From assembly GCA_017644325.1 (NCBI GenBank), contig JAEPLS010000002.1:1-64000 (forward strand): DNA of 64,000 nucleotides. Reading direction: 5' to 3'. This document shows positions 1 to 64,000 of this stretch, piece by piece; the stretch's first letter is position 1, and each line of letters opens with the position of its first letter. The stretch is from Prochlorococcus marinus CUG1438 (GTDB lineage Bacteria > Cyanobacteriota > Cyanobacteriia > PCC-6307 > Cyanobiaceae). Below the pieces are notes generated by a model. That model was not told the origin of the DNA, ran no database searches, and saw nothing but the letters and a program-made list of their open reading frames with translations. Position numbers and translations under genes: made by a program.

Positions 1-1168
1 CGATGGCAGTTTGATAAGGAGCGGATACAAAACTGGAACCATCTTTATTGGTTAGTAATGTTTGTGTGGATATATCAGAGGAAGGAGCGGATAACAATTC
101 ACCTGAATTCTGGTCAGTTAGAAGAGTTTTATTATCTGAAGCACCGTCGAATACCTCAATATCATTTGCAGTTGTGAAGGCATCGCGGTCAAATTCCTGT
201 ATATTTCTACCCTGTACATCATCATCGTTAAGGTCGATACCGAATAATTTTTCCGCCAAATAAATTTTTTTGGTATCTAATTGGTCTGTTATTTCTTCAA
301 GATAATCACCATTCTCATCAAATATAAAACCATCTAATTCACGATTTCTGCTGTCTCCCATTAGTAAGATATATTTTCCTAAATATTCTTCACCAATTGA
401 GGGATCGGATATTTTCTCAATAGCTACTCCTTTATAAAAATCTTTTTCTTTATGTCCAAAGTTGATGTTTTTAATATTTAATTCGATTAAATTATTTTTG
501 TTATTTGTGGAAGAAAAGTACAAATCTCCACTTTTGGAGTACCTATACAAATTAGTAAAGGATTCAGTCTGATCAAACGTATTAAATCCCAGTGATCTTA
601 GTTCGTGTAATTCGTCTATTTTGATAGGAACATCTAAGCCACCTTGTTCACCATCTTTATTGAGATCAAACTTAAATAAATTTTCAATATCATTAATACC
701 TTTGTTGCTTTCTGGTAAACCTAGACTTTGATACCAATTACCGTCACTATCGAATAAAAATGCGTAAAGTTCATCTTTTTCTATCCACGAAGAAAATTCA
801 TTAACAACCTTAGTTAAGAGGATATATTCACCAACGTTTTTTGCAGTATTTAATTCAGGGTCAGTTATTACTTCAACAGCAATTGGAATGTATCTATTTG
901 ATATGATTCCAAAATTTAAATTACCAATTAGAAGCTCTTTCTTATTATTGGAAGCATCTTCTGAGTTAATAAATAAATTATTATTTGAATCAATATATAG
1001 ATCAGTTAAATTATTTGAGTTATCAAAAGTATTGAAACCAAGTTCCCAAAGTTTCTTTGATTCATCGATATTAGTAAAATCAATTCCTAAATTTTTCTCA
1101 AGATTATTAACTCTTTGATTAGAAGAGCCATTTTTAAGATAATTATTGTTTGGAACAACGCTTGTCAT
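1..1168 (-). CDS. Large repeat-containing protein, N-terminal part (cut by window edge)
   Basis: An open reading frame runs on the minus strand from an ATG at 1166-1168 to the window edge without a stop, giving about 389 residues. There is no N-terminal signal peptide (MTSVVPNNNYLKNG). The visible part holds at least two related units of roughly 120-130 residues. Each has a 'GFNTFD' segment, a 'GEYILL' or 'GKYILL' segment, a 'LFDSDG' or 'IFDENG' segment, and an acidic loop ('DLNKDGEQGG', 'DLNDDDVQG') that looks able to bind calcium. Unsignalled acidic repeat proteins in marine cyanobacteria are often exported by type I secretion with a C-terminal signal; that part lies outside the window, so this is inference. 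I do not recognise a named family. Confidence 0.75.
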   Translation of the reverse strand, partial: MTSVVPNNNYLKNGSSNQRVNNLEKNLGIDFTNIDESKKLWELGFNTFDNSNNLTDLYIDSNNNLFINSEDASNNKKELLIGNLNFGIISNRYIPIAVEVITDPELNTAKNVGEYILLTKVVNEFSSWIEKDELYAFLFDSDGNWYQSLGLPESNKGINDIENLFKFDLNKDGEQGGLDVPIKIDELHELRSLGFNTFDQTESFTNLYRYSKSGDLYFSSTNNKNNLIELNIKNINFGHKEKDFYKGVAIEKISDPSIGEEYLGKYILLMGDSRNRELDGFIFDENGDYLEEITDQLDTKKIYLAEKLFGIDLNDDDVQGRNIQEFDRDAFTTANDIEVFDGASDNKTLLTDQNSGELLSAPSSDISTQTLLTNKDGSSFVSAPYQTAI

Positions 1169-1203
1169 TATCCCTAAAGAATTATTTAGGTAAAAGTTAC
1201 TAG

Positions 1204-1233
1204 GGACATTAAATGTCTAAACGGGTATACTAT
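1204..1233 (-). promoter_or_regulatory. Probable promoter -10 and palindrome upstream of the repeat protein
   Basis: On the minus strand a good -10 (TATAGT, 1228-1233) lies about 60 bases upstream of the repeat-protein ATG. Just downstream, 1204-1216 is a perfect 13-base palindrome (GACATTAAATGTC), which would fall at about +5 to +17 of the transcript. It could be an operator or a small 5' hairpin. No convincing -35 is seen. Confidence 0.4.
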
Positions 1234-1417
1234 AACAAAAAATTGCTCACAAATATTCAAAAAGACTGTAGAACCTTAATAATTTTCTTGATGTGTATAA
1301 TTTGGAACTAAATCCACCAAATTTATTGTGTTTATTACCTGATAATTACTAATAAACAAATTCAAAAATTTGCGTAAATATTACATTAATCTGAATGTAT
1401 GATTTATTAGGAAATTT

Positions 1418-2290
1418 ATGAAAAAACTATATATTTTATTTTCATTTATTATTTTTGTAATCCCACTTTTTTTATCTACAAGTAAAAATAATAGACTTCG
1501 CTTTATTTCTCTAGTTAATAGATACAATTACAACAAAAATTATCCAAAAGAGTCTTATTTTTCGACTTCTTTAAAAGATATTGTGCCTTGCCCAAAAGAA
1601 AGTACAAATATTGCATATTTTGGGCAAAGTAATCATGGCAATATTATAAAAAGAGAAAAAACCTTAGATGTAACTTATAAAAATGTCTTTTCCTATGATT
1701 GGAGGTTAGGAGTTTGTTCAAAGTATAAAGAACCTCTAGTAGGAGTTGATGGTCGTGCTGGTGGGTTTGGACATGTGTCATCAGATACTATTAATAGTCT
1801 TAAAAAAAATTATGATTTTTCTGAAAATATAGTTGTTCTAGGATTTTCAAAAGGTGGAACAAAAGCACAAGATTGGGTGGATGGCCCCTTTGCGGACAAA
1901 TTTAACTTTTTTTTGAAAAGGTTAAAAAAAGATGATATCAAGATTGATTATGTTTTTTGGCATCAAGGAGAGTCAGAAATTAAAAATGCAAATAGAATTT
2001 ATTATCAAAATTACACTAAAGATATTCAATTGATATTTAAAAAGTTTCTTACAACTTCAAGTAGAACAAAAATTGGTATGGCTTTAGTTAGCGTTTGTAA
2101 ATCTGAGAAAAGTAAATCTTTAATAAAATCTCAACGTTCAATAATCCAAGAAAATAGTAAAGTCTTTTTGACATTAAACACTGATAAGCTTGGAGATATT
2201 TATAGATATGATGGATGTCATTTTAATTCTTTAGGAGCTTCAGTAATTGGAAAAAAATATGCAGCTTTTATAAACAAATTTAATAAATGA
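1418..2290 (+). CDS. SASA-type (sialate O-acetylesterase-like) secreted carbohydrate esterase
   Basis: The 290-residue protein begins with a Lys-start hydrophobic segment (residues 1-20) that looks like a signal peptide or membrane anchor. It carries the landmarks of the SASA/DUF303 esterase family: the nucleophile block 'YFGQSN' near residue 68, 'WHQGESE' near 187, and the C-terminal Asp-x-x-His block 'DGCHF' near 267, which together form a Ser-His-Asp type active site. Family members remove O-acetyl groups from sugars, so a role on cell-surface or external polysaccharide is the likely inference. It stands alone, with no glycan genes beside it. Substrate is unknown. Confidence 0.75.
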   Translation: MKKLYILFSFIIFVIPLFLSTSKNNRLRFISLVNRYNYNKNYPKESYFSTSLKDIVPCPKESTNIAYFGQSNHGNIIKREKTLDVTYKNVFSYDWRLGVCSKYKEPLVGVDGRAGGFGHVSSDTINSLKKNYDFSENIVVLGFSKGGTKAQDWVDGPFADKFNFFLKRLKKDDIKIDYVFWHQGESEIKNANRIYYQNYTKDIQLIFKKFLTTSSRTKIGMALVSVCKSEKSKSLIKSQRSIIQENSKVFLTLNTDKLGDIYRYDGCHFNSLGASVIGKKYAAFINKFNK

Positions 2291-2573
2291 AAAGTGATGT
2301 TACTAAATTTTTACTTATTTCTAAACTTAGAAACAATAAATAGAAATCCATAATATGCCTTTAAATTTTATTTGCTCACAAGACTAATTTCAATGTAATA
2401 GTTATCGTTTTACTTTTTAATTTAAATTATCCAATAAGATAAATACATTTATAGTAGCTCCTTAACTTATTTTTTATTTTGAACAAAATTAAAATAAAAA
2501 TTTCAAAAATGCTTATTGTGCTAATTTTAAAAATAAATTGAAGTTTTCTCTTTAAGTATTAATTAAAATTCAA

Positions 2574-2723
2574 CTATCCGAAATTAATATTTTTTTGAAA
2601 TAAACCAAATAAGTTGTTACCAACAATGGCTGCTATTATTAGGGCGAAGGCAACTATTGCGAAAAGAACACTCACATCTTTAATATCATAAGGAGCTTTA
2701 AATAAAGGTTTCTGGTCAGCCAT
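2574..2723 (-). CDS. Small single-helix membrane protein (49 aa)
   Basis: ATG at 2721-2723, stop at 2574-2576. The peptide has a short polar N-terminus (MADQKPLFKAPYDIKD) followed by one clear membrane helix (VLFAIVAFALIIAAIVG) and a short tail. It resembles the many conserved single-helix miniproteins of marine picocyanobacteria, but I cannot name the family. The reading frame is clean and the codon use matches neighbouring genes. The rest of the 2291-2810 stretch shows nothing else I can support. Confidence 0.6.
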   Translation of the reverse strand: MADQKPLFKAPYDIKDVSVLFAIVAFALIIAAIVGNNLFGLFQKNINFG

Positions 2724-2810
2724 GGATATCAAAACTATAAATGCAATTAAATCATAGTAGTTTAATTCTTTTGAGAAGTATTAAGTGATTTTTTAATATA
2801 ATTTTGGACA

Positions 2811-2838
2811 AAAAAAAGCCACAAAAAGTGGCTTTTTT
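2811..2838 (-). terminator. Rho-independent terminator of the Yfr6-like transcript
   Basis: A perfect stem AAAAGCCAC / GTGGCTTTT with a 5-base loop, flanked by A-runs on the plus strand and therefore U-runs on the minus-strand RNA. It sits 16 bases beyond the stop of the 33-aa ORF and is near-symmetric, so it may act in both directions. Confidence 0.85.
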
Positions 2839-2853
2839 GATGAGTTTATTGAA

Positions 2854-2955
2854 CTAGCTTGTATAAGCTTTTCCTCTGTAAGTTAGTTCGTTGTGCTGCT
2901 TCTTAGCAACTTCTTTGTTTTGGACGTACTTTTGCCCTCTGTAAATTAGAGTCAT
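2854..2955 (-). CDS. DUF4278-type 33-aa protein
   Basis: ATG at 2953-2955, stop at 2854-2856. The peptide consists of two related halves: 'TLIYRGQKY' at the N-terminus and 'ELTYRGKAY' at the C-terminus, joined by a basic linker. This LxYRGxxY repeat is the hallmark of the small cyanobacterial DUF4278 family, whose function is unknown. The start codon lies just past the 3' arm of the riboswitch pseudoknot (2975-2980), so its translation is probably what the riboswitch controls; that is inferred from position. Confidence 0.85.
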   Translation of the reverse strand: MTLIYRGQKYVQNKEVAKKQHNELTYRGKAYTS

Positions 2956-2960
2956 TTTTT

Positions 2961-3052
2961 AAGCTCCGGTTTCGCTTAAGTCCCCGTTCCATGGCTTAAG
3001 TCGATTTGCGGCTTGCTAAACGCAAGTTGAACGTTTTGGTAGCGGTTGCTAC
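2961..3052 (-). promoter_or_regulatory. Glutamine-type (Downstream-peptide) riboswitch
   Basis: Read on the minus strand, the leader folds in the order expected for the Downstream-peptide/glutamine riboswitch class. There is a 5' hairpin (3039-3052, GTAGC/GCTAC). P1 pairs CGTTC (3029-3033) with GAACG (2985-2989). P2 is CTTGC/GCAAG with a 5-base loop (3012-3026). A pseudoknot pairs CTTAAG (2995-3000) with CTTAAG (2975-2980). The downstream pseudoknot arm lies about 20 bases before the ATG, so ligand binding probably changes ribosome access. Glutamine is the known ligand of this class; binding here is inferred from structure. Confidence 0.75.
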
Positions 3053-3058
3053 AAATTT

Positions 3059-3088
3059 ATAATAACATCACATGAAATTAATTGTCTA
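3059..3088 (-). promoter_or_regulatory. Sigma-70-type promoter of the Yfr6-like RNA
   Basis: On the minus strand TAGACA (3083-3088) is followed after 18 bases by TATTAT (3059-3064). The predicted start at about 3052 coincides with the first base of the 5' hairpin. Confidence 0.6.
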
Positions 3089-3262
3089 GGCTTTTTCTAA
3101 ATAAATTTAATATTTTAATGATCAAATTAGGTTCCTAGACAAAAATAGTTACTTTTATCATTATCCAGTTTTCTACAGGTTACATTTTGTTCGTTTTTGA
3201 GAAGTATTTTTTATTTAATGAGCTTTTATATGTAAAATTCTTAGGATTATAAAAATTGTTTT

Positions 3263-3457
3263 ATGTTTTCTAAAAGCAAAAAACCTACAGTAAAAAAATC
3301 TGCAATAAATGAAGAGACTCCATTATTTGCTCAATTACTTCCATTCGCTAACAGAATGAATGATAAAGTTCAATTAGTAAATGCTCTAGCTTTTACTTTT
3401 ATTATGGGATTCTCAATTTTTGGAATTGCCCTTTGGAGACTCTCAGCGCTGACCTAA
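3263..3457 (+). CDS. Small single-helix membrane protein (64 aa)
   Basis: The protein has a basic N-terminus (MFSKSKKPTVKKS), an amphipathic stretch containing 'PFANRMND', and one membrane helix (LAFTFIMGFSIFGIALW). The 'NRM' before the helix faintly recalls chlorophyll-binding one-helix proteins, but the ExxNGRxAM signature is absent, so I do not assign it to that family. It ends 4 bases inside the convergent gene on the other strand. Confidence 0.6.
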   Translation: MFSKSKKPTVKKSAINEETPLFAQLLPFANRMNDKVQLVNALAFTFIMGFSIFGIALWRLSALT

Positions 3458-3720
3458 TTATTTAATTTTTGCAAAGCATCAATTTTAGATTCTTTATTTT
3501 TAATTATTGTTATTAACCATTTAGAGGCTAGCCCCCTGGATATTGATCTGTTTTTTAGAAATCTACATATATATATGTGTAGATTTTTTTCGTTTTTGGA
3601 GTTAAATTTTTCTTCAAAATCTAATATTTCCTCCTCTGAGGTTCTTTTTCTTAGCTCATCAACTAAAGCATGACTAGAGGAATCATTAAATAAGTTTCCT
3701 ATATTTAAGCTTAATGTCAT
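3454..3720 (-). CDS. Small cytoplasmic protein, unknown (88 aa)
   Basis: An 88-residue soluble, charged protein predicted to be mostly helical (for example 'HALVDELRKRTSEEEILDFEEKF'). No motif I recognise. It converges on the small membrane protein at 3263-3457 with a 4-base overlap and is followed upstream by nrdJ in the same orientation, separated by about 90 bases. Confidence 0.6.
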   Translation of the reverse strand: MTLSLNIGNLFNDSSSHALVDELRKRTSEEEILDFEEKFNSKNEKNLHIYICRFLKNRSISRGLASKWLITIIKNKESKIDALQKLNN

Positions 3721-3808
3721 TAATAATTTATGTCCCTACTAAAGAGGTAGCCATAAATTAAAATTTTAAAAACTAATTTATATTTTTTATTAACAATAAA
3801 TTTAAAAC

Positions 3809-6142
3809 TTAATCTTTTGGTTTAGCCAGGGGAAGCAAGCACTTATCTGAATCGCAACCTGCCGGCCCTGCTTCAGATAGTTCTCCAACATCATATTTAT
3901 TGAGAGCATCAAAGAAATCATGATTAACTTTTCTATCTATTACTTTGTTTTGCAATGATATATATTCCTTTTTGCTGATTGGTTCAAAAGGCAATCTCGG
4001 AAAAGTTGCATTAGCACTAAATCGAGCAAGTAACGCCGCTGAAATATATCCTTCATTATTTTCTATCGCATTATGAATAGCCTTTGCTAAATCCTCGATT
4101 TCATCTTCTCTAAATTCTACAGTCGCTGAAGTATTATGCTCTGTGTAAAATTTCTGCACTTGCATATAAAAGTCAAATTGAGCTAATGCTGAGAAATTAT
4201 TGATGTCTATTTGGTCAGCTCCTTCTATATTTGCCCAACTAACTTCTGTTGGAATTTCGACTAACCATTCTGTACATCTTGGATCGAATGGATTATCAAG
4301 TAAGCAACCGTTTTCATCTTTATCAGATTGAGATGGAACAACTGAGTAACCATAATCCATGCAAGCTAAAGCGATTGGATCATTTTTCCTGAAAGTTATT
4401 CTTCTAATGAATCTTTGTGCTTTTGGTGGATGCCATCCTGGGGCTGCTCCAGTTAAAAGACTTTTAGTCCCAGCTGGCTGAACTGTTGTGCATCGATTTG
4501 GTCTTCTTAGATTATGTTTGTCACAATATTCCCAGACAGTTTCTTTAACTATTTTTCTCCAAGAATCTAAAAATTTAGCTTCCTTCTCCTTGAAAGACTT
4601 TCCTTCATCGGTTTCAGGCCTTCCTGCTTCCCACCACTTCAACCATGGTGTACCAAAAGCATGGACACAAAAATCAAATAATCCAGTGAAACTTACCCCT
4701 ACAATAGGGTCATATTCTCTACTTTTTCTGTAACGCTCAACTTCAAATTCATGATTAAGTAAGCATGCCACTGAAAGAGCTGCTGCCTTAAAAGCCTTTT
4801 TTTGTTCTTCAACATTTTTGGGATCAATCTGGTTTAAATGAACTTCAGCTAAATTGCAATGGAAATCATTTCCTAAGATCTCCCCGCAAGGGTTAAGTCC
4901 ATATCTGCTCAGCCTGTGATCTAGCTCTTCTTCAGAGAATGGGCCATAACTACTATTTATCCAATTTCTAGCTTCATCTTTACCTTGTTCTGAGTAAATT
5001 TCGATAAATTCCTTTCTCAATTCATCATCTTTGAGAATATCTGCATTTGATCTTGCGATGGCCTCTGGAGCAAATTGAATAGCTCCCTCACCCGAATGAA
5101 ATTGTTTAGTGACAGCATCTAAGACAGTTTGGTAAGAGGGTTTTGTATGGTAAACCCTAGTATGATTTGCCATTCTGAGGGCATCTTTTTCAGGATCTAT
5201 TCTCCAATTACCATTCTCATCTTGACTCCATAGATTTTCTTTAGCCGATGCCGCTTCGTTATCATCTGAAGCAAATTGTCTCATGCCAGCACTTCTTCTA
5301 ATATTGCCAGCGACTATGGTTACTGCTGCTTCATCAATTAATAAACAACACTCTACGGTACTTAATTTCCTTCCTATTGCTTTTCCAAGAAGGGACGCGA
5401 CTCTGGAGTAGAGGTCTTTTAATTTAATAGGATTTGCCATGCCACCAAACCCTTTTAATGATTCTCCTGCAGGCCTAATATCTTCCAAATTAATATAAAC
5501 ATCAATTTCCCTTTCAAGACTTTCGTTACTTGATGCCTCAAGAAGATATTTATAACTATCTACCCAGCCTCTTCTGCTATCTCCAACTTTGATGAAAAGA
5601 TCTTTTCCTTTGACTTCTAATGATGACTTCTCTTCTCTTTGATCTTTCGGAGTTAAACCAACTTCACTAACTGACTTTATATTTATTTTATTTATGACCG
5701 TGGGTAGTTTGTTTATAAAATGAGGCTCAATTATTGCACCTGTTCCACATCCCATCATTGCTAAGTCCATCATTAAAGCAAAGGCTTCCCAATCAATTAA
5801 GTTAGTTGAGGTGCAGTTATATGCTCCTGAGAAATTTTGGTTCTTATTAATCCAAGGAGTTCCACCAATCCATAACCATCTACCCGAAGGTTGGGCTTTT
5901 TGGTTACTTTGCATCTCCCTCATTAAGATCATTTCTTCATCAGAAAGTTTCCCTAATTGTTTTAATCCCGATAAATTTCTTTCACCTACTTCGCTCCAGT
6001 TCTCTCTTTTCCCAGAAGAAGTTTTTCTACTGTAAGATCTGAAAAAAACAGGATAAGCAGCTGGTGCAGTCTTTGGAAAATCATCTTTTTTAAGATTATT
6101 GGAATTGCTCTCTGAAGAAGCTCTATTTGGTGCAACAGTCAC
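3809..6142 (-). CDS. nrdJ: Adenosylcobalamin-dependent ribonucleoside-triphosphate reductase (class II)
   Basis: This 777-residue enzyme reduces ribonucleoside triphosphates to deoxyribonucleotides with coenzyme B12, supplying DNA precursors without oxygen-linked iron or manganese. It matches the monomeric RTPR type: the redox Cys in 'AYNCTSTN' near residue 107, the thiyl-radical Cys and active-site block 'LNPCGEI' near 417, and the C-terminal reducing pair 'CDSDKC' at residues 764-769. Length is near the usual ~740-780. It replaces the class I enzyme in many marine cyanobacteria. It is transcribed alone, diverging from the methyltransferase at 6277. Confidence 0.95.
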   Translation of the reverse strand: MTVAPNRASSESNSNNLKKDDFPKTAPAAYPVFFRSYSRKTSSGKRENWSEVGERNLSGLKQLGKLSDEEMILMREMQSNQKAQPSGRWLWIGGTPWINKNQNFSGAYNCTSTNLIDWEAFALMMDLAMMGCGTGAIIEPHFINKLPTVINKINIKSVSEVGLTPKDQREEKSSLEVKGKDLFIKVGDSRRGWVDSYKYLLEASSNESLEREIDVYINLEDIRPAGESLKGFGGMANPIKLKDLYSRVASLLGKAIGRKLSTVECCLLIDEAAVTIVAGNIRRSAGMRQFASDDNEAASAKENLWSQDENGNWRIDPEKDALRMANHTRVYHTKPSYQTVLDAVTKQFHSGEGAIQFAPEAIARSNADILKDDELRKEFIEIYSEQGKDEARNWINSSYGPFSEEELDHRLSRYGLNPCGEILGNDFHCNLAEVHLNQIDPKNVEEQKKAFKAAALSVACLLNHEFEVERYRKSREYDPIVGVSFTGLFDFCVHAFGTPWLKWWEAGRPETDEGKSFKEKEAKFLDSWRKIVKETVWEYCDKHNLRRPNRCTTVQPAGTKSLLTGAAPGWHPPKAQRFIRRITFRKNDPIALACMDYGYSVVPSQSDKDENGCLLDNPFDPRCTEWLVEIPTEVSWANIEGADQIDINNFSALAQFDFYMQVQKFYTEHNTSATVEFREDEIEDLAKAIHNAIENNEGYISAALLARFSANATFPRLPFEPISKKEYISLQNKVIDRKVNHDFFDALNKYDVGELSEAGPAGCDSDKCLLPLAKPKD

Positions 6143-6276
6143 GATAAAAAAAGTTGTATGTGAATAACCCGTATTGGAAGAATAACTCTACCTGTGGCGT
6201 CTGCAACTATTCTTACCACTATTTAACGGTTTGTGTAAAATTATGTTTAATATGAAATTTTTGTTTAAGAAAGTAT

Positions 6277-6972
6277 ATGGAAAGAATACCTGAACCTGAA
6301 TTAATGGAAAAAAAAGAGCAGGTCATTTCTTATGACGAAGCTGATTTTTCAGAAGGGGAACTTAATTTAATTAATCAAGTAAATGATTATCTTTTTAGAA
6401 AAAATATTTCTTTAGGCGAAAAAGATTTAATAGTTGATTTAGGGTGTGGCCCAGGAAATATTTCTGAGAAGTTAGCAATAAAATGGCCTAATACTGAAGT
6501 GGTTGGAATAGATGGTTCTAAAGAGATGATTTTGAGAGCGGAATATAACAAAGAGATTTCTATAAATAAAAAGAAATTAAATAATTTACGCTACTTATGT
6601 TCTGACATAAAAAAGATTAAATCAACTGATTTTTTACTTAAGAAAGAAATCAGTTTACTTGTAAGTAATAGTTTGATCCATCACATAACCTATCTTGAAG
6701 ATTTCTTTAACACCATAAGAAGTTTGTCTAGCGATAGCACTGTAAATGTTCATAAGGATTTAAAAAGGCCAATAGATGAAAAGTCCGCTCTTGAACTCAA
6801 ATTACAATGTTCAAAAAAATATAATGAGATTCTGACTGATGACTATTATGCATCTTTAAGAGCTTCTTACACTTTTAAAGAGTTAAAAAATTTCATCCAA
6901 GAGGATAATCTATCTTCTTTAGATGTGATTGAAGATGGCGATCAATATTTAATAGTCTATGGTAATGTTTAA
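6277..6972 (+). CDS. Class I SAM-dependent methyltransferase
   Basis: The 231-residue protein has the standard SAM-binding motif I 'VDLGCGPGNISEKL' near residue 70, an acidic end of strand 2 ('VVGIDGSKEM') and motif III-like 'SDIKKI'. The acceptor cannot be told from the sequence. It lies 31 bases upstream of prfC in the same orientation, so the two may be co-transcribed, but a functional link is not evident. Confidence 0.8.
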   Translation: MERIPEPELMEKKEQVISYDEADFSEGELNLINQVNDYLFRKNISLGEKDLIVDLGCGPGNISEKLAIKWPNTEVVGIDGSKEMILRAEYNKEISINKKKLNNLRYLCSDIKKIKSTDFLLKKEISLLVSNSLIHHITYLEDFFNTIRSLSSDSTVNVHKDLKRPIDEKSALELKLQCSKKYNEILTDDYYASLRASYTFKELKNFIQEDNLSSLDVIEDGDQYLIVYGNV

Positions 6973-7003
6973 GAACTAAGAGAAAATCCCTAATATTAAT
7001 ATA

Positions 7004-8638
7004 ATGAGCTTAGGTACTAAAATTTTAAATAAAGATATTCTGAATGCAGTAAATAAAAGAAGAAATTTTGCAATTATCTCACATCCAGATGCTGGGAAAA
7101 CAACACTTACTGAGAAGCTTCTTTTGTATGGAGGTGCCATTCAACAAGCGGGCGCAGTAAAGGCTAGGGGGAATCAGAGAAAAGCTACTTCAGACTGGAT
7201 GGAACTTGAGAAACAAAGAGGTATTTCAATTACATCAACTGTACTGCAATTTGAATATGAAAGATCTGTAATAAATTTATTAGATACACCAGGTCACCAA
7301 GATTTCTCAGAAGACACTTATAGAACATTATCTGCTGCTGATAATGCAGTTATGTTGGAAGATGCTGCTAAAGGACTAGAACCTCAAACTAGAAAATTGT
7401 TTGAAGTTTGCAAAATGCGAAAAATACCAATTTTCACTTTCATAAATAAGATGGACAGACCAGGAAGAGAGCCATTTTCCTTACTTGATGAAATTGAATC
7501 AGAACTTGGACTAAATACTTTACCCATAAATTGGCCAATTGGGAGTGGCGAGGAATTTAGGGGAGTTATTGATAGATTTTCAAGAGAGGTGATTTTATTT
7601 GATAAGGCGGTAAGAGGGAAACAATCAAATGAGAATAGATTAAGTCTAGAAGATAAAAATTTATCAAAATATGTAGAGAAAGAGTTGCTTGAGATATCAC
7701 TTGAAGAATTGGAGGTACTTGATGAGGCAGGATCGAAATTTGAAAAAGAAAAAGTTTTTAATGGCTCTTTAACTCCAGTTTTCTTTGGGTCTGCTATGAC
7801 TAATTTTGGTGTAAGACCATTTTTAGATAGTTTTTTAACAATGGCTCAGAAACCAACTTCAAGAATTAGTAATAAAGGGGATATTGAACCTGCAAGTGAT
7901 GAATTTAGTGGATTTGTTTTTAAGCTTCAAGCGAATATGGATCCAAAGCATAGAGATAGGGTTGCTTTTATAAGAGTTTGTAGTGGGAAATTTGAAAAGG
8001 ATATGTCAGTTAAACATTCTAGAACTGGGAGAACAATTAGATTATCAAGACCGCAAAAAATATTTGGCCAAGACAGAGAAGTTGTTGATGATGCCTATCC
8101 TGGTGATGTTATTGGTTTAAATAATCCGGGAATGTTTTCTATTGGAGATACTCTTTACACAGGTAGTCACCTGGAGTATGAAGGGATACCTTCTTTTAGC
8201 CCTGAAATATTTAGTTGGCTAAGAAATCCAAATCCATCAGCATTTAAAAATTTTAGAAAGGGTGTGAATGAACTCCGTGAAGAAGGCGCTGTTCAGATTC
8301 TTTATGACTTTGATGAGAGCAAAAGAGACCCTATACTCGCAGCTGTTGGGCAGTTGCAGTTGGAAGTAGTAACCCACAGGTTGAAAAGTGAATATGGTGT
8401 AGATGCAAATCTTGAATCGATGCCATATCAATTGGCTAGATGGGTTTCTGATGGATGGCCAGCTATTGAAAAACTTGGCAGAATATTCAATTGTAAAATA
8501 GTTAAAGATTGTTGGAATAGGCCAGTTATTCTTTTTAAAAATGAGTGGAATCTAAATCAATTTGTTGAAGACAATAATCAATTAAATTTAAACAAAGTTG
8601 CTCCCGTTGTTAGTGGAGTCGAACCAATTGTTTTATAA
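7004..8638 (+). CDS. prfC: Peptide chain release factor 3 (RF3 GTPase)
   Basis: This 544-residue translational GTPase recycles RF1/RF2 from the ribosome after termination. The G motifs are intact: G1 '[15 protein letters not shown]' near residue 27, G2 in 'RGISITS', G3 '[14 protein letters not shown]' near 94, and G4 'NKMD' near 148. The C-terminal RF3 domain ends close to the usual length (about 530 residues). The downstream TTG-initiated gene at 8690 follows after 51 bases in the same direction. Confidence 0.95.
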
Positions 8639-8689
8639 AGCCTTAATGGATTATAAAATTGGTTAATCTGTTAGTATTGGTTAAAAATT

Positions 8690-9364
8690 TTGGATTCAAA
8701 CAGTAGTAAAAACAATAGTGAAAAATCACCTTATGAAATTTTAGGTATAGAAGAAGGTGCTGCTTTTGAGGATATTCAGAAGGCTAGAGATCTTAAAGTT
8801 AAAGAGGCCGGTGAAGATTTAATTTTGAAAGCGAAAATCGAATCCTCCTTCGATCAATTGCTTATGGGGAGTTTAAAAGCGAGACAATCAGGAAATGTAA
8901 GCTATGAAGCTGTAAGTGCCTCAAAAAAAGAAAAACAAATTAATCAATTTACCAATAATAATTTTCCACTGCTTTCTAAAATAAAAAATTTAAATAATAA
9001 CTCTAAGAAATCAAGTCAGTATAGTTTGCCAAAAATTACGCCTCCCTCATTTGATAATCTTTCAATAAAAATATCTGTTGCGTTATTATTTTTAATTTTG
9101 CTATTTATCAGTCCAGACTCTAATAATAGACTTTTGCTTTCTATATCAACATTAATACTTACTTATACACAAATTAAATCAGGGAAAAGATTTATAGGTT
9201 CTCTAGGTTGGAGTGTTACCTTTCTTTCGATAGGATTAATATTTGGTGGATTACTTGAAAATAATTCCTTTATTCAGGAAGTATCCAACAATTCTTTATC
9301 AATACAAAAAATACAAAGTATTCCAGCCATGGTTATTTTATGGCTAGGAGTAATTTTCTTATGA
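8690..9364 (+). CDS. CPP1-like J-domain-related membrane protein
   Basis: The start is TTG (MDSNSSKNNSEKSPYEILG). The N-terminal 70 residues form a J-like domain ('PYEILGIEEGAAFEDIQKARD') that lacks the HPD tripeptide needed for Hsp70 stimulation. It is followed by a polar linker and about three membrane helices (residues ~125-224). This is the layout of cyanobacterial and chloroplast CPP1-like proteins (DUF3353), reported in plants to protect protochlorophyllide reductase; function in this organism is inferred. It meets hslO tail to tail with no gap. Confidence 0.8.
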   Translation: MDSNSSKNNSEKSPYEILGIEEGAAFEDIQKARDLKVKEAGEDLILKAKIESSFDQLLMGSLKARQSGNVSYEAVSASKKEKQINQFTNNNFPLLSKIKNLNNNSKKSSQYSLPKITPPSFDNLSIKISVALLFLILLFISPDSNNRLLLSISTLILTYTQIKSGKRFIGSLGWSVTFLSIGLIFGGLLENNSFIQEVSNNSLSIQKIQSIPAMVILWLGVIFL

Positions 9365-10267
9365 TTAATTTTCTATCATCGATTTAATTTCTTCATAATT
9401 TATAAGATATTTATCTTTACAAAATTCACAAACTAATTCTGCTTTGCCTTCTTTCTTGAGGATGTCCTCCAACTCACTCTTATCAAGCATCTTCATTGCA
9501 TTTAAACTTCTTTGTTTAGAACACTTACATTTGAAACCAACTTCTTGGGAACGAGCTTTTTCAGATATTGATTTATCGTCAATATCGGGAAATATATTTC
9601 TTATTAAGGAAAGAAGATTATCTTTTGACTGAAATAGGTCTTCGCTAAAAGAATTAACTTCTTTACATCTTTCTTCAAGTAGTGAGACTAGTAAAGGGTC
9701 AGTATCTTTTTTAGGCAAAACTTGAGCTAATAATCCACCACTACAAATAACATCTTTATTTTGAATTTTTTCTCCAATGAATACAGCAGAAGGAGTTTGT
9801 TCCGAATGATATAAATATGAAGCTAAGTCTTCTGCAATATTCCCATTTACTAATTCAACTGTACTTGTAAAGGGCTCTCCAATTCCACTATCTCTAATAA
9901 CATTTAAATATCCAGTACCTAATGCTTTTGTGAAATCGAAAGAATATTTATTACTATCTATTTTGATTAGATCTAATTCTAAATCGGGATTTCCCACATA
10001 ACCTCTGACTTTGCCGTTTCTACCTGCATCAACCAGCAATCCCTTCAAAGGTCCGTCAGACCTAACTCTTAAGGTTACTCTCCCATGCATTATCTTCATT
10101 GAACTGGCTAAAAGCAGTGATGCACTAAATGCTCTCCCTAAGATACAGGTGGTTAAATAAGAAAGACCGTGTCTTTTTTTAGCTTCTTGAGAAGATTCTG
10201 TTGTTAATACTGCAACTAATCTTATCCCTCCGTTTGCTGCAGTAGCTCGTACTATCCTATCCTTCAT
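9365..10267 (-). CDS. hslO: Hsp33 redox-regulated chaperone
   Basis: A 300-residue holdase chaperone activated by oxidation. The N-terminal substrate-binding domain is complete, and the C-terminal zinc switch is present with the expected four Cys: 'KCKC' near residue 248 and 'CEFC' near 281. The start overlaps the end of the upstream ABC ATPase gene by 11 bases, so both are in one transcript and probably translationally coupled. Confidence 0.93.
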
Positions 10268-10904
10268 GATTTTCTTTCATAAGATTTTTGATTTTCCCTT
10301 TTTCCAGAATTAATATCCTAGAGGGAATTCCCTCAAATAAGGCAGGTTCATGAGTAACAATAATAATTGTATTTTTATTTTTTAGGTCAAGAATTAAATT
10401 CTTCACATCATTTCTCATTGAATAGTCTAATCCCGCAGTTGGTTCATCAAGTAAAAGAATTGATGGGTTTCTAAGTAGCTGAACTGCCACAGCTAACCTT
10501 CTTTGTTGTCCGCCACTAAGTTGTTCTGGTGGTTGAGTAAGGTTTAATTTTTCCAGACCAACCTTATTTAAAACTACTTCTATATTTCTTTCTCTTAAAG
10601 ACTTATGGCCTATTTTTAATTCTTTCCCAATAGTTGTGCCTATAAAATATCTTTCGGGGAATTGGAATACTACTCCACTAAACCATCTTCTTTGTCTAGA
10701 AGATAAAATTTTATTATTCCAAGTAATTTTTCCTCTTTGGGGATTTGTTAACCCGCTAATTATTTCGAGCAGGGTTGTTTTCCCAGATCCACTACTGCCA
10801 CAAATTAAAATGATTTCATTTTCATAAACTTTTAAATTAAGATTGTCTATTATTTTTTTTTCCCCTGTTTGAGGTTGATAGGATATTTCTTTTAAATCAA
10901 GCAT
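10257..10904 (-). CDS. ABC transporter ATP-binding protein
   Basis: The 215-residue ATPase has Walker A '[12 protein letters not shown]' near residue 36, signature '[12 protein letters not shown]' near 124, Walker B '[11 protein letters not shown]' near 146, and the switch His in 'IIVTHEP'. It resembles the energy-coupling or cobalt/biotin type more than exporters, but no permease gene lies nearby, so substrate and partner are unknown. It leads a two-gene unit with hslO. Confidence 0.85.
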
Positions 10905-10987
10905 TATTAATTAAGTTATAGCTATGAATTTTAATCTAGTAGTAACTTACTTATAATAGCTACAGATCTAAAAAGCTATTAGTCAAT

Positions 10988-11431
10988 ATGAATATTGTTT
11001 TTAGAGAAGTTGATCCTTTTAACTGTTGGATATGGATTAGATTTTCAGAACCTCCAACTCAAGATGAAAAAAATTATTTAGATGGCGTTTTTGATAGTTG
11101 GTACGTCTTAGGAAGATTAGGGGGCTTTAACTCTGAAAATTTACAAACTCATGAGGAGGGTTCAGATCTTAGTTGGATGTCCTACGATAATGACCAAAAA
11201 AATGCTTCTCTTCCCGCCTTAATGCATAATCTAGGGATTATGGAATATCAAAACCTTTGGGCCAGATGTTGGGTTGATTTTGGGACTTCAGACTCCCTTT
11301 CAATAGATATTTTAATTAATTCTTTGAATGAGATATCAAATAATTATGTAAAAATTGAAGAGTTAATTATTGGTGGTGAAAATAATGATTGGGCTGTTGA
11401 AGAACATGAAGATTTAGTTTTCAAAGGTTAA
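10988..11431 (+). CDS. DUF3531 family protein
   Basis: A 147-residue soluble protein rich in Trp and acidic residues, with the conserved start 'VFREVDPFNCWIWIRF' typical of the cyanobacterial/plastid family DUF3531. Function unknown. It is followed after 9 bases by rsmE and then the VTE6-like gene after 6 bases, which indicates a three-gene operon. Confidence 0.8.
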   Translation: MNIVFREVDPFNCWIWIRFSEPPTQDEKNYLDGVFDSWYVLGRLGGFNSENLQTHEEGSDLSWMSYDNDQKNASLPALMHNLGIMEYQNLWARCWVDFGTSDSLSIDILINSLNEISNNYVKIEELIIGGENNDWAVEEHEDLVFKG

Positions 11432-11440
11432 GTGTCTTAG

Positions 11441-12214
11441 ATGGAAGACTTAACAAGATTAATTATTTCCCATGAAAGGATTGAAAATAATAGGAACAAT
11501 AATATAAAACTCACCTATGAAGAGGCTCATTATATAAATAAAGTAATGAGGATAAGAAATGGTGAAGAAATATTTATAGCTAACGGAGAGGGTTTATTAT
11601 GGAAAGCTATAAAAATTAAAAATGATTGCTTAGAAATAAATCAATTAAAAAACCCTTACTTTTTTCAACAAAAAGAAATTTACTTAATAGGAATTGCTGT
11701 TGTAATGCCAAAAAGTGGTTTTGAAGATATTTTAAAAATGTCTACTGAAATAGGAATTGATTTTATACAGCCATTATTTTCAGAAAGACAGGTAAACAAA
11801 AATTTAAATTTTCCGAAAAAACTTTTGCGATGGAATTCAATTATTAAAGAAGCAGTTGAGCAGAGTGAGAGATTATGGAAACCATCTATTTTAGATGGTA
11901 TGGATATTATTGAATGGCTAAAAAGTAGAAATAATCAAGAAAGAGTTTCAATTTCCATAACTAGAGAAGAAACACAATATGACTTAAATCAATGGTTAAG
12001 AAAAAACCAAAAAAATGTAAATAAAAAAGGAGGTATTTTTTGGAATGTAATTGGCCCTGAAGGAGGTTGGTCCACTAAAGAAATTGATTTTTTTAATAAA
12101 AACAATCTTACCTTTGTCAAACTTTCTGATACTATCTTGAGAACTTCAACGGCTAGTATTAATGCATCATCAATTCTAAATCAATGGAGAATTGATTTTA
12201 AATTAATTAATTAG
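11441..12214 (+). CDS. rsmE: 16S rRNA (uracil-1498-N3)-methyltransferase
   Basis: The 257-residue SPOUT-class methyltransferase modifies U1498 of 16S rRNA in the small subunit. Its knotted C-terminal part carries 'VIGPEGGWSTKEI' near residue 205 and 'LSDTILRTSTASINA' near 230, both diagnostic of RsmE. An N-terminal PUA-like domain covers residues 1-70. Second gene of the 10988-12964 operon. Confidence 0.92.
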   Translation: MEDLTRLIISHERIENNRNNNIKLTYEEAHYINKVMRIRNGEEIFIANGEGLLWKAIKIKNDCLEINQLKNPYFFQQKEIYLIGIAVVMPKSGFEDILKMSTEIGIDFIQPLFSERQVNKNLNFPKKLLRWNSIIKEAVEQSERLWKPSILDGMDIIEWLKSRNNQERVSISITREETQYDLNQWLRKNQKNVNKKGGIFWNVIGPEGGWSTKEIDFFNKNNLTFVKLSDTILRTSTASINASSILNQWRIDFKLIN

Positions 12215-12220
12215 ATAAAA

Positions 12221-12964
12221 ATGAGTTTGATTATAAATCAATTTTTTATAGGTTTTTGCATTAATTTTATTTTGATTTATATTTTCTGCAAGATTCCTTT
12301 GATGACGAAAGGAGGTTGGATAAGTGCTGGAATTCTTGGCACGATTTTGTGGGGATGTTTGTCCTGGCAGGGTTGGATGTCAGTTGTGTTTTATTTATTA
12401 TTTGGATCTCTCGTAACTAAAATAGGTTATAAATTTAAAAAAGAAAAAGGAATAGCTGAAAAAAGAGGTGGTAGAAGAGGTCCTGAAAATGTATGGGGCT
12501 CTGCAGCTACAGGATTAGTTCTTGCCATGATGACTAAATTAAATCCTGCCAATATAGTAATGTTTAAAATAGGATTTGCTGCAAGTTTTGCTGCAAAGTT
12601 GGCAGATACTTTTGGCAGCGAAATTGGTAAAAGGTTTGGTAAGGATACCTATTTAATTACTTCACTTAAAAAGGTTGAGAGAGGAACTGAAGGAGGAATA
12701 AGTATAGAAGGAACATTAGCTAGTGTTTTGGGATCAATATTTATGGCTTTTATAATGCTTCGTCTATCAATTATTTCTACAAAATATCATTTTATAGTTG
12801 TTGTAGTTTCTGGATTCTTAGCAACACTTTCCGAGAGTATTATTGGTGCTAAATTTCAAAATAAATATAAATTAAGTAATGAATTGGTAAATGCTATTCA
12901 GACAAGTATTGCTTCTGTTTTTGCTATCTTTGCTCTTATTTTATATTCATATCTTTTAAATTAA
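12221..12964 (+). CDS. DUF92 membrane protein, probable phytyl-phosphate kinase (VTE6-like)
   Basis: A 247-residue protein with about six membrane helices and the conserved loop 'KRGGRRGPENVWGSAATG' (around residue 86) and 'ADTFGSEIGKRF' (around 128). The DUF92 family includes plant VTE6 and a Synechocystis homologue, which phosphorylate phytyl phosphate so that phytol from chlorophyll turnover can enter tocopherol or chlorophyll synthesis. Function here is inferred from family. Third gene of the operon with rsmE. Confidence 0.75.
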   Translation: MSLIINQFFIGFCINFILIYIFCKIPLMTKGGWISAGILGTILWGCLSWQGWMSVVFYLLFGSLVTKIGYKFKKEKGIAEKRGGRRGPENVWGSAATGLVLAMMTKLNPANIVMFKIGFAASFAAKLADTFGSEIGKRFGKDTYLITSLKKVERGTEGGISIEGTLASVLGSIFMAFIMLRLSIISTKYHFIVVVVSGFLATLSESIIGAKFQNKYKLSNELVNAIQTSIASVFAIFALILYSYLLN

Positions 12965-12980
12965 TAATATATGGAAAGAC

Positions 12981-13625
12981 TTAGGATTCCTTCCATTTTG
13001 TAAGAATCTCCCAGCTTTTAAGTCTTTGGAAAAGCCAGAAATGACCTTCGGAATTTAGATGAATTCCATCATGCGTAATCCAATTTTTACTCCTTTTATC
13101 AGAGTACATTTCTCTAAAAGTAGGAAGAAATGGGACATTCTGATTTAGGCATACTTCCTCCATTCTCCTTTCATAAGAATTACAAAAATCATTTGAGTAC
13201 CATAAACATCCTGCGAACGGCATTTTGCTTTCGTCAACTGGTGTCAGACCAATAACAAATACATTTGTTTGAGAGTTCATTTCATTGATTAGCCTCTCTA
13301 ATCCATATTCAAATCCATCTATATCTAATTGATGTCTTCCATTTATCTGACCAATTGCTGCAGTGTCGTTAAGACCTACATTTAGTAGGATTGCTTTGGG
13401 TTTATTTCTTCTCGTTTCTCCTCTAGATGACCATTCTTTTTCCCATCTATATGAAACTTTTTCTATCCCATCTCCCCTAACGCCAAGTTGATAAATAACT
13501 GGCCCATTGTGGTTATTGCACCAATCTTTTCTAAGCCTCTCACACCATCCACCACCCTCATTATCTCCCCATCCATAAACTGAGCTATCTCCAATTACAA
13601 CTAGCTGTTTTGGTAAACTAATCAC
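12981..13625 (-). CDS. SGNH/GDSL-type esterase
   Basis: The 214-residue protein has the GDS nucleophile block 'VVIGDSSVYGWGDNEGGGW' at residues 9-27, an oxyanion Gly in 'GVRGDG', the Asn block 'LNVGLND' and the C-terminal 'HDGIHLNSEGH' Asp-His pair. These are the four SGNH blocks. No signal peptide is visible, so it is probably cytoplasmic. Substrate unknown; the family acts on acyl esters. Confidence 0.85.
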   Translation of the reverse strand: MISLPKQLVVIGDSSVYGWGDNEGGGWCERLRKDWCNNHNGPVIYQLGVRGDGIEKVSYRWEKEWSSRGETRRNKPKAILLNVGLNDTAAIGQINGRHQLDIDGFEYGLERLINEMNSQTNVFVIGLTPVDESKMPFAGCLWYSNDFCNSYERRMEEVCLNQNVPFLPTFREMYSDKRSKNWITHDGIHLNSEGHFWLFQRLKSWEILTKWKES

Positions 13626-13673
13626 TATAACCGGAAAAAATAATTACTTGATTTAACAAATTATTCTTACAAA

Positions 13674-15176
13674 TCAAGTTAAACTATTTTTGATTTTACC
13701 ATTTATTAATTCGCCAAATATTGCGATGGAGCTATAAGCTATCAAAACTATGGTGACTTCTTGCCATGCGAAGGAACTTAGTGATTCTTGCAATTGCCAA
13801 CCTAGACCAACACTTCCAATAACCCCAACAATTGCAGTTTCTCTAATAATGATGTCAGACCTATAAGCGCAATATGCTAAGTAACTTTTTGCTTGTTGAG
13901 AAAATAAACCTAAAAGCCAACTAGTATTTCTCGAGATTCCTAGAGATTTCATTGCAATATAATTTCTTTTATCTTGGCTATCTAGATTTGTAAAAAGTAA
14001 TTTGCTAATAATACCAGCGTTGTGGAGACCTAATGTTAAAGCTGCTAAAGATACAGAAGGATTATTAAAAGTTAATAGAGTTAGAAGTATTACAGGTGTT
14101 GGTATTAAACGTAATAAAAATGCAAAAATTTTTATAAAAAATTTAGAAGTATTGTTGTTAAAAATTACTATTACTAATGGAGGTAAACTAATTGCGATTC
14201 CTGTTGATAAAAGACTTAAAGTTATTGTTTCTAATATAAGTTTTAAGAAATCAAATAATCCTAAATCTGAGCTTGATTTAAATAGAGAACTAACGGAATT
14301 ATAATTTTCAAAATTAATACCAAAAATAAAATGAAGAAAATATGAAAAAGAAAATAAAATCGTAATGAAAAAAACTGCAATAAAAAAGATAGATAGAATT
14401 TTATTTGTAGTATTAAATTTTATTTTTTTTAATATTAATCCAGAAAGAATTATCAAAATTGCTAAGGACCATAAATAAGTCCATAACTCTCTAAAATTAA
14501 GAGTTTGGAAAGATAAAAAAATACTTGTACCTATTCCTCCAATCCCAAAAAGTCCTAAAACCACAGTACTTCTTATTGAACACTCTAATCGATATAAACC
14601 AAAGTTTTTAAATGTATTTATTATTGGATTCCATATTAAAGTTAGTAAAGAAGAAAATTTAGATGCATTTATTTGATTTATAGATTCAAAACTTTTGTAG
14701 TCAATAGTTTCTAATTGTTCAGCAAAAACTTTTGAATTTACAGCAATATAAGGAATACATATAGCTATTATTCCTATCGAAAAATTTATGCCATATATTT
14801 GCATTAATAGTATTCCCCAAACCACTTCGTGTATAGATCTAATTATTGTTAGAAAAAACCTTATTATGCGGTAGAAAAAATTTGGAATATTAAAAATTTT
14901 ATAAAAAATATTTGAGGTTAATATTCCAAAAATTGCTCCAAAAATAATACTTACTAACCAACTAAAAAAACCAATTAAGATAGTTTCATTTAATCTCTTA
15001 ATTATGGTAATAATAATTTCATTATCGATCTTGGGATTAAATGCAGAAATTAAGAATTCTTGGAATAATTTAAATCCTCCAAAATGAATATTGTTTATTA
15101 ATTGATACCCTAGAGGTATGCATACCAAAATTGGAAGAAAACATAATGAGGTATAGTTTAATTTTAATTTGTTCAA
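13674..15176 (-). CDS. phnE: Phosphite/phosphonate ABC transporter, fused permease
   Basis: A 500-residue inner-membrane protein that is two PhnE-type permease domains joined head to tail, each with about six helices. Domain 1 ends with 'GLFGIGGIGTSIFLSF' and domain 2 with 'GVIGSVGLGWQLQESL', the conserved loop that docks on the ATPase. Usual PhnE proteins are about 260-280 residues and dimerise, so here the dimer is a single chain. The gene is last in the aspC-phnD-phnC-phnE string, 4 bases after phnC. Confidence 0.88.
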   Translation of the reverse strand: MNKLKLNYTSLCFLPILVCIPLGYQLINNIHFGGFKLFQEFLISAFNPKIDNEIIITIIKRLNETILIGFFSWLVSIIFGAIFGILTSNIFYKIFNIPNFFYRIIRFFLTIIRSIHEVVWGILLMQIYGINFSIGIIAICIPYIAVNSKVFAEQLETIDYKSFESINQINASKFSSLLTLIWNPIINTFKNFGLYRLECSIRSTVVLGLFGIGGIGTSIFLSFQTLNFRELWTYLWSLAILIILSGLILKKIKFNTTNKILSIFFIAVFFITILFSFSYFLHFIFGINFENYNSVSSLFKSSSDLGLFDFLKLILETITLSLLSTGIAISLPPLVIVIFNNNTSKFFIKIFAFLLRLIPTPVILLTLLTFNNPSVSLAALTLGLHNAGIISKLLFTNLDSQDKRNYIAMKSLGISRNTSWLLGLFSQQAKSYLAYCAYRSDIIIRETAIVGVIGSVGLGWQLQESLSSFAWQEVTIVLIAYSSIAIFGELINGKIKNSLT

Positions 15177-15180
15177 CTAA

Positions 15181-15921
15181 TTAATATATTTTGTCTAAAT
15201 GAATCTTCTTTAAGTTATTTCTTTTGATATTGAAAAAAATTTTACCATCCCTGATTCCAATAACTTTATCGAAACCGTTCAGTAAATCTAATCGATGTAA
15301 TGCAACTAATGCCGTATTTTGGGATTTTTTTGTATTATTTTTATCGACACTTTCTAGCATTAGGTTTTTAATTGTTGTTATCAATTTGGGATCTAGATTA
15401 TTAAAAGGCTCATCTGCAAGTAATATATTTGATCCTTGAATTAATGATCTAGCTATAGCTACCCTTTGTTTTTGCCCCCCAGATAGTTTTCTGATTTTTT
15501 TGTCGTAAATAGAGTTATGAAGTCTACATAATTGCATATATTTATGAGCCTTTTTAAAAGAACTTATATTTAGTAAATTTTTAAAAGCGAAATAAAAATT
15601 GTTTTCCGCTAGTAGTCCGCAATTAACATTTTGTTCTGCTGAGAGATCTTCTATTAATCTTAAATCTTGCCATATAGTTGTTATTTTACTTTTCTGTTTT
15701 CTATCTAATTCCTGTAAACTTTTATTGAATAATTTAACCTCACCTTCTGTTGGCTTGATAGTGCCATTAAGTACTGATATAAGTGTAGTTTTTCCTGAGC
15801 CGCTTTTACCTAAAAGTGCAATTTTTTCCCCAGAATTTATTTTTAAATTTATTTTATTTAGTATCAGATCATTTTTGTATTTATAAGAAATATTATTTAA
15901 TTCTAAGACAGTATTATTCAT
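15181..15921 (-). CDS. phnC: Phosphite/phosphonate ABC transporter ATP-binding protein
   Basis: A 246-residue ATPase with Walker A '[17 protein letters not shown]', signature 'KLSGGQKQRVAIARSL' and Walker B 'ILLADEPFNNLDP'. The gene overlaps the end of phnD by 4 bases (ATGA) and is followed 4 bases later by the fused permease, so the three parts should be made in fixed ratio. It energises import through PhnE. Confidence 0.88.
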   Translation of the reverse strand: MNNTVLELNNISYKYKNDLILNKINLKINSGEKIALLGKSGSGKTTLISVLNGTIKPTEGEVKLFNKSLQELDRKQKSKITTIWQDLRLIEDLSAEQNVNCGLLAENNFYFAFKNLLNISSFKKAHKYMQLCRLHNSIYDKKIRKLSGGQKQRVAIARSLIQGSNILLADEPFNNLDPKLITTIKNLMLESVDKNNTKKSQNTALVALHRLDLLNGFDKVIGIRDGKIFFNIKRNNLKKIHLDKIY

Positions 15922-16811
15922 CTAATTTTATTTAATTTTCTCCCAATTTCCTCTATATTTTTATATTGTTTTGATTCTGCCTTTATAAATCTTTTTGCAT
16001 TGAACATATCTAATATCTGTTTATGTGATTTTTGCTTTATATCTAAATTTAGAATTACTGATTTAAGTTCGTTTGTAAACCCTTCCCCGAATCTATTTTC
16101 AAGATCCCCTTGAGCAATCCAATGATAGTCAACATATTCCGGGGTGATCCAGAATAATTCTGAATTACTTGTTCTTTTGGGATTATTTTTAAGAGTGTTT
16201 TCCCAAACTTGTTTATTTAAAGCTCCAACATCAAATGCCCCACTATTAACTAAAGCTATAGTGGCATCATGACTCCCACTAAAACCTGCTTTTTTTCCTT
16301 TAAAATGTTTAATTTCTACCCCTGCTCGATTTAAAAAATATTCTGGCATTAATCTTCCAGAAGTTGAGTTTTCAGATCCAAAAGTAAATCTCAAATTTTT
16401 CAGTTTTTTAAGTCCTTTAATGTTTGAAATTGGGTTAAGTTCTAAATTTTTGTTTACTATAAAAACACTTTTAAATTCCTTATCGATATCTCTTTGAGCT
16501 ATCACAATTGAATTAGGATTTTGTAGTCTGGCTTGAACTCCTGATAAACCGCCAAACCAAACTAAATCTAAATCTTTAGTTCTAAATCCAGTTACTGCTG
16601 CAACATAATTAATAACAGGAATGTATTTAACTTCTACGTCAAGTTGTTTGGATAATTCTTTTGAAAATAAATTAAATCTTTTGTCCAAAACATCTTGGTT
16701 TTGATCAGGTATTGCTCCAACTTTTAAAACTTTGGGATTTGAAAATACAGGTGATGAAAAAATAGAAAATAATAGAGATGAACTTAGTAGGAAATTTTTT
16801 AAATTAAACAT
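15918..16811 (-). CDS. phnD: Phosphite/phosphonate periplasmic binding protein
   Basis: The 297-residue protein has a cleavable signal peptide (residues 1-24, ending 'PVFS'), then the PhnD/PtxB-type fold start 'LKVGAIPDQNQDVLDKRF'. The segment 'FTFGSENSTSGRLMPEYF' near residue 143 carries the Ser-Thr-Ser anion site, and 'SHDATIALVNSGAFDVGAL' is the family motif near 178. Published work on Prochlorococcus PhnD1 proteins reports strong phosphite and weaker methylphosphonate binding. There is no phosphite dehydrogenase or C-P lyase gene in this window. Confidence 0.88.
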   Translation of the reverse strand: MFNLKNFLLSSSLLFSIFSSPVFSNPKVLKVGAIPDQNQDVLDKRFNLFSKELSKQLDVEVKYIPVINYVAAVTGFRTKDLDLVWFGGLSGVQARLQNPNSIVIAQRDIDKEFKSVFIVNKNLELNPISNIKGLKKLKNLRFTFGSENSTSGRLMPEYFLNRAGVEIKHFKGKKAGFSGSHDATIALVNSGAFDVGALNKQVWENTLKNNPKRTSNSELFWITPEYVDYHWIAQGDLENRFGEGFTNELKSVILNLDIKQKSHKQILDMFNAKRFIKAESKQYKNIEEIGRKLNKIR

Positions 16812-16823
16812 TACTTAGTTAAA

Positions 16824-18002
16824 TTAATAGTATTCAGAGATTGCTTTTTCAAGCCTTTGTAGTCCATCTTTTATTTTAATTTCTGAAGTTGCGCAAGAGA
16901 TTCTAATACATTGATCAGCCCCAAAAGCTTTTCCAGGTACAACAACTAATCCGTAATCTTGAAGAGCTTTATTGCAGAAATCAACTGAAGTAATTGAGGA
17001 GTTAGGTAATTTTGGAAATGCGTAAAATGCTCCGTTAGGTTCTTCAATATAAATTCCATTTATATTATTAAGGCCCTCATAGAGAAGTTTTCTTCTTTGA
17101 TCATAATGACTATTTATCATTGAGAAAAACTCATTATTAATTTTTAAAGCCTCTAAAGCACCTTTTTGAACAAAAGAGCAAACATTACTTGTACTTTGAC
17201 TTTGTAATGCTGAGGATGCTTTGATTACATCTTTGGGACCTACTAAATAACCTATTCTCCAGCCCGTCATAGCCCATCCTTTCGCAAACCCATTTATTAT
17301 AAAAATTCTATCTTTTAAGTCATTTGCTAATGAAGATAAACTGTAGTGTTTAAATTCTTTTTTAAGGATTAGTTCGTAAATCTCATCAGAAAGAATATTG
17401 ATATTTGGATTTTCTCTAGCTAATTCGGCAATTTGTAATAATTCTTCCTTTGACATAACTCTTCCAGTAGGATTATTAGGTGAATTGATAATTATAAATT
17501 TAGTTTTTGAAGATATTTTAGACTTCAAATCTTCTATATTTATTTTGAATCCATCTTCTGCAGAAGAATTTGTAAAAATTGGCATTCCACCCGCCAATCT
17601 AACCATCTGGGGATAACTTAACCAATATGGAGAAGGAATAATAACTTCGTCTCCAGTATTTAACAAGACTTGGAAAAGATTATATATTGCTTGCTTAGCA
17701 CCATTTGTGACCATTACATTTTCAAATTCATAATTTAAATCGTTTTGAATTTGAAGTTTATTTGCAATTGCTTTTCGGAGATCTAAATTCCCCGGTGCGG
17801 GCCCGTACTTTGTGAATCCATCAAATATAGCTTTACTTGTAGCCTCTATAACTTCTTTTGGGGCATCAAAATCAGGTTCTCCTGCACTTAAATTGCAAAT
17901 ATCTACTCCCTCTGCAGATAATTGATTTGCTTTAGCACTTATTTGCAATGTAAGAGAAGGCTCAATTGAAAGTGCCCGATCAGATAAATAAACTTGACTC
18001 AT
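16824..18002 (-). CDS. aspC: Aspartate aminotransferase (class I/II, PLP)
   Basis: A cytoplasmic PLP enzyme of about 392 residues moving amino groups between aspartate and oxoglutarate. The PLP block 'INGFAKGWAMTGWRIGY' contains the Schiff-base Lys, and 'SPNNPTGRVMSKEEL' and 'LSDEIYELI' are the substrate and cofactor motifs. I chose the ATG at 18000-18002 (MSQVYLSDRALS) over an in-frame TTG six codons upstream, because the family normally starts with such a segment. phnD starts 13 bases after its stop, so the transporter is probably read from the same transcript. Confidence 0.9.
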   Translation of the reverse strand: MSQVYLSDRALSIEPSLTLQISAKANQLSAEGVDICNLSAGEPDFDAPKEVIEATSKAIFDGFTKYGPAPGNLDLRKAIANKLQIQNDLNYEFENVMVTNGAKQAIYNLFQVLLNTGDEVIIPSPYWLSYPQMVRLAGGMPIFTNSSAEDGFKINIEDLKSKISSKTKFIIINSPNNPTGRVMSKEELLQIAELARENPNINILSDEIYELILKKEFKHYSLSSLANDLKDRIFIINGFAKGWAMTGWRIGYLVGPKDVIKASSALQSQSTSNVCSFVQKGALEALKINNEFFSMINSHYDQRRKLLYEGLNNINGIYIEEPNGAFYAFPKLPNSSITSVDFCNKALQDYGLVVVPGKAFGADQCIRISCATSEIKIKDGLQRLEKAISEYY

Positions 18003-18162
18003 TGACTTATGACTTTTCAAATATGACTTTTAATAATGACAAGTGCATAAATTAAGAATAAATAAAACTATCACACTATGGTTTAATTTAGCTTATTTTC
18101 TTAATCTATTTTATTTTCATGTTTTGAGTTCTTAAGATAAAAATAATTAAGTTTTATTTTCG

Positions 18163-18666
18163 GTGAAAAGGTTAGTAATTGGGAGAGGAAGTGTATTTGC
18201 AGATTTGTTAATAATTGGAGAGGCACCTGGAGCACAAGAAGATTTAGAAGGAAAACCTTTTGTAGGTAAATCTGGTAAGCTATTAAACCAATTATTAATA
18301 CAAGCTGGGATTGACCATGAAAAGGATGTTTATTTTTGTAATGTAATTAAATGTCGTCCACCAAATAATAGAAAACCCACTGCTAGAGAAATTAATATTC
18401 ATAAACCTTGGTTATTACAGCAAATAAATCTAGTTGATCCCAAATTTATATTACTTACTGGTTCAACTGCTATGAGAGCTATTTTAGAGGTTAAAGATCC
18501 TATAAGTAATTTAAGAGGTCAATGGATTAAAAAAGATGGGAGAGAAATTATGGTAATTTTTCATCCATCTTATTTGTTGAGATTTCCTTCAAAAGAAATT
18601 AATAAACCTTACCATCTGACTTTGAAAGACCTAGAGAATGTAAGTGGTAAACTATATGCCGTATAA
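18163..18666 (+). CDS. Uracil-DNA glycosylase family 4-like protein, short N-terminus
   Basis: The start is GTG (167 aa). Motif 1 'IIGEAPGAQEDLEGKPFVGKSG' and motif 2 'HPSYLLRF' of family 4 uracil-DNA glycosylases are intact, as is the internal pair 'YFCNVIKCRPPNN'. Family 4 enzymes normally begin with about 30 more residues carrying a CxxC that completes a [4Fe-4S] cluster with these two Cys. Here the frame is closed by a TAA at 18148-18150, only four codons before the GTG, so that part cannot be encoded. The cluster may be missing or supplied differently. ispG follows 35 bases downstream. Confidence 0.8.
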   Translation: MKRLVIGRGSVFADLLIIGEAPGAQEDLEGKPFVGKSGKLLNQLLIQAGIDHEKDVYFCNVIKCRPPNNRKPTAREINIHKPWLLQQINLVDPKFILLTGSTAMRAILEVKDPISNLRGQWIKKDGREIMVIFHPSYLLRFPSKEINKPYHLTLKDLENVSGKLYAV

Positions 18667-18701
18667 TTTAGTGAAATCCTTTTTGAATATCAAGAATTTT
18701 A

Positions 18702-19919
18702 ATGTCATTAACTCAATCAAAAGAGGTTAATAGTCTCTCCAAAAGATATTCAACTCATATTGAGAGAAGGATAACTAGAACAGTAATGGTAGGTGATGTA
18801 GCTATTGGAAGTGATTATCCAGTAAGAGTTCAATCGATGATAAATGAAGATACGATGGATGTCGAAAATGCTTACTTAGCTATCAAAAGACTTCATGATG
18901 TGGGTTGTGAAATAGTAAGGTTAACTGTCCCTTCCTTAGCACATGCCAAAGCAGTAGGAGATATAAAGGCAAAATTACTAGAAAATAATATCAATACCCC
19001 CTTGGTGGCTGATGTTCATCATAATGGTATGAAAATTGCAATGGAAGTTGCAAAACATGTTGATAAAGTAAGAATTAATCCTGGATTGTTTGTTTTTGAA
19101 AAATCAGACCCTACAAGAACTGAATATACAGATGAGGAATTTGAAACTATTAAGCAAACAATACTTAAAAGATTTACCCCTTTAGTTGAAGTTTTAAAGG
19201 CTGAAAACAAAGCTCTAAGGATTGGAGTTAATCATGGGTCTCTATCTGAGAGGATGCTTTTTACTTATGGAGATACGCCATTAGGAATGACAGAATCTGC
19301 GATGGAGTTCGTCAAAATTTGTGATGAGCTTGATTTTCATAACATAATTATTTCTATGAAAGCTTCTAGGGCTCCGGTCATGATGGCAGCATACAGAATG
19401 ATTGCAGATAGGCTTGACTCAGAAGGATATAACTATCCCTTACATTTAGGAGTGACCGAAGCTGGTGATGGTGATTATGGACGGATTAAAAGTACTGCTG
19501 GAATTGGAACGCTTTTAGCAGAGGGATTAGGAGATACCATCAGGGTTTCTTTAACAGAAGCTCCAGAAAAGGAAATACCAGTGTGCTATTCAATTTTGCA
19601 ATCTTTAGGATTAAGAAAAACAATGGTTGAATACATCAGTTGCCCTAGTTGTGGTAGAACACTTTTTAATCTAGAAGAAGTTGTAGATAAAGTTAGGAAC
19701 GCCACCTCACATTTAACGGGTCTAGATATAGCAATAATGGGATGTATTGTTAATGGGCCAGGAGAAATGGCAGATGCTGATTATGGTTATGTTGGGAAAG
19801 GTAAAGGAACTATTGCCTTATATAGAAGGAAAGAAGAGATAAAAAGAGTACCTGAAGATGAGGGGGTTAATGCTTTAATTCAACTTATAAAGGATGATGG
19901 AAAGTGGATTGATCCTTAA
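18702..19919 (+). CDS. ispG: 4-hydroxy-3-methylbut-2-enyl diphosphate synthase
   Basis: The penultimate enzyme of the MEP isoprenoid pathway, using ferredoxin electrons to open ME-cPP. The 405-residue protein has the TIM-barrel start '[19 protein letters not shown]' and the C-terminal cluster domain with '[10 protein letters not shown]' (near residue 308) and '[11 protein letters not shown]' (near 346), which give the three Cys and Glu ligands of the [4Fe-4S] centre. Length is normal for bacteria. Confidence 0.96.
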
Positions 19920-19997
19920 GGATTTGTCAAATTTTTGAAATTATAAATAAATTCTTTTTATAATAAAAAATATCAGATTAATTGAAGATTAAGAAAA

Positions 19998-21317
19998 TTG
20001 CTTAAAAAAAAATTTATAATTCTTTTTGCGACAACCTTTTCTGGGGTATTTTTTAATAATTTTGCAGAAGCAACAGTTTTAAATAATAGTTATAAAGAAG
20101 TAATTGATCATGTTTGGCAAATTGTATATAGAGATTTTCTTGATTCAAACGGGAAATTTCAAAAGTCTAATTGGATTAATCTAAGAAAAGAAGTTTTATC
20201 AAAAACATATTCAGACAGCAATGAAGCATATGATGCGATTAGAGATATGCTTTCCAAATTAGATGATTCTTATACAAGATTTTTAGAACCTAGGGAATTT
20301 AGTCAAATGCGAATTGATACCTCTGGTGAATTGACTGGAGTAGGTATCCAAATAGTTAAAGATAAAGAATCTGATGCTTTAATAATTATTTCACCCTTAG
20401 AGGGCACCCCTGCATTTGATGCTGGAATTAAAGCTAGAGATAAAATATTATCGATAGATGATATTTCTACTGAAGGAATGAATATAGAGGATGCCGTGAA
20501 ATTAATTAGAGGACAAAGAGGTACTAAAGTTAAACTTGAAATTCTTAGAGGTTCCAAATCATTTTTTCAGACTTTATCAAGAGAAAAGATTGAAATAAAA
20601 TCTGTATCAAGTAAAGTCAATCAAACCAAAAACGGCTTATTAATTGGCTATTTAAGGATTAAACAATTTAATGCAAATGCATCAAAAGAGACTAGAAATG
20701 CTATCAAGGATTTAGAAACAAAAAAAGTTTCAGGATATGTTCTTGACTTGAGAAGTAATCCTGGCGGTTTATTAGAATCAAGCATTGATATCTCAAGGCA
20801 CTTTATAAACAAAGGAATAATAGTAAGTACGGTTAGTAAAGATGGTTTAAAAGAAACAAAAAGAGGAAACGGTCAAGCTTTAACAAAAAAGCCCTTAGTC
20901 GTTTTAGTTAATGAGGGTTCTGCTAGCGCTAGTGAAATAGTTTCTGGTGCAATAAAAGATAACAAAAGAGGAAAATTAGTAGGGAAGAAAACTTTTGGCA
21001 AAGGTCTAGTTCAATCTATGAGAACATTAGTTGATGGTTCAGGGTTAACTGTTACAGTCGCTAAGTATTTAACTCCTAACGGCACTGATATAAACAAATC
21101 TGGAATTATTCCAGACATAGAAGTAAAAATGAATATCAACCCTATTCTTCCAAGAGAGATTGGGACAAGAAAAGATAAACAATATAGAGTTGGCGAAAAA
21201 GAGCTAATAAATATAATTAATAGAAACAATCAGATAAGTGAATTTAGACCAAACACTACAAACCTTAATGCATTATTGAAAATTAATAATGAAGATAAAG
21301 TATTTTCATTAAATTAA
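19998..21317 (+). CDS. ctpA: Carboxyl-terminal processing protease (S41, CtpA/Prc type)
   Basis: The start is TTG and the first 25 residues form a signal peptide, so the 439-residue protease acts in the periplasm or lumen. A PDZ domain covers about residues 95-190 ('GVGIQIVKDKES', 'IRGQRGTKV'). The S41 core has the Ser in 'GSASASEIVSGA' (near 311) and the Lys in 'GKKTFGKGLVQ' (near 337). Cyanobacterial relatives mature the PSII D1 C-terminus, but genomes carry several paralogs and I cannot say which this is. It ends overlapping nadA by 4 bases. Confidence 0.88.
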   Translation: MLKKKFIILFATTFSGVFFNNFAEATVLNNSYKEVIDHVWQIVYRDFLDSNGKFQKSNWINLRKEVLSKTYSDSNEAYDAIRDMLSKLDDSYTRFLEPREFSQMRIDTSGELTGVGIQIVKDKESDALIIISPLEGTPAFDAGIKARDKILSIDDISTEGMNIEDAVKLIRGQRGTKVKLEILRGSKSFFQTLSREKIEIKSVSSKVNQTKNGLLIGYLRIKQFNANASKETRNAIKDLETKKVSGYVLDLRSNPGGLLESSIDISRHFINKGIIVSTVSKDGLKETKRGNGQALTKKPLVVLVNEGSASASEIVSGAIKDNKRGKLVGKKTFGKGLVQSMRTLVDGSGLTVTVAKYLTPNGTDINKSGIIPDIEVKMNINPILPREIGTRKDKQYRVGEKELINIINRNNQISEFRPNTTNLNALLKINNEDKVFSLN

Positions 21318-22228
21318 TTACTCATATCCAGCATTCTCTTTATTGGTAAATAGGCTCTTCTTATTATTTCTGGGTCAAGTTCGATTGATGGAGAATTATT
21401 TTTCAAACAATCTAGAATTTTTTCTAAAGTATTTAATTTCATATATGGACACTCGTTACATTTACAACCTTCTATGTCTGGAACTTCTATAAAGATTTTA
21501 TTGGGTTCTTTCTTCTTCATTTGATGTATTATTCCAGGTTCAGTTAATACCAAGTAAGTTTTAGATGAATCTTTGGTGACGAAATCAAGCAACCTACTGG
21601 TAGATCCAATAAAGTCCGAGAGAATTAGCAAATTTTGATTACATTCAGGATGGGCAATAACTTTTGCTTCCGGATTTTGGTATTTTAATTTTAATAAAGC
21701 TTCTTCACTAAATGATTCATGAACAATGCAGCTGCCTGGCCATAATTTGAGATTTCTGCCAGAATTTTTTTGTACCCATCTCCCAAGATTCTGATCTGGT
21801 GCAAAGATTATCTTTTTATCTTCAGGTATCTTGTTAACTAATTCAACTGCGTTACTGCTTGTACATATCAAATCACTTTGCGCTTTTACATCCGCAGTGC
21901 AATTTATGTAACTTACTACAAAGTGGTCTGGATTCTCTTCCCTGAACTTTTGAAACTTATCTGGTGGACAATCGTCTGCTAATGAGCATCCGGCGTCTAT
22001 ATCCGGTAATAAGACTGTTTTCTTTGGGCTAAGTATTTTTGCGGTTTCGGCCATAAAGTGCACACCGCAAAAAATTATTATATCAGCATCATTATTTGCA
22101 GCTTTCCTAGATAGATCTAATGAATCGCCAATGAAATCTGCAATTTCCTGAATCTCTGGAGCTTGATAATAGTGCGCAAGAATAATTGCATTAGCTTTTT
22201 TGCAACGCTCCTTTATCTCAGAAATCAA
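21314..22228 (-). CDS. nadA: Quinolinate synthase
   Basis: Makes quinolinate from iminoaspartate and dihydroxyacetone phosphate in NAD synthesis. The 304-residue protein contains 'ILAHYYQAPEIQEIADFIGDSL', 'DAGCSLADDCP' and 'CKCNECPYM', supplying the three cluster Cys. The chosen start is TTG at 22226-22228; the frame stays open upstream but holds no ATG, so a few more N-terminal residues from another non-ATG codon are possible. It diverges from the metallophosphoesterase gene. Confidence 0.92.
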   Translation of the reverse strand: MISEIKERCKKANAIILAHYYQAPEIQEIADFIGDSLDLSRKAANNDADIIIFCGVHFMAETAKILSPKKTVLLPDIDAGCSLADDCPPDKFQKFREENPDHFVVSYINCTADVKAQSDLICTSSNAVELVNKIPEDKKIIFAPDQNLGRWVQKNSGRNLKLWPGSCIVHESFSEEALLKLKYQNPEAKVIAHPECNQNLLILSDFIGSTSRLLDFVTKDSSKTYLVLTEPGIIHQMKKKEPNKIFIEVPDIEGCKCNECPYMKLNTLEKILDCLKNNSPSIELDPEIIRRAYLPIKRMLDMSN

Positions 22229-22331
22229 ATCCTCATCATTTTGAACTGATTTCTGTTTTGCAGTAGAAGTTATACTGGTCAGGATTTAGAATATCTCTAA
22301 ATAGATTATATGCCTTTAAACAGAAAAAATT

Positions 22332-23165
22332 CTGACAAATTTAAAAATTGCTATTGTTGGTGACTGTCATGGTCAATGGTCTGAATTAGACTTGAAAGTT
22401 TTATCGATTGTCAACCCAAATATTGTTTTATTTGTTGGTGATATTTCTGATGGGAGCATCAAGATAATTAAAAAAATCAATGAGATCAAAATTCCTACTT
22501 TTGTGATTCTAGGAAATCATGATAGAGGGAAAGATTCTACAGGGGAAACTCTCTCAAAGCAGATACGTGTTCTTGGTGAAAAATATTGTGCATGGGATTT
22601 GAAAGTTTTTAATAATCAAATAAATTTATTGTCTGCAAGACCCTGTAGTTCTGGCGGCGGCTATTATCTTTCGAAAGAAGTTAAAGGTGTTTATGGACCT
22701 ATCACCGAACAAGATTCAATAAATAAAATCATCAAATGTTCAGAAAAGAGTATCGAAGATATACCTTTAATAATTATTTCTCATGCTGGCCCCTCGGGTT
22801 TAGGCTCAGAACCTAAAAGCATTTGTGGGAAAGACTGGAAATTACCCTCATTAGATTGGGGAGATAGAGATTTGTCTGTAGCTATTTCTCAAATACAAAA
22901 GAGAAGAAAAGTTGATCTTGTCATTTTTGGTCATATGCACAACCGGCTTAAAAGAAATCTTGGTTTAAGAGAGATGTTTAAAATTGATAGCAAAGGGACA
23001 ATTTATTTCAATACTGCTGTGGTGCCAAGATATAAAACTGATGAAGATGGGAAATTACTAATTAACTTTTCATGGATTGAGTTTGAAAAAAAGGGATTGA
23101 GTCATGTTTCTCATCGATGGTATTCAGAGTCTGGTGAAATTCGTGAAGAAGATAAATTTTTTTAG
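22332..23165 (+). CDS. Metallophosphoesterase (TIGR04168-like), non-ATG start
   Basis: A calcineurin-type phosphoesterase. The metal-binding blocks are 'AIVGDCHGQW' (DxH), 'FVGDISD', 'LGNHDRG', 'SHAGPSG' and 'FGHMHN'. The first block lies upstream of the nearest TTG (22392) and must be translated for activity. In that frame the stop at 22317-22319 limits the start to a CTG at 22332 or an ATT at 22329, since there is no ATG, GTG or TTG. A nearby ATG at 22310 is out of frame. I place the start at the CTG (MTNLKIAIVGD). The natural substrate is unknown. Confidence 0.75.
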   Translation: MTNLKIAIVGDCHGQWSELDLKVLSIVNPNIVLFVGDISDGSIKIIKKINEIKIPTFVILGNHDRGKDSTGETLSKQIRVLGEKYCAWDLKVFNNQINLLSARPCSSGGGYYLSKEVKGVYGPITEQDSINKIIKCSEKSIEDIPLIIISHAGPSGLGSEPKSICGKDWKLPSLDWGDRDLSVAISQIQKRRKVDLVIFGHMHNRLKRNLGLREMFKIDSKGTIYFNTAVVPRYKTDEDGKLLINFSWIEFEKKGLSHVSHRWYSESGEIREEDKFF

Positions 23166-23188
23166 GATTAGATGTTTCTGTCCATATT

Positions 23189-23986
23189 TTAAGTATTTTT
23201 GGGCTTTTCATATCTTGAAAATAAAGTTTGAGACAAGATATAACCCGCAATTCCTGCGGCTGTAAAAGCTAAACCATTTTTAAATAAAGGTAATAAATCA
23301 TTTGTTCTGGATATTATCGGTGCCAAACCAAAAATTCCAAATAACATTCCCCATAAAGGAGAAAGAAGAGCTAAAAATCCAATTGATATGACTTGACCTT
23401 CTTTTCTTGGGGCAGATGCAAAACCTGCTACTAAACCTCCAAGAATCGATGTACATAAAGTCCATATATATTGCTCTTTGGGTAGGCCAGGGACAACTTG
23501 GCATCCTCCTCTTTCGAGGCAAATCTTTACTGAATCAATTGCATCTAATACGGCACCATCCTCACCGTGATCTTTAACATAATATTGGTTGCCAAATCTT
23601 GTTTGAAGTTCAACCCAAAATAACCTTGGCATAAAATTAAAATAAGCTTCTCCGACATTAAAGTTCAGTAAATTTCCTCCTCTAGGGTCCGCAACAACCA
23701 ACAAACTTGTTTCATCTAAATCCCAATAGTCCTTTATTGCACTACCAGGTGAACTCTCAAACTGAGATAAATATTTAATTTTCCACCCACTTTCAATTTC
23801 TAGATTGTTGAGCTTTTCCTCTAAAGATTTTTTCTGAATAGGGCTTAATGTTTTTGCTAAATCAATTACGGGTGTTTTTTCTTCTGGTAAGAGATTTGGA
23901 TTATTTAAAGCTAAAACGGGTTTATGTGAAATTAAAACTAATATAGATAGAAATATTCCTAATAAATAGTTAATCTTTGAAGGCAT
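23189..23986 (-). CDS. TPM-domain protein, Psb32-like
   Basis: The 265-residue protein has a signal peptide (residues 1-26), then a TPM domain ('PVIDLAKTLSPIQKKSLEEKLNNLE', 'TSLLVVADPRGGNLLNF') and two to three C-terminal membrane helices. Psb32/TLP18.3 proteins with this plan sit in the thylakoid lumen and help repair photosystem II after light damage. The role here is inferred from the family. It converges on the metallophosphoesterase with a 23-base gap. Confidence 0.8.
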   Translation of the reverse strand: MPSKINYLLGIFLSILVLISHKPVLALNNPNLLPEEKTPVIDLAKTLSPIQKKSLEEKLNNLEIESGWKIKYLSQFESSPGSAIKDYWDLDETSLLVVADPRGGNLLNFNVGEAYFNFMPRLFWVELQTRFGNQYYVKDHGEDGAVLDAIDSVKICLERGGCQVVPGLPKEQYIWTLCTSILGGLVAGFASAPRKEGQVISIGFLALLSPLWGMLFGIFGLAPIISRTNDLLPLFKNGLAFTAAGIAGYILSQTLFSRYEKPKNT

Positions 23987-24017
23987 AAATAAGTTTTATC
24001 TTTTTATATTTTCGCCG

Positions 24018-25208
24018 ATGAATAGCTTACCTGCGAATAATCCAGATTGGTTAGTAAAAAAAATAATAAAAATGGGTGGGACTATAAGTTTTTATGACTT
24101 TATGAATTTTGCATTAAATGATCCTATTAATGGTTATTACGGCAGCGGTAAAGCTGAGTTAGGCGTTCGAGGCGATTTTGTTACATCACCCTCTTTATCT
24201 GATGACTTTGCTTTTTTGGTTGGTAAACAAATAAAAGATTGGCTAATTCAGTTCAAAATTAGTTTTTTATCTAATCAGAAATTAGCTGTAACTGAATTTG
24301 GAGCTGGAGATGGAAGCTTTATGAGTGGATTAATTAAATATTTTTTAGAAAACAACAAGAATTTTTTAGATGGAGTTTCTTTTGTGATTATTGAACCTAA
24401 TGAAGGGATGGTAGAAAAACAAAAAAATAAATTAGAGGAATTTTTAAACTTAGGTATTGATATTTTATGGAAAGGTTTAGAAGAAGTAGAGGAAAATAAT
24501 ATAAATGGAATAGTTATTGCAAATGAGGTTTTAGATGCTTTGCCAGTAGAGAGAATAACCTTCTCAAAGGGAAAATTAATTCGACAAGCAGTTTCTATAG
24601 ACAAAAAATCTCATAAATTATTTTTTGATGAAATGCCAATTACAAGTGAATTGGATAAAAGTATTGAACTTGCTAAAAGCGAGTTAGGAATTACTATTCC
24701 GCCTGAAGAAGCTCCTGAAGGATGGACCACCGAATGGCATGTAGATAATTCAAAATGGTTAGAAGCTATTTATGGAAAAATTAATAATGGTATTTTATTG
24801 ATAATTGATTACGCTAAAGAAGCTAAAAAATACTATAACTCTAAGAATTCTGATGGGACGATAGTTTCTTATGCAAATCAAAAAATGATGAATAATGTCC
24901 TAGATTCTCCTGGAAATTGCGATTTAACATCTCATGTTTGTATAGAAACTTTAATTAATGATGCTGAGACTCTTGGATTTAATACTCTTGGAATAACTAA
25001 ACAAGGAGAGGCTTTGTTGGCACTTGGATTGGCAGAAAGACTTTATGGAATTCAGAAGGAATTTAAGGAGGATTTATCAAATGCTCTTTTAAGAAGAGAG
25101 GCATTACTTAGACTCGTTGATCCTGTATGTCTAGGTAATTTTAAGTGGTTTGCTTTTAATAAGTTTAAGGAGAAGAAAATGAATATAAATTCAATCTGTT
25201 TGCGTTAA
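24018..25208 (+). CDS. MidA/NDUFAF7-like SAM-dependent methyltransferase (DUF185)
   Basis: A 396-residue protein with '[18 protein letters not shown]' near residue 52, the SAM motif '[15 protein letters not shown]' near 90 and '[16 protein letters not shown]' near 168, all typical of DUF185. The human homologue NDUFAF7 methylates a complex I subunit; the cyanobacterial target, perhaps in NDH-1, is unknown. Its stop overlaps the convergent aroB stop by 4 bases. Confidence 0.85.
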
Positions 25209-26296
25209 GAAAAAAACTTTAAAAATAATGAATCTTCTACGTCATCATATATATCCACTGCACCAATTTCTTTCGGTAATATAAATCTCATTTTGCCATC
25301 ACGAACTTTCTTGTCGCCCATAAGTATTGTTAAAACATCTTCTTTATTTATTTTGGGGATCTCGGTAGGAAGATCGTAACTCTCTAATAGAATTTGCTGT
25401 CTTTCTAATTCTTCTAGAGACCATAACCCTCTCTCAATTGCTATTTTCCCCGCAATATTCATACCAATTGATATTGCCTCACCATGTAGAAATTTGCCGT
25501 ATCCACATAAATTTTCAATGACGTGACCAAAAGAATGACCATAATTCAATATCGCTCTAACACCATTTTCATGTTCGTCTTGAGAAACAATATTAGACTT
25601 TATTTTTATTGAACTATTAATTATTTTAATTAGATAATCATTCTTGAGATTTATAAGTTCATTCTTGTGTTTTTCAATTTCTAAGTATTCGAAAAGTTCT
25701 TTATCTCTTATTACTCCGTATTTTATTACTTCGGCCATGCCTGCATTAAATTCTCTTTTGGGCAGACTTTTTAAAGTTTCTGGATCAATAAAAACAGCTT
25801 TAGGTTGATTGAAGGCTCCAATTAAATTCTTACCTTTTGGATGATTTACTCCTGTTTTCCCTCCCACAGATGAATCAACCATCGATAATAATGTTGTTGG
25901 AATCTGAATATATTCGATGCCTCTTAGCCAAGTAGCAGCTGCGAAGCCACTTACATCTCCAACAATTCCTCCTCCAAGGGCAATAATTATTGAATTTCTA
26001 TCTAAGCCAAATTCAAATGCAACATCATATATTTCACTTAAGGTTTTTAAGTTTTTGTGTGATTCTCCAGCCTTGATAAGGAACATTTTGGCCTGGTATT
26101 TATTATCTTTTAAATTATTTAAGAATTTTTCTCCATATAAATTTGATATTTCTTCATTTGAAATCACAAGTATTTTTCTATGTTTTGTTATTCCAATTCT
26201 TAAGAGTTCTTCGCTGATATTATTCAGTATCCCTGCTTCTAGTGTTACTTCGTATGACTTATCACCTAATGGGACTAATATTTTTCTCTTATTCAC
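25205..26296 (-). CDS. aroB: 3-dehydroquinate synthase
   Basis: Second step of the shikimate pathway, cyclising DAHP with catalytic NAD+ and a metal ion. The 363-residue protein has the NAD loop '[20 protein letters not shown]' near residue 107, '[19 protein letters not shown]' near 140, and metal ligands in 'EVIKYGVI', '[11 protein letters not shown]' and 'LHGEAI'. Full length. Confidence 0.96.
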
Positions 26297-26421
26297 AATT
26301 GATTACCTAGTTAAAATTTATAAATATTTAGTATTAAATACTTTATATATTAGCAAAATCTAAGCTCTAGATACTTAAAAATTCAGTTGTTAAGAATTAG
26401 AAATGGTAATAAAATCATGCT

Positions 26422-27612
26422 ATGAGTTTAAAAAAAAATATAAAAGATATTAAGAAAAATTATTCCCTGGGAATAATTGGAGGTGGTCAACTGGCTTTAA
26501 TGTTAACCGAGGCAGCAAAAAAAAGAAATTTAGAAGTATGTGTGCAAACAAAATCTTGTGATGATCCTGCTGGTTCAAAAGCAGATCATGTTATAGAAGC
26601 TGATCCTTTAAAGATAAGAGGTAATAAATCATTAATTAATGAGTGTGAAAAAATAATTTTTGAAAATGAATGGATAAAAATTGATAAATTAAATTTAATT
26701 GACAATAAAGATATTTTTGTCCCAAGCCTTAATGCAATTAAGCCATTAGTAGATAGGTTTTCTCAAAAAAAATTAATAGAAAGAATGAATATTCCCTGTC
26801 CAAAATGGATAAGCATTGAAGATTTTAAAAATCTCTCGGATGAGGAAATCAATAATTGGAATTTTCCTTTAATGGCAAAATCAAATAAAGGTGGATATGA
26901 CGGTAAAGGCAACAGAAAAATAAAGACAAAAGAAGATTTAGATTCTTTTTTTACAGAGAACAATTCCGATGAATGGTTAATAGAAGAATGGATAGAGTAT
27001 GAAAAAGAACTGGCTCTCGTTGGTTCGAGAGATAGGACCGGTAAGATAAGATTCTTTCCAATAGTTGAGACATTCCAATCAAACCATGTTTGTGATTGGG
27101 TTCTTGCACCTGGAACAAATGCATATGATTTGAACTTATTTGCAATAAATATTTTCTCTTCAATAGTCAATGAACTGAATTACGTTGGAGTTTTAGCTAT
27201 TGAATTCTTCTATGGAGATAATGGTCTTTTAATTAATGAAATAGCTCCAAGAACACATAATTCAGCTCATTTCTCTATTGAAGCTTGCACTTCAAGTCAG
27301 TTTGATCAATATGTTTGCATTTCTTCTGGGATAATGCCACCTGAAATTAAAATGAACTGTGAAGGTGCAATTATGATAAATCTACTGGGGTTAAAAAAGA
27401 ATTTCCCAATCTCAATGGAAACCAGAATTAAAATGTTATCTGAAATTGAGGGTTCTAATATTCATTTTTATGGCAAATCTCGCGAAATTCTGGGAAGAAA
27501 AATGGCTCACATCACATTTTTATTAAATGGTAAAACACATTCAGAAAGATATGATGAAGCTCAAATTTTATTAACTATGGTAAGAGACATTTGGCCATCT
27601 CCAAATGCATAA
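26422..27612 (+). CDS. purK: 5-(carboxyamino)imidazole ribonucleotide synthase
   Basis: Uses ATP and bicarbonate to carboxylate AIR in purine synthesis. The 396-residue ATP-grasp enzyme shows 'LGIIGGGQLALMLTEAA' at the N-terminus, the nucleotide loop 'SNKGGYDGKGN' near residue 155 and 'NEIAPRTHNSAHFSIEAC' near 272. 6S RNA follows immediately on the same strand, an arrangement described for cyanobacterial ssaA. Confidence 0.95.
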   Translation: MSLKKNIKDIKKNYSLGIIGGGQLALMLTEAAKKRNLEVCVQTKSCDDPAGSKADHVIEADPLKIRGNKSLINECEKIIFENEWIKIDKLNLIDNKDIFVPSLNAIKPLVDRFSQKKLIERMNIPCPKWISIEDFKNLSDEEINNWNFPLMAKSNKGGYDGKGNRKIKTKEDLDSFFTENNSDEWLIEEWIEYEKELALVGSRDRTGKIRFFPIVETFQSNHVCDWVLAPGTNAYDLNLFAINIFSSIVNELNYVGVLAIEFFYGDNGLLINEIAPRTHNSAHFSIEACTSSQFDQYVCISSGIMPPEIKMNCEGAIMINLLGLKKNFPISMETRIKMLSEIEGSNIHFYGKSREILGRKMAHITFLLNGKTHSERYDEAQILLTMVRDIWPSPNA

Positions 27613-27632
27613 AAAAATAAGTTAGAGTTAGA

Positions 27633-27815
27633 TTACTGGATCTTTGGTTAAGTTCTTCTTTATGTGCTCTGATCTGACTCTCTTTCGACATGAGGAGACT
27701 GTCGTGATGCGGTAGTAAACCGATCTTGTAATCGGAAACGAAAGCCCACTTTGAATCCTCTTCTGGCATTTCCAGGTCGATGCAGCAGAGAACTGACGGG
27801 GATCCGGTGTTACCT
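27633..27815 (+). ncRNA. ssaA: 6S RNA
   Basis: The segment after purK is much richer in G and C than its surroundings and has no credible ORF. A closing stem pairs ACTGGATC (27635-27642) with GATCCGGT (27801-27808), using a G-U pair valid only on the plus strand. Inner blocks GAGGAG/CCTC and TTCGAC/GTCGA flank bulges, and a terminal hairpin CCGAT/ATCGG caps the rod. The length of about 180 nt and the purK-linked position match cyanobacterial 6S RNA (Yfr7 in Prochlorococcus). It mimics an open promoter to bind RNA polymerase. Ends are approximate. I see no gene between it and 27920. Confidence 0.8.
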
Positions 27816-27920
27816 ATCAAAATGCTTGCTAAAACAGGCTTTTGGTGGGTATTTTATTTTTTTGAATAACTGAGCTGTTTTTATTCTCTATCAGTGTAAA
27901 TAATTTATTTCCCAAAATAC

Positions 27921-27966
27921 TTGACGACCTTTTCTGATGTATTTATATTTGTAGTACACATGTATT
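27921..27966 (+). promoter_or_regulatory. Promoter and LexA-like operator of the first DUF1651 locus
   Basis: TTGACG (27921-27926), a 17-base spacer and TATATT (27944-27949). Directly after it, AGTACACATGTATT (27953-27966) fits the published cyanobacterial LexA consensus AGTACWNWTGTACT at all positions but one. It covers the expected start site, where a repressor would block transcription. Confidence 0.65.
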
Positions 27967-27974
27967 ACTAATTA

Positions 27975-28274
27975 ATGACTTTAGGAGGAGCTAATGTTTG
28001 GACTAATTTTTCTTACGGTTATCGTAATGAGTCCCCAAGTGGTTGGTTGCTTAGCCCAGAGCGTAACAGACTAATTTTATTTACAAGGAATAAAAAATCT
28101 CCAAGAAATAGTATGAGAATTTTTGCTCATACATATTATGCAAATGATCTTGGTGAGCCAATGGCAATTAAATCATCAACTCAAATGTTTTTGGATAATG
28201 CTTGGGATAAATGGCATGACCTTCAATTAGAAGGTTGGACTTTTGAAGAACTTGAATTACCTGAATCTGTATGA
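27975..28274 (+). CDS. DUF1651 protein, paralog 1
   Basis: A 99-residue protein with the DUF1651 core: 'PSGWLLSPERNRLILF' near residue 21, then 'YYANDLGEPMAIKSS' and 'AWDKWHDLQLEGW'. Function unknown; the family is confined to marine picocyanobacteria. The first 20 residues before 'GWLL' are poorly conserved with paralog 2 and overlap another ORF in the +1 frame. No Shine-Dalgarno precedes its ATG. The next gene starts at its stop (ATGA at 28271-28274), which suggests coupled translation. Confidence 0.8.
   Translation: MTLGGANVWTNFSYGYRNESPSGWLLSPERNRLILFTRNKKSPRNSMRIFAHTYYANDLGEPMAIKSSTQMFLDNAWDKWHDLQLEGWTFEELELPESV
27994..28074 (+). CDS. Candidate overlapping 26-aa hydrophobic peptide (copy 1)
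   Basis: In the +1 frame of the DUF1651 gene, ATG at 27994 is preceded by AGGAGGAG at the right distance and ends with TAA at 28072-28074. The product begins MFGLIF, is hydrophobic through residue 20 and has 'PQVVGCL', which resembles a lipobox without an upstream positive charge. The matching peptide at 30439-30519 has the same length, start, stop and 12 identical residues. Expression is unproven. Confidence 0.5.
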   Translation: MFGLIFLTVIVMSPQVVGCLAQSVTD

Positions 28275-28411
28275 CTAACTTAAATCCAATAAAAAAGAAA
28301 TTATCACAATTAGATAGAAAGATATCTATGCAAGACCCATCAAAATTATTAGCAGAATTTTTTAATGGTGTTGTGATTGAACTTGATGAAGAATATAAAT
28401 ATGACTCATAA
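28271..28411 (+). CDS. Small protein, unknown (46 aa)
   Basis: ATG overlaps the DUF1651 stop codon (ATGA). The peptide is charged and helical (MTNLNPIKKKLSQLDRKIS, then LLAEFFNGVVIELDEEY). No motif recognised. Close coupling on both sides points to a three-gene operon with DUF1651 and the next ORF. Confidence 0.55.
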   Translation: MTNLNPIKKKLSQLDRKISMQDPSKLLAEFFNGVVIELDEEYKYDS

Positions 28412-28550
28412 AGAATTGATAGATCAAGTTTCCGAAAATTTATTCAAACAAAGTGGAAAGTTTGAAAGTAGAAGATCATGGTTGGCAATGAGAAATTATC
28501 TTGAACAATTAGATACCGAACAACTTAAATCCATGCTTAAGGACCACTGA
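28401..28550 (+). CDS. Small protein, unknown (49 aa)
   Basis: It starts 11 bases inside the preceding small gene. The sequence has 'SENLFKQSGKFESRRSWLAM' followed by an acidic helix (LEQLDTEQLKSMLKD). It is the last gene of the 27975-28550 operon. Function unknown. Confidence 0.55.
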   Translation: MTHKELIDQVSENLFKQSGKFESRRSWLAMRNYLEQLDTEQLKSMLKDH

Positions 28551-28562
28551 TGATTCAAAACT

Positions 28563-28676
28563 TTATTTAGTTTTTATTTTTTTCTTAATTCTCAGAAAAC
28601 CGTAAGTTGCAAAGCCAACCAAAAACATATCCAAGTAAATATGCCAAGTAGGAAAAATCTGATGTATTAATTCCAT
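28563..28676 (-). CDS. Small single-helix membrane protein (37 aa)
   Basis: Its ATG shares one base with the stop of the upstream ligase-like gene (TAATG at 28674-28678). The peptide is mostly one membrane helix (IYLDMFLVGFATYGFL) with a basic tail (RIKKKIKTK). Unknown function; translation is probably coupled to the ligase-like gene. Confidence 0.55.
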   Translation of the reverse strand: MELIHQIFPTWHIYLDMFLVGFATYGFLRIKKKIKTK

Positions 28677-29425
28677 TAACGTTTTATTGCCACTTGCCAA
28701 TAAGGATAATCTAAATTTGATTTTTCTCTAATCAATTGTAATTTTCTAGAATTTATTTTTACTACTATCCCATCTGTTGGATAGTTACTAAAAAGCTTCC
28801 CTTCTAGCCATTGTTTTCTAAATACTTCAACTTGGCTAGTAAAGTTGCATGAAATATCCTGAGGGATCGTGAAGCCAAGCTTTGAAAGACTTTTTTTGGA
28901 CTCATATTGGTTAAGTGTTGAATTAAGTATTTGAAATGCGCAGAAGATAAGATTTGCAGAAAATCCTTCTTTAGCTCTTAGAAATCCAGAAGCGATTCTC
29001 TGGGAGATATTTGGACTTTGGTTGGGTGCATATAATTCACCTCTAACTTGAAGAACTCCTCGTAAAGGGAGATTATTGGGAATGTCTTGGACTTTAATAA
29101 GTTTACTAGTAACGTCTGCTCCTTTTCTTGAAATTGCTTTCTCCAAGGTTCCATCCCTATATTGCAAAGCGACAGCACAACCATCAATTTTTGGTTCAAT
29201 TAATAATCTGGTATTTACTAATAATCCTTTCAAAAATTCATCTATTGAATCCTTTTCTAATGAAGGTAAAACTAGTTTATTTTTCTTTTTAAAGTAATCA
29301 CAATTTGGGTTTGTTCTTAATAAATTTTTTTCAAGTTGGTCGAACTGCTTATCAGAGATTAAAGCATTACCATTTCTATAATTATCGTCATACCATTCAA
29401 TTCGTTCTTCTAAATAAGTCTTCAT
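28676..29425 (-). CDS. Stand-alone NAD-dependent DNA ligase adenylation domain
   Basis: The 249-residue protein covers only the Ia and nucleotidyltransferase parts of NAD-dependent ligase. It has the Ia-like start 'YDDNYRNGNALISDKQFDQLE', the catalytic Lys in 'IEPKIDGCAVAL' near residue 98, 'VRGELY' near 147, and 'TDGIVVKINS' with the final 'YPYWQVAIKR' motif. The OB fold, zinc finger, HhH and BRCT parts of full ligases (about 670 residues) are absent, with no frameshift seen. It may adenylate a substrate but is unlikely to seal nicks unaided. Confidence 0.85.
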   Translation of the reverse strand: MKTYLEERIEWYDDNYRNGNALISDKQFDQLEKNLLRTNPNCDYFKKKNKLVLPSLEKDSIDEFLKGLLVNTRLLIEPKIDGCAVALQYRDGTLEKAISRKGADVTSKLIKVQDIPNNLPLRGVLQVRGELYAPNQSPNISQRIASGFLRAKEGFSANLIFCAFQILNSTLNQYESKKSLSKLGFTIPQDISCNFTSQVEVFRKQWLEGKLFSNYPTDGIVVKINSRKLQLIREKSNLDYPYWQVAIKR

Positions 29426-29632
29426 TTAATAAGATGGCTTAAGTTTTTGGTCAGGTATCCAACTTGGTTTATCTATAATCCATTTTTCTCTATCTTCATA
29501 TTTAACAGTCCATAAAAGAAATGAAGAAATTTCTTTTAGAGTAATGCCAACCAAATATCTTGTTTTTGGACTTATTGATATAAATCCAAATAATAATATT
29601 AATAAAATAAGTTTAAACATGCCTTTAATCAT
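29426..29632 (-). CDS. Small membrane or exported protein (68 aa)
   Basis: An N-terminal hydrophobic segment (LILLILLFGFISI, residues 8-20) serves as signal or anchor and is followed by an aromatic-rich tail (WTVKYEDREKWIIDKPSWIPD). It ends directly before the ATG of the ligase-like gene, so the two share a transcript. Function unknown. Confidence 0.6.
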   Translation of the reverse strand: MIKGMFKLILLILLFGFISISPKTRYLVGITLKEISSFLLWTVKYEDREKWIIDKPSWIPDQKLKPSY

Positions 29633-29663
29633 TTAAAAACTCAGCATAATTTTTGCGAACTTT

Positions 29664-29921
29664 TTAATTAATGCAATTCTTATAACCCTCAATCTTTGCT
29701 AGTTCATCAATATTCAAACCTGTTTCTTCTAGTAAAGTTTCTCCTATATCGTCCTTATTAAATTTAGTTAAAGCTCCTTTAGTAGAGTACTTAATACATT
29801 GGTTTTTGTATTTTGCTTCTTTGACTACAGGATATAAATAAAAACCAAACAAGACGATAAAAGCCCCATAGATTGCAACTTTTATAAGGTTTTTCCACCA
29901 TTCATAAAATTTATTGGACAC
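29664..29921 (-). CDS. Small membrane protein with paired Cys (85 aa)
   Basis: One membrane helix (residues 13-31) leads into 'YLYPVVKEAKYKNQCIKYS', then a soluble tail ending 'GYKNCIN'. The 'YPV..AK.K..C.K' block recurs in the 142-residue protein at 57800-58228, so the two are probably distant relatives. The two tail Cys could form a disulfide outside the membrane. Function unknown. Confidence 0.6.
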   Translation of the reverse strand: MSNKFYEWWKNLIKVAIYGAFIVLFGFYLYPVVKEAKYKNQCIKYSTKGALTKFNKDDIGETLLEETGLNIDELAKIEGYKNCIN

Positions 29922-29990
29922 GAAAAATAAATGACTATTTTCTATTTTAAATTGAATGTCAACAAATTACTTTAGAAATTTAAGGATTGG

Positions 29991-30299
29991 TTAATTTATT
30001 GTTTTTTCATTAATAGATTTAACCCAAGAATAATATCTTGATTTTCTAATCCTTTGCTCTTTCAAGACTAATCTATCCGCAGATTCTAGGGGTGATTCTC
30101 CTTTCTCAATTTTTGTTGTCATAGAAATACCAAAACCTTTTGCTTCAATTTTTGCGATGCCACCCTCTAAAAAAAATAAAAAAGACCAACCTTTGTTCCA
30201 TCCTAAATAGAAGGGATTTCGATACATTGTATTCTTTTGGAGATACTCTTTAAATGATATTTTCCTTTTCAAGGAGTTACTTGTATTCACTATTACCAA
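29991..30299 (-). CDS. Conserved hypothetical protein (102 aa)
   Basis: A basic soluble protein with a central 'YLGWNKGWSFLFFLEGGIAKIEAKGF' segment and a charged C-terminus. I do not recognise it. It diverges from the second DUF1651 locus with a 68-base gap that holds that locus's promoter. Confidence 0.55.
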   Translation of the reverse strand: MVIVNTSNSLKRKISFKEYLQKNTMYRNPFYLGWNKGWSFLFFLEGGIAKIEAKGFGISMTTKIEKGESPLESADRLVLKEQRIRKSRYYSWVKSINEKTIN

Positions 30300-30367
30300 A
30301 TAAGAAGTTTACGGCTGATTATTTCTGGAAAGTAATTTTAGTATTTAAATAATTATCAAAGGAATAC

Positions 30368-30413
30368 TTGACGTTAAGGAGTAGTACATTTATATTATTA
30401 GTACAACTGTATT
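30368..30413 (+). promoter_or_regulatory. Promoter and LexA-like operators of the second DUF1651 locus
   Basis: TTGACG (30368-30373), 17 bases, TATATT (30391-30396), matching the first locus position for position. AGTACAACTGTATT (30400-30413) covers the start site and fits the cyanobacterial LexA consensus at 12 of 14 positions. A weaker second match, AGTACATTTATATT (30383-30396), overlaps the -10. Confidence 0.6.
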
Positions 30414-30419
30414 ATCTAC

Positions 30420-30710
30420 ATGACTTCAGGAGTTGCTAATGTTCGGACTTATTTTCATCGTTGCAGCCTTATTGACCCCCCAACTGGCTGGTTGTTTAAC
30501 AAAAAAAGTGGTTTATTAATTTTTTTTGAGACTTATAAGAAATCTGTATCTAATAACTTAAAAGTATATACTCATCTTTTCTATGCAAATGAATTAGGTG
30601 AACCAGCCCAAATTAAAAATTCAAGACTTCATTCTATTGAGTGTGCTTGTGAAACATGGAATGAATTAATTTCAGGAGGTTGGCAAATTGTTACTAATAA
30701 ATTCCAGTAA
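30420..30710 (+). CDS. DUF1651 protein, paralog 2
   Basis: A 96-residue relative of the 27975 gene: 'PTGWLFNKKSGLLIFF', 'LFYANELGEPAQIKNS' and 'ACETWNELISGGW' align with it. The first 20 codons overlap a +1-frame ORF at 30439. The downstream Cys-rich gene starts 2 bases after the stop. Gene order, promoter and overlap match the first locus, so the two loci look like diverged duplicates. Confidence 0.8.
   Translation: MTSGVANVRTYFHRCSLIDPPTGWLFNKKSGLLIFFETYKKSVSNNLKVYTHLFYANELGEPAQIKNSRLHSIECACETWNELISGGWQIVTNKFQ
30439..30519 (+). CDS. Candidate overlapping 26-aa hydrophobic peptide (copy 2)
   Basis: A +1-frame ORF inside the DUF1651 gene, with AGGAG upstream of ATG 30439 and TAA at 30517-30519. 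It begins MFGLIF, continues hydrophobic and has 'PQLAGCL', in which LAGC is a formal lipobox. Start, stop and length equal those of copy 1. No independent proof of translation. Confidence 0.5.
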   Translation: MFGLIFIVAALLTPQLAGCLTKKVVY

Positions 30711-30712
30711 TC

Positions 30713-30946
30713 ATGATCAAGGTAAATCCGTCAAAATGGGAATATCTAAAAGAATCTACCCTAAAACGAAAACGAACAAAGATTTGTATTACTTGCAATC
30801 ACTTTCGCTACAGCACTACAGAAACTTTTGCTACTATCTTGATCTGCCCAAAATACGAAAAACGCATACCACAGGGTGATCATTTACTTAAAGGCTGTGA
30901 GTATTGGCAAAAAAATAGGACGATATTTTCCCCTGAAGCATCTTAA
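30713..30946 (+). CDS. Small Cys-rich, probable zinc-binding protein (77 aa)
   Basis: The 77-residue basic protein has 'KICITCNHF' followed by 'LICPKYEKRIPQGDHLLKGCEYW', giving a CxxC...C...C pattern that could hold zinc or a cluster. It is immediately downstream of DUF1651 paralog 2 and probably in its operon. Function unknown. Confidence 0.65.
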   Translation: MIKVNPSKWEYLKESTLKRKRTKICITCNHFRYSTTETFATILICPKYEKRIPQGDHLLKGCEYWQKNRTIFSPEAS

Positions 30947-31046
30947 TTATTCTCTAATTAAACTTCTCTCTGTAGAGATATTTAATTATGTAAACAAAGC
31001 ATTATTTTATACAACTTAAAAAATTCTTTTTAGGTAATTTTGAGTC

Positions 31047-31148
31047 ATGATTCAATTCTACTTTTCTATATTTTTATTAGTTGTCCTTACATTTTTTGCA
31101 CTTTTATTAGATGCACCAGAGTTGGCATCTTTAATTCAAACATTTTAG
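31047..31148 (+). CDS. Single-helix miniprotein (33 aa)
   Basis: ATG at 31047, TAG at 31146-31148. It is almost entirely one membrane helix (FSIFLLVVLTFFALLL) with an acidic end (DAPELASL). This resembles other tiny helices in this genome type, but I cannot name it. Confidence 0.5.
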   Translation: MIQFYFSIFLLVVLTFFALLLDAPELASLIQTF

Positions 31149-31230
31149 AAAATAATAAATCAGCATTTTTACTGATTTACTTTCTTAATAAGTAAGGCGT
31201 AGGTTTAACTTGTTGAATAGGAGGGATCTA

Positions 31231-31272
31231 ATGATTGACAGTCCACCAGAGGAGTTAAATTATAAAATTTAA
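31231..31272 (+). other. Possible 13-codon mini-ORF with strong Shine-Dalgarno
   Basis: AGGAGGGAT (31219-31227) precedes ATG 31231, which opens a 13-codon frame (MIDSPPEELNYKI) ending TAA. It is followed by a strong hairpin at 31299-31327. It may be a leader peptide or part of a small RNA; too short to judge. Confidence 0.25.
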
Positions 31273-31298
31273 ATCTAGACAAAACTAATGCTAAATCT

Positions 31299-31327
31299 GG
31301 AATGAATCTTCTATTTGAGATTCATTC
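31299..31327 (+). terminator. Strong hairpin, possible terminator
   Basis: An 11-base perfect stem GGAATGAATCT / AGATTCATTCC with a 7-base loop. The following bases are T-rich but not a pure run. It could end a short transcript carrying the 31231 mini-ORF. The rest of 31149-31442 shows nothing else. Confidence 0.5.
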
Positions 31328-31442
31328 CTTATTAATTTCTTTCTAAAAAATGTAAATTATAAATATTTAACTTTAAGAGTAAAAAATTTGTTCATATTAA
31401 AATGATTTGAAGCTTAGGTCACTTCTTAGATACTTGCTAACT

Positions 31443-31625
31443 TTACCTGAATCCAAAACCCGTTTTTTGTTCTTCTTTTTCTTCCCATTCATTAATAATT
31501 AGTTTTAGTAAACTTTTAAGTTCTGAATTCGAAGCATCAGTATCTTTTTGAAGATTTATACAAATGTTTTTTATTTCCTCAAAAGCATTATCAATTAATA
31601 TTGTTTTTTGATCTGGATTAGCCAT
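31443..31625 (-). CDS. Small acidic protein, unknown (60 aa)
   Basis: A soluble, helical protein (NAFEEIKNICINLQKDTDAS, then LKSLLKLIINEWEEKEEQ). It starts 6 bases after the stop of the upstream membrane protein gene, so the two form a pair. No family recognised. Confidence 0.55.
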   Translation of the reverse strand: MANPDQKTILIDNAFEEIKNICINLQKDTDASNSELKSLLKLIINEWEEKEEQKTGFGFR

Positions 31626-31631
31626 AGAATT

Positions 31632-31829
31632 TTAAAATGCTCCATTACAGTTGAACCCACTGCAGTTAATAACCCTGAAAATATTCATTACAAAGTTGTG
31701 GAATCTTTCATCAGAAAAAAATGCCCAGGTTGTAAAGATAGCAAAACCAGAGACAGCAAAAGCAGCATATTGAAGCCAATGTATTCCATAGCTGTCCAAT
31801 CCATTTTTATCAAAATCAGAATTACTCAC
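31632..31829 (-). CDS. Small membrane protein (65 aa)
   Basis: One membrane helix (LQYAAFAVSGFAIFTTWAFF) followed by a Phe/Asn-rich tail with two Cys ('NCSGFNCNGAF'). It lies between the HLIP gene and the 60-aa gene, all on the minus strand. Unknown function. Confidence 0.55.
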   Translation of the reverse strand: MSNSDFDKNGLDSYGIHWLQYAAFAVSGFAIFTTWAFFSDERFHNFVMNIFRVINCSGFNCNGAF

Positions 31830-31930
31830 TTGCTTTTTTGATTCATAATAAAAAGTTTTTTTTTAAAAAGGAGATTTTGTTTTGATCGAGAGATTTATTT
31901 TTTTCTTTATGACCTTAATGTATTGATAGT

Positions 31931-32185
31931 TTAAATAAAACCAGGTATTATCCATCCAAAAAAACCGTAGTTTATTATCAAAGCTAAAAAACCAATCATA
32001 GCCAATCTCCCATTTGTTATTTCGGCATTTTTCCAAAATCTACCCATGTAGTTTTTATTTTTTTTCGAATTTTTATCTACCAAATAATTTGGTTCTAAAG
32101 GTTCCTGCAACCTTTTGATGGCGTATAAAGAGAATTGAATTGTAATTGCGATGATAACAACTATAAAACTAGTAAGTGCATCCAT
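31931..32185 (-). CDS. hli: High-light-inducible protein (HLIP) with extra N-terminal helix
   Basis: The C-terminal 40 residues carry the chlorophyll-binding signature 'EITNGRLAMIGFLALIINYG' (ExxNGRxAM), preceded by 'FWKNA'. HLIPs bind chlorophyll and carotenoid and protect photosystem assembly under excess light. Unusually, residues 3-22 form a second membrane helix (LTSFIVVIIAITIQFSLYAI), making 84 residues instead of the usual 40-70. The 101-base gap downstream and the absence of a clear -10 motif leave regulation open. Confidence 0.85.
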   Translation of the reverse strand: MDALTSFIVVIIAITIQFSLYAIKRLQEPLEPNYLVDKNSKKNKNYMGRFWKNAEITNGRLAMIGFLALIINYGFFGWIIPGFI

Positions 32186-32539
32186 TTTTAGATTTCATAT
32201 GTGATCAATTAGTAAGCCAAATAGTAAATGACATTTGTATACATCAAACATTTCCCCATTTCTGCTTTTTTGACAGAGGAAACCTTAACTTGAATTATTA
32301 AAGAATGTAACATATTTAAAAAAAAATTAGTATGAATCCTTACTTTTTCTTTGGATTTCACATTTTTAAGAACTTTAATGTTACATTTATGTGTCAGCAA
32401 TATCCTAAGACTAGTCTTAATTGAATTACAGAATTAGCTTTAAAGTTTTTACTTTAAATCAGATAAATTATTGAAAATTTTTATAAGGAATATATTTTCA
32501 ACGTTATTTTTTTAAAATATTTTTAATAACTAGATATAA
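32186..32539. other. Stretch without a supported gene
   Basis: About 350 AT-rich bases between the HLIP gene and the next small gene. A 63-codon minus-strand frame covers part of it (32209-32400), but its composition (MLTHKCNIKVLKN...) looks random. I see no terminator-grade hairpin. It may contain the HLIP promoter. Confidence 0.4.
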
Positions 32540-32659
32540 TTATTTTTGTTTGGTTTCCGGAAGGTAAAATTTATTGCCCAATGTGTAACCAATTGACATA
32601 AGAACGAAACCAATAAGTTGAGGTAAATGAGAATTAGCTAGAGAGATTTTTTCAATCAT
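32540..32659 (-). CDS. Single-helix miniprotein (39 aa)
   Basis: ATG at 32657-32659 and TAA at 32540-32542. One membrane helix (LPQLIGFVLMSIGYTLG) with polar ends. It has the size and style of other conserved picocyanobacterial miniproteins, but is not assigned to a family. Confidence 0.5.
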   Translation of the reverse strand: MIEKISLANSHLPQLIGFVLMSIGYTLGNKFYLPETKQK

Positions 32660-32710
32660 TTCTAAAACTATAAATTTATATAATAATAAAAAATTTATAA
32701 TACTGTAAGT

Positions 32711-32896
32711 CTATTTTCTTTTTGATTCTTTAATCTCCCCAGATTTTTTTAGTGAATTAACAAGTCTTTCATTTTCTGTTTTTAAATTTTCTAATGCAGA
32801 TTTTGTGAATTGTTCTTTAGCCTCAAATTTTGGTGAACTTATAACTTTTTTATTAGGGAGTTTTTTCTTCGGTTCTGAATTCATATTAAACAACAA
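32711..32896 (-). CDS. Small Lys-rich coiled protein (61 aa)
   Basis: A highly charged protein likely to form a coiled helix in its second half (FTKSALENLKTENERLVNSLKKSG). The first five residues before 'MNSEPKKK' may be untranslated, since an internal ATG lies at codon 5. A similar short Lys-rich ORF is found at 36695-36820. Confidence 0.45.
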   Translation of the reverse strand: MLFNMNSEPKKKLPNKKVISSPKFEAKEQFTKSALENLKTENERLVNSLKKSGEIKESKRK

Positions 32897-32983
32897 TTTA
32901 AAAAATTTTAGAAGTTATTTTTTTTGAGTTAGGTATTATTTTTTACAGTTTTCTGGTTAATAATATTTGTTTACATAGACAAA

Positions 32984-33196
32984 TTAATCTTTATCTTTTG
33001 GGAGCCTTAACCATCCAGTAGTCCATTCTGATTTTAGTTTTGCCCATGAGATTCTTTTAATGTCTTTTTTATTTTTGGTAGGAAAAATATCAACCCATCT
33101 ATCTTCATTTTTCCCGCCATAAGCTTTAACTTGAAAATGCCTATTACCATTAATTGTCTTTGGTGCTGTCCAACACAAGGTAGGAGGCCATTTCAT
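32984..33196 (-). CDS. Tryptophan-rich TIGR02450/DUF2389 family protein
   Basis: The 70-residue protein has the family pattern: 'LCWTAPKTINGNRHFQV' near the start and 'ISWAKLKSEWTTGWLRLP' at the end, with conserved Trp spaced along it. Function unknown; the family is widespread in cyanobacteria and proteobacteria. Confidence 0.75.
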   Translation of the reverse strand: MKWPPTLCWTAPKTINGNRHFQVKAYGGKNEDRWVDIFPTKNKKDIKRISWAKLKSEWTTGWLRLPKDKD

Positions 33197-33221
33197 GGGA
33201 AATTTATAAAAATTAAAAAAA

Positions 33222-33308
33222 TTAAAGGTTGCTTTGCCCAGTTAACACTAAACCATAATATGCAATCGTTCCAAGGATAAGTACGATTCCTAGTATTCTA
33301 ATAATCAT
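33222..33308 (-). CDS. Single-helix miniprotein (28 aa)
   Basis: ATG at 33306-33308, TAA at 33222-33224. It is nearly all one membrane helix (IIRILGIVLILGTIAYYGLVL). Likely a real miniprotein given the pattern of the region, but too short for certainty. Confidence 0.4.
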   Translation of the reverse strand: MIIRILGIVLILGTIAYYGLVLTGQSNL

Positions 33309-33368
33309 GGTTAAATATTTTTAAATTCAAATTATATTAGAGAAATTTTATAAATTTGCGTTGAAGAT

Positions 33369-33587
33369 TTAATATTTTCTGATCTTTCCTTTTTTATTTC
33401 TAACTATGGTGTGGCAAGATTCAGGATGCCACTCATTCTGTATTTGGCCAATAAAATCATAAATAAATGAATCTGGACATCCAGTTTTTTTTTGAAGTCC
33501 TGAAAGTTCTGCTTTAATGAATTCATAAACACTCGTTATTACACCTAAATTTTCTTCTTGGGAGGGAGCCCATTCATTATTCTCCAT
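33369..33587 (-). CDS. Small protein, unknown (72 aa)
   Basis: A soluble protein with 'SVYEFIKAELSGLQKKTGCPDSFIYDFIGQIQNEWHPESCH'. It starts 11 bases inside the upstream 63-aa gene, so the two are co-translated. No family recognised. Confidence 0.6.
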   Translation of the reverse strand: MENNEWAPSQEENLGVITSVYEFIKAELSGLQKKTGCPDSFIYDFIGQIQNEWHPESCHTIVRNKKGKIRKY

Positions 33588-33768
33588 TAATATTCTTTAA
33601 ATTATTTTCCACAATATCGTAATAGATTATGTCTCCATAATCAGCATCTGAACAACATAAGTCTCCATATAGTTCCTCTAACAAATCGTATGCATCTGAA
33701 TACTTATCAAAACTTTGAGCGGTTAATTCGTCATTTTTCCCATCAATTCTAATTATTTTGTAGGTCAT
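33577..33768 (-). CDS. Small acidic protein, unknown (63 aa)
   Basis: A compact soluble protein (MTYKIIRIDGKND, then AYDLLEELYGDLCCSDADYGD) whose alpha-beta pattern and double Cys recur in unnamed cyanobacterial miniproteins. First of a two-gene unit with the overlapping 72-aa gene. Confidence 0.6.
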   Translation of the reverse strand: MTYKIIRIDGKNDELTAQSFDKYSDAYDLLEELYGDLCCSDADYGDIIYYDIVENNLKNINGE

Positions 33769-33829
33769 ATTTTACTTAGATGCAAAAAGTATTTTTTAAA
33801 ATTCATCGATCATCTTATAAATAAAGATC

Positions 33830-34036
33830 TTATTTAGAAGTATTAGTTGGGTAAAGCTTCTGAATTTTGTTTTTCTGAATTTCTATTTTTCTTCGTTCAT
33901 ATTTTTTTGCCATTACATTTCTAATAAATAATTGTGGGACAAGCCAAACTAATGCAATAGCTATAGCCATGAAAGCAGGATTTCTCCACGTCAACCGAAT
34001 GATCTCTTGTATAAATTCTTGATTTAAAATTTCCAT
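33830..34036 (-). CDS. Small single-helix membrane protein (68 aa)
   Basis: One helix (NPAFMAIAIALVWLVPQLFI) after an amphipathic N-terminus, followed by a strongly basic cytoplasmic tail (AKKYERRKIEIQKNKIQK). No family recognised. It diverges from the dehydrogenase gene. Confidence 0.55.
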   Translation of the reverse strand: MEILNQEFIQEIIRLTWRNPAFMAIAIALVWLVPQLFIRNVMAKKYERRKIEIQKNKIQKLYPTNTSK

Positions 34037-34209
34037 ACATTAAATTTTGATGATAAAAATATCTTTGCTTTCTTTGTAAAAATCTTTTAAATATAAAATT
34101 TATTATAACCTTAAAAATTCTTATAATGAATTTTATAAATTTTTTCTTTTTCTAGTTTGTGTTTTTTTATATTTGGATTTAGATTAATTTTTAATTTTTT
34201 AGTTTATAG

Positions 34210-34875
34210 ATGTCGACTTATCTAATTACAGGATCAAATAGGGGGATAGGACTAGAACTATCTAGGCAAATTCATAAGAGGGGAGATAACGTAATTGCAA
34301 CGTGTAGAAAAGCTTCAAAAGAACTTAGAGATTTAGGAGTGAGAATTGAAGAAAATATAGAAATATCTTCTGATGAGTCGATAACAAATTTGTGTAAAAA
34401 ACTATCTGGAGTTAATTTAGATTGCTTCATTCATAATGCAGGAATTTATGAATTTAATTCTTTCGAAAACTTAGATAAAAAAAGTATTTTGCGACAATTT
34501 GAAGTCAATGCATTGAGCCCAATATGTATGACTCAATCACTTAAACATCTTTTAAAAAGATCTTCTAAAGTTGCTTTTATCACAAGTAGAATGGCTTCTA
34601 TTGAAGATAATACATCTGGAAGTTCTTATGGTTACAGGATGTCTAAAGTAGCCTTGTCCATGGCTGCAAAATCACTTTCCATAGATTTATCAAGAGAAGG
34701 TATTTATGTAGCTATTTTGCATCCTGGGTTAGTAAGTACAAGAATGACTGGCTTTACAAAAAATGGAATTAGTCCTGAAGAATCAGCAAATGGCCTTATA
34801 AAACGTATTGATTCCTTAAATAAAAATAACTCGGGTACGTTTTGGCATGCCAACGGAGAAGTTTTGCCATGGTAA
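34210..34875 (+). CDS. Short-chain dehydrogenase/reductase (SDR)
   Basis: The 221-residue oxidoreductase has the NAD(P) loop 'ITGSNRGIGLELSRQI' at residues 6-21, 'HNAGIY' near 75, the catalytic Ser in 'AFITSRMAS' and the YxxxK pair in 'YGYRMSK' near 140. The Rossmann fold is complete, and the Arg-Lys-Ala after strand 2 ('ATCRKAS') suggests NADP. Substrate unknown. It stands among small genes. Confidence 0.85.
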   Translation: MSTYLITGSNRGIGLELSRQIHKRGDNVIATCRKASKELRDLGVRIEENIEISSDESITNLCKKLSGVNLDCFIHNAGIYEFNSFENLDKKSILRQFEVNALSPICMTQSLKHLLKRSSKVAFITSRMASIEDNTSGSSYGYRMSKVALSMAAKSLSIDLSREGIYVAILHPGLVSTRMTGFTKNGISPEESANGLIKRIDSLNKNNSGTFWHANGEVLPW

Positions 34876-34989
34876 TTCTTACTCTTTTTTTAAGAGATTT
34901 ATATCGTTAATTTGTTAAAAAACTTTTAAATTTTTAACGAATTTCTTTCCTTGCTTAATTCTTTTGGTTATCTTAAAAAAAACATTAGT

Positions 34990-35085
34990 AAAGGAGGTGA
35001 TTCATTGTCGTATCTACCGAAAAATGCGGTTATCAAAGAGACCGTGAATTCAGTATCTTCATCACATTCATCGGTCTCTTTTTCT
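34990..35085 (+). ncRNA. Candidate small RNA or mini-gene with extended Shine-Dalgarno and terminator
   Basis: AAAGGAGGTGATTC (34990-35003) is almost the full complement of the 16S rRNA 3' tail and is followed at once by TTG (35005). A small hairpin ACCG/CGGT comes next. A strong terminator follows, with AAAGAGACCG (35035-35044) pairing to CGGTCTCTTT (35072-35081), an inner TGAAT/ATTCA helper stem and a T-run. A TTG frame of 40 codons would run through the terminator, so a coding role is doubtful. No other gene is seen in 34876-35145. Confidence 0.5.
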
Positions 35086-35145
35086 TTAATTAAGAAAAAA
35101 GGTTTTATAATCAATAGATTTATATAAATCAATCACTTAATAATC

Positions 35146-35183
35146 AAAAGCTCTGCATCTTAAGTTAATGCAGAGCTTTTTTT
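35146..35183. terminator. Bidirectional rho-independent terminator
   Basis: A 13-base perfect stem AAAAGCTCTGCAT / ATGCAGAGCTTTT with a 9-base loop and T-runs on both strands. It can end the minus-strand miniprotein operon (35214-35887) and anything reading through on the plus strand. Confidence 0.85.
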
Positions 35184-35213
35184 ATTAATTTAAATAGTCA
35201 TTTAAAATTTATT

Positions 35214-35315
35214 CTATTTTTTTTGGCCGAAGTAAATTAAGGCTAAAAAAGATAAAGTGCTTACCAAAGCTATTAAGTACCACCCAGCTGAGGAGTTGCT
35301 TGTTACTTCTGTCAT
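35214..35315 (-). CDS. Single-helix miniprotein (33 aa)
   Basis: Last of four abutting membrane miniprotein genes. ATG at 35313-35315 follows the upstream stop with no gap, and the stop is at 35214-35216. It has a polar start (MTEVTSNSSAG) and one helix (WYLIALVSTLSFLALIYFG). Function unknown. Confidence 0.55.
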   Translation of the reverse strand: MTEVTSNSSAGWYLIALVSTLSFLALIYFGQKK

Positions 35316-35405
35316 TTATTTTGATTTGTCGGAGGAATTGATTATTTGAGTGAAAATCAAAATTGATATTATTAAAAAAACTAAAAGAATGTAAGTTACG
35401 TTCAT
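35316..35405 (-). CDS. Single-helix miniprotein (29 aa)
   Basis: It lies exactly between its neighbours, with no intergenic base on either side. Nearly the whole peptide is one helix (YILLVFLIISILIFTQII). The perfect abutment supports it as real and translationally coupled. Confidence 0.5.
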   Translation of the reverse strand: MNVTYILLVFLIISILIFTQIINSSDKSK

Positions 35406-35660
35406 TTATAGAAAAATGCTAATTATCAAAAAGATTATTCCTAGAACTACCGTAACAATAGCTCCATCTACTAATAGGTCTTTCCATGTATAACTTTTAA
35501 GCATCCTTTTTTTATCTTCTTCATTCATAAGGTTTTTTAACCACGTCCAATCTAAAAGCTGTGTCAATGCAACTCCAAAAATTAAATGACCAATCAAAAT
35601 ACCAATTAGATCAATTCTAGAAATATCTTTAGTGAGGTTTGTAATAATAAAAAAATTCAC
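35406..35660 (-). CDS. Small two-helix membrane protein (84 aa)
   Basis: Two membrane helices (IDLIGILIGHLIFGVALTQL and a C-terminal GAIVTVVLGIIFLIISIFL) with a basic loop between them (DKKRMLKSYTWKD). Its first base overlaps the preceding stop. Possibly part of a small membrane complex with its neighbours; that is inference from gene order only. Confidence 0.6.
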   Translation of the reverse strand: MNFFIITNLTKDISRIDLIGILIGHLIFGVALTQLLDWTWLKNLMNEEDKKRMLKSYTWKDLLVDGAIVTVVLGIIFLIISIFL

Positions 35661-35887
35661 TAGCTTTTTTCTTTATTAGATAAGGCACCACCTTCTTCTT
35701 TATATTTTTCCCAAGCTTCGCTTATTTTTGCTTTAGAGAAATTTTGTTTCCCCTCAGAGAATTTATTCTTGAGGTTATTAAAACTATTAGTCAGCTCTTT
35801 TTTTGTTGGTTCATCAAGAAAGTTTGATGTTAATTTCCATAAATACCAGCTACTAGCTAGAAGAAGAATTAATCCTAGTAATTGCAT
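35660..35887 (-). CDS. Small membrane-anchored protein (75 aa)
   Basis: An N-terminal helix (LLGLILLLASSWYLWKL) followed by a long charged amphipathic tail (LTNSFNNLKNKFSEGKQNF) that could lie on a membrane or coil with a partner. First gene of the four-gene string ending at 35214. Confidence 0.6.
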   Translation of the reverse strand: MQLLGLILLLASSWYLWKLTSNFLDEPTKKELTNSFNNLKNKFSEGKQNFSKAKISEAWEKYKEEGGALSNKEKS

Positions 35888-35977
35888 ATTTGTTTTTTAC
35901 TATGCTACAACTTTTTAAATGGTTTCGATAAATTAATTTATTTAATATTAAAAGAAACTTTTTGATATTAATCAAAA

Positions 35978-36133
35978 TTAAAACTTTAACCAGTGGAAAA
36001 ACACTCTATCCAGTAACCATATAGTTAAACCCCCTTCTAGGAAAGCCAACCAATACATACCATAATCAGACAATCCCATTTGTTCCTTGACTGTTTTAAT
36101 TAATTTTTTGTGGGCTTTGATGAGATCTATCAT
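35978..36133 (-). CDS. Small membrane-associated protein (51 aa)
   Basis: ATG at 36131-36133 and TAA at 35978-35980. It has a basic helix (LIKAHKKLIKTVKEQ) then a hydrophobic Trp-rich segment (YWLAFLEGGLTIWLL). I have an impression that this is conserved in Prochlorococcus, but I cannot name it. It follows the DnaJ-zinc-finger gene after 17 bases. Confidence 0.55.
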   Translation of the reverse strand: MIDLIKAHKKLIKTVKEQMGLSDYGMYWLAFLEGGLTIWLLDRVFFHWLKF

Positions 36134-36150
36134 TAATAATCAAAATTTTT

Positions 36151-36402
36151 TTAAACTTGTTGAATTTCTTTAACTAAAAAACCCTTTCCATAGCAAGATA
36201 GACACGTTTTAGTCTCATCTAATGAAATTCTTAGGAAACCTGCTCCATTACATCTGAAGCAATTTACTTTAGAAGTTGAATAAAGTTTTGACTTAATTTT
36301 AGCAGCACGGTTTAAATAGGAAATAGTTTCTTTACGACCGTTTGCTTGAGTAGCTTTATTTAAAAGCTTTTTGTAATTGACTTTTAGTTCTTTGGTATTC
36401 AT
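36151..36402 (-). CDS. Small protein with DnaJ-type CxxCxGxG zinc motif (83 aa)
   Basis: The C-terminal half holds 'CFRCNGAGF' and 'CLSCYGKGF', one pair of the CxxCxGxG repeats that bind zinc in DnaJ and in small plant/cyanobacterial disulfide chaperones. The N-terminal half is a basic helix. A role in protein folding or thiol chemistry is inferred from the motif. Confidence 0.7.
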   Translation of the reverse strand: MNTKELKVNYKKLLNKATQANGRKETISYLNRAAKIKSKLYSTSKVNCFRCNGAGFLRISLDETKTCLSCYGKGFLVKEIQQV

Positions 36403-36694
36403 ATTTGATAGAAATAATTATTCGAATACATGGAAAATAGTTATTTATATGATTTAAAAAAAAGAATTTTCCTTTTATATTTCTTATCTGATCTCTTATT
36501 GAGATTTAAATAATATAACTAGGATTTGTTTTATATGTTTAGTATCTGCATTAATATTTTGTATATTTAATAGAAATTTTATATTTGACAATCTGAAAGT
36601 ATTTTGGGTAATAATTCAAGAAGAATTTATTATTTAATCCCAGGTGGGAATTTTCGAAATTTGTTATTTAAAAAACATTTTAAGCTCTATTAAA

Positions 36695-36820
36695 TCATCC
36701 AGCCTTTTTGAGATTTTTAACTAAAAAATCATTTTCATTAGTAAGGACTTTTAGCTTTGATTTCTCCAACTCTTTTTTTATTTCTGGCTTTAAATCCTTT
36801 TTAGTCTCATTAAGATACAT
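36695..36820 (-). CDS. Small Lys-rich protein (41 aa)
   Basis: ATG at 36818-36820 and TGA at 36695-36697. Highly charged (KKDLKPEIKKELEKSKLKV) and similar in style to the protein at 32711-32896. A plus-strand frame over the same bases looks like a shadow. Moderate support only. Confidence 0.4.
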   Translation of the reverse strand: MYLNETKKDLKPEIKKELEKSKLKVLTNENDFLVKNLKKAG

Positions 36821-37354
36821 AGGATTTACACATAGTAATTATTTAAAAGACAGTAAAAATCATAGTGATCCCAAACAAATATTGTGGATAGTTTTTTCTT
36901 AAAAGAAGATAATATTTTATTTTGCACATAGAACTTCAAATTTAATCAACATATTGTGGAAAACCCTGTTGAAAAACGCTTAAAAAGTGGATAACTCTTC
37001 GGGAGCATTATCAAAACAAGCTTTTCTGCAATAATTTTAAGTATTAATACTTCATCAAAAAAATTTTAAATGTAGTTTAAAAAGTATCAAAATCTCAGTT
37101 TATAACTGTGGGATCATTACTTTTTTAAAAAAGATAGAAAATCCATTCCAAGAGGACATGTTGATAAAGAATTTTAAAAAAATCTTTTCATGATGTATCA
37201 ATTTGAAAATTAAAGTGAAGAAAAATCAATCTAAACTTGAAATTTTTAATTTTTGCCTTAGTCGGTCAAAAAATATTTATTTCGGTTTTCTCTATGAAAA
37301 TATTTCACAAATCCAAAATTAATCTAATAAATTTTATTAAGTTAAAAATTTAAA
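36821..37354. other. Gene-free AT-rich stretch with DnaA-box-like sites
   Basis: About 530 bases without a credible gene. Three DnaA-box-like 9-mers fall within 112 bases: TGTGGATAG (36883-36891), TGTGGAAAA (36955-36963, a perfect TTTTCCACA box on the minus strand) and AGTGGATAA (36986-36994). All point the same way and the surroundings are AT-rich. No dnaA or dnaN gene is nearby. Confidence 0.4.
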
Positions 37355-37591
37355 ATGTCAGAAGAAAAAAAGGATTCAAAAAAGTGTTCTGGAAAGAAAA
37401 ACATAATGTTTGCTTATGGTTTTATACAACTCGGCTCTAGTTTTGTCTCTGCTGTAGCGTTGGCTGCGATTGCTTTTGGATTCTGTTCAGTAAAAAAAGA
37501 GTCTAAGCTTTTCAATAAATGTGTTGCCGAAATTATCGAAGACGGTGGTACTAATTCAGAGGCTGTAAGGTACTGTAATGGGGGCAATTAA
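37355..37591 (+). CDS. Small membrane protein with CNGG tail (78 aa)
   Basis: A basic N-terminus (KKDSKKCSGKKN), one helix (FVSAVALAAIAFGFC) and an outer tail 'NKCVAEIIEDGG...VRYCNGGN'. The tail pattern NxC...CNGG resembles the end of the protein at 57800-58228. Possible disulfide between the two tail Cys. Function unknown. Confidence 0.6.
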   Translation: MSEEKKDSKKCSGKKNIMFAYGFIQLGSSFVSAVALAAIAFGFCSVKKESKLFNKCVAEIIEDGGTNSEAVRYCNGGN

Positions 37592-37613
37592 AAGTCTCAC
37601 ACAGAACAATTAA

Positions 37614-37856
37614 ATGGATTCGACAAGTGATTTGATTTTTGACTCTTTGAAAGAGGAGCCAATTGGAGAGACTAATCATTTTATTTGGTTCATAACAGAT
37701 ATTGGCATTGTTGCTCTATTCAAAAACGATGAGAACTTTGAAACTTACAATTCGAATGTCGAAATTGAGGCAAATAAAATTGCTTTGGATATAACTAAAG
37801 AAGAGAAAGAACACTTCAAAATAAAAGAGAGACAACTGTTCTTGTTTTATTCATAA
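37614..37856 (+). CDS. Small acidic protein, unknown (80 aa)
   Basis: A soluble protein with a beta-rich centre (HFIWFITDIGIVALF) and a charged helical end (DITKEEKEHFKIKERQ). It starts 22 bases after the CNGG protein in the same direction. No family recognised. Confidence 0.55.
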   Translation: MDSTSDLIFDSLKEEPIGETNHFIWFITDIGIVALFKNDENFETYNSNVEIEANKIALDITKEEKEHFKIKERQLFLFYS

Positions 37857-37876
37857 CCTAGGATTTAGTTCTTGAT

Positions 37877-38068
37877 TTAATAAGATGGCTCAAGGTTAAT
37901 GGCAGGCTCTACAAAATTGTTTTCGCTAATTAATTCGTAAGTTAGCTCTTTATTTAGGGCATTTATATAAGATGTATAAAGCTTTCCCCAAACAAATTCA
38001 AATTCGTCTTTACTTAAATTCTTGAAAAGAATTTCTCCTTTGAAGTAAATGTGATAAGAATCATTCAT
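37877..38068 (-). CDS. Small protein, unknown (63 aa)
   Basis: A soluble alpha-beta protein (YHIYFKGEILFKNLSKDEFEFVWGKL). It converges on the 80-aa gene. A similar 'YHVYLKGKCLFHSLSEEEF' style is common in marine picocyanobacterial hypotheticals, an impression not tested here. Confidence 0.55.
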   Translation of the reverse strand: MNDSYHIYFKGEILFKNLSKDEFEFVWGKLYTSYINALNKELTYELISENNFVEPAINLEPSY

Positions 38069-38166
38069 TATGGGAAAATAATCTTTCCCTTTTTAACGTA
38101 GTGAAATATTTATGTAGTATTAGGTGCTACTAAAAAGAAATTTATATTTAGGAGTTAGAAATACAT

Positions 38167-38478
38167 TTAAACTAACCTTGTATTCATTTTTTGTTTTTTG
38201 AATAATCCGACTGTCTCATCAAGATCCATACACGGCTGAATACTTATATCCATTAACCTTCTCCATGGATGCCATTGCTTCCAAATTGTCTCAAGAGAAT
38301 CTGCACTCACTACAGAATGTCCAATCCCATTTTGAACCATAAAAATCCAAGAATGAACCTCATAGTTTTCAGGTCTGTTTTGGGGACCACCTGATTCGTA
38401 CCAATTAATTAGCATTTCTGCCCCCTCTTCTTGATCCTCGCCATCTGTAAATTCGTAGGAAATCAAATACCTTTGCAT
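38167..38478 (-). CDS. DUF3303 family protein
   Basis: The 103-residue protein starts 'MQRYLISYEFTDGEDQEEGAEMLINWYESGG' and has 'HSWIFMVQNGIGHSVVSADS' in the middle, as in DUF3303, a dimeric ferredoxin-like-fold family of unknown role. The N-terminal beta-strand and Trp positions are kept. Confidence 0.75.
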   Translation of the reverse strand: MQRYLISYEFTDGEDQEEGAEMLINWYESGGPQNRPENYEVHSWIFMVQNGIGHSVVSADSLETIWKQWHPWRRLMDISIQPCMDLDETVGLFKKQKMNTRLV

Positions 38479-38761
38479 ATAGATTATTTTAAAAATCTCT
38501 AAACTATCTTAACTCTAGATTTAGATATTGCCTCCCATTTTAATTAATGCTATGAAGTTTATAGAAGTGATTGTTTTAAATGACAGAAAGATTTGGGAAA
38601 ATTAAAAATAATATTTGGACTAATTTATCTTTTATAAATAAGAAAATCTTGAAGTATTTTCAAAACCATGATCTCTTCGTATAGCTTCAGTTAACAGATA
38701 AAATTTGATACTTTTGTAAATACCTTATATTAGTTACCATATTTGTACTTTATAGATACCA

Positions 38762-39145
38762 ATGATAAATAAAAAGGATAAAAGCGATCCGATTGATAAT
38801 TTAGAGTATGAAAAAGTTCTAGAAGAAGAAATAATTAATTCGTACGAAAGTAAATTTCAGAAAGATACTGAAGAAGATAGAAAAAAGATTAAATTTTACA
38901 GACTTAAAAGAACTCCATTAGAAATATTAAATAGGTCATTTTTCTTTTTCTTTATCGGAAGTTTTCTTTTCTCTTTGTTTTTAGCTTATTCAGAAAGTAA
39001 ATTATGGTTCATACTTTATGTAATAAGTGCATTGTCTTGTGTTTTCTATACCCCTAATAGAAAAGCACTTAAAGAATTAATAGCAGCTTGGCCAAATATA
39101 GTGGATCTCATTAAAGGAAGGAGTTTGTGGAGAAAAGGTAAGTAA
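38762..39145 (+). CDS. Two-helix membrane protein (127 aa)
   Basis: A long acidic N-terminal region (residues 1-50) precedes two membrane helices (FFFFFIGSFLFSLFLAY and LWFILYVISALSCVFY) and a basic tail. Unknown function. It heads a string of three genes, with the next starting 7 bases downstream. Confidence 0.6.
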   Translation: MINKKDKSDPIDNLEYEKVLEEEIINSYESKFQKDTEEDRKKIKFYRLKRTPLEILNRSFFFFFIGSFLFSLFLAYSESKLWFILYVISALSCVFYTPNRKALKELIAAWPNIVDLIKGRSLWRKGK

Positions 39146-39152
39146 ATAGATT

Positions 39153-39245
39153 ATGAAACCGTTAAATGCATTTAAAAAGTGGTTATTAAATATTCTTGTG
39201 CCATACATTGAAGGTACCAACAAGAAAAAAGAGGATAAAAAATGA
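39153..39245 (+). CDS. Miniprotein (30 aa)
   Basis: ATG at 39153, TGA at 39243-39245 overlapping the ATG of the next gene (ATGA). The peptide is amphipathic (FKKWLLNILVPYIEG) with a Lys-rich end. Coupling to both neighbours supports it. Confidence 0.45.
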   Translation: MKPLNAFKKWLLNILVPYIEGTNKKKEDKK

Positions 39246-39379
39246 GTTTAATAAAGGTTGTAATTATTGTTGAAATTTTTTTGGTTGTGGGAGTTCTTTT
39301 ATGGGTTAGGAAACTAAATAGTAAACAAAGTAGGCAACCATCTCTATCAAAAAAAACAATAAAAAATCTTAAATTTTAG
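39242..39379 (+). CDS. Single-helix membrane miniprotein (45 aa)
   Basis: It overlaps the preceding stop by 4 bases. One helix (VVIIVEIFLVVGVLLWV) is followed by a basic tail (RKLNSKQSRQPSLSKKT). Probably co-translated with the two genes before it. Function unknown. Confidence 0.55.
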   Translation: MSLIKVVIIVEIFLVVGVLLWVRKLNSKQSRQPSLSKKTIKNLKF

Positions 39380-39501
39380 AATTTTGATCACAAAATAAGG
39401 AATCTTTATAAAGAGATCAAATTTATGGGGATAATTCTTTACTTTTTCCTCTCACTTTGTATGCGAAATAGGTTAGAACATCTACATCATTATTAAAAAT
39501 T

Positions 39502-39855
39502 ATGGTTTCTTCCATCCAAGGTCTTGCTCCAATAACTAATCCATTGAATAGCGTCTTAGTAGAAAAGAAACTTATAAATGTTGATCAAAAGTTTATTCAA
39601 CTTGTTTCTTTGGCTGAAGGTTTACCTCGTACAGAAGTTATTGAAAGTGGTAGAAATTATTGGAGAGGTGTTTGTAGAAGCTTGATTTTTAGATTTCCAG
39701 ATGACCTCGAAATTTTAAAGCTTGATGTAAGAAGTTATGTAGACAGATCAAAAGGAATAATCCAAATAAGATCTGCATCAAGAATAGGGCAATCAGATTT
39801 AGGTGTTAATTTAAGAAGAGTGGAATACTTATTTAATCAATTAGAAAAACTTTAA
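39502..39855 (+). CDS. DUF1499 family protein
   Basis: A 117-residue protein matching DUF1499, with the conserved end 'IQIRSASRIGQSDLGVNLRRVEYLFNQL' preceded by 'VDRSKG'. The family is found in cyanobacteria and plastids and is often exported; no signal peptide is visible here. Function unknown. Confidence 0.8.
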   Translation: MVSSIQGLAPITNPLNSVLVEKKLINVDQKFIQLVSLAEGLPRTEVIESGRNYWRGVCRSLIFRFPDDLEILKLDVRSYVDRSKGIIQIRSASRIGQSDLGVNLRRVEYLFNQLEKL

Positions 39856-39932
39856 TTAATCTGTTTTTTATAAATTTAAGGTTCTTTTTACTAAATAGTT
39901 GTGCTTTAATTCATAAGAATATTTGAATTGCC

Positions 39933-40064
39933 ATGGTAAAGATAATCTTAATTGGAATTATTGTTGCGCTTGTATATTCTCAACCTGACCTTCGTCTTAC
40001 AGTCGCTGATTGGTTAAAAGCAGCCTCTGATTTTCTTATTGAATCAGTACAAGTAAAACCTTGA
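39933..40064 (+). CDS. Small membrane protein (43 aa)
   Basis: ATG at 39933-39935, TGA at 40062-40064. A hydrophobic N-terminus (IILIGIIVALVYS) and an amphipathic tail (LTVADWLKAASDFLIESV). The recurring 'ADWLK' tail looks functional, but I cannot name it. Confidence 0.5.
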   Translation: MVKIILIGIIVALVYSQPDLRLTVADWLKAASDFLIESVQVKP

Positions 40065-40247
40065 ATTAATTTTTAATGAAGCATTAAAAAAGACCTGAGA
40101 CAGTAATCATTTGTTTAATGCATACAGCTACGAAAATAAATATTATTATCCTGCTTAATATGTAATTCACTTAAACAAATAAATAGTTTTAGGAACATAA
40201 TAGAAAATTTTTTTGAAATTTTTGAATAGTTAACGATAATAAGGGAT

Positions 40248-41303
40248 ATGAAGCTTAGATTATTTGAGTTCTATTTTATTAAAGACTATTTAAGGCCTTG
40301 GTTTGGTCTTATTTATTCTTTATTCTTTCTGTTTTTTTTAGGTGCAATTGGTTATCGAATAACAGAGGGGTGGGAATGGAGTGATTGCTTATGGATGGTT
40401 CTGATCACAATAACCACTATTGGTTTTGGAGAAGTTCAACCTTTAACTCCTGAAGGCAGGATCGTAACTGTTTTAGTAATCGTTGGCGGATTGATCTTTA
40501 TTCAATTTACTTTTCAAAAAGCTGTTAGATTATTCGAATCTGGCTATTTTCAAAGAGTAAACGAATTACGTTTTAAAAGAATTCTTAGAAAAATGGAAAA
40601 TCATGTAATTTTGTGCGGATATGGGAGGGTAGGACAGGAAATTTCTAACCAAATAAAAACTCAAAACATTCCTATTATCGTTGTTGAGAGCGATGAAGAT
40701 AGAAAAAAGATTGCTGAAGAAAATGGTTTAGAAGTGCTTTGTGCTGATGCGACTCTTGATGAGACTTTAAAACTGGCAGGATTAGAAAAATGCAAAAGTT
40801 TGGTTGTTACCTTACCTAATGATGCTGCAAATTTATATGTAGTTTTAAGTGCTAAAGGTATAAGAGGTTCTATAAGAGTAATTGCAAGAGCTGGAACTGA
40901 AGAGGCCGCAAGTAAGTTGAGATTAGCTGGGGCAAGTATAGTTGTAAGCCCTTATATAGCTGCAGGAAGAGCAATGGCATCAATGGCTTTAAGACCTATC
41001 GCTATTGACTTTCTTGATCTGCTTGCAGGAAGTGAATGTGAAATTGAAGAATTTGAATTAAGTAATGATATTAGTCTTTTTGAAACTGCAGAGAAAAGAT
41101 CACTTTCTGAACTTGGAATTGGTAAAAAGAGTGGGGCTAAAATATTAGCTATTAAAGAAAATGAAAAGTTGTTTACTAATCCTGGAGGTAATTTCATACT
41201 TCAGCCAGGTCAAGTATTAATAGCATTTGGTAGTAAAGAACAACTAAATATTTTGAACGGATTATTAGGAAATCTTGTTGTAGCAGTAGAGTTATTAAAA
41301 TAG
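40248..41303 (+). CDS. Potassium channel with RCK (TrkA-N) domain
   Basis: A 351-residue channel subunit. Two membrane helices flank a pore loop with the K+ filter 'TTIGFGE' near residue 65. A RCK domain follows, starting 'VILCGYGRVGQE' near 121, with the acidic end of strand 2 ('VVESDED'), and a TrkA-C part at the end. It is the MthK/SynK layout, in which the cytoplasmic ring gates the pore in response to ligand. It is followed by a cytochrome c gene after 54 bases. Confidence 0.9.
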   Translation: MKLRLFEFYFIKDYLRPWFGLIYSLFFLFFLGAIGYRITEGWEWSDCLWMVLITITTIGFGEVQPLTPEGRIVTVLVIVGGLIFIQFTFQKAVRLFESGYFQRVNELRFKRILRKMENHVILCGYGRVGQEISNQIKTQNIPIIVVESDEDRKKIAEENGLEVLCADATLDETLKLAGLEKCKSLVVTLPNDAANLYVVLSAKGIRGSIRVIARAGTEEAASKLRLAGASIVVSPYIAAGRAMASMALRPIAIDFLDLLAGSECEIEEFELSNDISLFETAEKRSLSELGIGKKSGAKILAIKENEKLFTNPGGNFILQPGQVLIAFGSKEQLNILNGLLGNLVVAVELLK

Positions 41304-41357
41304 ATAGATCGAGATTCAGAATTAATTGCTAAATTGACTGTGGGTGGAGTAAATCAA

Positions 41358-41711
41358 ATGAAAATATTTAAATATCTACTTGTAATTCCTGTAATAACTT
41401 TAATGATTATTTTTCAAACCTCTTTGCAAAATAGATATTTAATGGCCTCTGATATTAGAGATGGAGAGACAATTTTTAGAAATGTTTGTGCAGGCTGCCA
41501 TGTAAGAGGTGGATCAGTCGTTCTTAAAGGATCTAAATCATTAAAACTTTACGACCTTGAAAAAAGAGGAATAGCAGATGTTAATTCAATAACAAAAATC
41601 GCTAATGATGGGATTGGTTTTATGAAAGGTTATAAAAATAAATTGAAGGATGGTGAGGATAAGGTTCTTGCACAGTGGATTATTCAAAATGCAGAAAAGG
41701 GTTGGGAATAA
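41358..41711 (+). CDS. Monohaem c-type cytochrome (c6-like)
   Basis: ATG 41358 has GGAG upstream; an in-frame TTG eight codons earlier is less likely. A signal peptide or anchor (residues 1-28) precedes 'NVCAGCHVRGG' (haem c attachment) and 'GIGFMKGYKNKLKDGE' (Met axial ligand). At about 117 residues it fits the cytochrome c6 group in the lumen, though the sequence differs from classical PetJ ('CAACH', 'MPAF'), so it may be a c6B/C-type variant whose redox partner is unknown. Confidence 0.85.
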   Translation: MKIFKYLLVIPVITLMIIFQTSLQNRYLMASDIRDGETIFRNVCAGCHVRGGSVVLKGSKSLKLYDLEKRGIADVNSITKIANDGIGFMKGYKNKLKDGEDKVLAQWIIQNAEKGWE

Positions 41712-41780
41712 ATGAAAAGCGTACTTCTTGCAAAGTTTTTACTTCTATTAGCTGAGCTCTTAATGCCGATATATCCATAA
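41712..41780 (+). CDS. Possible 22-aa hydrophobic miniprotein
   Basis: ATG abuts the cytochrome stop (TAA ATG) and the frame of 22 codons ends TAA at 41778-41780. The peptide (MKSVLLAKFLLLLAELLMP) could span the membrane once. Size and position recall tiny subunits of photosynthetic complexes, but no known one matches. Confidence 0.4.
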   Translation: MKSVLLAKFLLLLAELLMPIYP

Positions 41781-41880
41781 TAATTTTATATATCAAAATA
41801 ATTTGATTTACTTATCTTTTAATTTTTAAATTACCTCTTGGCTGTAATTTATATTTAACAGATTTATTTCTCATTACAAA

Positions 41881-42852
41881 TTGGGTATTTTAAAAAAAAT
41901 CCTTATTTTCTCTTCTGCTATCTCATTAGTTCTCTCTCAAGATGCGATTGCTTCAAAAAGATTGAGCGGAGCAGGTGCTACATTTCCCTCGAAAATTTAT
42001 ACTAGGTGGTTTTTTGACTTGGCGAAATCCGGTGGACCAAGGGTTAATTACCAGGCAGTTGGTTCGGGCTCTGGAAGAAAAGCTTTTATAGACCAAACCG
42101 TAAACTTTGGTGCTTCTGATGATCCTATGAAGGCTAAGGATATAGAAAAGGTATCAAGAGGTTTAGTACAGATTCCTATGGTTGGAGGAACTATTGCTTT
42201 TGGTTATAACTATGATTGCGATTTGAAACTTACTCAAGAGCAAGCAGTACGAGTTGCAATGGGTATGGTTAAAAACTGGAAAGAATTAGGCTGTAAATCA
42301 GGAAAGTTAACTTGGACACATCGTTCTGATGGTTCAGGAACTACTAAGGCTTTCACAAACTCTATGGAAGCATTTTCTCCAACATGGAATTTAGGAACTG
42401 GTAAATCAGTTAAGTGGCCAGCAGGCGTTGGAGCAAAAGGTAATTCTGGTGTTGCAGGTGTAATTCAAAACACTCCAGGCGCAATTGGTTATGTAAATCA
42501 GTCATATATTAAAGGTAATGTTAAGGCTGCTGCACTTCAAAATCTTTCAGGGGAGTTTATAAAACCATCTGCAGAAGCAGGAGCTAAGGCTCTTAATGGT
42601 ATTACTTTAGATGAAAATCTTGCTGGTAAAAATCCTAATCCAACGGCGAAAGGAGCGTACCCTATTGCTTCATTGACATGGATACTTGCTTACGAAAAAG
42701 GTAATGGTAGAAATACTAAAGCAATCAAACAAGCCTTTAATACATTGTTAAGTGATGAGTATCAAGATAAGGCTTCATCCCTTGGATTTATCCCCTTAAA
42801 AGGGAACATCCTTTTGAAATCAAGAGCTGCCGTTGAAAAAATAGGTAGTTAA
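41881..42852 (+). CDS. pstS: Phosphate-binding protein of the Pst transporter
   Basis: The start is TTG with a signal peptide of about 24 residues (cut after 'DAIA'). The mature 300-residue protein begins 'SKRLSGAGATFPSKIYTRWF' and keeps phosphate ligands in 'GSGSGRKAFI', 'FGASDDPM' and 'HRSDGSGTTKAFT'. It captures phosphate in the periplasm for PstCAB, which follows after a 105-base gap that leaves room for a promoter or processing site. I could not identify a clear PhoB box upstream. Confidence 0.95.
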   Translation: MGILKKILIFSSAISLVLSQDAIASKRLSGAGATFPSKIYTRWFFDLAKSGGPRVNYQAVGSGSGRKAFIDQTVNFGASDDPMKAKDIEKVSRGLVQIPMVGGTIAFGYNYDCDLKLTQEQAVRVAMGMVKNWKELGCKSGKLTWTHRSDGSGTTKAFTNSMEAFSPTWNLGTGKSVKWPAGVGAKGNSGVAGVIQNTPGAIGYVNQSYIKGNVKAAALQNLSGEFIKPSAEAGAKALNGITLDENLAGKNPNPTAKGAYPIASLTWILAYEKGNGRNTKAIKQAFNTLLSDEYQDKASSLGFIPLKGNILLKSRAAVEKIGS

Positions 42853-42957
42853 ATTTTTAAATAGATGTCAAATTATCATGACTTTCATATACCTTTAAGT
42901 CGTCTTAAAGTCTTTTACAGCATTTAGTAGTAGATTTATAGAGATATTCTTTTTTTA

Positions 42958-43905
42958 ATGGAAGAGAAATTAACTCTTTTCAAGAATCGTAAAAGATTCG
43001 GTATCGAAAAAAATATTGATATTATCTTCAAGAATACTGCTCTAGTCTTGTCTAGTTTCGTAGCAATAATACTTTTAGGAATAATTTTAGTAGTCTTTTT
43101 TCAGTCATTTGAATCCTTTTCAAGGTATGGTTTGAAGTTTCTCGTAACCTCTGAATGGAATCCAGTAAAAGATGAATACGGAGCTTTTACTGCAATATAT
43201 GGCACATTAGTAACCTCATTTCTTTCGTTATTAATAACTATCCCTTTGGGCGTTGGAACTGCAATATTTATTACCGAAGACTTTGTACCGAAAGTTTTTA
43301 GAGAAATAATAGGTTCCTTTGTTGAATTATTAGCGGCTATTCCATCGGTTGTATTGGGACTTTGGGCAATATTTGTCATGGAACCTTTTTTTAGAGCCTT
43401 TTTTGTCTTTTTACACAATATCTTTGGTTGGATACCTTTATTTAGTACAGAACCTACAGGCAGGAATTCTTTGTTAGCAATATTGATTTTAGTAGTAATG
43501 CTTTTGCCAATAGTGACCTCCATTGCAAGGGATTCACTTAATCAGGTTCCTAAAAAGCTTAGAAATGCAGCCTATGGAATTGGAGCAAGTAGATGGAAAA
43601 CAATATTTTCAGTGATTTTGCCGGCAGCGTTATCAGGAATTATGGCAGGTGTTCTTCTTGCTTTAGGTAGAGCAATGGGAGAAACAATGGCTGTAACTAT
43701 GATTATTGGTAATTCCAATGCATTTAGTTGGTCTCTATTATCTCCTGGATATACCATTTCCTCCATGCTCGCAAACCAGTTTGGTGAAGCTGATGGAAGT
43801 CAGGTTTCGTCACTATTTTATGCGGCTTTTGTACTGATGATCCTATCTTTAGTGGTGAATATCTTTGCGCAATGGCTAGTTAAGAAATTTAGTCTCAAAT
43901 ATTAG
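42958..43905 (+). CDS. pstC: Phosphate ABC transporter permease PstC
   Basis: A 315-residue permease with six membrane helices and a long periplasmic loop. The EAA-type motif 'AAYGIGASRWKTIFSVILPAAL' near residue 205 is the ATPase docking site, followed by 'GRAMGETMAVTMIIGN'. It pairs with PstA to form the phosphate channel. pstA follows after 6 bases. Confidence 0.94.
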   Translation: MEEKLTLFKNRKRFGIEKNIDIIFKNTALVLSSFVAIILLGIILVVFFQSFESFSRYGLKFLVTSEWNPVKDEYGAFTAIYGTLVTSFLSLLITIPLGVGTAIFITEDFVPKVFREIIGSFVELLAAIPSVVLGLWAIFVMEPFFRAFFVFLHNIFGWIPLFSTEPTGRNSLLAILILVVMLLPIVTSIARDSLNQVPKKLRNAAYGIGASRWKTIFSVILPAALSGIMAGVLLALGRAMGETMAVTMIIGNSNAFSWSLLSPGYTISSMLANQFGEADGSQVSSLFYAAFVLMILSLVVNIFAQWLVKKFSLKY

Positions 43906-43911
43906 ATAATT

Positions 43912-44805
43912 ATGAATTCACTTTATTACCAGAAAAGATTATCAAGAAATATAGGAGATAAATTCTTTACTTCTTTATCAGTAATTTGTGCATTGATCGC
44001 AATACTTCCTTTGATTTTTCTAGTGACTTACATTCTTATTAAAGGTGGATCTCAAATTACACCAGAATTATTTACTTTGGAACCAAATCCTCCCGGAGAT
44101 GATTTTGATGCAGGAGGTATTAATCCGGCATTAATAGGGACATTAATAATAACTACCATTGCTTCAATTATTGCAATACCAGTAGGTGTTGGTGGTGGAA
44201 TATATCTAGCGGAATATTCTAAGGGCGGTGCTTTTTCAAGATTTATAAGATTTGGAGTAAATGTTCTGGCCGGAGTCCCTTCAATAATTGCAGGTGTATT
44301 TATTTATGCCTTAATCGTTTCTACAAAGATCTTGTTTGGGAGTATGTACAGTGGCTTGGCTGGAGGAATGGCGCTCTCAATATTAATGTTGCCTACTGTT
44401 ATTAAGACGACTGATGAAGGTTTAAAGCTGGTGCCAAATGAATTGAGATATGCTTCTCTTGGTGTTGGAGCAAGTATGTATACAACCATATTGAAAGTTA
44501 CTTTGCCCTCTGCCTTTAGGTCTATTGCAACTGGCGTTGTACTTGGAATCGCGAGGGCTGCAGGTGAAACAGCACCTTTGATATTTACTGCTTTATTCTC
44601 TTACTACTACATAACAGGCTTTGGAGACTTATTTTACGAGATGGGTTCTTTAGCTGTATTGATATATAACTTTGCCCTTGAACCTTATGATGCACAGAAT
44701 AAATTAGCCTGGGCAGCTTCCTTTATTCTTGTTTTGTCGATACTATCAGTAAATATATTTTCAAGGATTTTGGCCGCTTTTACAGAGAAGACTAAGAGAG
44801 TATAA
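43912..44805 (+). CDS. pstA: Phosphate ABC transporter permease PstA
   Basis: A 297-residue six-helix permease with 'GGIYLAEYSKGGAFSRFI' and 'ASLGVGASMYTTILKVTLPSA' (EAA loop) and 'GIARAAGETAPLIFTAL'. Partner of PstC. Its stop is followed directly by the pstB ATG, with no intergenic base. Confidence 0.94.
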   Translation: MNSLYYQKRLSRNIGDKFFTSLSVICALIAILPLIFLVTYILIKGGSQITPELFTLEPNPPGDDFDAGGINPALIGTLIITTIASIIAIPVGVGGGIYLAEYSKGGAFSRFIRFGVNVLAGVPSIIAGVFIYALIVSTKILFGSMYSGLAGGMALSILMLPTVIKTTDEGLKLVPNELRYASLGVGASMYTTILKVTLPSAFRSIATGVVLGIARAAGETAPLIFTALFSYYYITGFGDLFYEMGSLAVLIYNFALEPYDAQNKLAWAASFILVLSILSVNIFSRILAAFTEKTKRV

Positions 44806-45615
44806 ATGATTAAAACTAATAAAAAAACACCAAAGAATATCATTTTATCTCTTGAGAATGTTTCTATTAGCTATGGAACTTTTGAAGCAGTAAAAAATGT
44901 TTTTTGTAACTTTAAAAAAGGAAATATAACCTCCCTTATTGGCCCCTCCGGTTGTGGTAAATCAACTGTTCTTAGATCATTAAATAGGATGAACGATTTA
45001 ATACCTAATTGTTCACTGAAAGGAACTGTGTTGTTTGATGGAACTAATATTTATGACAAAAGAGTAGATCCAGTTGAAGTAAGAAGAAGAATTGGAATGG
45101 TTTTTCAACAGCCTAATCCTTTTCCTAAATCTATCTACGAAAATATCGCATTTGGAGCAAGAATTAATGGCTTTACGGGAGATATGGATGAATTAGTTGA
45201 AAGTTCACTAAGAAAAGCTGCTTTATGGGATGAATGTAAGGATAAATTAAATGATAGTGGTTACTCTTTATCTGGAGGACAGCAACAAAGACTATGTATA
45301 GCAAGAACCATCGCAATTGAACCCGAAATAATTCTGATGGATGAGCCATGCTCAGCTTTAGATCCAATCTCTACTTTAAAAATAGAAGAGACGATGCATG
45401 AACTTAAGAAGAATTACACAATAATAATCGTTACCCATAATATGCAACAGGCATTAAGAGTTAGTGATATGACTGCATTTTTTAATGCTATTGAATATGA
45501 AGATGGTGATGGAGGAAAGGTTGGTTATCTTGCCGAATTTAATTCGACAAAGAAAATTTTTAACTCTCCAAAGGAAAAAACTACTCAGGAATACATCTCC
45601 GGGAAATTTGGTTAA
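44806..45615 (+). CDS. pstB: Phosphate ABC transporter ATP-binding protein PstB
   Basis: A 269-residue ATPase with Walker A '[19 protein letters not shown]', '[22 protein letters not shown]', signature '[17 protein letters not shown]' and Walker B '[13 protein letters not shown]'. These are textbook PstB sequences. Last gene of the pstSCAB unit. No phoU, phoB or phoR lies in the window. Confidence 0.95.
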
Positions 45616-45708
45616 TGTTTATTTTTACTTTCAAAAGAAAAATTTTACCTTTAATACTTACTAGGGGTAGACAAACGGTATAAATACCTATATAGTTGTT
45701 TTGAATAA

Positions 45709-45810
45709 ATGAATTTGTCGTTGAAAAACTATCCATTTCTACCATTCTTAATTTTTGCAGGAGCTCTATTAACTACTGCGACAATAGGGTTACCTGTTTT
45801 TACTTCTTAA
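45709..45810 (+). CDS. Single-helix miniprotein (33 aa)
   Basis: ATG at 45709-45711, TAA at 45808-45810. One helix (LPFLIFAGALLTTATIGLPV) after a short polar start. It resembles other cyanobacterial miniproteins but is not assigned. Confidence 0.5.
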   Translation: MNLSLKNYPFLPFLIFAGALLTTATIGLPVFTS

Positions 45811-45836
45811 TTTAAAAAGTTAGTTTAGGTGACCTT

Positions 45837-45971
45837 ATGATTTCATTAATAAAAGATTTAAATAGAAGTGCATATAAAAAAATGATAAGAGAATATTTAT
45901 TTGACTTTATGAAAAAAAGAGAGAATATGAATTTGTGTGGGAGTGAAATTCTGTATTTAAACCTTTTTTAA
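45837..45971 (+). CDS. Small basic protein, unknown (44 aa)
   Basis: It starts 26 bases after the preceding miniprotein and has 'GGTGACC' upstream. The sequence 'LNRSAYKKMIREYLFDFMKKRENMNLCGSEIL' is helical and basic. Its stop lies inside a hairpin (AAACCTTT/AAAGGTTT, 45958-45977) that may terminate the transcript. Confidence 0.45.
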   Translation: MISLIKDLNRSAYKKMIREYLFDFMKKRENMNLCGSEILYLNLF

Positions 45972-45998
45972 AGGTTTTTCATTTCTAATTTATTTATT

Positions 45999-46145
45999 AT
46001 GGATAAAACTAAAGAACAATTAGAAAAATTAAGAGAGGTAGCTGAAGCATCTTTAACAAAGACAGATGAGCTTCAAAAAGTTCTTGCTCAGATTGAAGCG
46101 TTAATGTCTAGGGAAGAATCACAAACGTTATCAAAGAAGAAATAA
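45999..46145 (+). CDS. Small coiled-coil protein (48 aa)
   Basis: ATG at 45999-46001, TAA at 46143-46145. The whole peptide is a charged helix with heptad-like spacing (LEKLREVAEASLTKTDELQ). Unknown function. Confidence 0.5.
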   Translation: MDKTKEQLEKLREVAEASLTKTDELQKVLAQIEALMSREESQTLSKKK

Positions 46146-46255
46146 TAATTAAAAAAATTCTTTTTGTTTTTGTATTTTTAATCACATCTACTTGATTTTA
46201 TTGTAGTTATCAATAAATTATACAGAACCCGTTCCAAAGCTTTCTGTTAGGTCTC

Positions 46256-46286
46256 GAGGTCTCACCTTCTTAAAGTAAAAGACCTC
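46256..46286 (+). terminator. Hairpin with T-rich tail, possible terminator
   Basis: GAGGTCT (46256-46262) pairs with AGACCTC (46280-46286) across a 17-base loop, followed by TTTAATCTTTT. The preceding 60 bases have unusually many G and C for this region, so a small RNA ending here is possible. Weak support. Confidence 0.35.
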
Positions 46287-46329
46287 TTTAATCTTTTACA
46301 TTTATTTATTTAGTTAGAAAAGGTACTCT

Positions 46330-46638
46330 TTAGTTAACAATTTTATAGATTTCTTTCTTGCAAACGTTTACATCAAATAATTCTGTATTAACAATCTCGA
46401 TCCCTGTTTTTTCTGTTACTTTAACAGTAGCATTGCATTCATCTTGTTTAAGAGCTAGATAACTTGGTTTTTTATTGTTTAAATCTAATTCTATATCCGA
46501 TTCAGAATCTTCTTTATATTGTTCCATTACCAAGGTAAGTGCCTCTATCTCAACAGAAAAATTCTCATTTGCATTTGTTCCAAATGGAATGATAAGAATT
46601 GGAAATAAAATAGTGGATAATAATTTTTTCATTTCCAA
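46330..46638 (-). CDS. Exported small protein (102 aa)
   Basis: A signal peptide (residues 1-23, ending 'GTNA') precedes an acidic mature part (YKEDSESDIELDLNN) with two Cys ('DECNATVK', 'DVNVCKKEI') that could form a disulfide. Periplasmic or secreted by inference. Function unknown. Confidence 0.6.
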   Translation of the reverse strand: MEMKKLLSTILFPILIIPFGTNANENFSVEIEALTLVMEQYKEDSESDIELDLNNKKPSYLALKQDECNATVKVTEKTGIEIVNTELFDVNVCKKEIYKIVN

Positions 46639-46838
46639 AAAAAGCGTCTATTTTTTTTATAGCGTAAATCTCTTGTTTGTGAAGTGGGGGTCCTAAACAT
46701 ATCTTTCAAGAGAATCGTTCTAGAGTGAGTAACAATACCTAAAAGACTAATTGATAGGTTTATTAATTGAGAGTTTTAAGTATAAATTGGCATATATATT
46801 TGAAAAATTTGATGTACTTTTTAATCATATTCAATAAT

Positions 46839-47483
46839 CTAAATTTCAAGAATTTCTTTTTCAGATATGATTGCCCATTTCTTAAATGATTTTTTACAAG
46901 GGTACCCACCTGTTAAATCTCCAAATGCAGGCATATATAAAGTATTTTTTTTGGTATCCATAGCAAAACATCTAAAAGATAACTTATCTCCATTGTTTTT
47001 TAAATAAATTTTAGGATGATAATGTCCACAAATATTTAAAGTTTTATTATTAACTAAATTAATGGGCTCATGGCTTAGAGTAATATTTTTAGTTTTTCTA
47101 ATATCAAATACTTTTAAATTTTTTATTTTGCATCCCATATCATGGTTTCCTAGAACGAGTTCAATGTTAGTTTTTAGAAGTCCAGGAAGATCTTCAACTT
47201 TTTTTTGCAGGTTTTTATCTATTGAATATTTGCTGTGGAATAAATCTCCTAAAATAATTAACTTTTCAGGATTATATTTTTTTACTATTCTTTTAATTCT
47301 TGCAAAATTATTTTCATCTGAATTATTTGTCAAAGGAATTCCATTTTGTTGGAAATATTCTGCTTTGCCAAGATGAATATCGCATATTAACAATTCTTTT
47401 GTTTCAGGTAGAAATAATGATCTTGATGAAAGCATTTCTAATAATGTATCTTCCCAGTAAAATTTAATAGAACTTTTTTCCAT
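46839..47483 (-). CDS. Ligase-associated DNA damage response phosphoesterase (PdeM-like)
   Basis: A 214-residue calcineurin-type enzyme with 'CDIHLGKAEYFQQNGIPL', 'LGDLFHS', 'LGNHD', 'HEPI' and 'CGHYHPKI', all the metal-binding blocks. It is the fourth gene of the ligase cassette, directly after the helicase with no intergenic base. In this cassette it is thought to process damaged DNA ends; the exact reaction is not settled. Confidence 0.88.
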   Translation of the reverse strand: MEKSSIKFYWEDTLLEMLSSRSLFLPETKELLICDIHLGKAEYFQQNGIPLTNNSDENNFARIKRIVKKYNPEKLIILGDLFHSKYSIDKNLQKKVEDLPGLLKTNIELVLGNHDMGCKIKNLKVFDIRKTKNITLSHEPINLVNNKTLNICGHYHPKIYLKNNGDKLSFRCFAMDTKKNTLYMPAFGDLTGGYPCKKSFKKWAIISEKEILEI

Positions 47484-49970
47484 TTAATCACTAAAATTTT
47501 TTATGAGTTTTTCTACTCTTTTTTCTAGTGGTTCATTACTTAAAGTATTTTTAAGTCTCTCAACTAATAAAGGGAAGGCAAAAGGAGTTGGATTTTTTAT
47601 TTCGTTTATAATTATTTTTAAATTTTTTAATCTTTCTAATGATTTAGATATTCTTTTATTTTCTAATTGATAATCTTTTACTTCTTGATGTGATTGTTTT
47701 ATCAAAAGATGATCTTCTTCGTATTTTGTAAAAACATCGTAAAAAAGACTTGAACTTATTTGAAGTTGAGATGATGTTTTTTTCTTACTAGGATTATTTT
47801 GATTTACTAGTCCACTTATTTGGGCAATATTTTTAAATCTACGTTTTGTTAATTCTGAAAAATTGATTGCATTTTCCAGATCCTCTTCCAATCTTTTGCA
47901 ATCCAAAAAGTAATTAGTTTCTTTTTTTATTATTGAAAAATCATAGTCGTCTGATGTAGTTAGGCTGAACCCAAAATCATTAGTAGCAATACTAAATGTA
48001 GATTGTCTTAATTTTGCTAACCTTGAAGCCCATAGAAATGCAATCCCTTCATTTACAAATTTGCCATCTAGAGTAAATACAAAAAGATTTGAAAAATCTT
48101 TTGTTTTATATATTTCTAAAAGGAATTCATCTTTCTTAGGAATATTTGACAGGACCTTTTGTTTCTTTAATATTGGGCCTAATGAATTTATTTCTGGATT
48201 TAAGTATTCATAATTTTCAAATTTATTACATAAATCTATTTCTTTCCTCAACTTTTCACTAAGTAGATCAGACATTGCCATTTGACCTCCAACCCATGCA
48301 GGAATAAGTGAACTTTTCTTTGATGATTTTTTAACATACAAAATCATATCTTTAATTCTTACGAATTGAAGTATTTTTCCAGCAAAGTAAAAGGTATCGC
48401 CTGGATTTAATTTTGAAGCAAAATTTTCTTCTAAATTCCCTAAAGATTTACCTTTTATATATTTAACATTCACAAATTTGTCACTTGTAATGGTCCCAAT
48501 ATTGAACTTGTGCATTCTTATTAAAGATTTATCCTTAACAAAATACTTAAAATTCTTATCGTCTTCTTGTAATTTTTCTTTCTCAATCTTTTTATATTTT
48601 GGGTATGCTTTAAGGCATTTTCCTCCATACTCTAAAAAATCAATGCACCATTTCCAGTCATGATCTTTTAAGTTTCTATAACTCCAGCAGTTTTTAATCC
48701 TCTCTTTTTCAATCTCTGGATCGAAGCCATTCCCACAGGCAAGACTTATCAGATGTTGAAGCAAAACATCATAAGACAATTCAGGAAGTCTAATTTTTTC
48801 AGATATACCACTTTTTATAATTCTTCTCATTGCACTAATCTCTAATAACTCTAAAGAATTAGTGGGCATAAAAATTATTTTTGATTTCCCACCGGGTCTA
48901 TGAGCACTCCTTCCTGCTCTTTGAATAAGTCTAGCTAGGTTTTTGGCACTGCCAATTTGAACTATTTGATCTACAGGTTGAAAATCAACACCCAAATCTA
49001 ATGAGCTTGTACATACGACCCATTTTATTAATCCCTCTTTTACGCCTTCTTCAACTTTTTTTCTAGCATCCTTATCAAGGGAGCCGTGATGAAGTGCTAT
49101 TTTATCTTCCATATCTGGGAGGTTAAATCTAAGACATTGATACCATCTTTCAGATTGATTTCTTGTATTTGTGAATAATAAGGTGCTTTTATTTTTATCC
49201 AAGATTTTTAAAAGTGAGGAATGACTCCTAATGCCTAAATGCCCACTCCATGGGAAGGTTGTTTTCTTCTCTGGCAATACACTTAAGATCTCAATTTCTT
49301 TTTGGATATTTGTACTAATTATTTTGGGTATTCCCCCATTCATGCCAACTATTGCTCTTGCCGCTTCTTCAATATTTCCTATGGTGGCTGACATTGCCCA
49401 AATTTGTAAATTTTTTATATTTCCTCTTAACCAACTTAAGGCTAATTCACACTGGTTACCTCTTTTACTACCCATTAATTCATGCCATTCGTCAATAATT
49501 ATCGATGACAGATCTTTAAAAAATTTTGTAGATTCTTTACTAGAGAGTAAAAGAGTGAGTGACTCTGGAGTCGTAATAAGAATATTTGGAGGTTTAGATA
49601 ATTGTTTTTTCTTTTCATATGGACTGGTATCCCCATTTCTAATCTGAACAGTGATTTCTTTGTCAAAATGCAAAGATCCTAGCTGTATGGAATTTTGTAA
49701 ATCTCTACTTAGTGCTTTTAAAGGCGTTATTAATAATATATTCACACTTTTATTATTTTTAGGATCTTCTAGTTTTGATAGAGGTCCCATTAAGGCAGCA
49801 TAAGTTTTGCCGCATCCAGTTGGAACTTGTATTATTCCATTCTCCCCATTTAAAAAAGCTTCCCATGATTCAATCTGGTAGGGCAATGGCTCCCATCCAT
49901 TTATGAAAAAAAACTGTTTAATTTTAGAAATTAAATTACTTTGACTACTATTTTGCGTAATATTATTCAT
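47484..49970 (-). CDS. Ligase-associated DEXH-box helicase (Lhr-like)
   Basis: An 828-residue superfamily 2 helicase. It has motif I 'PTGCGKTYA' near residue 45, motif II 'DEWHEL', motif III 'AMSATIGN', motif VI 'RLIQRAGRSAHR' near 344, then a winged-helix and Lhr-core region. In the cassette it probably unwinds damaged duplex for repair. Its start overlaps the ligase stop by 4 bases. Confidence 0.9.
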   Translation of the reverse strand: MNNITQNSSQSNLISKIKQFFFINGWEPLPYQIESWEAFLNGENGIIQVPTGCGKTYAALMGPLSKLEDPKNNKSVNILLITPLKALSRDLQNSIQLGSLHFDKEITVQIRNGDTSPYEKKKQLSKPPNILITTPESLTLLLSSKESTKFFKDLSSIIIDEWHELMGSKRGNQCELALSWLRGNIKNLQIWAMSATIGNIEEAARAIVGMNGGIPKIISTNIQKEIEILSVLPEKKTTFPWSGHLGIRSHSSLLKILDKNKSTLLFTNTRNQSERWYQCLRFNLPDMEDKIALHHGSLDKDARKKVEEGVKEGLIKWVVCTSSLDLGVDFQPVDQIVQIGSAKNLARLIQRAGRSAHRPGGKSKIIFMPTNSLELLEISAMRRIIKSGISEKIRLPELSYDVLLQHLISLACGNGFDPEIEKERIKNCWSYRNLKDHDWKWCIDFLEYGGKCLKAYPKYKKIEKEKLQEDDKNFKYFVKDKSLIRMHKFNIGTITSDKFVNVKYIKGKSLGNLEENFASKLNPGDTFYFAGKILQFVRIKDMILYVKKSSKKSSLIPAWVGGQMAMSDLLSEKLRKEIDLCNKFENYEYLNPEINSLGPILKKQKVLSNIPKKDEFLLEIYKTKDFSNLFVFTLDGKFVNEGIAFLWASRLAKLRQSTFSIATNDFGFSLTTSDDYDFSIIKKETNYFLDCKRLEEDLENAINFSELTKRRFKNIAQISGLVNQNNPSKKKTSSQLQISSSLFYDVFTKYEEDHLLIKQSHQEVKDYQLENKRISKSLERLKNLKIIINEIKNPTPFAFPLLVERLKNTLSNEPLEKRVEKLIKNFSD

Positions 49971-51607
49971 GATATTTTTTTCATCAGTTCATAAGCATTT
50001 TCTAGGCTATCTGCATCATGAATTTTTTTATCTTTTCTCCATTTTGTTATTCTTGGAAATCTAACTGCTATTCCTGACTTGTGACGTTTTGAAATTTGTA
50101 TTTTTTCAAAAGATATTTCGAACACCATTTCTGGTTTCAATGATCTAACAGGACCAAACTTTTCTATTGTATTTTTCCTTATCCATTTATCTAGCTCTTT
50201 AATCTCAATATTCGTTAAACCAGAATATGCACTTGCAAATTTTATTAATACTTGATCTTTCCATAAGGCAAAACTGTAGTCTGTATATAGACCAGCTCTT
50301 CTGCCGCTACCCCCCTTAGCATAAATTAGAACAGCATCTAGTTGCATAGGATCAACTTTATATTTCCACCAAATACCTTTTTTTCTGCCAGATGCGTATA
50401 TGGAATTTTTTTTCTTAATTATTAATCCTTCAGTATTATTTTCTCGAGATTTTAATTTATAATTTAAAGCATCAGACCAATCTTTAGGATAGATTAAATC
50501 ACATATTTTAAAAATATCAGAGATATTATTCTCAGTTTTATTTTTCCATTTTGAAAAATATTTTTCTAATTCAATTCTTCTATTTTCTAATTTAATTTCT
50601 CTTATATCTCTTCCATTAATCTCTAAAAGATCATAAGCAATAAAAATAATTGGATATTTTATTTGGATTGATCTAGTAGGAGATTTTCTATTTATTCTTT
50701 TTTGAAGTAAAGAAAAATCAAAGGCAATTTGCTCTTTAAAATCCCAAACTAATAATTCCCCATCAAGAACAAAATCATCTTTTATATAGGACATTTTCTC
50801 AACTAATTCTGGGAAAGATTCATTTACTAATTCCTGCCCTCTTGTCCATAAAGAAACATTCCCTGCTCTTTTAATTAGTTGAATCCTGATACCGTCGTAT
50901 TTCCATTCAAATTGAAAATCATTTATTGAATGTTTGGATATTCTATCCTCAAAGGTATTTGCTAAAAGGAATGGAAATGGTTTGGAATTTAATTCTTCAA
51001 GATTAATATTTTTGTTAATTAAAAACTCATATGAATTAATTGAAGGCTCAAAATTACCCATCAACCTATGGGAAATAATTTCTTCATCAATATTAATTAG
51101 TTTTGATATTGATTTTGTGATTAATCCGATAGATACACCTACTCTAAAAGTTCCTGTAAGAATCTTATTGAAAATTAGATGGTTATCTTCAGGTAATGAT
51201 TCCCAAATATTTTTAATTTCAAAAATTTTGTCCTTGTCATTAAGTTTAGATAAATCGGGTATTATTTTACTTAGTAATTCATTGAGACTTATATTTGATA
51301 ATTTCTTATTTTTGGAGGCACTTTTATTTTTAATTAATAACGTCACTACCTCAGCAGAATCACCAACTTTCAAATAACACATATCAATTAACCATTGTGG
51401 GTATTCATATATTTGAGAAAACAGATTTTTTAAATATCTTCCACTAATAAATCTCTTTTTACTTTTCCCAGTTAGTAAATATATTGCCCATGAATTATCT
51501 ATTGGATCATTAGATAAAAAATAATTCTTTAAAACTTCAATTTTATTATTTGTACTATTACATGAATCTAAATCTACAAATAATTCTGAAAAATTTTTTA
51601 AGCTCAT
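49967..51607 (-). CDS. ATP-dependent DNA ligase (cassette type)
   Basis: A 546-residue ligase with an N-terminal helical DNA-binding domain (residues 1-200), then the adenylation domain with the catalytic Lys in 'FEWKYDGIRIQLI' near 224, 'LDGELLVW', 'FIAYDLLE', 'EGLIIKK' and 'WWKYK', and an OB domain. It seals nicks in the cassette and is separate from the replicative NAD ligase. It lies 2 bases after the exonuclease gene. Confidence 0.92.
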   Translation of the reverse strand: MSLKNFSELFVDLDSCNSTNNKIEVLKNYFLSNDPIDNSWAIYLLTGKSKKRFISGRYLKNLFSQIYEYPQWLIDMCYLKVGDSAEVVTLLIKNKSASKNKKLSNISLNELLSKIIPDLSKLNDKDKIFEIKNIWESLPEDNHLIFNKILTGTFRVGVSIGLITKSISKLINIDEEIISHRLMGNFEPSINSYEFLINKNINLEELNSKPFPFLLANTFEDRISKHSINDFQFEWKYDGIRIQLIKRAGNVSLWTRGQELVNESFPELVEKMSYIKDDFVLDGELLVWDFKEQIAFDFSLLQKRINRKSPTRSIQIKYPIIFIAYDLLEINGRDIREIKLENRRIELEKYFSKWKNKTENNISDIFKICDLIYPKDWSDALNYKLKSRENNTEGLIIKKKNSIYASGRKKGIWWKYKVDPMQLDAVLIYAKGGSGRRAGLYTDYSFALWKDQVLIKFASAYSGLTNIEIKELDKWIRKNTIEKFGPVRSLKPEMVFEISFEKIQISKRHKSGIAVRFPRITKWRKDKKIHDADSLENAYELMKKIS

Positions 51608-51609
51608 AC

Positions 51610-52596
51610 TTATTTACCTAAGAAAAGAACATTAATTGATTCTTTTTCAACTAAATATTTACTTAGGGCTTCACTATCTCCATGATGAAAAAATACATTT
51701 TTTGCTTCAGACTTTTTTACTACTTCCAGAATTCCATTCCAATCTGCATGATCAGAGATTGCGAATCCTTTATCATACCCCGATCTTTTTCTTAGAGCTC
51801 TTATTGACATCCACCCACTAGCAAAAGCTGTTTGAATATTTTTGAAATTTTTTAGATAAGAGCCCTTACTTAAAGATGGCGGTAATAATATTAGACTTCC
51901 TTGAAGTTCATCAATCTTTTTTTTATTTTCGATTTTTATAGTATCTTGAATATCCATCCCAAGTTTTTTATAACAATTGTTTATTTTATAAATACTGCCA
52001 TGGGTATAAATTTTGCCTTTGAAATTTGTTTGACTTATCTCGTTTAATAATCTCTGAGCTTTTCCAAGTGAGTAGCAGAAAAGTAAAGATGTTTTTCCTG
52101 GAGAATTAGTTATCCATTTTGAAATATTATTTGCTATTTTTTTTGTTTCATCCCATTTGAATATTGGTAAACCAAAAGTGCATTCGCTTATTAAATAATC
52201 ACTTTTTACTATTTCGTATTGTTTACAAGTCGCATCTTTTTGAAGCTTAAAGTCACCTGAAATTAGCCATTTCTCTTCAGCAAATATAAATCTTATTTGA
52301 CTCGATCCAAGTATATGCCCAGATGGATGAAAAGAAATTTTGATGCCATTTATTTTGAATTCGTCTCCATAATCAAACATCCTAATATTAATATTATCTC
52401 CAACTCTTTCTTTGAGAATTATTGCGGTTTCCTTAGTAGAAAAATATTCTTCGCAGCCAAATGAAAAGTGATCAAAATGAGCATGGGTTATTAATGCCCT
52501 TTTTACTGACTTGCTTGGATCGATCCAAATATCAGCAAGTTCACAATAAAGATTTCCATCCTTATAATCAATTAAAAATTCTTCACTAGTTCTCAA
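51610..52596 (-). CDS. Ligase-associated DNA exonuclease (metallo-beta-lactamase fold)
   Basis: The 328-residue nuclease has the beta-lactamase metal site 'THAHFDHFSFG' near residue 36, 'HPSGHILGSSQI' near 91, 'SGDFKLQKDATCKQYE' near 113 and a C-terminal 'SDHADWNG' near 281 of the beta-CASP type (SNM1/CPSF-like). First gene of the four-gene cassette. Confidence 0.9.
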   Translation of the reverse strand: MRTSEEFLIDYKDGNLYCELADIWIDPSKSVKRALITHAHFDHFSFGCEEYFSTKETAIILKERVGDNINIRMFDYGDEFKINGIKISFHPSGHILGSSQIRFIFAEEKWLISGDFKLQKDATCKQYEIVKSDYLISECTFGLPIFKWDETKKIANNISKWITNSPGKTSLLFCYSLGKAQRLLNEISQTNFKGKIYTHGSIYKINNCYKKLGMDIQDTIKIENKKKIDELQGSLILLPPSLSKGSYLKNFKNIQTAFASGWMSIRALRKRSGYDKGFAISDHADWNGILEVVKKSEAKNVFFHHGDSEALSKYLVEKESINVLFLGK

Positions 52597-52631
52597 AACT
52601 TTATCTCTGATAGTGAGGATAATCTAGCTAA

Positions 52632-53045
52632 TTAGACAAATGCTTGTTTTGATAAAGCTATAGCTGAGATTAAAAGCAAAACAACAACTATAAATTTATT
52701 GCTCCAATTAATCATTAATAATCCAATTTTGTTAGTTGGAACTTTATTGGATAATGAGAATTTATTTTCATTTATTATTTTATGGTTTTGACTTTTTTTT
52801 AAGTTATTTAAATTTTTAATCTTATTTATTAATTTGCTCTCGCAAGTTGACAGCTTTTCGACTTGATTTAATAAATCCAAATGTTCTGGTTTTATTAAAG
52901 TATCTAATTTTTTAAGTTGTTCGTCGTTATTAATAAAAAATTCATTAACTATTTGGTCCGTATCTAATCCATTTTTGATTTTCAAAAGAATAGCATCCCT
53001 TTCCCAGGATTTATCAAGGTCATGTAAGATTTTGTTTATGCTCAT
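52632..53045 (-). CDS. Tail-anchored coiled protein (137 aa)
   Basis: A mostly helical, charged protein with one membrane helix at the extreme C-terminus (FIVVVLLLISAIALS), so it is a tail-anchored protein with a cytoplasmic body. It lies 35 bases upstream of the repair cassette in the same direction; a link is possible but unproven. Confidence 0.6.
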   Translation of the reverse strand: MSINKILHDLDKSWERDAILLKIKNGLDTDQIVNEFFINNDEQLKKLDTLIKPEHLDLLNQVEKLSTCESKLINKIKNLNNLKKSQNHKIINENKFSLSNKVPTNKIGLLMINWSNKFIVVVLLLISAIALSKQAFV

Positions 53046-53128
53046 TTTAAGTATTTTTACTTATGATATATTATAAAAAAAATCTTTTGTGGTTCGTTTT
53101 TTTTGAGACTTAGAAAAATAATTTTTTT

Positions 53129-53416
53129 TTAAGATTTGCGAATAAGTCTGTTTGCAAAATAGATAATTTTATCCTTCCGCTCAAATTTTCTAGAATTGCT
53201 TTTTTCCTTGATATTATTTTTATTCAAATTAATTATCTCATCGGATACATTTTTACCAGTTTCGAAATAGCTTTTAATTTTTTCTACTTCTTGACTATTT
53301 AATCTTTTCGTAGCCCCTTTTGCATTAATTCCAAGTTTCTTACAGGCTAACAATATTCTATCACTTCCTAAATTAAGATCTTTAGCAACAGTATAAATTG
53401 GAGTGTTTGTGGACAT
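53129..53416 (-). CDS. Stand-alone IF-2 N-terminal-like domain protein (95 aa)
   Basis: Residues 8-50 ('YTVAKDLNLGSDRILLACKKLGINAKG') match the IF2-N helical domain found at the start of translation initiation factor 2. Here it stands alone with a basic tail (KEKSNSRKFERKDK). A nucleic-acid or ribosome-binding role is inferred. Confidence 0.75.
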   Translation of the reverse strand: MSTNTPIYTVAKDLNLGSDRILLACKKLGINAKGATKRLNSQEVEKIKSYFETGKNVSDEIINLNKNNIKEKSNSRKFERKDKIIYFANRLIRKS

Positions 53417-53513
53417 TATTTTGTTTACTTTGGAATTTAATATTAATAATATATTTATAGATTAGTAATTGGTAATATTTTTAACTATTATTAATTTCAT
53501 ATTTTTGGATAGA

Positions 53514-54833
53514 TTAAGCCACCTCATCTCTAAAGTTATCTAAATCATTAAACTTTTTTTTCATGGTTGGATTGTCTCTAGTTAATTTCTTTACCGTTAA
53601 ATCTTGAGATTTGCTATCAGCAGATAGAAGGTGTTTTTTTGATAGTATTAAAGCCTCCTTAGTCTTTTGTAAATGTGATATTGATTTATCAATTTCTTTT
53701 ATTGCATCATTAAATCTATCTTGGGCTAGTGATACATTTTTACCAACTGCATTTTTAAATTGCTCGAGAGTACTTTCAAAATTGGTAATGTCGTAATTCT
53801 CGCGTTTCATTAAATCAATTTGTGATTTATATTTTAAAGTTTCCATGGATGCATTTCTAAGTAGAGAAATAATTTGCAAAAAGAATTGAGGTCTTATGAC
53901 ATACATTTTTGGAAATCTATGAGAAACGTCTACTATGCCTGAATTATATAGTTCGCTATCTGGTTCTAAAAGCGATACTAGTACCGCATACTCACATGAT
54001 TTTTGTCTTCTATCTTTATCTAATTCTTTTAGAAAATCTTCATTTTTTCTTTTATTATTTCCATTTATACTTTCGTTCTTCATCTCAAACATTATAGATA
54101 CTATTTCAATTTCATTATCATCGTATTCTCTAAATATGTAGTCACCTTTACTTCCTGATTTGACATCATTATCTTTTTCAAAATATGAGTTCTTGAATGC
54201 ACTGGCGCGATTAAGGTTGAATTGAGTTTCGCAATGAATTTCTAAGGTCTCACCTACCATCTTTGTGGACAATTTAGATTTCATTTCTCTTAGCTCTTGA
54301 ATAGTTAGATCTCTTTCACTAATTTTACTTTTAAATTTTTCTTCAATTAATTTTTCATTTATAGATTGTTCAAGTTTGATCTTTTCAATTGAATTTGTTA
54401 GTGATACGTTTTCTTTCTCTAAATTACTAACTGCTTCATTGACTTTATTTTTTAGGGATAATTCTGATATTAAAGCCTGGTTTTTAATCTCATCTTTTAG
54501 TTGATTTAATTCATTCTTCAATGAATTAATTTTATTTGTTGCTTGATTTTTCAAATCACTTAAGGCATTTGTTTTCTTTTCTTCAGCAATATTTAATTTA
54601 GATTCAAGTTCTTTTATCTCATTATCTTTAATTCGGTTTTGCTCTATTGATTGTATTTTTAATTCTTTTTTTATTATTTCTAAAGCTTTTTTATTATCTT
54701 CTTCGGCTAATAGAAGTCTTTCTTTTATTTGTTTATTAAATTCTTCATCTTTTATTTGACGAAGTATTTCTTCAAAGCTACTTGGGTCAATTCGGAAAGT
54801 TTTGCCACATGAAGGGCATTTGATATCTTTCAT
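53514..54833 (-). CDS. DUF2130 family protein (coiled coil plus nuclease-like domain)
   Basis: The 439-residue protein starts with a CxxC motif ('IKCPSCGKTFRID'), followed by a long coiled coil (residues ~30-190) and a C-terminal domain with 'KSGSKGDYIFREYDDNEIEIVSIMFEMKNE'. That pattern resembles a PD-(D/E)XK-like core. DUF2130 proteins are scattered among bacteria and thought to act on DNA; this is not established. Confidence 0.85.
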   Translation of the reverse strand: MKDIKCPSCGKTFRIDPSSFEEILRQIKDEEFNKQIKERLLLAEEDNKKALEIIKKELKIQSIEQNRIKDNEIKELESKLNIAEEKKTNALSDLKNQATNKINSLKNELNQLKDEIKNQALISELSLKNKVNEAVSNLEKENVSLTNSIEKIKLEQSINEKLIEEKFKSKISERDLTIQELREMKSKLSTKMVGETLEIHCETQFNLNRASAFKNSYFEKDNDVKSGSKGDYIFREYDDNEIEIVSIMFEMKNESINGNNKRKNEDFLKELDKDRRQKSCEYAVLVSLLEPDSELYNSGIVDVSHRFPKMYVIRPQFFLQIISLLRNASMETLKYKSQIDLMKRENYDITNFESTLEQFKNAVGKNVSLAQDRFNDAIKEIDKSISHLQKTKEALILSKKHLLSADSKSQDLTVKKLTRDNPTMKKKFNDLDNFRDEVA

Positions 54834-54954
54834 TTTTGATTACAAAATTAAAAGGACTTAATATTCAATATTTTATTAAGAATATTATTCTTGACTTAGA
54901 ATAAACAAAGATTGATTGTTATGCATAAAAATAAAATTAATACTTGTTGGATTT

Positions 54955-55323
54955 TTATATCAATCCAGATTCTTTAAGAATATTTATTTTATTTGCTAAT
55001 TCAATATCTGCAGATGATATTGAGCGATCAGGTGCTTTGTGAGAAGAAACGGTATAGCCACTATCATCAACAAATTCATCTTCTGTATCTTTTAAATGCA
55101 TATTCTCATTTTGCGATTCTTTAAAAATATCTGATTTGTATAATTTTGATTTACTAATATTGCTATATCCAAAATTTGCAATACCTCTGGCATCTAATGC
55201 TTCTTCAACTAATATCCCAACAACTTTAGATCTACTTATTGATTCGCTTTTGGAAATTTCATCAATAATCTCAAGGACCCTTTTTCTAGGAAGATATCCT
55301 ATTCTTTTTACTTTATTTTCCAT
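54955..55323 (-). CDS. Probable ribbon-helix-helix-like small protein (122 aa)
   Basis: The N-terminal 45 residues ('RIGYLPRKRVLEIIDEISKSESISRSKVVGILVEEALDARG') have the strand-helix-helix pattern of RHH DNA-binding proteins. The rest is polar and acidic. A DNA-binding role is an inference from this pattern. It lies about 120 bases upstream of the DUF2130 gene. Confidence 0.6.
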   Translation of the reverse strand: MENKVKRIGYLPRKRVLEIIDEISKSESISRSKVVGILVEEALDARGIANFGYSNISKSKLYKSDIFKESQNENMHLKDTEDEFVDDSGYTVSSHKAPDRSISSADIELANKINILKESGLI

Positions 55324-55561
55324 AAAATTCTTTATATGTCATTATTGTAACACTTCTGTCAATTAGGGTAGTTTTTGGGATTTTAAGTAATAAATGAGAA
55401 CTTGAGTTCTAAATAAAAGTATAATTTTTTTAAATAACTTTAATTGAAAGTTATTTCCTAATTAGTGTTTAGGATGGTTTTATGTACCTTATCAAAATTA
55501 CTTTGTAAGATTAGGTCAAAATTTTAAAACCTTTTAATTTTAATTCTGATGTCTAAAATAC

Positions 55562-55765
55562 ATGAAAGATAAACTATACGATAACGCTGATAGCTTCGCA
55601 ATGTCATTTGATGAGGAATGGGAAAAAATTGATTGTCATGATCCCCATTTAAAGATAGAGAAAGTTTTTGATAGTCTATCTGATCATCCCTTTTTACTCT
55701 CTAATCCAGAAAATGCAAGAAAAATGGCGGAATTCAGAATTTTTTCATTAAAAAAATTTCAATAA
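55562..55765 (+). CDS. Small acidic protein, unknown (67 aa)
   Basis: A soluble, charged protein ('DSFAMSFDEEWEKIDCHDPHLKIEKVFDSLSDHPFLLSNPENARKMAEF' in outline) of unknown family. Clean frame with an ATG. The segment 55324-55561 upstream shows no other gene. Confidence 0.6.
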   Translation: MKDKLYDNADSFAMSFDEEWEKIDCHDPHLKIEKVFDSLSDHPFLLSNPENARKMAEFRIFSLKKFQ

Positions 55766-55796
55766 TTTTTTAATTTTAATTTCCAATTTTAATAGT

Positions 55797-55979
55797 TTAC
55801 ATACCAGCTGTATTAAAAAACCCCTTACTGTATAAAAATATTGTAATGCCAATTATGGGACCTATTCCAAATATAAAAAGTACAAATTTTGCGGAATTTT
55901 TAGTTTGACCTATTTCTTGATTATTTTTAATTGATTTTGATTTAATTTTTTTTGTTTTTTTGGTTTTTTTGCTTTTCAT
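55797..55979 (-). CDS. Small membrane protein with Lys-rich N-terminus (60 aa)
   Basis: Twenty mostly Lys/Ser/Thr residues (KSKKTKKTKKIKSKS) precede one helix (FVLFIFGIGPIIGITIFLY) and a short end. The layout resembles cytochrome-associated or PSII-associated single-helix proteins, but no family is assigned. Confidence 0.5.
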   Translation of the reverse strand: MKSKKTKKTKKIKSKSIKNNQEIGQTKNSAKFVLFIFGIGPIIGITIFLYSKGFFNTAGM

Positions 55980-56109
55980 AAAATATATTTTACTACATTA
56001 GTCTTTTATGAAATTTATTTGAAAATTTTTAAACAGAATTTAATTAAAAAAAATTATTATGGGATCATAAAAACTCAATATTGTATAATGCTATTAATCA
56101 AAAGCAAAA

Positions 56110-56316
56110 ATGAGTGCTACAAAGAGAGAGGAAGTAAGTTCTCACCTTAGATATATAAGGTTAGAGCTTAGAGAGATGTATCAAATGCTTATCAAAGACG
56201 ATTTGATGCCAGATCTAAATGAAGCTAAAGAAGTACATGCACAACTTGATGCTTTATTGGAATTATTATCAGATAAAGGATTAAAGAAAATAAAAAGTAA
56301 AAATGGAAGGTTCTAA
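56110..56316 (+). CDS. Small helical protein, unknown (68 aa)
   Basis: A fully helical charged protein (EVSSHLRYIRLELREMYQ, then LNEAKEVHAQLDALLELL). Probably dimeric coiled coil. It converges on the 64-aa gene with a 10-base gap. Confidence 0.6.
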   Translation: MSATKREEVSSHLRYIRLELREMYQMLIKDDLMPDLNEAKEVHAQLDALLELLSDKGLKKIKSKNGRF

Positions 56317-56326
56317 ATTATATTAG

Positions 56327-56521
56327 TTATGAATAATTAGTAGCTGATTCTATTTCTTTACGATTATCATGCATCTGTTCTAGTTTGTTATAAATTTCTT
56401 TAATTTGTATTTGCAATAGATCAGTAGAATTTATATTGCTCAATGATTCCATTGCTGATAGTAGACTCTCCTTAGCTTCAATTAAATGTCTACATTCTTT
56501 ACTTCCGGCTTCGTATGGCAT
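56327..56521 (-). CDS. Small helical protein, unknown (64 aa)
   Basis: A helical, acidic protein with one Cys-rich start ('GSKECRHLIEAKESLLSAME'). No family recognised. Similar in size and style to its convergent neighbour. Confidence 0.55.
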   Translation of the reverse strand: MPYEAGSKECRHLIEAKESLLSAMESLSNINSTDLLQIQIKEIYNKLEQMHDNRKEIESATNYS

Positions 56522-56662
56522 AGTGAACTTAAAAAAATAATTATCACAAATATACAGAATATTGTTCCGTATTGCTTGATACTCTTATCAATTTAAAAGT
56601 TGTTATTGTAATTTTTAACACAAATTGTGTAATTGTTGTTTTTTAAAAATTCTAAAAATCTT

Positions 56663-56845
56663 ATGCAGGAAAATCCTAAAAGTTACGAACATTGCATAAA
56701 TATAACTTTAGATAATGCAAAAAGGAGAATTAATCTATTAGATGGTGCAGATAGAAAAAGTGTCTTAGAGGAATATAAGGAATGGATTAGGGATGGTTTA
56801 AGCAATCATGAAGTTCTATTACTAAGGGAGGATCCTATTATCTAG
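56663..56845 (+). CDS. Small acidic protein, unknown (60 aa)
   Basis: I chose the ATG at 56663 (MQENPKSYEHC) over an in-frame TTG ten codons upstream whose leader looks non-coding. The protein is soluble and charged ('LDNAKRRINLLDGADRKS', 'LEEYKEWIRDGLSNHE'). Function unknown. Confidence 0.55.
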   Translation: MQENPKSYEHCINITLDNAKRRINLLDGADRKSVLEEYKEWIRDGLSNHEVLLLREDPII

Positions 56846-56865
56846 AGATATTAAAGTAATTTTTT

Positions 56866-56967
56866 TTAATTTTTCTCATTCGAAGTAACCTTTAAAAGAA
56901 AGTAAAGGCTTACTATAAAAATAATTATTAGAAGAATGGTTAAAGAAGAAAAATTATACATAATCAT
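56866..56967 (-). CDS. Single-helix miniprotein (33 aa)
   Basis: ATG at 56965-56967, TAA at 56866-56868. One long helix (LTILLIIIFIVSLYFLL) with a short polar tail. Typical of the region; not assigned. Confidence 0.45.
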   Translation of the reverse strand: MIMYNFSSLTILLIIIFIVSLYFLLKVTSNEKN

Positions 56968-57016
56968 AAACGTATATCTTTCTATACTATCAGTCTTTAT
57001 GATATTCCCGTTTTAT

Positions 57017-57145
57017 TCAATTTCCTTTTAAAAGTGAATAAATAAATTTCTTTAGATTTTCTTTCTCTAGATAAATCTTTTTGACCTCATATTTTTTTAA
57101 TTTATAGTAAATTAAATCTACTAAATTTTCTGTTTTTGATGGCAT
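57017..57145 (-). CDS. Small Lys-rich protein (42 aa)
   Basis: ATG at 57143-57145 and TGA at 57017-57019. A charged helical peptide (LVDLIYYKLKKYEVKKIYLE). It starts 9 bases after the lipoprotein gene's stop, so it is probably in that transcript. Confidence 0.45.
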   Translation of the reverse strand: MPSKTENLVDLIYYKLKKYEVKKIYLEKENLKKFIYSLLKGN

Positions 57146-57154
57146 AATAAAAAG

Positions 57155-57502
57155 TTATTTTTCTATTAAATAGGTTTTCTCTTCTCCAATTTTATCTGGT
57201 GTTGTAATTTTACATCCTTTATCTTTTTCTATATCACAATCTTTTGTTGCAGGAACAGATTTCCAGGTACAAATTTTTTCTTCAGAATATTCCTTTAAAA
57301 TAATCCATCCATCATCTAAGTATTTTGAAATGCCATTTTCACCGCAAGAAAATTTTATTTCCATTATTTCCTTTTTTGCATTGTTGTTGTTAATATCTTC
57401 TTCAGAATTCTTTTTCGGGTTCTCATTATTTATTGATGTTTTACAAGAAGTTAAGAAAACTAAAGCAAAAAATAAATAGGATAAATTTTTAATTCTTTTC
57501 AT
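57155..57502 (-). CDS. Small lipoprotein (115 aa)
   Basis: Residues 1-20 form a lipoprotein signal with a lipobox ending at Cys20 ('FLTSC'), so the mature protein should be anchored to a membrane by lipid. The mature part is acidic, then has 'FSCGENGISKYLDDGWIILKE' and a tail with three more Cys. Function unknown. Confidence 0.7.
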   Translation of the reverse strand: MKRIKNLSYLFFALVFLTSCKTSINNENPKKNSEEDINNNNAKKEIMEIKFSCGENGISKYLDDGWIILKEYSEEKICTWKSVPATKDCDIEKDKGCKITTPDKIGEEKTYLIEK

Positions 57503-57543
57503 TTCTATTTACCTCTCTAATGTTTGATGTAAATCAATTATAT

Positions 57544-57720
57544 TCATTTTGACTCTATCAATTTTAATAATTGATCCATTTTATTCATCAATGTTTTAAC
57601 TTCATCAGGTTGTGGTATCAATAATTCTTCAGTCACTGCCAGATGCATTTTTTTTAAATCTTGTCTTAAATATTTTAACTGCAATTTTACGTTTTCTTTC
57701 TTTTGTTCAATATCTTTCAT
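57544..57720 (-). CDS. Small helical protein, unknown (58 aa)
   Basis: ATG at 57718-57720, TGA at 57544-57546. It consists of two charged helices (IEQKKENVKLQLKYLRQDLKK and VKTLMNKMDQLLKLI) around 'LLIPQPDE'. It may be a coiled-coil subunit. Not assigned. Confidence 0.55.
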   Translation of the reverse strand: MKDIEQKKENVKLQLKYLRQDLKKMHLAVTEELLIPQPDEVKTLMNKMDQLLKLIESK

Positions 57721-57799
57721 AGGACTAAAATTTAAATTTATTTAACTTAAAACTTAATTATAATATTTTGGAAGGAATAAGTACGTAAAAATTAAATTT

Positions 57800-58228
57800 T
57801 TAATTTTTAATCTCATAGATTTCATCTCCACCATTACAAAAATTTGTTGATATCATTTTCAATTCCCTTTTATTAATTTGCATTAGGTTCTTCTTTTTAA
57901 TAATGTAATTTTTAGCTATCTTTTCACAATCTAATTTGTTTTTTGCATATCGAATAACTGGATAAAAATATGCGAGTGAAGTAATTAAAAACAAAAAAAT
58001 CAATAATGATTTTTTTTCGTTTTTAATTAATTCTTTAGATTTCTTTTTGGCTTTTAATATTTTTATGAGAAATTTATCAGGCAATCCTATTTGAACGAAT
58101 AATAACTCTACCCACCATGGAAGATCTTTATCTCTTTTTTTCTTTTGGCCTTGGGTCGTATTCATCTTTTTGAATTTATCATTTTGGTTTCTAACCTGTT
58201 TGGGATTACTTGTTTCTTTCTTATTCAT
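57800..58228 (-). CDS. Membrane protein with CNGG tail (142 aa)
   Basis: A very basic N-terminal region (residues 1-75), one helix (SLLIFLFLITSLAYFYPV) and a tail with 'AKNKLDCEKIAKNYI' and 'TNFCNGGDEI'. The 'YPV..AK.K..C.K' block is shared with the protein at 29664-29921, and CNGG with that at 37355-37591. Function unknown. Confidence 0.6.
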   Translation of the reverse strand: MNKKETSNPKQVRNQNDKFKKMNTTQGQKKKRDKDLPWWVELLFVQIGLPDKFLIKILKAKKKSKELIKNEKKSLLIFLFLITSLAYFYPVIRYAKNKLDCEKIAKNYIIKKKNLMQINKRELKMISTNFCNGGDEIYEIKN

Positions 58229-58358
58229 ATAATCAAATATCTTATTTGAATATAAAGGTTTATTTTGATTTGGAAACTATATTTTTATTTTATAAGTTTT
58301 AATTTAATTTATCTATGAATTTGAGTATTGTAAATTGGTATTTATATAAAGTTTGTAG

Positions 58359-58628
58359 ATGGCAAAAAAAAGAAGAAAATTAAATAAGGAATTCGAAAAA
58401 AAAATATATTCATCCAAAAAAAATGTTGAACTGGTTTTGGCTAAAATTTATGACATAGATGATGAGGGCATACAAAAAGAATACATAAGTGCATTCAATG
58501 GAATTGTATTCTTGTTTGATCAGTTGCGTGAAGATTACGAACAATTAGGATTTACTGATAATTCAGAGGAACTTTTGACAAATTATAAAAATGCCTTTAA
58601 AAATTTCGAATCCGAATTTGAAATTTAA
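58359..58628 (+). CDS. Small charged protein, unknown (89 aa)
   Basis: A soluble protein with a basic start (MAKKRRKLNKEFEKK) and an acidic helical body (GIVFLFDQLREDYEQLGF). No family recognised. It converges on the exported protein gene with a 7-base gap. Confidence 0.55.
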   Translation: MAKKRRKLNKEFEKKIYSSKKNVELVLAKIYDIDDEGIQKEYISAFNGIVFLFDQLREDYEQLGFTDNSEELLTNYKNAFKNFESEFEI

Positions 58629-58635
58629 AGTTTTT

Positions 58636-58836
58636 CTAATAAGGTATAACAGGTATCTCAATTAATTTACCTTTTCTTAAATTATACCTTTTCTTTTTAA
58701 AATTTTTTATACAACTTAATTGTCTTTTCTCGCTTTTACAAATTTTTTTTATTTGGTAATCAGTTAAAGAGTAAGATTTGTCTCCATATATGATCAAAGA
58801 AAATAAAAATAAACACAAACTTAAAGCTGATTTCAT
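58636..58836 (-). CDS. Small exported protein (66 aa)
   Basis: A signal peptide (residues 1-23, ending 'KSYS') precedes a basic mature part with two Cys ('IKKICKSEKRQLSCIKNF') suited to one disulfide. Periplasmic or secreted by inference. Unknown function. Confidence 0.6.
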   Translation of the reverse strand: MKSALSLCLFLFSLIIYGDKSYSLTDYQIKKICKSEKRQLSCIKNFKKKRYNLRKGKLIEIPVIPY

Positions 58837-58874
58837 TGATTCAATGGATAGTTGATTAACTTTTAGAAAACTTA

Positions 58875-59153
58875 CTATTTTCTATTATAAATATCTATTA
58901 TCTCTTTTAATTCATCTTTACTTAAGTCTGTTGAAATAAAAACTTCTTGGGCAGTTCTCCCCTTCCTTGCAATAGCTTTATATCCGCTAATAGTTTTTAC
59001 TGATAATCTTAAAGTTAAGCTTGATGATCTTCCTCTTGATCTTGATATGACAGCAGGAGTAATGGTTTTAATATTTATATTAAGGGCTAACTTTTCAAGA
59101 AGCGGTATTAGTCCCTCAATATTCGTACTATGGTTTAAGACTAATCTACCCAA
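58875..59153 (-). CDS. DUF2103 family predicted metal-binding protein (92 aa)
   Basis: It matches the cyanobacterial form of DUF2103: 'GRLVLNHSTNIEGLIPLLEKLA' at the start, 'TITPAVISRSRGRS' in the middle and 'GYKAIARKGRTAQEVFI' near the end. The family is predicted to bind metal; function unknown. Confidence 0.75.
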   Translation of the reverse strand: MGRLVLNHSTNIEGLIPLLEKLALNINIKTITPAVISRSRGRSSSLTLRLSVKTISGYKAIARKGRTAQEVFISTDLSKDELKEIIDIYNRK

Positions 59154-59266
59154 TTCTTTTTTTTGATATTATATTTAGAAATTTTTGTTTCTGAGGTTAA
59201 TTTTAGATAATAAATGATAAAAAATTTTGAAGTTCTGTTATATTTATAAAAATGATTCATAGTTTA

Positions 59267-59368
59267 ATGATCTTTCAGATAGGGTGGGCAGCATTAGCTG
59301 CTATTTTTACTTTTTCAATAGCAATGGTTGTTTGGGGTAGAAATGGAGACGGTTCTATTGATATATGA
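59267..59368 (+). CDS. petN: Cytochrome b6f complex subunit PetN
   Basis: The 33-residue single-helix subunit is needed for assembly of the cytochrome b6f complex in the thylakoid. Its signature '[14 protein letters not shown]' is unmistakable. I chose the ATG at 59267 (MIFQIGW) to give the usual length; an in-frame ATG five codons upstream (59252) is less likely. Its stop overlaps the next ATG (ATGA at 59365-59368). Confidence 0.95.
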
Positions 59369-59505
59369 GTTCCTCTTTGAATTTTGAATTCTACTTAAGT
59401 AAATTTCTTATCTTTTCATCATTCTTTTTACTCATATTAATAACATTAGCTGTAATTTATATTTCCTATGTCTCTTGGAAAGATAAAAAAAGATTAAAAA
59501 AGTAA
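59365..59505 (+). CDS. Single-helix membrane protein coupled to petN (46 aa)
   Basis: Overlaps the petN stop by 4 bases, so it is translated from the petN mRNA. One long helix ([18 protein letters not shown]) followed by a basic tail (KDKKRLKK). Position and form make a link with b6f or another thylakoid complex plausible. It ends 3 bases before the convergent thf1. Confidence 0.65.
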
Positions 59506-59508
59506 TTA

Positions 59509-60165
59509 CTATATTTTTTGTGCTTTTTTATCCGCCTTTGTCTTTAGTTCTTTAATCAATTCTTTTGCTTGTATAATTTTTGTTATGCTACTTTTGTAAA
59601 TTCCAATATCCTTTTCTGCTTTATTAGTAGATATTTTCAATTTTTCAAAGATATTAGTAATTAACTTATTAATTTCATTTTCTTTTTTTTCTTTAAAATC
59701 TTGGGCGCTTGATATCAGTATATAAATCCCTAAGTTCAGTAACCTAGAAGCATAGAGCTTAGAAGGGCTTTTTTCTTCTAGCAACTTTAAAATATCTTTT
59801 GATGTTTTGTTCTTAAATTCTTCTTGAGATTTCTGGGAAATTTTATTGATTTCTTTTGCTTCAAAATTTGTTGAACTGCATAACGAGTCAAATAGAAGAT
59901 CTAAATGTTGTTCAGGTTTGTATCCTTTCATTAATTCTTTGAATGTTTCGGTTAGACCAATGCAAAACAAATAATCTTGTGTAAATTCATTTTGATGATT
60001 TAGAAGATTAAGTTCGACAAGCATTTCATCAACTATTCTTTTGTATAAACCTGGAATAACGTAAGGAAATTGTTCATGAAATAACTTTTTGCTATCCGAA
60101 ACAGTCAATTTTTCTTTCAATTTTTTATATGTAAACCTTAATAAGGTTAGCGTATGTTGAATCAA
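59509..60165 (-). CDS. thf1: Photosystem II biogenesis protein Thf1/Psb29
   Basis: A 218-residue protein with the family start '[52 protein letters not shown]' (outline) and '[16 protein letters not shown]'. Thf1 supports PSII repair and FtsH function and binds PSII and FtsH complexes. ftsH lies nearby at 60785. The C-terminal coil is Lys-rich. Confidence 0.9.
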
Positions 60166-60200
60166 TATCGTTAATATCTAGTAAACAAATAAATATTATT

Positions 60201-60788
60201 ATGATCCCTTTAGTTTTAGAAGAATCTGGTGGTAGTGAAAGAGTCTTTGATATTTACTCAAGGTTATTAAGAGAGAGAATAATCTTTTTGGGAGAACCAG
60301 TTACTAGTGATACTGCTAATAGAATAGTTGCCCAATTACTATTTCTTGAAGCGGAAGACCCAGATAAAGATATCTATATGTACATAAATTCACCAGGTGG
60401 ATCTGTTTACGATGGTTTAGGTATCTTTGATACTATGCAACATGTTAAGCCTGATATTCATACAGTTTGCGTAGGCTTAGCAGCAAGCATGGGTGCTTTT
60501 TTGTTGGCAGCAGGTAAAAAAGGGAAAAGAAGCAGTCTCAGGCATTCAAGAATAATGATTCATCAACCGCTAGGAGGCGCTAGAGGACAAGCAAGTGATA
60601 TAAGAATTCAAGCAGATGAAATTTTGTTTTTAAAAGAACGGCTTAATACAGAATTATCAGAGAGAACTGGTAAGGATTTCGAAACTATTAAAGAAGATAC
60701 TGATAGAGACTTTTATATGTCCCCAAAAGAAGCAGTTGAGTACGGTCTAATTGATATGGTGTTAGATAAAAAGCCTAAAAATGTCTAA
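60201..60788 (+). CDS. clpP: ATP-dependent Clp protease proteolytic subunit
   Basis: A 195-residue ClpP with the Ser in '[11 protein letters not shown]' near residue 97, His in '[14 protein letters not shown]' near 122 and Asp in 'DTDRDFYMS'. Cyanobacteria carry several ClpP/R proteins; having the complete triad makes this an active ClpP. It overlaps the convergent ftsH by 4 bases. Confidence 0.95.
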
Positions 60789-62698
60789 CTTAATAATTGT
60801 GGAGTTCTTTCTTTTTCTGGAATGGAAGTAAATTCTGAAAGAATACTTAGAAATTCCTCACCATCTAACGTTTCTTTTTCTATTAGTACATCTACTATCT
60901 TATCCATAGCTTCTCTGTTTTTGCTGACGATAGAATAAGTTTCTTTGTAGCATTCTTTAACCATAACTCTTACACTTTCATCAATTTGTTTAGAAATAGA
61001 ATCAGAAACTTCGCTTCTAGTCATCAAATCTCTACCTACAAAGACTTCTTGATTCCCACTTTCTAAAGCTATAGGACCCAAATTACTCATCCCAAATCTT
61101 GTTACCATTTGGCGAGCCATAGAGGCAACTTGTTGAAAATCGCCACCTGCACCTGTTGTGATTTCTCCTTCTCCAAAAACAACATCCTCAGCTGCTCTTC
61201 CTCCTAATGCACCCATTATTCTTGCTTTTAATTGAGCTCTGCTGACCAGGGTTTGTTCATCATCTGGAGTAAACCAAGTCAAACCTTTAGCTTGGCCTCT
61301 TGGAATAACTGTTACTTTTTGAACAGGATCATGAGCTTTTACAAGTGAACCAATAAGGGCATGACCAACTTCATGGTAGGCAATTAATCTTTTACTTCTA
61401 CCATCAGTTAGAGGAGAACCTTCCATACCAGCAACAATTCTATCTACGGAATCATCAATTTCCGAAATGCTTATTGAATCTTTTCTTCTCCTAGCAGTTA
61501 GAATGGCCGCCTCATTTAGTAAATTTGCTAGATCTGCTCCAGTGAATCCTGGAGTTCTTCTTGCAATACTTTCAAGTGTTAAATCTTCGTCAAGTTTCTT
61601 ATTTCTAGAGTGTACTTCTAGTATGGATAGTCTTCCTTTAATGTCTGGTGCATCAACTGTTACTTGTCTGTCAAACCTACCAGGTCTCATTAGAGCTGAA
61701 TCTAAAACGTCAGGTCTGTTTGTGGCCGCAATTATAATAATGCCACTATTTCCCTCAAATCCATCCATTTCAGTAAGTAATTGATTAAGAGTTTGTTCTC
61801 TTTCATCATTACCCCCTCCTATACCAGCGCCTCTTTGCCTTCCGACAGCGTCAATCTCATCAATAAAAATTAAACAAGGGCTATTTTCTTTAGCTCTTTT
61901 AAAAAGGTCTCTTACTCTACTTGCTCCCACTCCAACAAACATTTCAACAAATTCAGAACCTGATAAAGAAAAAAATGGCACCCCTGCTTCTCCTGCGATT
62001 GCTTTTGCTAAAAGGGTTTTTCCTGTTCCAGGAGGCCCTACCAATAAAACACCTTTTGGAATTCTTGCTCCTACAGAAGTAAATTTTTCTGGTTTTTTCA
62101 GGAAGGTGACAACTTCTTGTAAATCTTGTTTAGCTTCATTAACACCTGCTACATCGTCAAAAACAACACCAGTTTCAGCTTCCATAGCAAATCTAGCTTT
62201 GGTTTTACCAAATTGCATGGCTTGCCCAGGACCACCTGGCATGCCATTGGATCGTCTAGCTAATAAAATCAAACCTCCAATTAAAATTGCTGGAAAAAGT
62301 AGGTTCCCCAAAATTCCTAATGCAGGAGGAGCTGTTTTAACTGGATGTATGTCAAAACTAATTCCCTCGTTTTTTAAATTGTTTATAAGTTCAGGTGTTA
62401 AGCCAGGAAGATCGACTCTCAATCTTTGTACTTTGTTGTCTAAATCAGAATCTATTGTCTCTATAACAGCATTTCTGCCACCATCAAAAATATCTACCGA
62501 TGTAACTCTTCCTGAATTTATGTAATCTAAAAATCTTCCATAGCTAACTCTTGCTACAGCAGAATTTTTTGGTGCTACTGTAGTTCCATTTGATTTAAGT
62601 GAATCAACATTGCTAGAAGATAAAAATTGATAGGAAAGCGCAATTACTAAAAGTATAGGTAAAGCCCATAAAATTAATGTTTTAAATTTTTGATTCAT
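60785..62698 (-). CDS. ftsH: ATP-dependent zinc metalloprotease FtsH
   Basis: A 637-residue membrane protease with two N-terminal helices (around residues 10-27 and 130-147), the AAA module (Walker A '[19 protein letters not shown]' near 218, Walker B '[11 protein letters not shown]', SRH 'ATNRPDVLD...RPGRFDRQ') and the zinc site 'HEVGHAL' near 442. In cyanobacteria FtsH2/FtsH3 remove damaged D1 protein in PSII repair; neighbouring thf1 and clpP fit that role. Confidence 0.95.
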
Positions 62699-62806
62699 TA
62701 ATTTGGAGAAAGTTAATTAGTTGATTGTAGACTGATTCAGTACATTTCGTTGATATCCTCTCCAATTTTATGCTTATATTACTCATGAATGTATTCAATA
62801 TTATTA

Positions 62807-63016
62807 ATGAAATTTGAGATAAGAGATAAAGTAAAATTGATCGCACCCGTTTCATACTTAAAGACTTCAGATAATATGCCGATGTTAAGACCTCCTGATC
62901 TAGTTGCAATTGATGAAGTTGGAGAAATCCTTTCAATAAAATCTCCAGATACCGTTGAAGTAAAGTTCCGAAGAGGTTCTTTTTTAATAGATACTGATAA
63001 AATTGAGAAAATCTAA
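62807..63016 (+). CDS. sipA: SipA-like regulator (DUF3148)
   Basis: The 69-residue protein 'MKFEIRDKVKLIAPVSYLKTSDNMPMLRPPDLVAIDEVGEIL' (outline) with 'VEVKFRRGSFLID' matches SipA, an SH3-like partner of the sensor kinase NblS (Hik33) in high-light and nutrient-stress signalling. I chose the ATG at 62807; an in-frame ATG six codons earlier (62789) is possible. It diverges from ftsH with a gap of about 110 bases. Confidence 0.85.
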   Translation: MKFEIRDKVKLIAPVSYLKTSDNMPMLRPPDLVAIDEVGEILSIKSPDTVEVKFRRGSFLIDTDKIEKI

Positions 63017-63017
63017 T

Positions 63018-64000
63018 TTAGAAGTTTTTTTCCCACTTTGAAGAAATATCTAAACATATTTTTTTATTGCCAGAAATACTCAAAAAAGGTTTTTTAAAGT
63101 ACTTATTTGTTATGTGAAAAATTTCTAAAGAAGATATTTCCTCTATTTTTAAATTTAAATCGTTCTCAGAAATTGGTGAAATACCGTAACTTACTAACTG
63201 TATCTTTCTCTGTAAAATTTCATCAAGTGATTGATTTCCTAATAAAAAAGAACCTTTTAGTTTTTCTTTTGCTAAAAATATTTCAGCATCAGTCAACGGG
63301 TTAAAAAGTAAATTTTTCCATAGTGTTGATAAAAGTTCAAAAGCAAAAAGTGCTTGCTCATTAGATACGGATAAATAAATTAAAAATGGGGCATTCCCAC
63401 TCCTAATAGGATAGTAAACACCTAAATCATAGGTGATACCATGTTTTTCTCTAAAAAGTTTAAATAAAGCAGCGCTCATTCCATATGATAAATATGACTC
63501 CAAAACCTTAAGAGGAAAATATTCATTACTTCTGCGCGAACAAGTTTGGTCCCCCATCATTATTATTGTTTGATTTGAGTCATTATTAATGTAATCATAT
63601 CTATTCGTAGTATTTAAATTATGATTTAAATGATCTGATTGTTCTTTTAAAAATTTTTTTTCTAATGTTCCAAAATTTTCTCCATTTATTTCGGGATTAT
63701 TTGAAATTAAATACTTTTCTCTATTTTTTAAATTTTTAAACTCAAGCAAAACATCTTTATAGGTAATCTTTGAGACATCTTTAGCATTGCCAATTGTGTT
63801 GAAAGCATAAGGATGATTTGAGTAAACAATTTTTCTCCATTTTTCAAAGCAGATATTGAATGGATTCTCTTTATCTTTTTTAATTTGATTAATTGAAGAT
63901 TTTTTTACTTTTTTAAATTCTGTTTCCGAGAGGATTGGCTTATTAATTATTAAATCTAATAAAGGGAATAATTTGCTGAAATGTTCATTTAGGGATTTAA
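63018..64000 (-). CDS. M16 family peptidase, C-terminal part (cut by window edge)
   Basis: The frame enters from the right edge without a start and ends at 63018. Visible parts include 'IVYSNHPYAFNTIGNAKDV', typical of the M16 middle region, and 'RSGNAPFLIYLSVSNEQALFAF' with 'TDAEIFLAKEKLKGSFLLG' near the end. The HxxEH zinc site, if any, lies beyond the edge, so I cannot say whether this is the active or the inactive half of the usual pair. It ends 1 base after the sipA stop, tail to tail. Confidence 0.85.
   Translation of the reverse strand, partial: KSLNEHFSKLFPLLDLIINKPILSETEFKKVKKSSINQIKKDKENPFNICFEKWRKIVYSNHPYAFNTIGNAKDVSKITYKDVLLEFKNLKNREKYLISNNPEINGENFGTLEKKFLKEQSDHLNHNLNTTNRYDYINNDSNQTIIMMGDQTCSRRSNEYFPLKVLESYLSYGMSAALFKLFREKHGITYDLGVYYPIRSGNAPFLIYLSVSNEQALFAFELLSTLWKNLLFNPLTDAEIFLAKEKLKGSFLLGNQSLDEILQRKIQLVSYGISPISENDLNLKIEEISSLEIFHITNKYFKKPFLSISGNKKICLDISSKWEKNF

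Follow-up and report, generated by a model that had tools for sequence, protein, structure and literature searches.

TisB (29 aa) and DinQ of E. coli and SidA (29 aa) of Caulobacter are SOS-induced peptides with a single membrane pass, none of which is described, in the cited portions of the reports, as nested in another reading frame (PMC3567139, PMC4211646, PMC11449926). A frame lying over another gene is reported for nog1 of E. coli, which is lineage-limited and has a predicted membrane product, but lies in the -2 frame of citC, is 101 residues long and has its own promoter region (PMC4683798). In MED4, Yfr6 and Yfr9 are reported to carry small peptide frames (33 and 44 aa) and to have antisense partners, one RNA of each pair being phage-responsive, although they are transcripts of their own and not out-of-frame within a protein gene (PMC2518516). 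DUF1651 (PF07864) is presented as a host-response family of marine cyanobacteria linked to cyanophage infection, and the cited part of that report makes no mention of a second ORF within these genes (PMC5490813). MED4 PMM0684 has been published as phage-induced, with an antisense RNA that rises together with its mRNA on infection (PMC2518516).

The window, a stretch of 64,000 nucleotides from Prochlorococcus marinus CUG1438, contains two DUF1651 genes, both above the curated Pfam cut-off of 22 bits for PF07864, each overlapped by a second, hidden ORF. Related genes fall into four DUF1651 classes with a common operator: c1 (that of gene 1), c2 (that of gene 2), c3, a sister class without a member in this genome, and c4, which serves as control. 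The features of both loci are:

27630..27814, + strand, 6S RNA (Yfr7; RF00013, 93 bits), a positional landmark
27921..27949, + strand, promoter TTGACG-17-TATATT of gene 1, 10/12 matches
27953..27966, + strand, LexA-type operator AGTACACATGTATT of gene 1; box in 89/91 c1 matches, 6-9 nt from the DUF1651 ATG
27975..28274, + strand, DUF1651 gene 1, 99 aa; PF07864 over residues 23-89, E=3.9e-10, 40.4 bits
27983..27988, + strand, Shine-Dalgarno AGGAGG of hidden ORF 1; GGAG in 81/81 c1 sequences
27994..28074, + strand, hidden ORF 1, 26 aa (MFGLIFLTVIVMSPQVVGCLAQSVTD), coding status uncertain; +1 frame over codons 7-33 of gene 1
28271..28411, + strand, 46-aa ORF with a 4-nt overlap with the gene 1 stop, likely in the same operon
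28401..28550, + strand, 49-aa ORF with its ATG at 28401 (the ORF list gives an earlier TTG start), likely in the gene 1 operon
30368..30396, + strand, promoter TTGACG-17-TATATT of gene 2, 10/12 matches
30400..30413, + strand, LexA-type operator AGTACAACTGTATT of gene 2; box in 98/99 c2 matches, 5-7 nt from the DUF1651 ATG
30420..30710, + strand, DUF1651 gene 2, 96 aa; PF07864 over residues 23-93, E=1.6e-13, 51.3 bits
30428..30432, + strand, Shine-Dalgarno AGGAG of hidden ORF 2; GGAG in 92/92 c2 sequences
30439..30519, + strand, predicted hidden ORF 2, 26 aa (MFGLIFIVAALLTPQLAGCLTKKVVY); +1 frame over codons 7-33 of gene 2
30713..30946, + strand, 77-aa ORF directly 3' of gene 2

By position, following purK and the 6S RNA, gene 1 corresponds to PMM0684; at that MED4 locus an antisense RNA is reported, and dinQ too is described as having antisense RNAs (PMC2518516, PMC3567139, PMC4211646, PMC11449926). 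A Pfam search with the 46-, 49- and 77-aa ORFs returned no match, and the remaining three DUF1651 genes of the genome lack a hidden ORF. The hidden peptide resembles TisB, DinQ and SidA, as far as these are described in the cited portions, in predicted size, hydrophobicity and an operator of its own organism's LexA type, but differs from them in being nested (PMC3567139, PMC4211646, PMC11449926). Like nog1, the hidden ORF is a lineage-limited frame over another gene with a predicted membrane product, but it is far shorter, at 26 codons, runs on the same strand as its host gene in the +1 frame and apparently has promoter and operator in common with it; over codons 2-15 it is also, in one class, under the stronger constraint of the two frames.

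The layout given in the preliminary description holds: both ORFs run for 26 codons from ATG to TAA, their ATGs lie 19 nt 3' of the DUF1651 ATGs (27975 and 30420), both are preceded by a Shine-Dalgarno sequence, the three differences within the MFGLIF codons all fall on hidden-frame third positions, and recomputed identity between both ORFs again stands at 12/26 for the hidden frame against 8/26 for that of DUF1651. The DUF1651 ATG does lack a Shine-Dalgarno, a loose motif being found in the last 16 nt in only 2/81 c1 and 0/92 c2 sequences. Hidden start, ribosome site, operator and promoter are conserved at these loci. GGAG is also present in 24/24 c3 sequences but in only 7/15 of the control, and in all 92 c2 sequences the DUF1651 Gly4 codon is GGA, though any GGN would be silent. 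The hidden ATG is kept in 92/92 c2, 28/29 c3 and 79/81 c1 sequences (ACG replaces it in L093 and L094) as compared with 12/17 in c4, and the 26-codon length in 92/92 c2, 29/29 c3, 81/81 c1 and 15/17 c4. The TAA is indeed the same codon in both ORFs, but it loses its value as independent evidence because the DUF1651 Leu-Ile codons fix it, and the control stops at codon 26 as well. Likewise, both peptides are hydrophobic (best 19-residue hydropathy 2.06 for gene 2 and 2.09 for gene 1; 1.9 is reached by 7.8% of 141 background ORFs), but the control is equally so (median 2.11), and hydrophobicity and stop are by-products since the DUF1651 frame dictates them. The lipoprotein reading of the VVGC and LAGC ends is rejected, since the Cys at residue 19 is not invariant (C/Y/F 72/8/1 in c1, C/Y 89/3 in c2, Y/C/F 27/1/1 in c3); the choice of Leu codon in the DUF1651 frame sets this residue.

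Same-strand nested genes are hard to prove in bacteria, and the paralogous classes provide natural controls here. The dual-frame comparison of silent and non-silent changes suggested in the preliminary description was made over DUF1651 nt 21-63 (hidden codons 2-15) in 81 c1, 92 unique c2, 24 of the 29 c3 and 15 of the 17 c4 sequences. We counted changes silent only in the hidden frame against those silent only in DUF1651 (NS:SN), the expected ratio being that of DUF1651 coding alone and the tree being derived from the DUF1651 body only. NS:SN was 50:16 in c2 (15.3:33.4 expected, p=1.7e-13) and 17:6 in c3 (5.5:27.0 expected, p=3.1e-9), as compared with 9:35 in the control (9.4:31.2 expected, p=0.86), which has the common operator but an unconstrained hidden frame. 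The pattern persists without singletons (44:13 in c2, 16:6 in c3). The strongest c3 result rests on 24 of the 29 sequences; with all 29, NS is 20 and SN 12 (39 and 159 in the gene body), and the bootstrap interval for omega, 0.12-1.3, crosses 1. In c2 the hidden-frame-silent rate over this region, 3.63 per site, is close to the DUF1651-silent rate of the body (3.09), and changes altering the hidden peptide occur at 0.86-0.87 per site; omega is 0.24 (0.05-0.47) for the hidden frame and 0.98 (0.21-3.46) for DUF1651, whose constraint was not detected over its codons 8-21. In both c2 (80 windows) and c3 (83 windows) the most extreme 14-codon window begins with the DUF1651 codon that the hidden ATG overlaps (codon 7), and no signal of the hidden-frame type was found in the third frame or the gene body. 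DUF1651-silent changes over hidden codons 2-7 number 0 on 4.1 sites in c1, 0 on 4.1 in c3, 1 on 4.7 in c2 and 10 on 4.1 in c4. Codon-level purifying selection thus acts on hidden codons 2-15 in c2 and c3, and in c2 the hidden peptide is more protected than DUF1651 along much of the shared stretch. Selection in the hidden frame was not seen in the ORF's second half (DUF1651 nt 63-96), where omega is 0.91 (0.29-5.83) in c2 and 0.86 (0.32-3.24) in c3.

These substitution patterns make it very probable that the ORF at 30439 is an overlapping gene that is translated, and the hidden ORF is probably a real gene overlooked by annotation. The dual coding proposed for both genes is supported for gene 2 and c3 over codons 2-15; for gene 1 (27994) the constraint beyond that of DUF1651 is confined to the start region. 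In c1, NS:SN over hidden codons 2-15 (3:14) equals the DUF1651-only expectation (p=1), omega of the hidden frame over nt 21-63 is 0.91 (0.12-8.38), and selection on the hidden-frame amino acids was looked for and not found; over nt 63-96, hidden-frame omega is 2.81 (1.17-5.98) and DUF1651-silent changes exceed those of the body (43 on 8.0 sites, 5.37 vs 2.98, p=0.0015). Hidden codons 2-7 of c1 (DUF1651 codons 8-13) carry no DUF1651-silent change where some 12 are expected. Since the start region alone is constrained beyond DUF1651, in gene 1 the translation event may outweigh the peptide; alternatively, the latter may be fading. The DUF1651 frame itself is under selection (ATG in 89/92 c2 and 80/81 c1 sequences; gene-body omega 0.27-0.42). 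Among the c2 sequences, L058, L063 and L098 have a damaged DUF1651 frame but an intact hidden ORF, which favours the nested peptide, whereas three with indels have both frames disrupted, which speaks against it. In the AlphaFold model of gene 2, pLDDT is below 50 for residues 1-13 and averages 58 for 11-20, the first strand spanning 23-27; hidden codons 1-14 overlie this low-confidence and probably disordered tail, which lies beneath the portion of the hidden frame that was tested.

The preliminary description mentions neither a LexA-type operator nor a promoter. The box also precedes 41/41 and 23/23 matches of the other two classes at a near-fixed distance, and the strict promoter pattern is found in 88/91 c1 (spacing 18 in most) and 99/99 c2 matches (spacing 17 in all). 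Similar boxes belong to this genome's lexA (GGTACAAATGTATT) and recA (AGTACATCCGTACT); the reported LexA consensus is AGTACWNWTGTACT and the MED4 lexA box GGTACAAATGTATT (PMC3091678). As the genome-wide count of box-like patterns shows no excess over the reversed control (12 vs 15), support for the operator comes from its position and conservation; operator and published MED4 induction point to LexA control, and would tie a cyanophage-linked family to the SOS response. The reading that we favour, and hold to be reasonably probable, is that of a membrane peptide nested in DUF1651, under SOS control and initiated at the sole good ribosome site. LexA would repress the DUF1651 transcript and DNA damage, perhaps including phage infection, would release it; transcription is predicted to start at the operator, about 17-19 nt 5' of the DUF1651 ATG, giving one RNA whose two starts are separated by 19 nt. 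The upstream start, devoid of a Shine-Dalgarno, would yield DUF1651 and the downstream one, with a strong Shine-Dalgarno, a hydrophobic 26-residue product of its own in the +1 frame, its predicted location and function most likely being those of a membrane peptide acting in the SOS response. Competition between both starts is probable, as the first ATG is covered once a ribosome sits on the Shine-Dalgarno. The previously suggested leader peptide, in the ordinary meaning of the term, does not fit a hidden ATG that lies downstream of the DUF1651 ATG, within the very gene to be controlled.

It is unlikely, though worth weighing, that only the start matters, the short ORF being a decoy of irrelevant sequence that lowers DUF1651 output. 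The strong ribosome site sits 8 nt inside a gene whose own ATG has none, the c1 start region is frozen while its later codons and amino acids obey DUF1651, and the second half of the peptide lacks hidden-frame selection in c2 and c3; yet a decoy needs no conserved amino acids, and those of codons 2-15 are conserved in both classes while positions silent in the hidden frame vary freely. Less likely still is DUF1651 as the sole coding frame, with the hidden ORF a by-product of conserved N-terminal residues and T-rich codons. DUF1651 coding alone describes c4, fits the gene 1 ratio and accounts for the kept TAA and the hydrophobicity, but it leaves the frozen DUF1651-silent positions of codons 8-13 in c1-c3 unexplained, and in c2 and c3 it is refuted as far as substitution patterns can do so.

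A noncoding cause, either a conserved 5' RNA structure or antisense pairing, appears very improbable: the PMM0684 antisense RNA reported to accompany its mRNA on phage infection would suit it (PMC2518516), but neither leader folds better than shuffled sequences (z = +0.95 and +1.70), and the pattern is three-base periodic and tracks hidden-frame amino-acid identity. Promoter-like sites at the locus, which bear on the antisense question, were not above chance (14 vs 16.9 in shuffles). Hardly credible is a -1 frameshift fusing the hidden ORF to DUF1651 at the c2 A AAA AAA G near the hidden ORF end. AAAAAAA occurs there in 75/92 c2 sequences and an indel variant (L046) forms a single fused frame, but the heptamer is found in 0/81 c1, 0/29 c3 and 0/17 c4, such a shift would bypass the DUF1651 GWL motif (conserved in 75/75), and the DUF1651 ATG is retained in c2.

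If the nested-peptide reading is true, an unannotated peptide is likely made under DNA damage or phage attack in Prochlorococcus. Few photosynthetic cells on Earth are as abundant as those of this genus. It is tempting to go further, doubtful as the combination is, and see in these loci a membrane toxin or an inhibitor of division, released in the SOS response, nested out of frame in another SOS protein of unknown function and held by an antisense brake, that is, a hidden, phage-induced type I toxin-antitoxin locus born by overprinting, in which the younger frame of c2 would have overtaken the older one, so that the DUF1651 tail would persist chiefly as the peptide's reverse side and DUF1651 itself would be starting to decay in some strains. 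The classes would then represent stages of overprinting, from an unconstrained hidden frame (c4) over a constrained start region (c1) and constraint on both frames (c3) to a dominant hidden frame (c2).

Two DUF1651 (PF07864) genes of the window, with starts 2445 bp apart in a Prochlorococcus genome that appears to be of the high-light type, each enclose a second, hidden ORF:

27975-28274, forward strand, DUF1651 gene 1 (ORF listing and Pfam match)
27994 (start), forward strand, hidden ORF 1, 26 codons from an ATG in the +1 frame, 19 nt inside gene 1
30420-30710, forward strand, DUF1651 gene 2 (ORF listing and Pfam match)
30439 (start), forward strand, hidden ORF 2, 26 codons from an ATG in the +1 frame, 19 nt inside gene 2

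Our recount of positions and identities confirmed the pairing reported in the preliminary description, including its figures of 12/26 identical residues in the hidden frame and 8/26 in the DUF1651 frame, and the three differences within the MFGLIF codons are each at a third position, as had been claimed. The other three of the five DUF1651 genes of this genome are devoid of such an ORF at the equivalent place, where an MFGLI-type ORF was likewise found in 0 of 30 loci from other genera. With no mismatch allowed, the 17-base pattern of the first hidden codons matches this genome only at the two known places; a search for free-standing copies of the peptide at up to two mismatches returned 83 matches against 61 in the reversed control, so that these weaker matches are meaningless. 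A second ORF in DUF1651 genes is not mentioned in the accessible portion of PMC5490813, nor is it the subject of any title or abstract listed by searches of open-access papers.

Relatives were collected from a contig scan (80 of 181 loci kept, titled Prochlorococcus with a few Synechococcaceae), from searches for DUF1651 in 101 genomes of the genus and 400 of the family, in which stretches were fetched from the best-scoring places listed, from 32 family genomes picked out of the 400-family-genome search, and from two further searches of 266 genus genomes. Only the DUF1651 body, from residue 28 onward, served to gather sequences, so that a hidden ORF or its ATG was not a requirement; since the searches went by DUF1651 family or protein, they would miss genes in which the hidden ORF alone survives. 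Counted as unique fetched sequences from the best-scoring places listed, the classes comprise 81 members for that of gene 1 (c1), 95 for that of gene 2 (c2), 29 for a sister class (c3) present in 23 of the 266 genus genomes and absent from this one, and 17 for a control class (c4). Three c2 sequences whose indels shift the register (L046, L047 and L096) were left out of the counts, leaving 92; the body-tree and silent-change counts used 24/29 c3 sequences (without L251-L254, intermediate to c4, and the degenerate L229) and 15/17 c4 sequences (without L168 and L246, whose N-terminus is unalignable).

Substitutions were mapped on trees by parsimony and denoted by their effect in DUF1651 and then in the hidden frame (N, changing; S, silent). 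Over nucleotides 21-63 of the c2 DUF1651 genes, i.e. hidden codons 2-15, NN, NS and SN changes amounted to 0.86, 3.63 and 0.87 per site, compared with 1.31, 1.34 and 3.09 in the gene body. In the hidden frame this stretch evolves like protein-coding sequence, its silent sites changing at an undiminished rate, and no DUF1651-frame coding signature was detected over it. On body-only trees the NS:SN ratio over nucleotides 21-63 was 50:16 in c2 against 15.3:33.4 expected from DUF1651 coding alone (p = 1.7e-13) and, in c3, 17:6 against 5.5:27.0 (p = 3.1e-9), these p values, like the next two, treating changes as independent; c1 gave 3:14 against 6.3:29.9 (p = 1) and c4 9:35 against 9.4:31.2 (p = 0.86). 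The hidden-frame omega by codon bootstrap was 0.24 (0.05-0.47) in c2 and 0.35 (0.12-1.3) in the full set of 29 c3 sequences, the latter not significant alone, and the c3 NS and SN rates were both significantly shifted from those of the body (p=0.015 and 1.4e-5). The strongest sliding window starts at DUF1651 codon 7, overlapping the hidden ATG, in both c2 (of 80 windows) and c3 (of 83), and no comparable hidden-coding pattern was seen in the third frame or in the gene bodies. The substitution patterns thereby lend good support over hidden codons 2-15 to the previously suggested dual coding for gene 2, and to dual coding in c3 as well, but no such signal was seen in c1, and gene 1 is no more than a candidate for dual coding. 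Over hidden codons 16-26 (nucleotides 63-96, the onset of the DUF1651 domain) hidden-frame selection was not detected in any class (omega 0.91 in c2, 0.86 in c3, 2.81 in c1 and 2.88 in c4); the evidence of selection therefore stops short of the peptide's second half, even in c2.

The Pfam domain begins at residue 23 of the gene products, and in the AlphaFold model built from 15 sequences pLDDT falls below 50 for residues 1-13 and averages 58 for residues 11-20, the first strand spanning residues 23-27. According to this low confidence, the DUF1651 tail over which roughly the first 13 or 14 hidden codons lie is probably disordered. The DUF1651 ATG is kept in 89/92 c2 sequences, the exceptions being L058 and L063 (TTG plus premature stops) and L098 (ATA), all three with an intact hidden ORF, and the 48 silent changes on 5.0 sites in c2 DUF1651 codons 2-6, ahead of the hidden ORF, fit DUF1651 being read there. 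Both frames are damaged in the three further c2 copies with indels; a good many of the source records come from single-cell or draft genomes, and the c2 damage could be sequencing error. In one of these copies (L046:5462-5760) an extra base in a C-run brings the hidden ORF and the DUF1651 body into one continuous frame, which may reflect either such an error or a natural fusion.

In c1, selection at the amino acid level on the hidden frame was not seen, and the hidden ATG is replaced by ACG in two sequences (L093 and L094). DUF1651-silent changes at c1 hidden codons 2-7 were nonetheless 0 on 4.1 sites, against 2.98 per site in the body (p=2e-5), and ran at or above the body rate beyond these codons (2.29 and 5.37 per site); the corresponding counts for codons 2-7 were 0 on 4.1 sites in c3, 1 on 4.7 in c2 and 10 on 4.1 in c4. 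The GGAG ribosome site is kept in 81/81 c1, 92/92 c2, 24/24 c3 and 7/15 c4 sequences, the last rising to 10/15 if any of three looser cores is accepted. The silent-site freeze and the preserved GGAG point to an extra constraint on the gene 1 start region, not on the rest of the peptide.

Several features of the preliminary description carry less weight. The TAA position is indeed common to the two ORFs, but it is not independent evidence, c4 having a stop at the equal codon in 15/17 sequences because DUF1651 has a Leu-Ile pair there. The products are hydrophobic (median hydropathy 2.09 in c1, 2.06 in c2 and 1.87 in c3), yet c4 is equally high at 2.11; mild support comes from c2, whose range is kept at 1.86-2.22 although DUF1651 exerts no detectable constraint on its residues. 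The proposed lipobox is refuted, the cysteine not being conserved. As for other readings of the overlap, conserved RNA structure was rejected, the leaders folding no better than shuffles, and so was a frameshift fusion, whose heptamer occurs in 75/92 c2 sequences and in none of the other classes. Candidate antisense promoter sites near the DUF1651 genes were at chance level.

The two genes share the following upstream elements:

ahead of the operators of genes 1 and 2, forward strand, promoter TTGACG-17-TATATT (motif match)
from 27953, forward strand, LexA-type box AGTACACATGTATT, last base 8 nt before the gene 1 DUF1651 ATG
from 30400, forward strand, LexA-type box AGTACAACTGTATT, last base 6 nt before the gene 2 DUF1651 ATG

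The accessible text of PMC3091678 gives the cyanobacterial LexA box as RGTACNNNDGTWCB or AGTACWNWTGTACT and that of lexA in the reference strain MED4 as GGTACAAATGTATT. The lexA gene of this genome (L255) has the identical box, its recA has AGTACATCCGTACT, and a LexA-type box likewise precedes a third DUF1651 gene (L005/L208). Among matches, some of which count one gene under two locus names, the box is found in 89/91 c1, 98/99 c2, 41/41 c3 and 23/23 c4, and a promoter with a stricter second hexamer in 88, 99, 28 and 3 of the same sets, the last count indicating a c4 promoter weaker at -10; TTGAC followed by TANNNN at 17-19 nt occurs in 90/91, 99/99, 41/41 and 22/23. Box-like patterns show no excess genome-wide (12 against 15 in the reversed control), so that the case for putative LexA operators rests on place and conservation; since c4 carries the box too, box and hidden ORF are not coupled.

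We favour, with moderate confidence, a LexA-controlled transcript encoding DUF1651 and a separately started hydrophobic peptide. Upon DNA damage LexA would leave the putative operator, and the short-leader mRNA would offer a poor start for DUF1651 and a good peptide start 19 nt on. The mean net charge of residues 20-26 is +2.00 in c2, +1.45 in c3 and -1.00 in c1; the c2 and c3 peptides would thus combine a hydrophobic stretch with a basic end, as expected of a membrane peptide, presumably with its C-terminus inside. By analogy, the peptide, whose translation and function are predictions from sequence, may work like TisB, DinQ or SidA.

The surroundings of gene 1 comprise:

26422-27612, purK, ahead of the 6S RNA
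27630-27814, forward strand, 6S RNA (Yfr7), between purK and gene 1
28271-28550, after gene 1, two tiny ORFs of 46 and 49 aa with overlapping ends and no Pfam match

The MED4 order purK - Yfr7 - PMM0684, as found in the consulted part of PMC1242208, makes gene 1 the positional equivalent of PMM0684. From partial texts, podovirus P-SSP7 induces the DUF1651 genes PMM0684 and PMM0819 (PMC5490813), and PMM0684 and an antisense RNA to it go up together (PMC2518516); the main text of the LexA study PMC3091678 contains neither gene nor phage. The tiny ORFs likely share an operon with gene 1, and relatives of the 46-aa one follow c3 DUF1651 genes (L015, L021, L024). PADLOC gave one match (E=0.016) for the 49-aa neighbour, PHROGs two weak ones for a 77-aa neighbour, and neither matched either DUF1651 protein. 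The stretch between genes 1 and 2 also encodes a 249-aa protein (28676-29425, minus strand) whose only ligase domain in Pfam is the adenylation domain of NAD-dependent DNA ligases. A coliphage DUF1651 member is named in the portion of PMC5490813 seen; tblastn with the c3 and gene 2 proteins gave no phage match at E 0.01, and viral contigs yielded none for the gene 2 protein and one for the c3 protein. On this contig (L215:2900-3300, IMGVR_UViG_2716884731) a c1-like DUF1651 gene lies close to the end, complete with promoter, box and hidden ORF; it is either phage-borne or part of a host stretch.

The DUF1651 domain is predicted to form four strands followed by a helix. Foldseek with the gene 2 model (30420-30710) returned nothing confident (best E 0.19), and the top 14 VIA-align rows were all PARP1/PARP2 chains, several titled WGR domains bound to broken DNA, at Z 5.2-6.8, with 4.6 as the best of the remaining rows; these scores are under the level of a safe match. 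As a lead, DUF1651 may have a DNA-binding fold. Two more LexA-like boxes, AGTACATATGTATT, occur in this genome (L204:1286-1492 and L205 near 1500), one ahead of a 68-aa ORF and the other in a short intergenic stretch flanked by a 76-aa ORF and a 292-aa one that runs divergently, these ORFs being possible further SOS genes.
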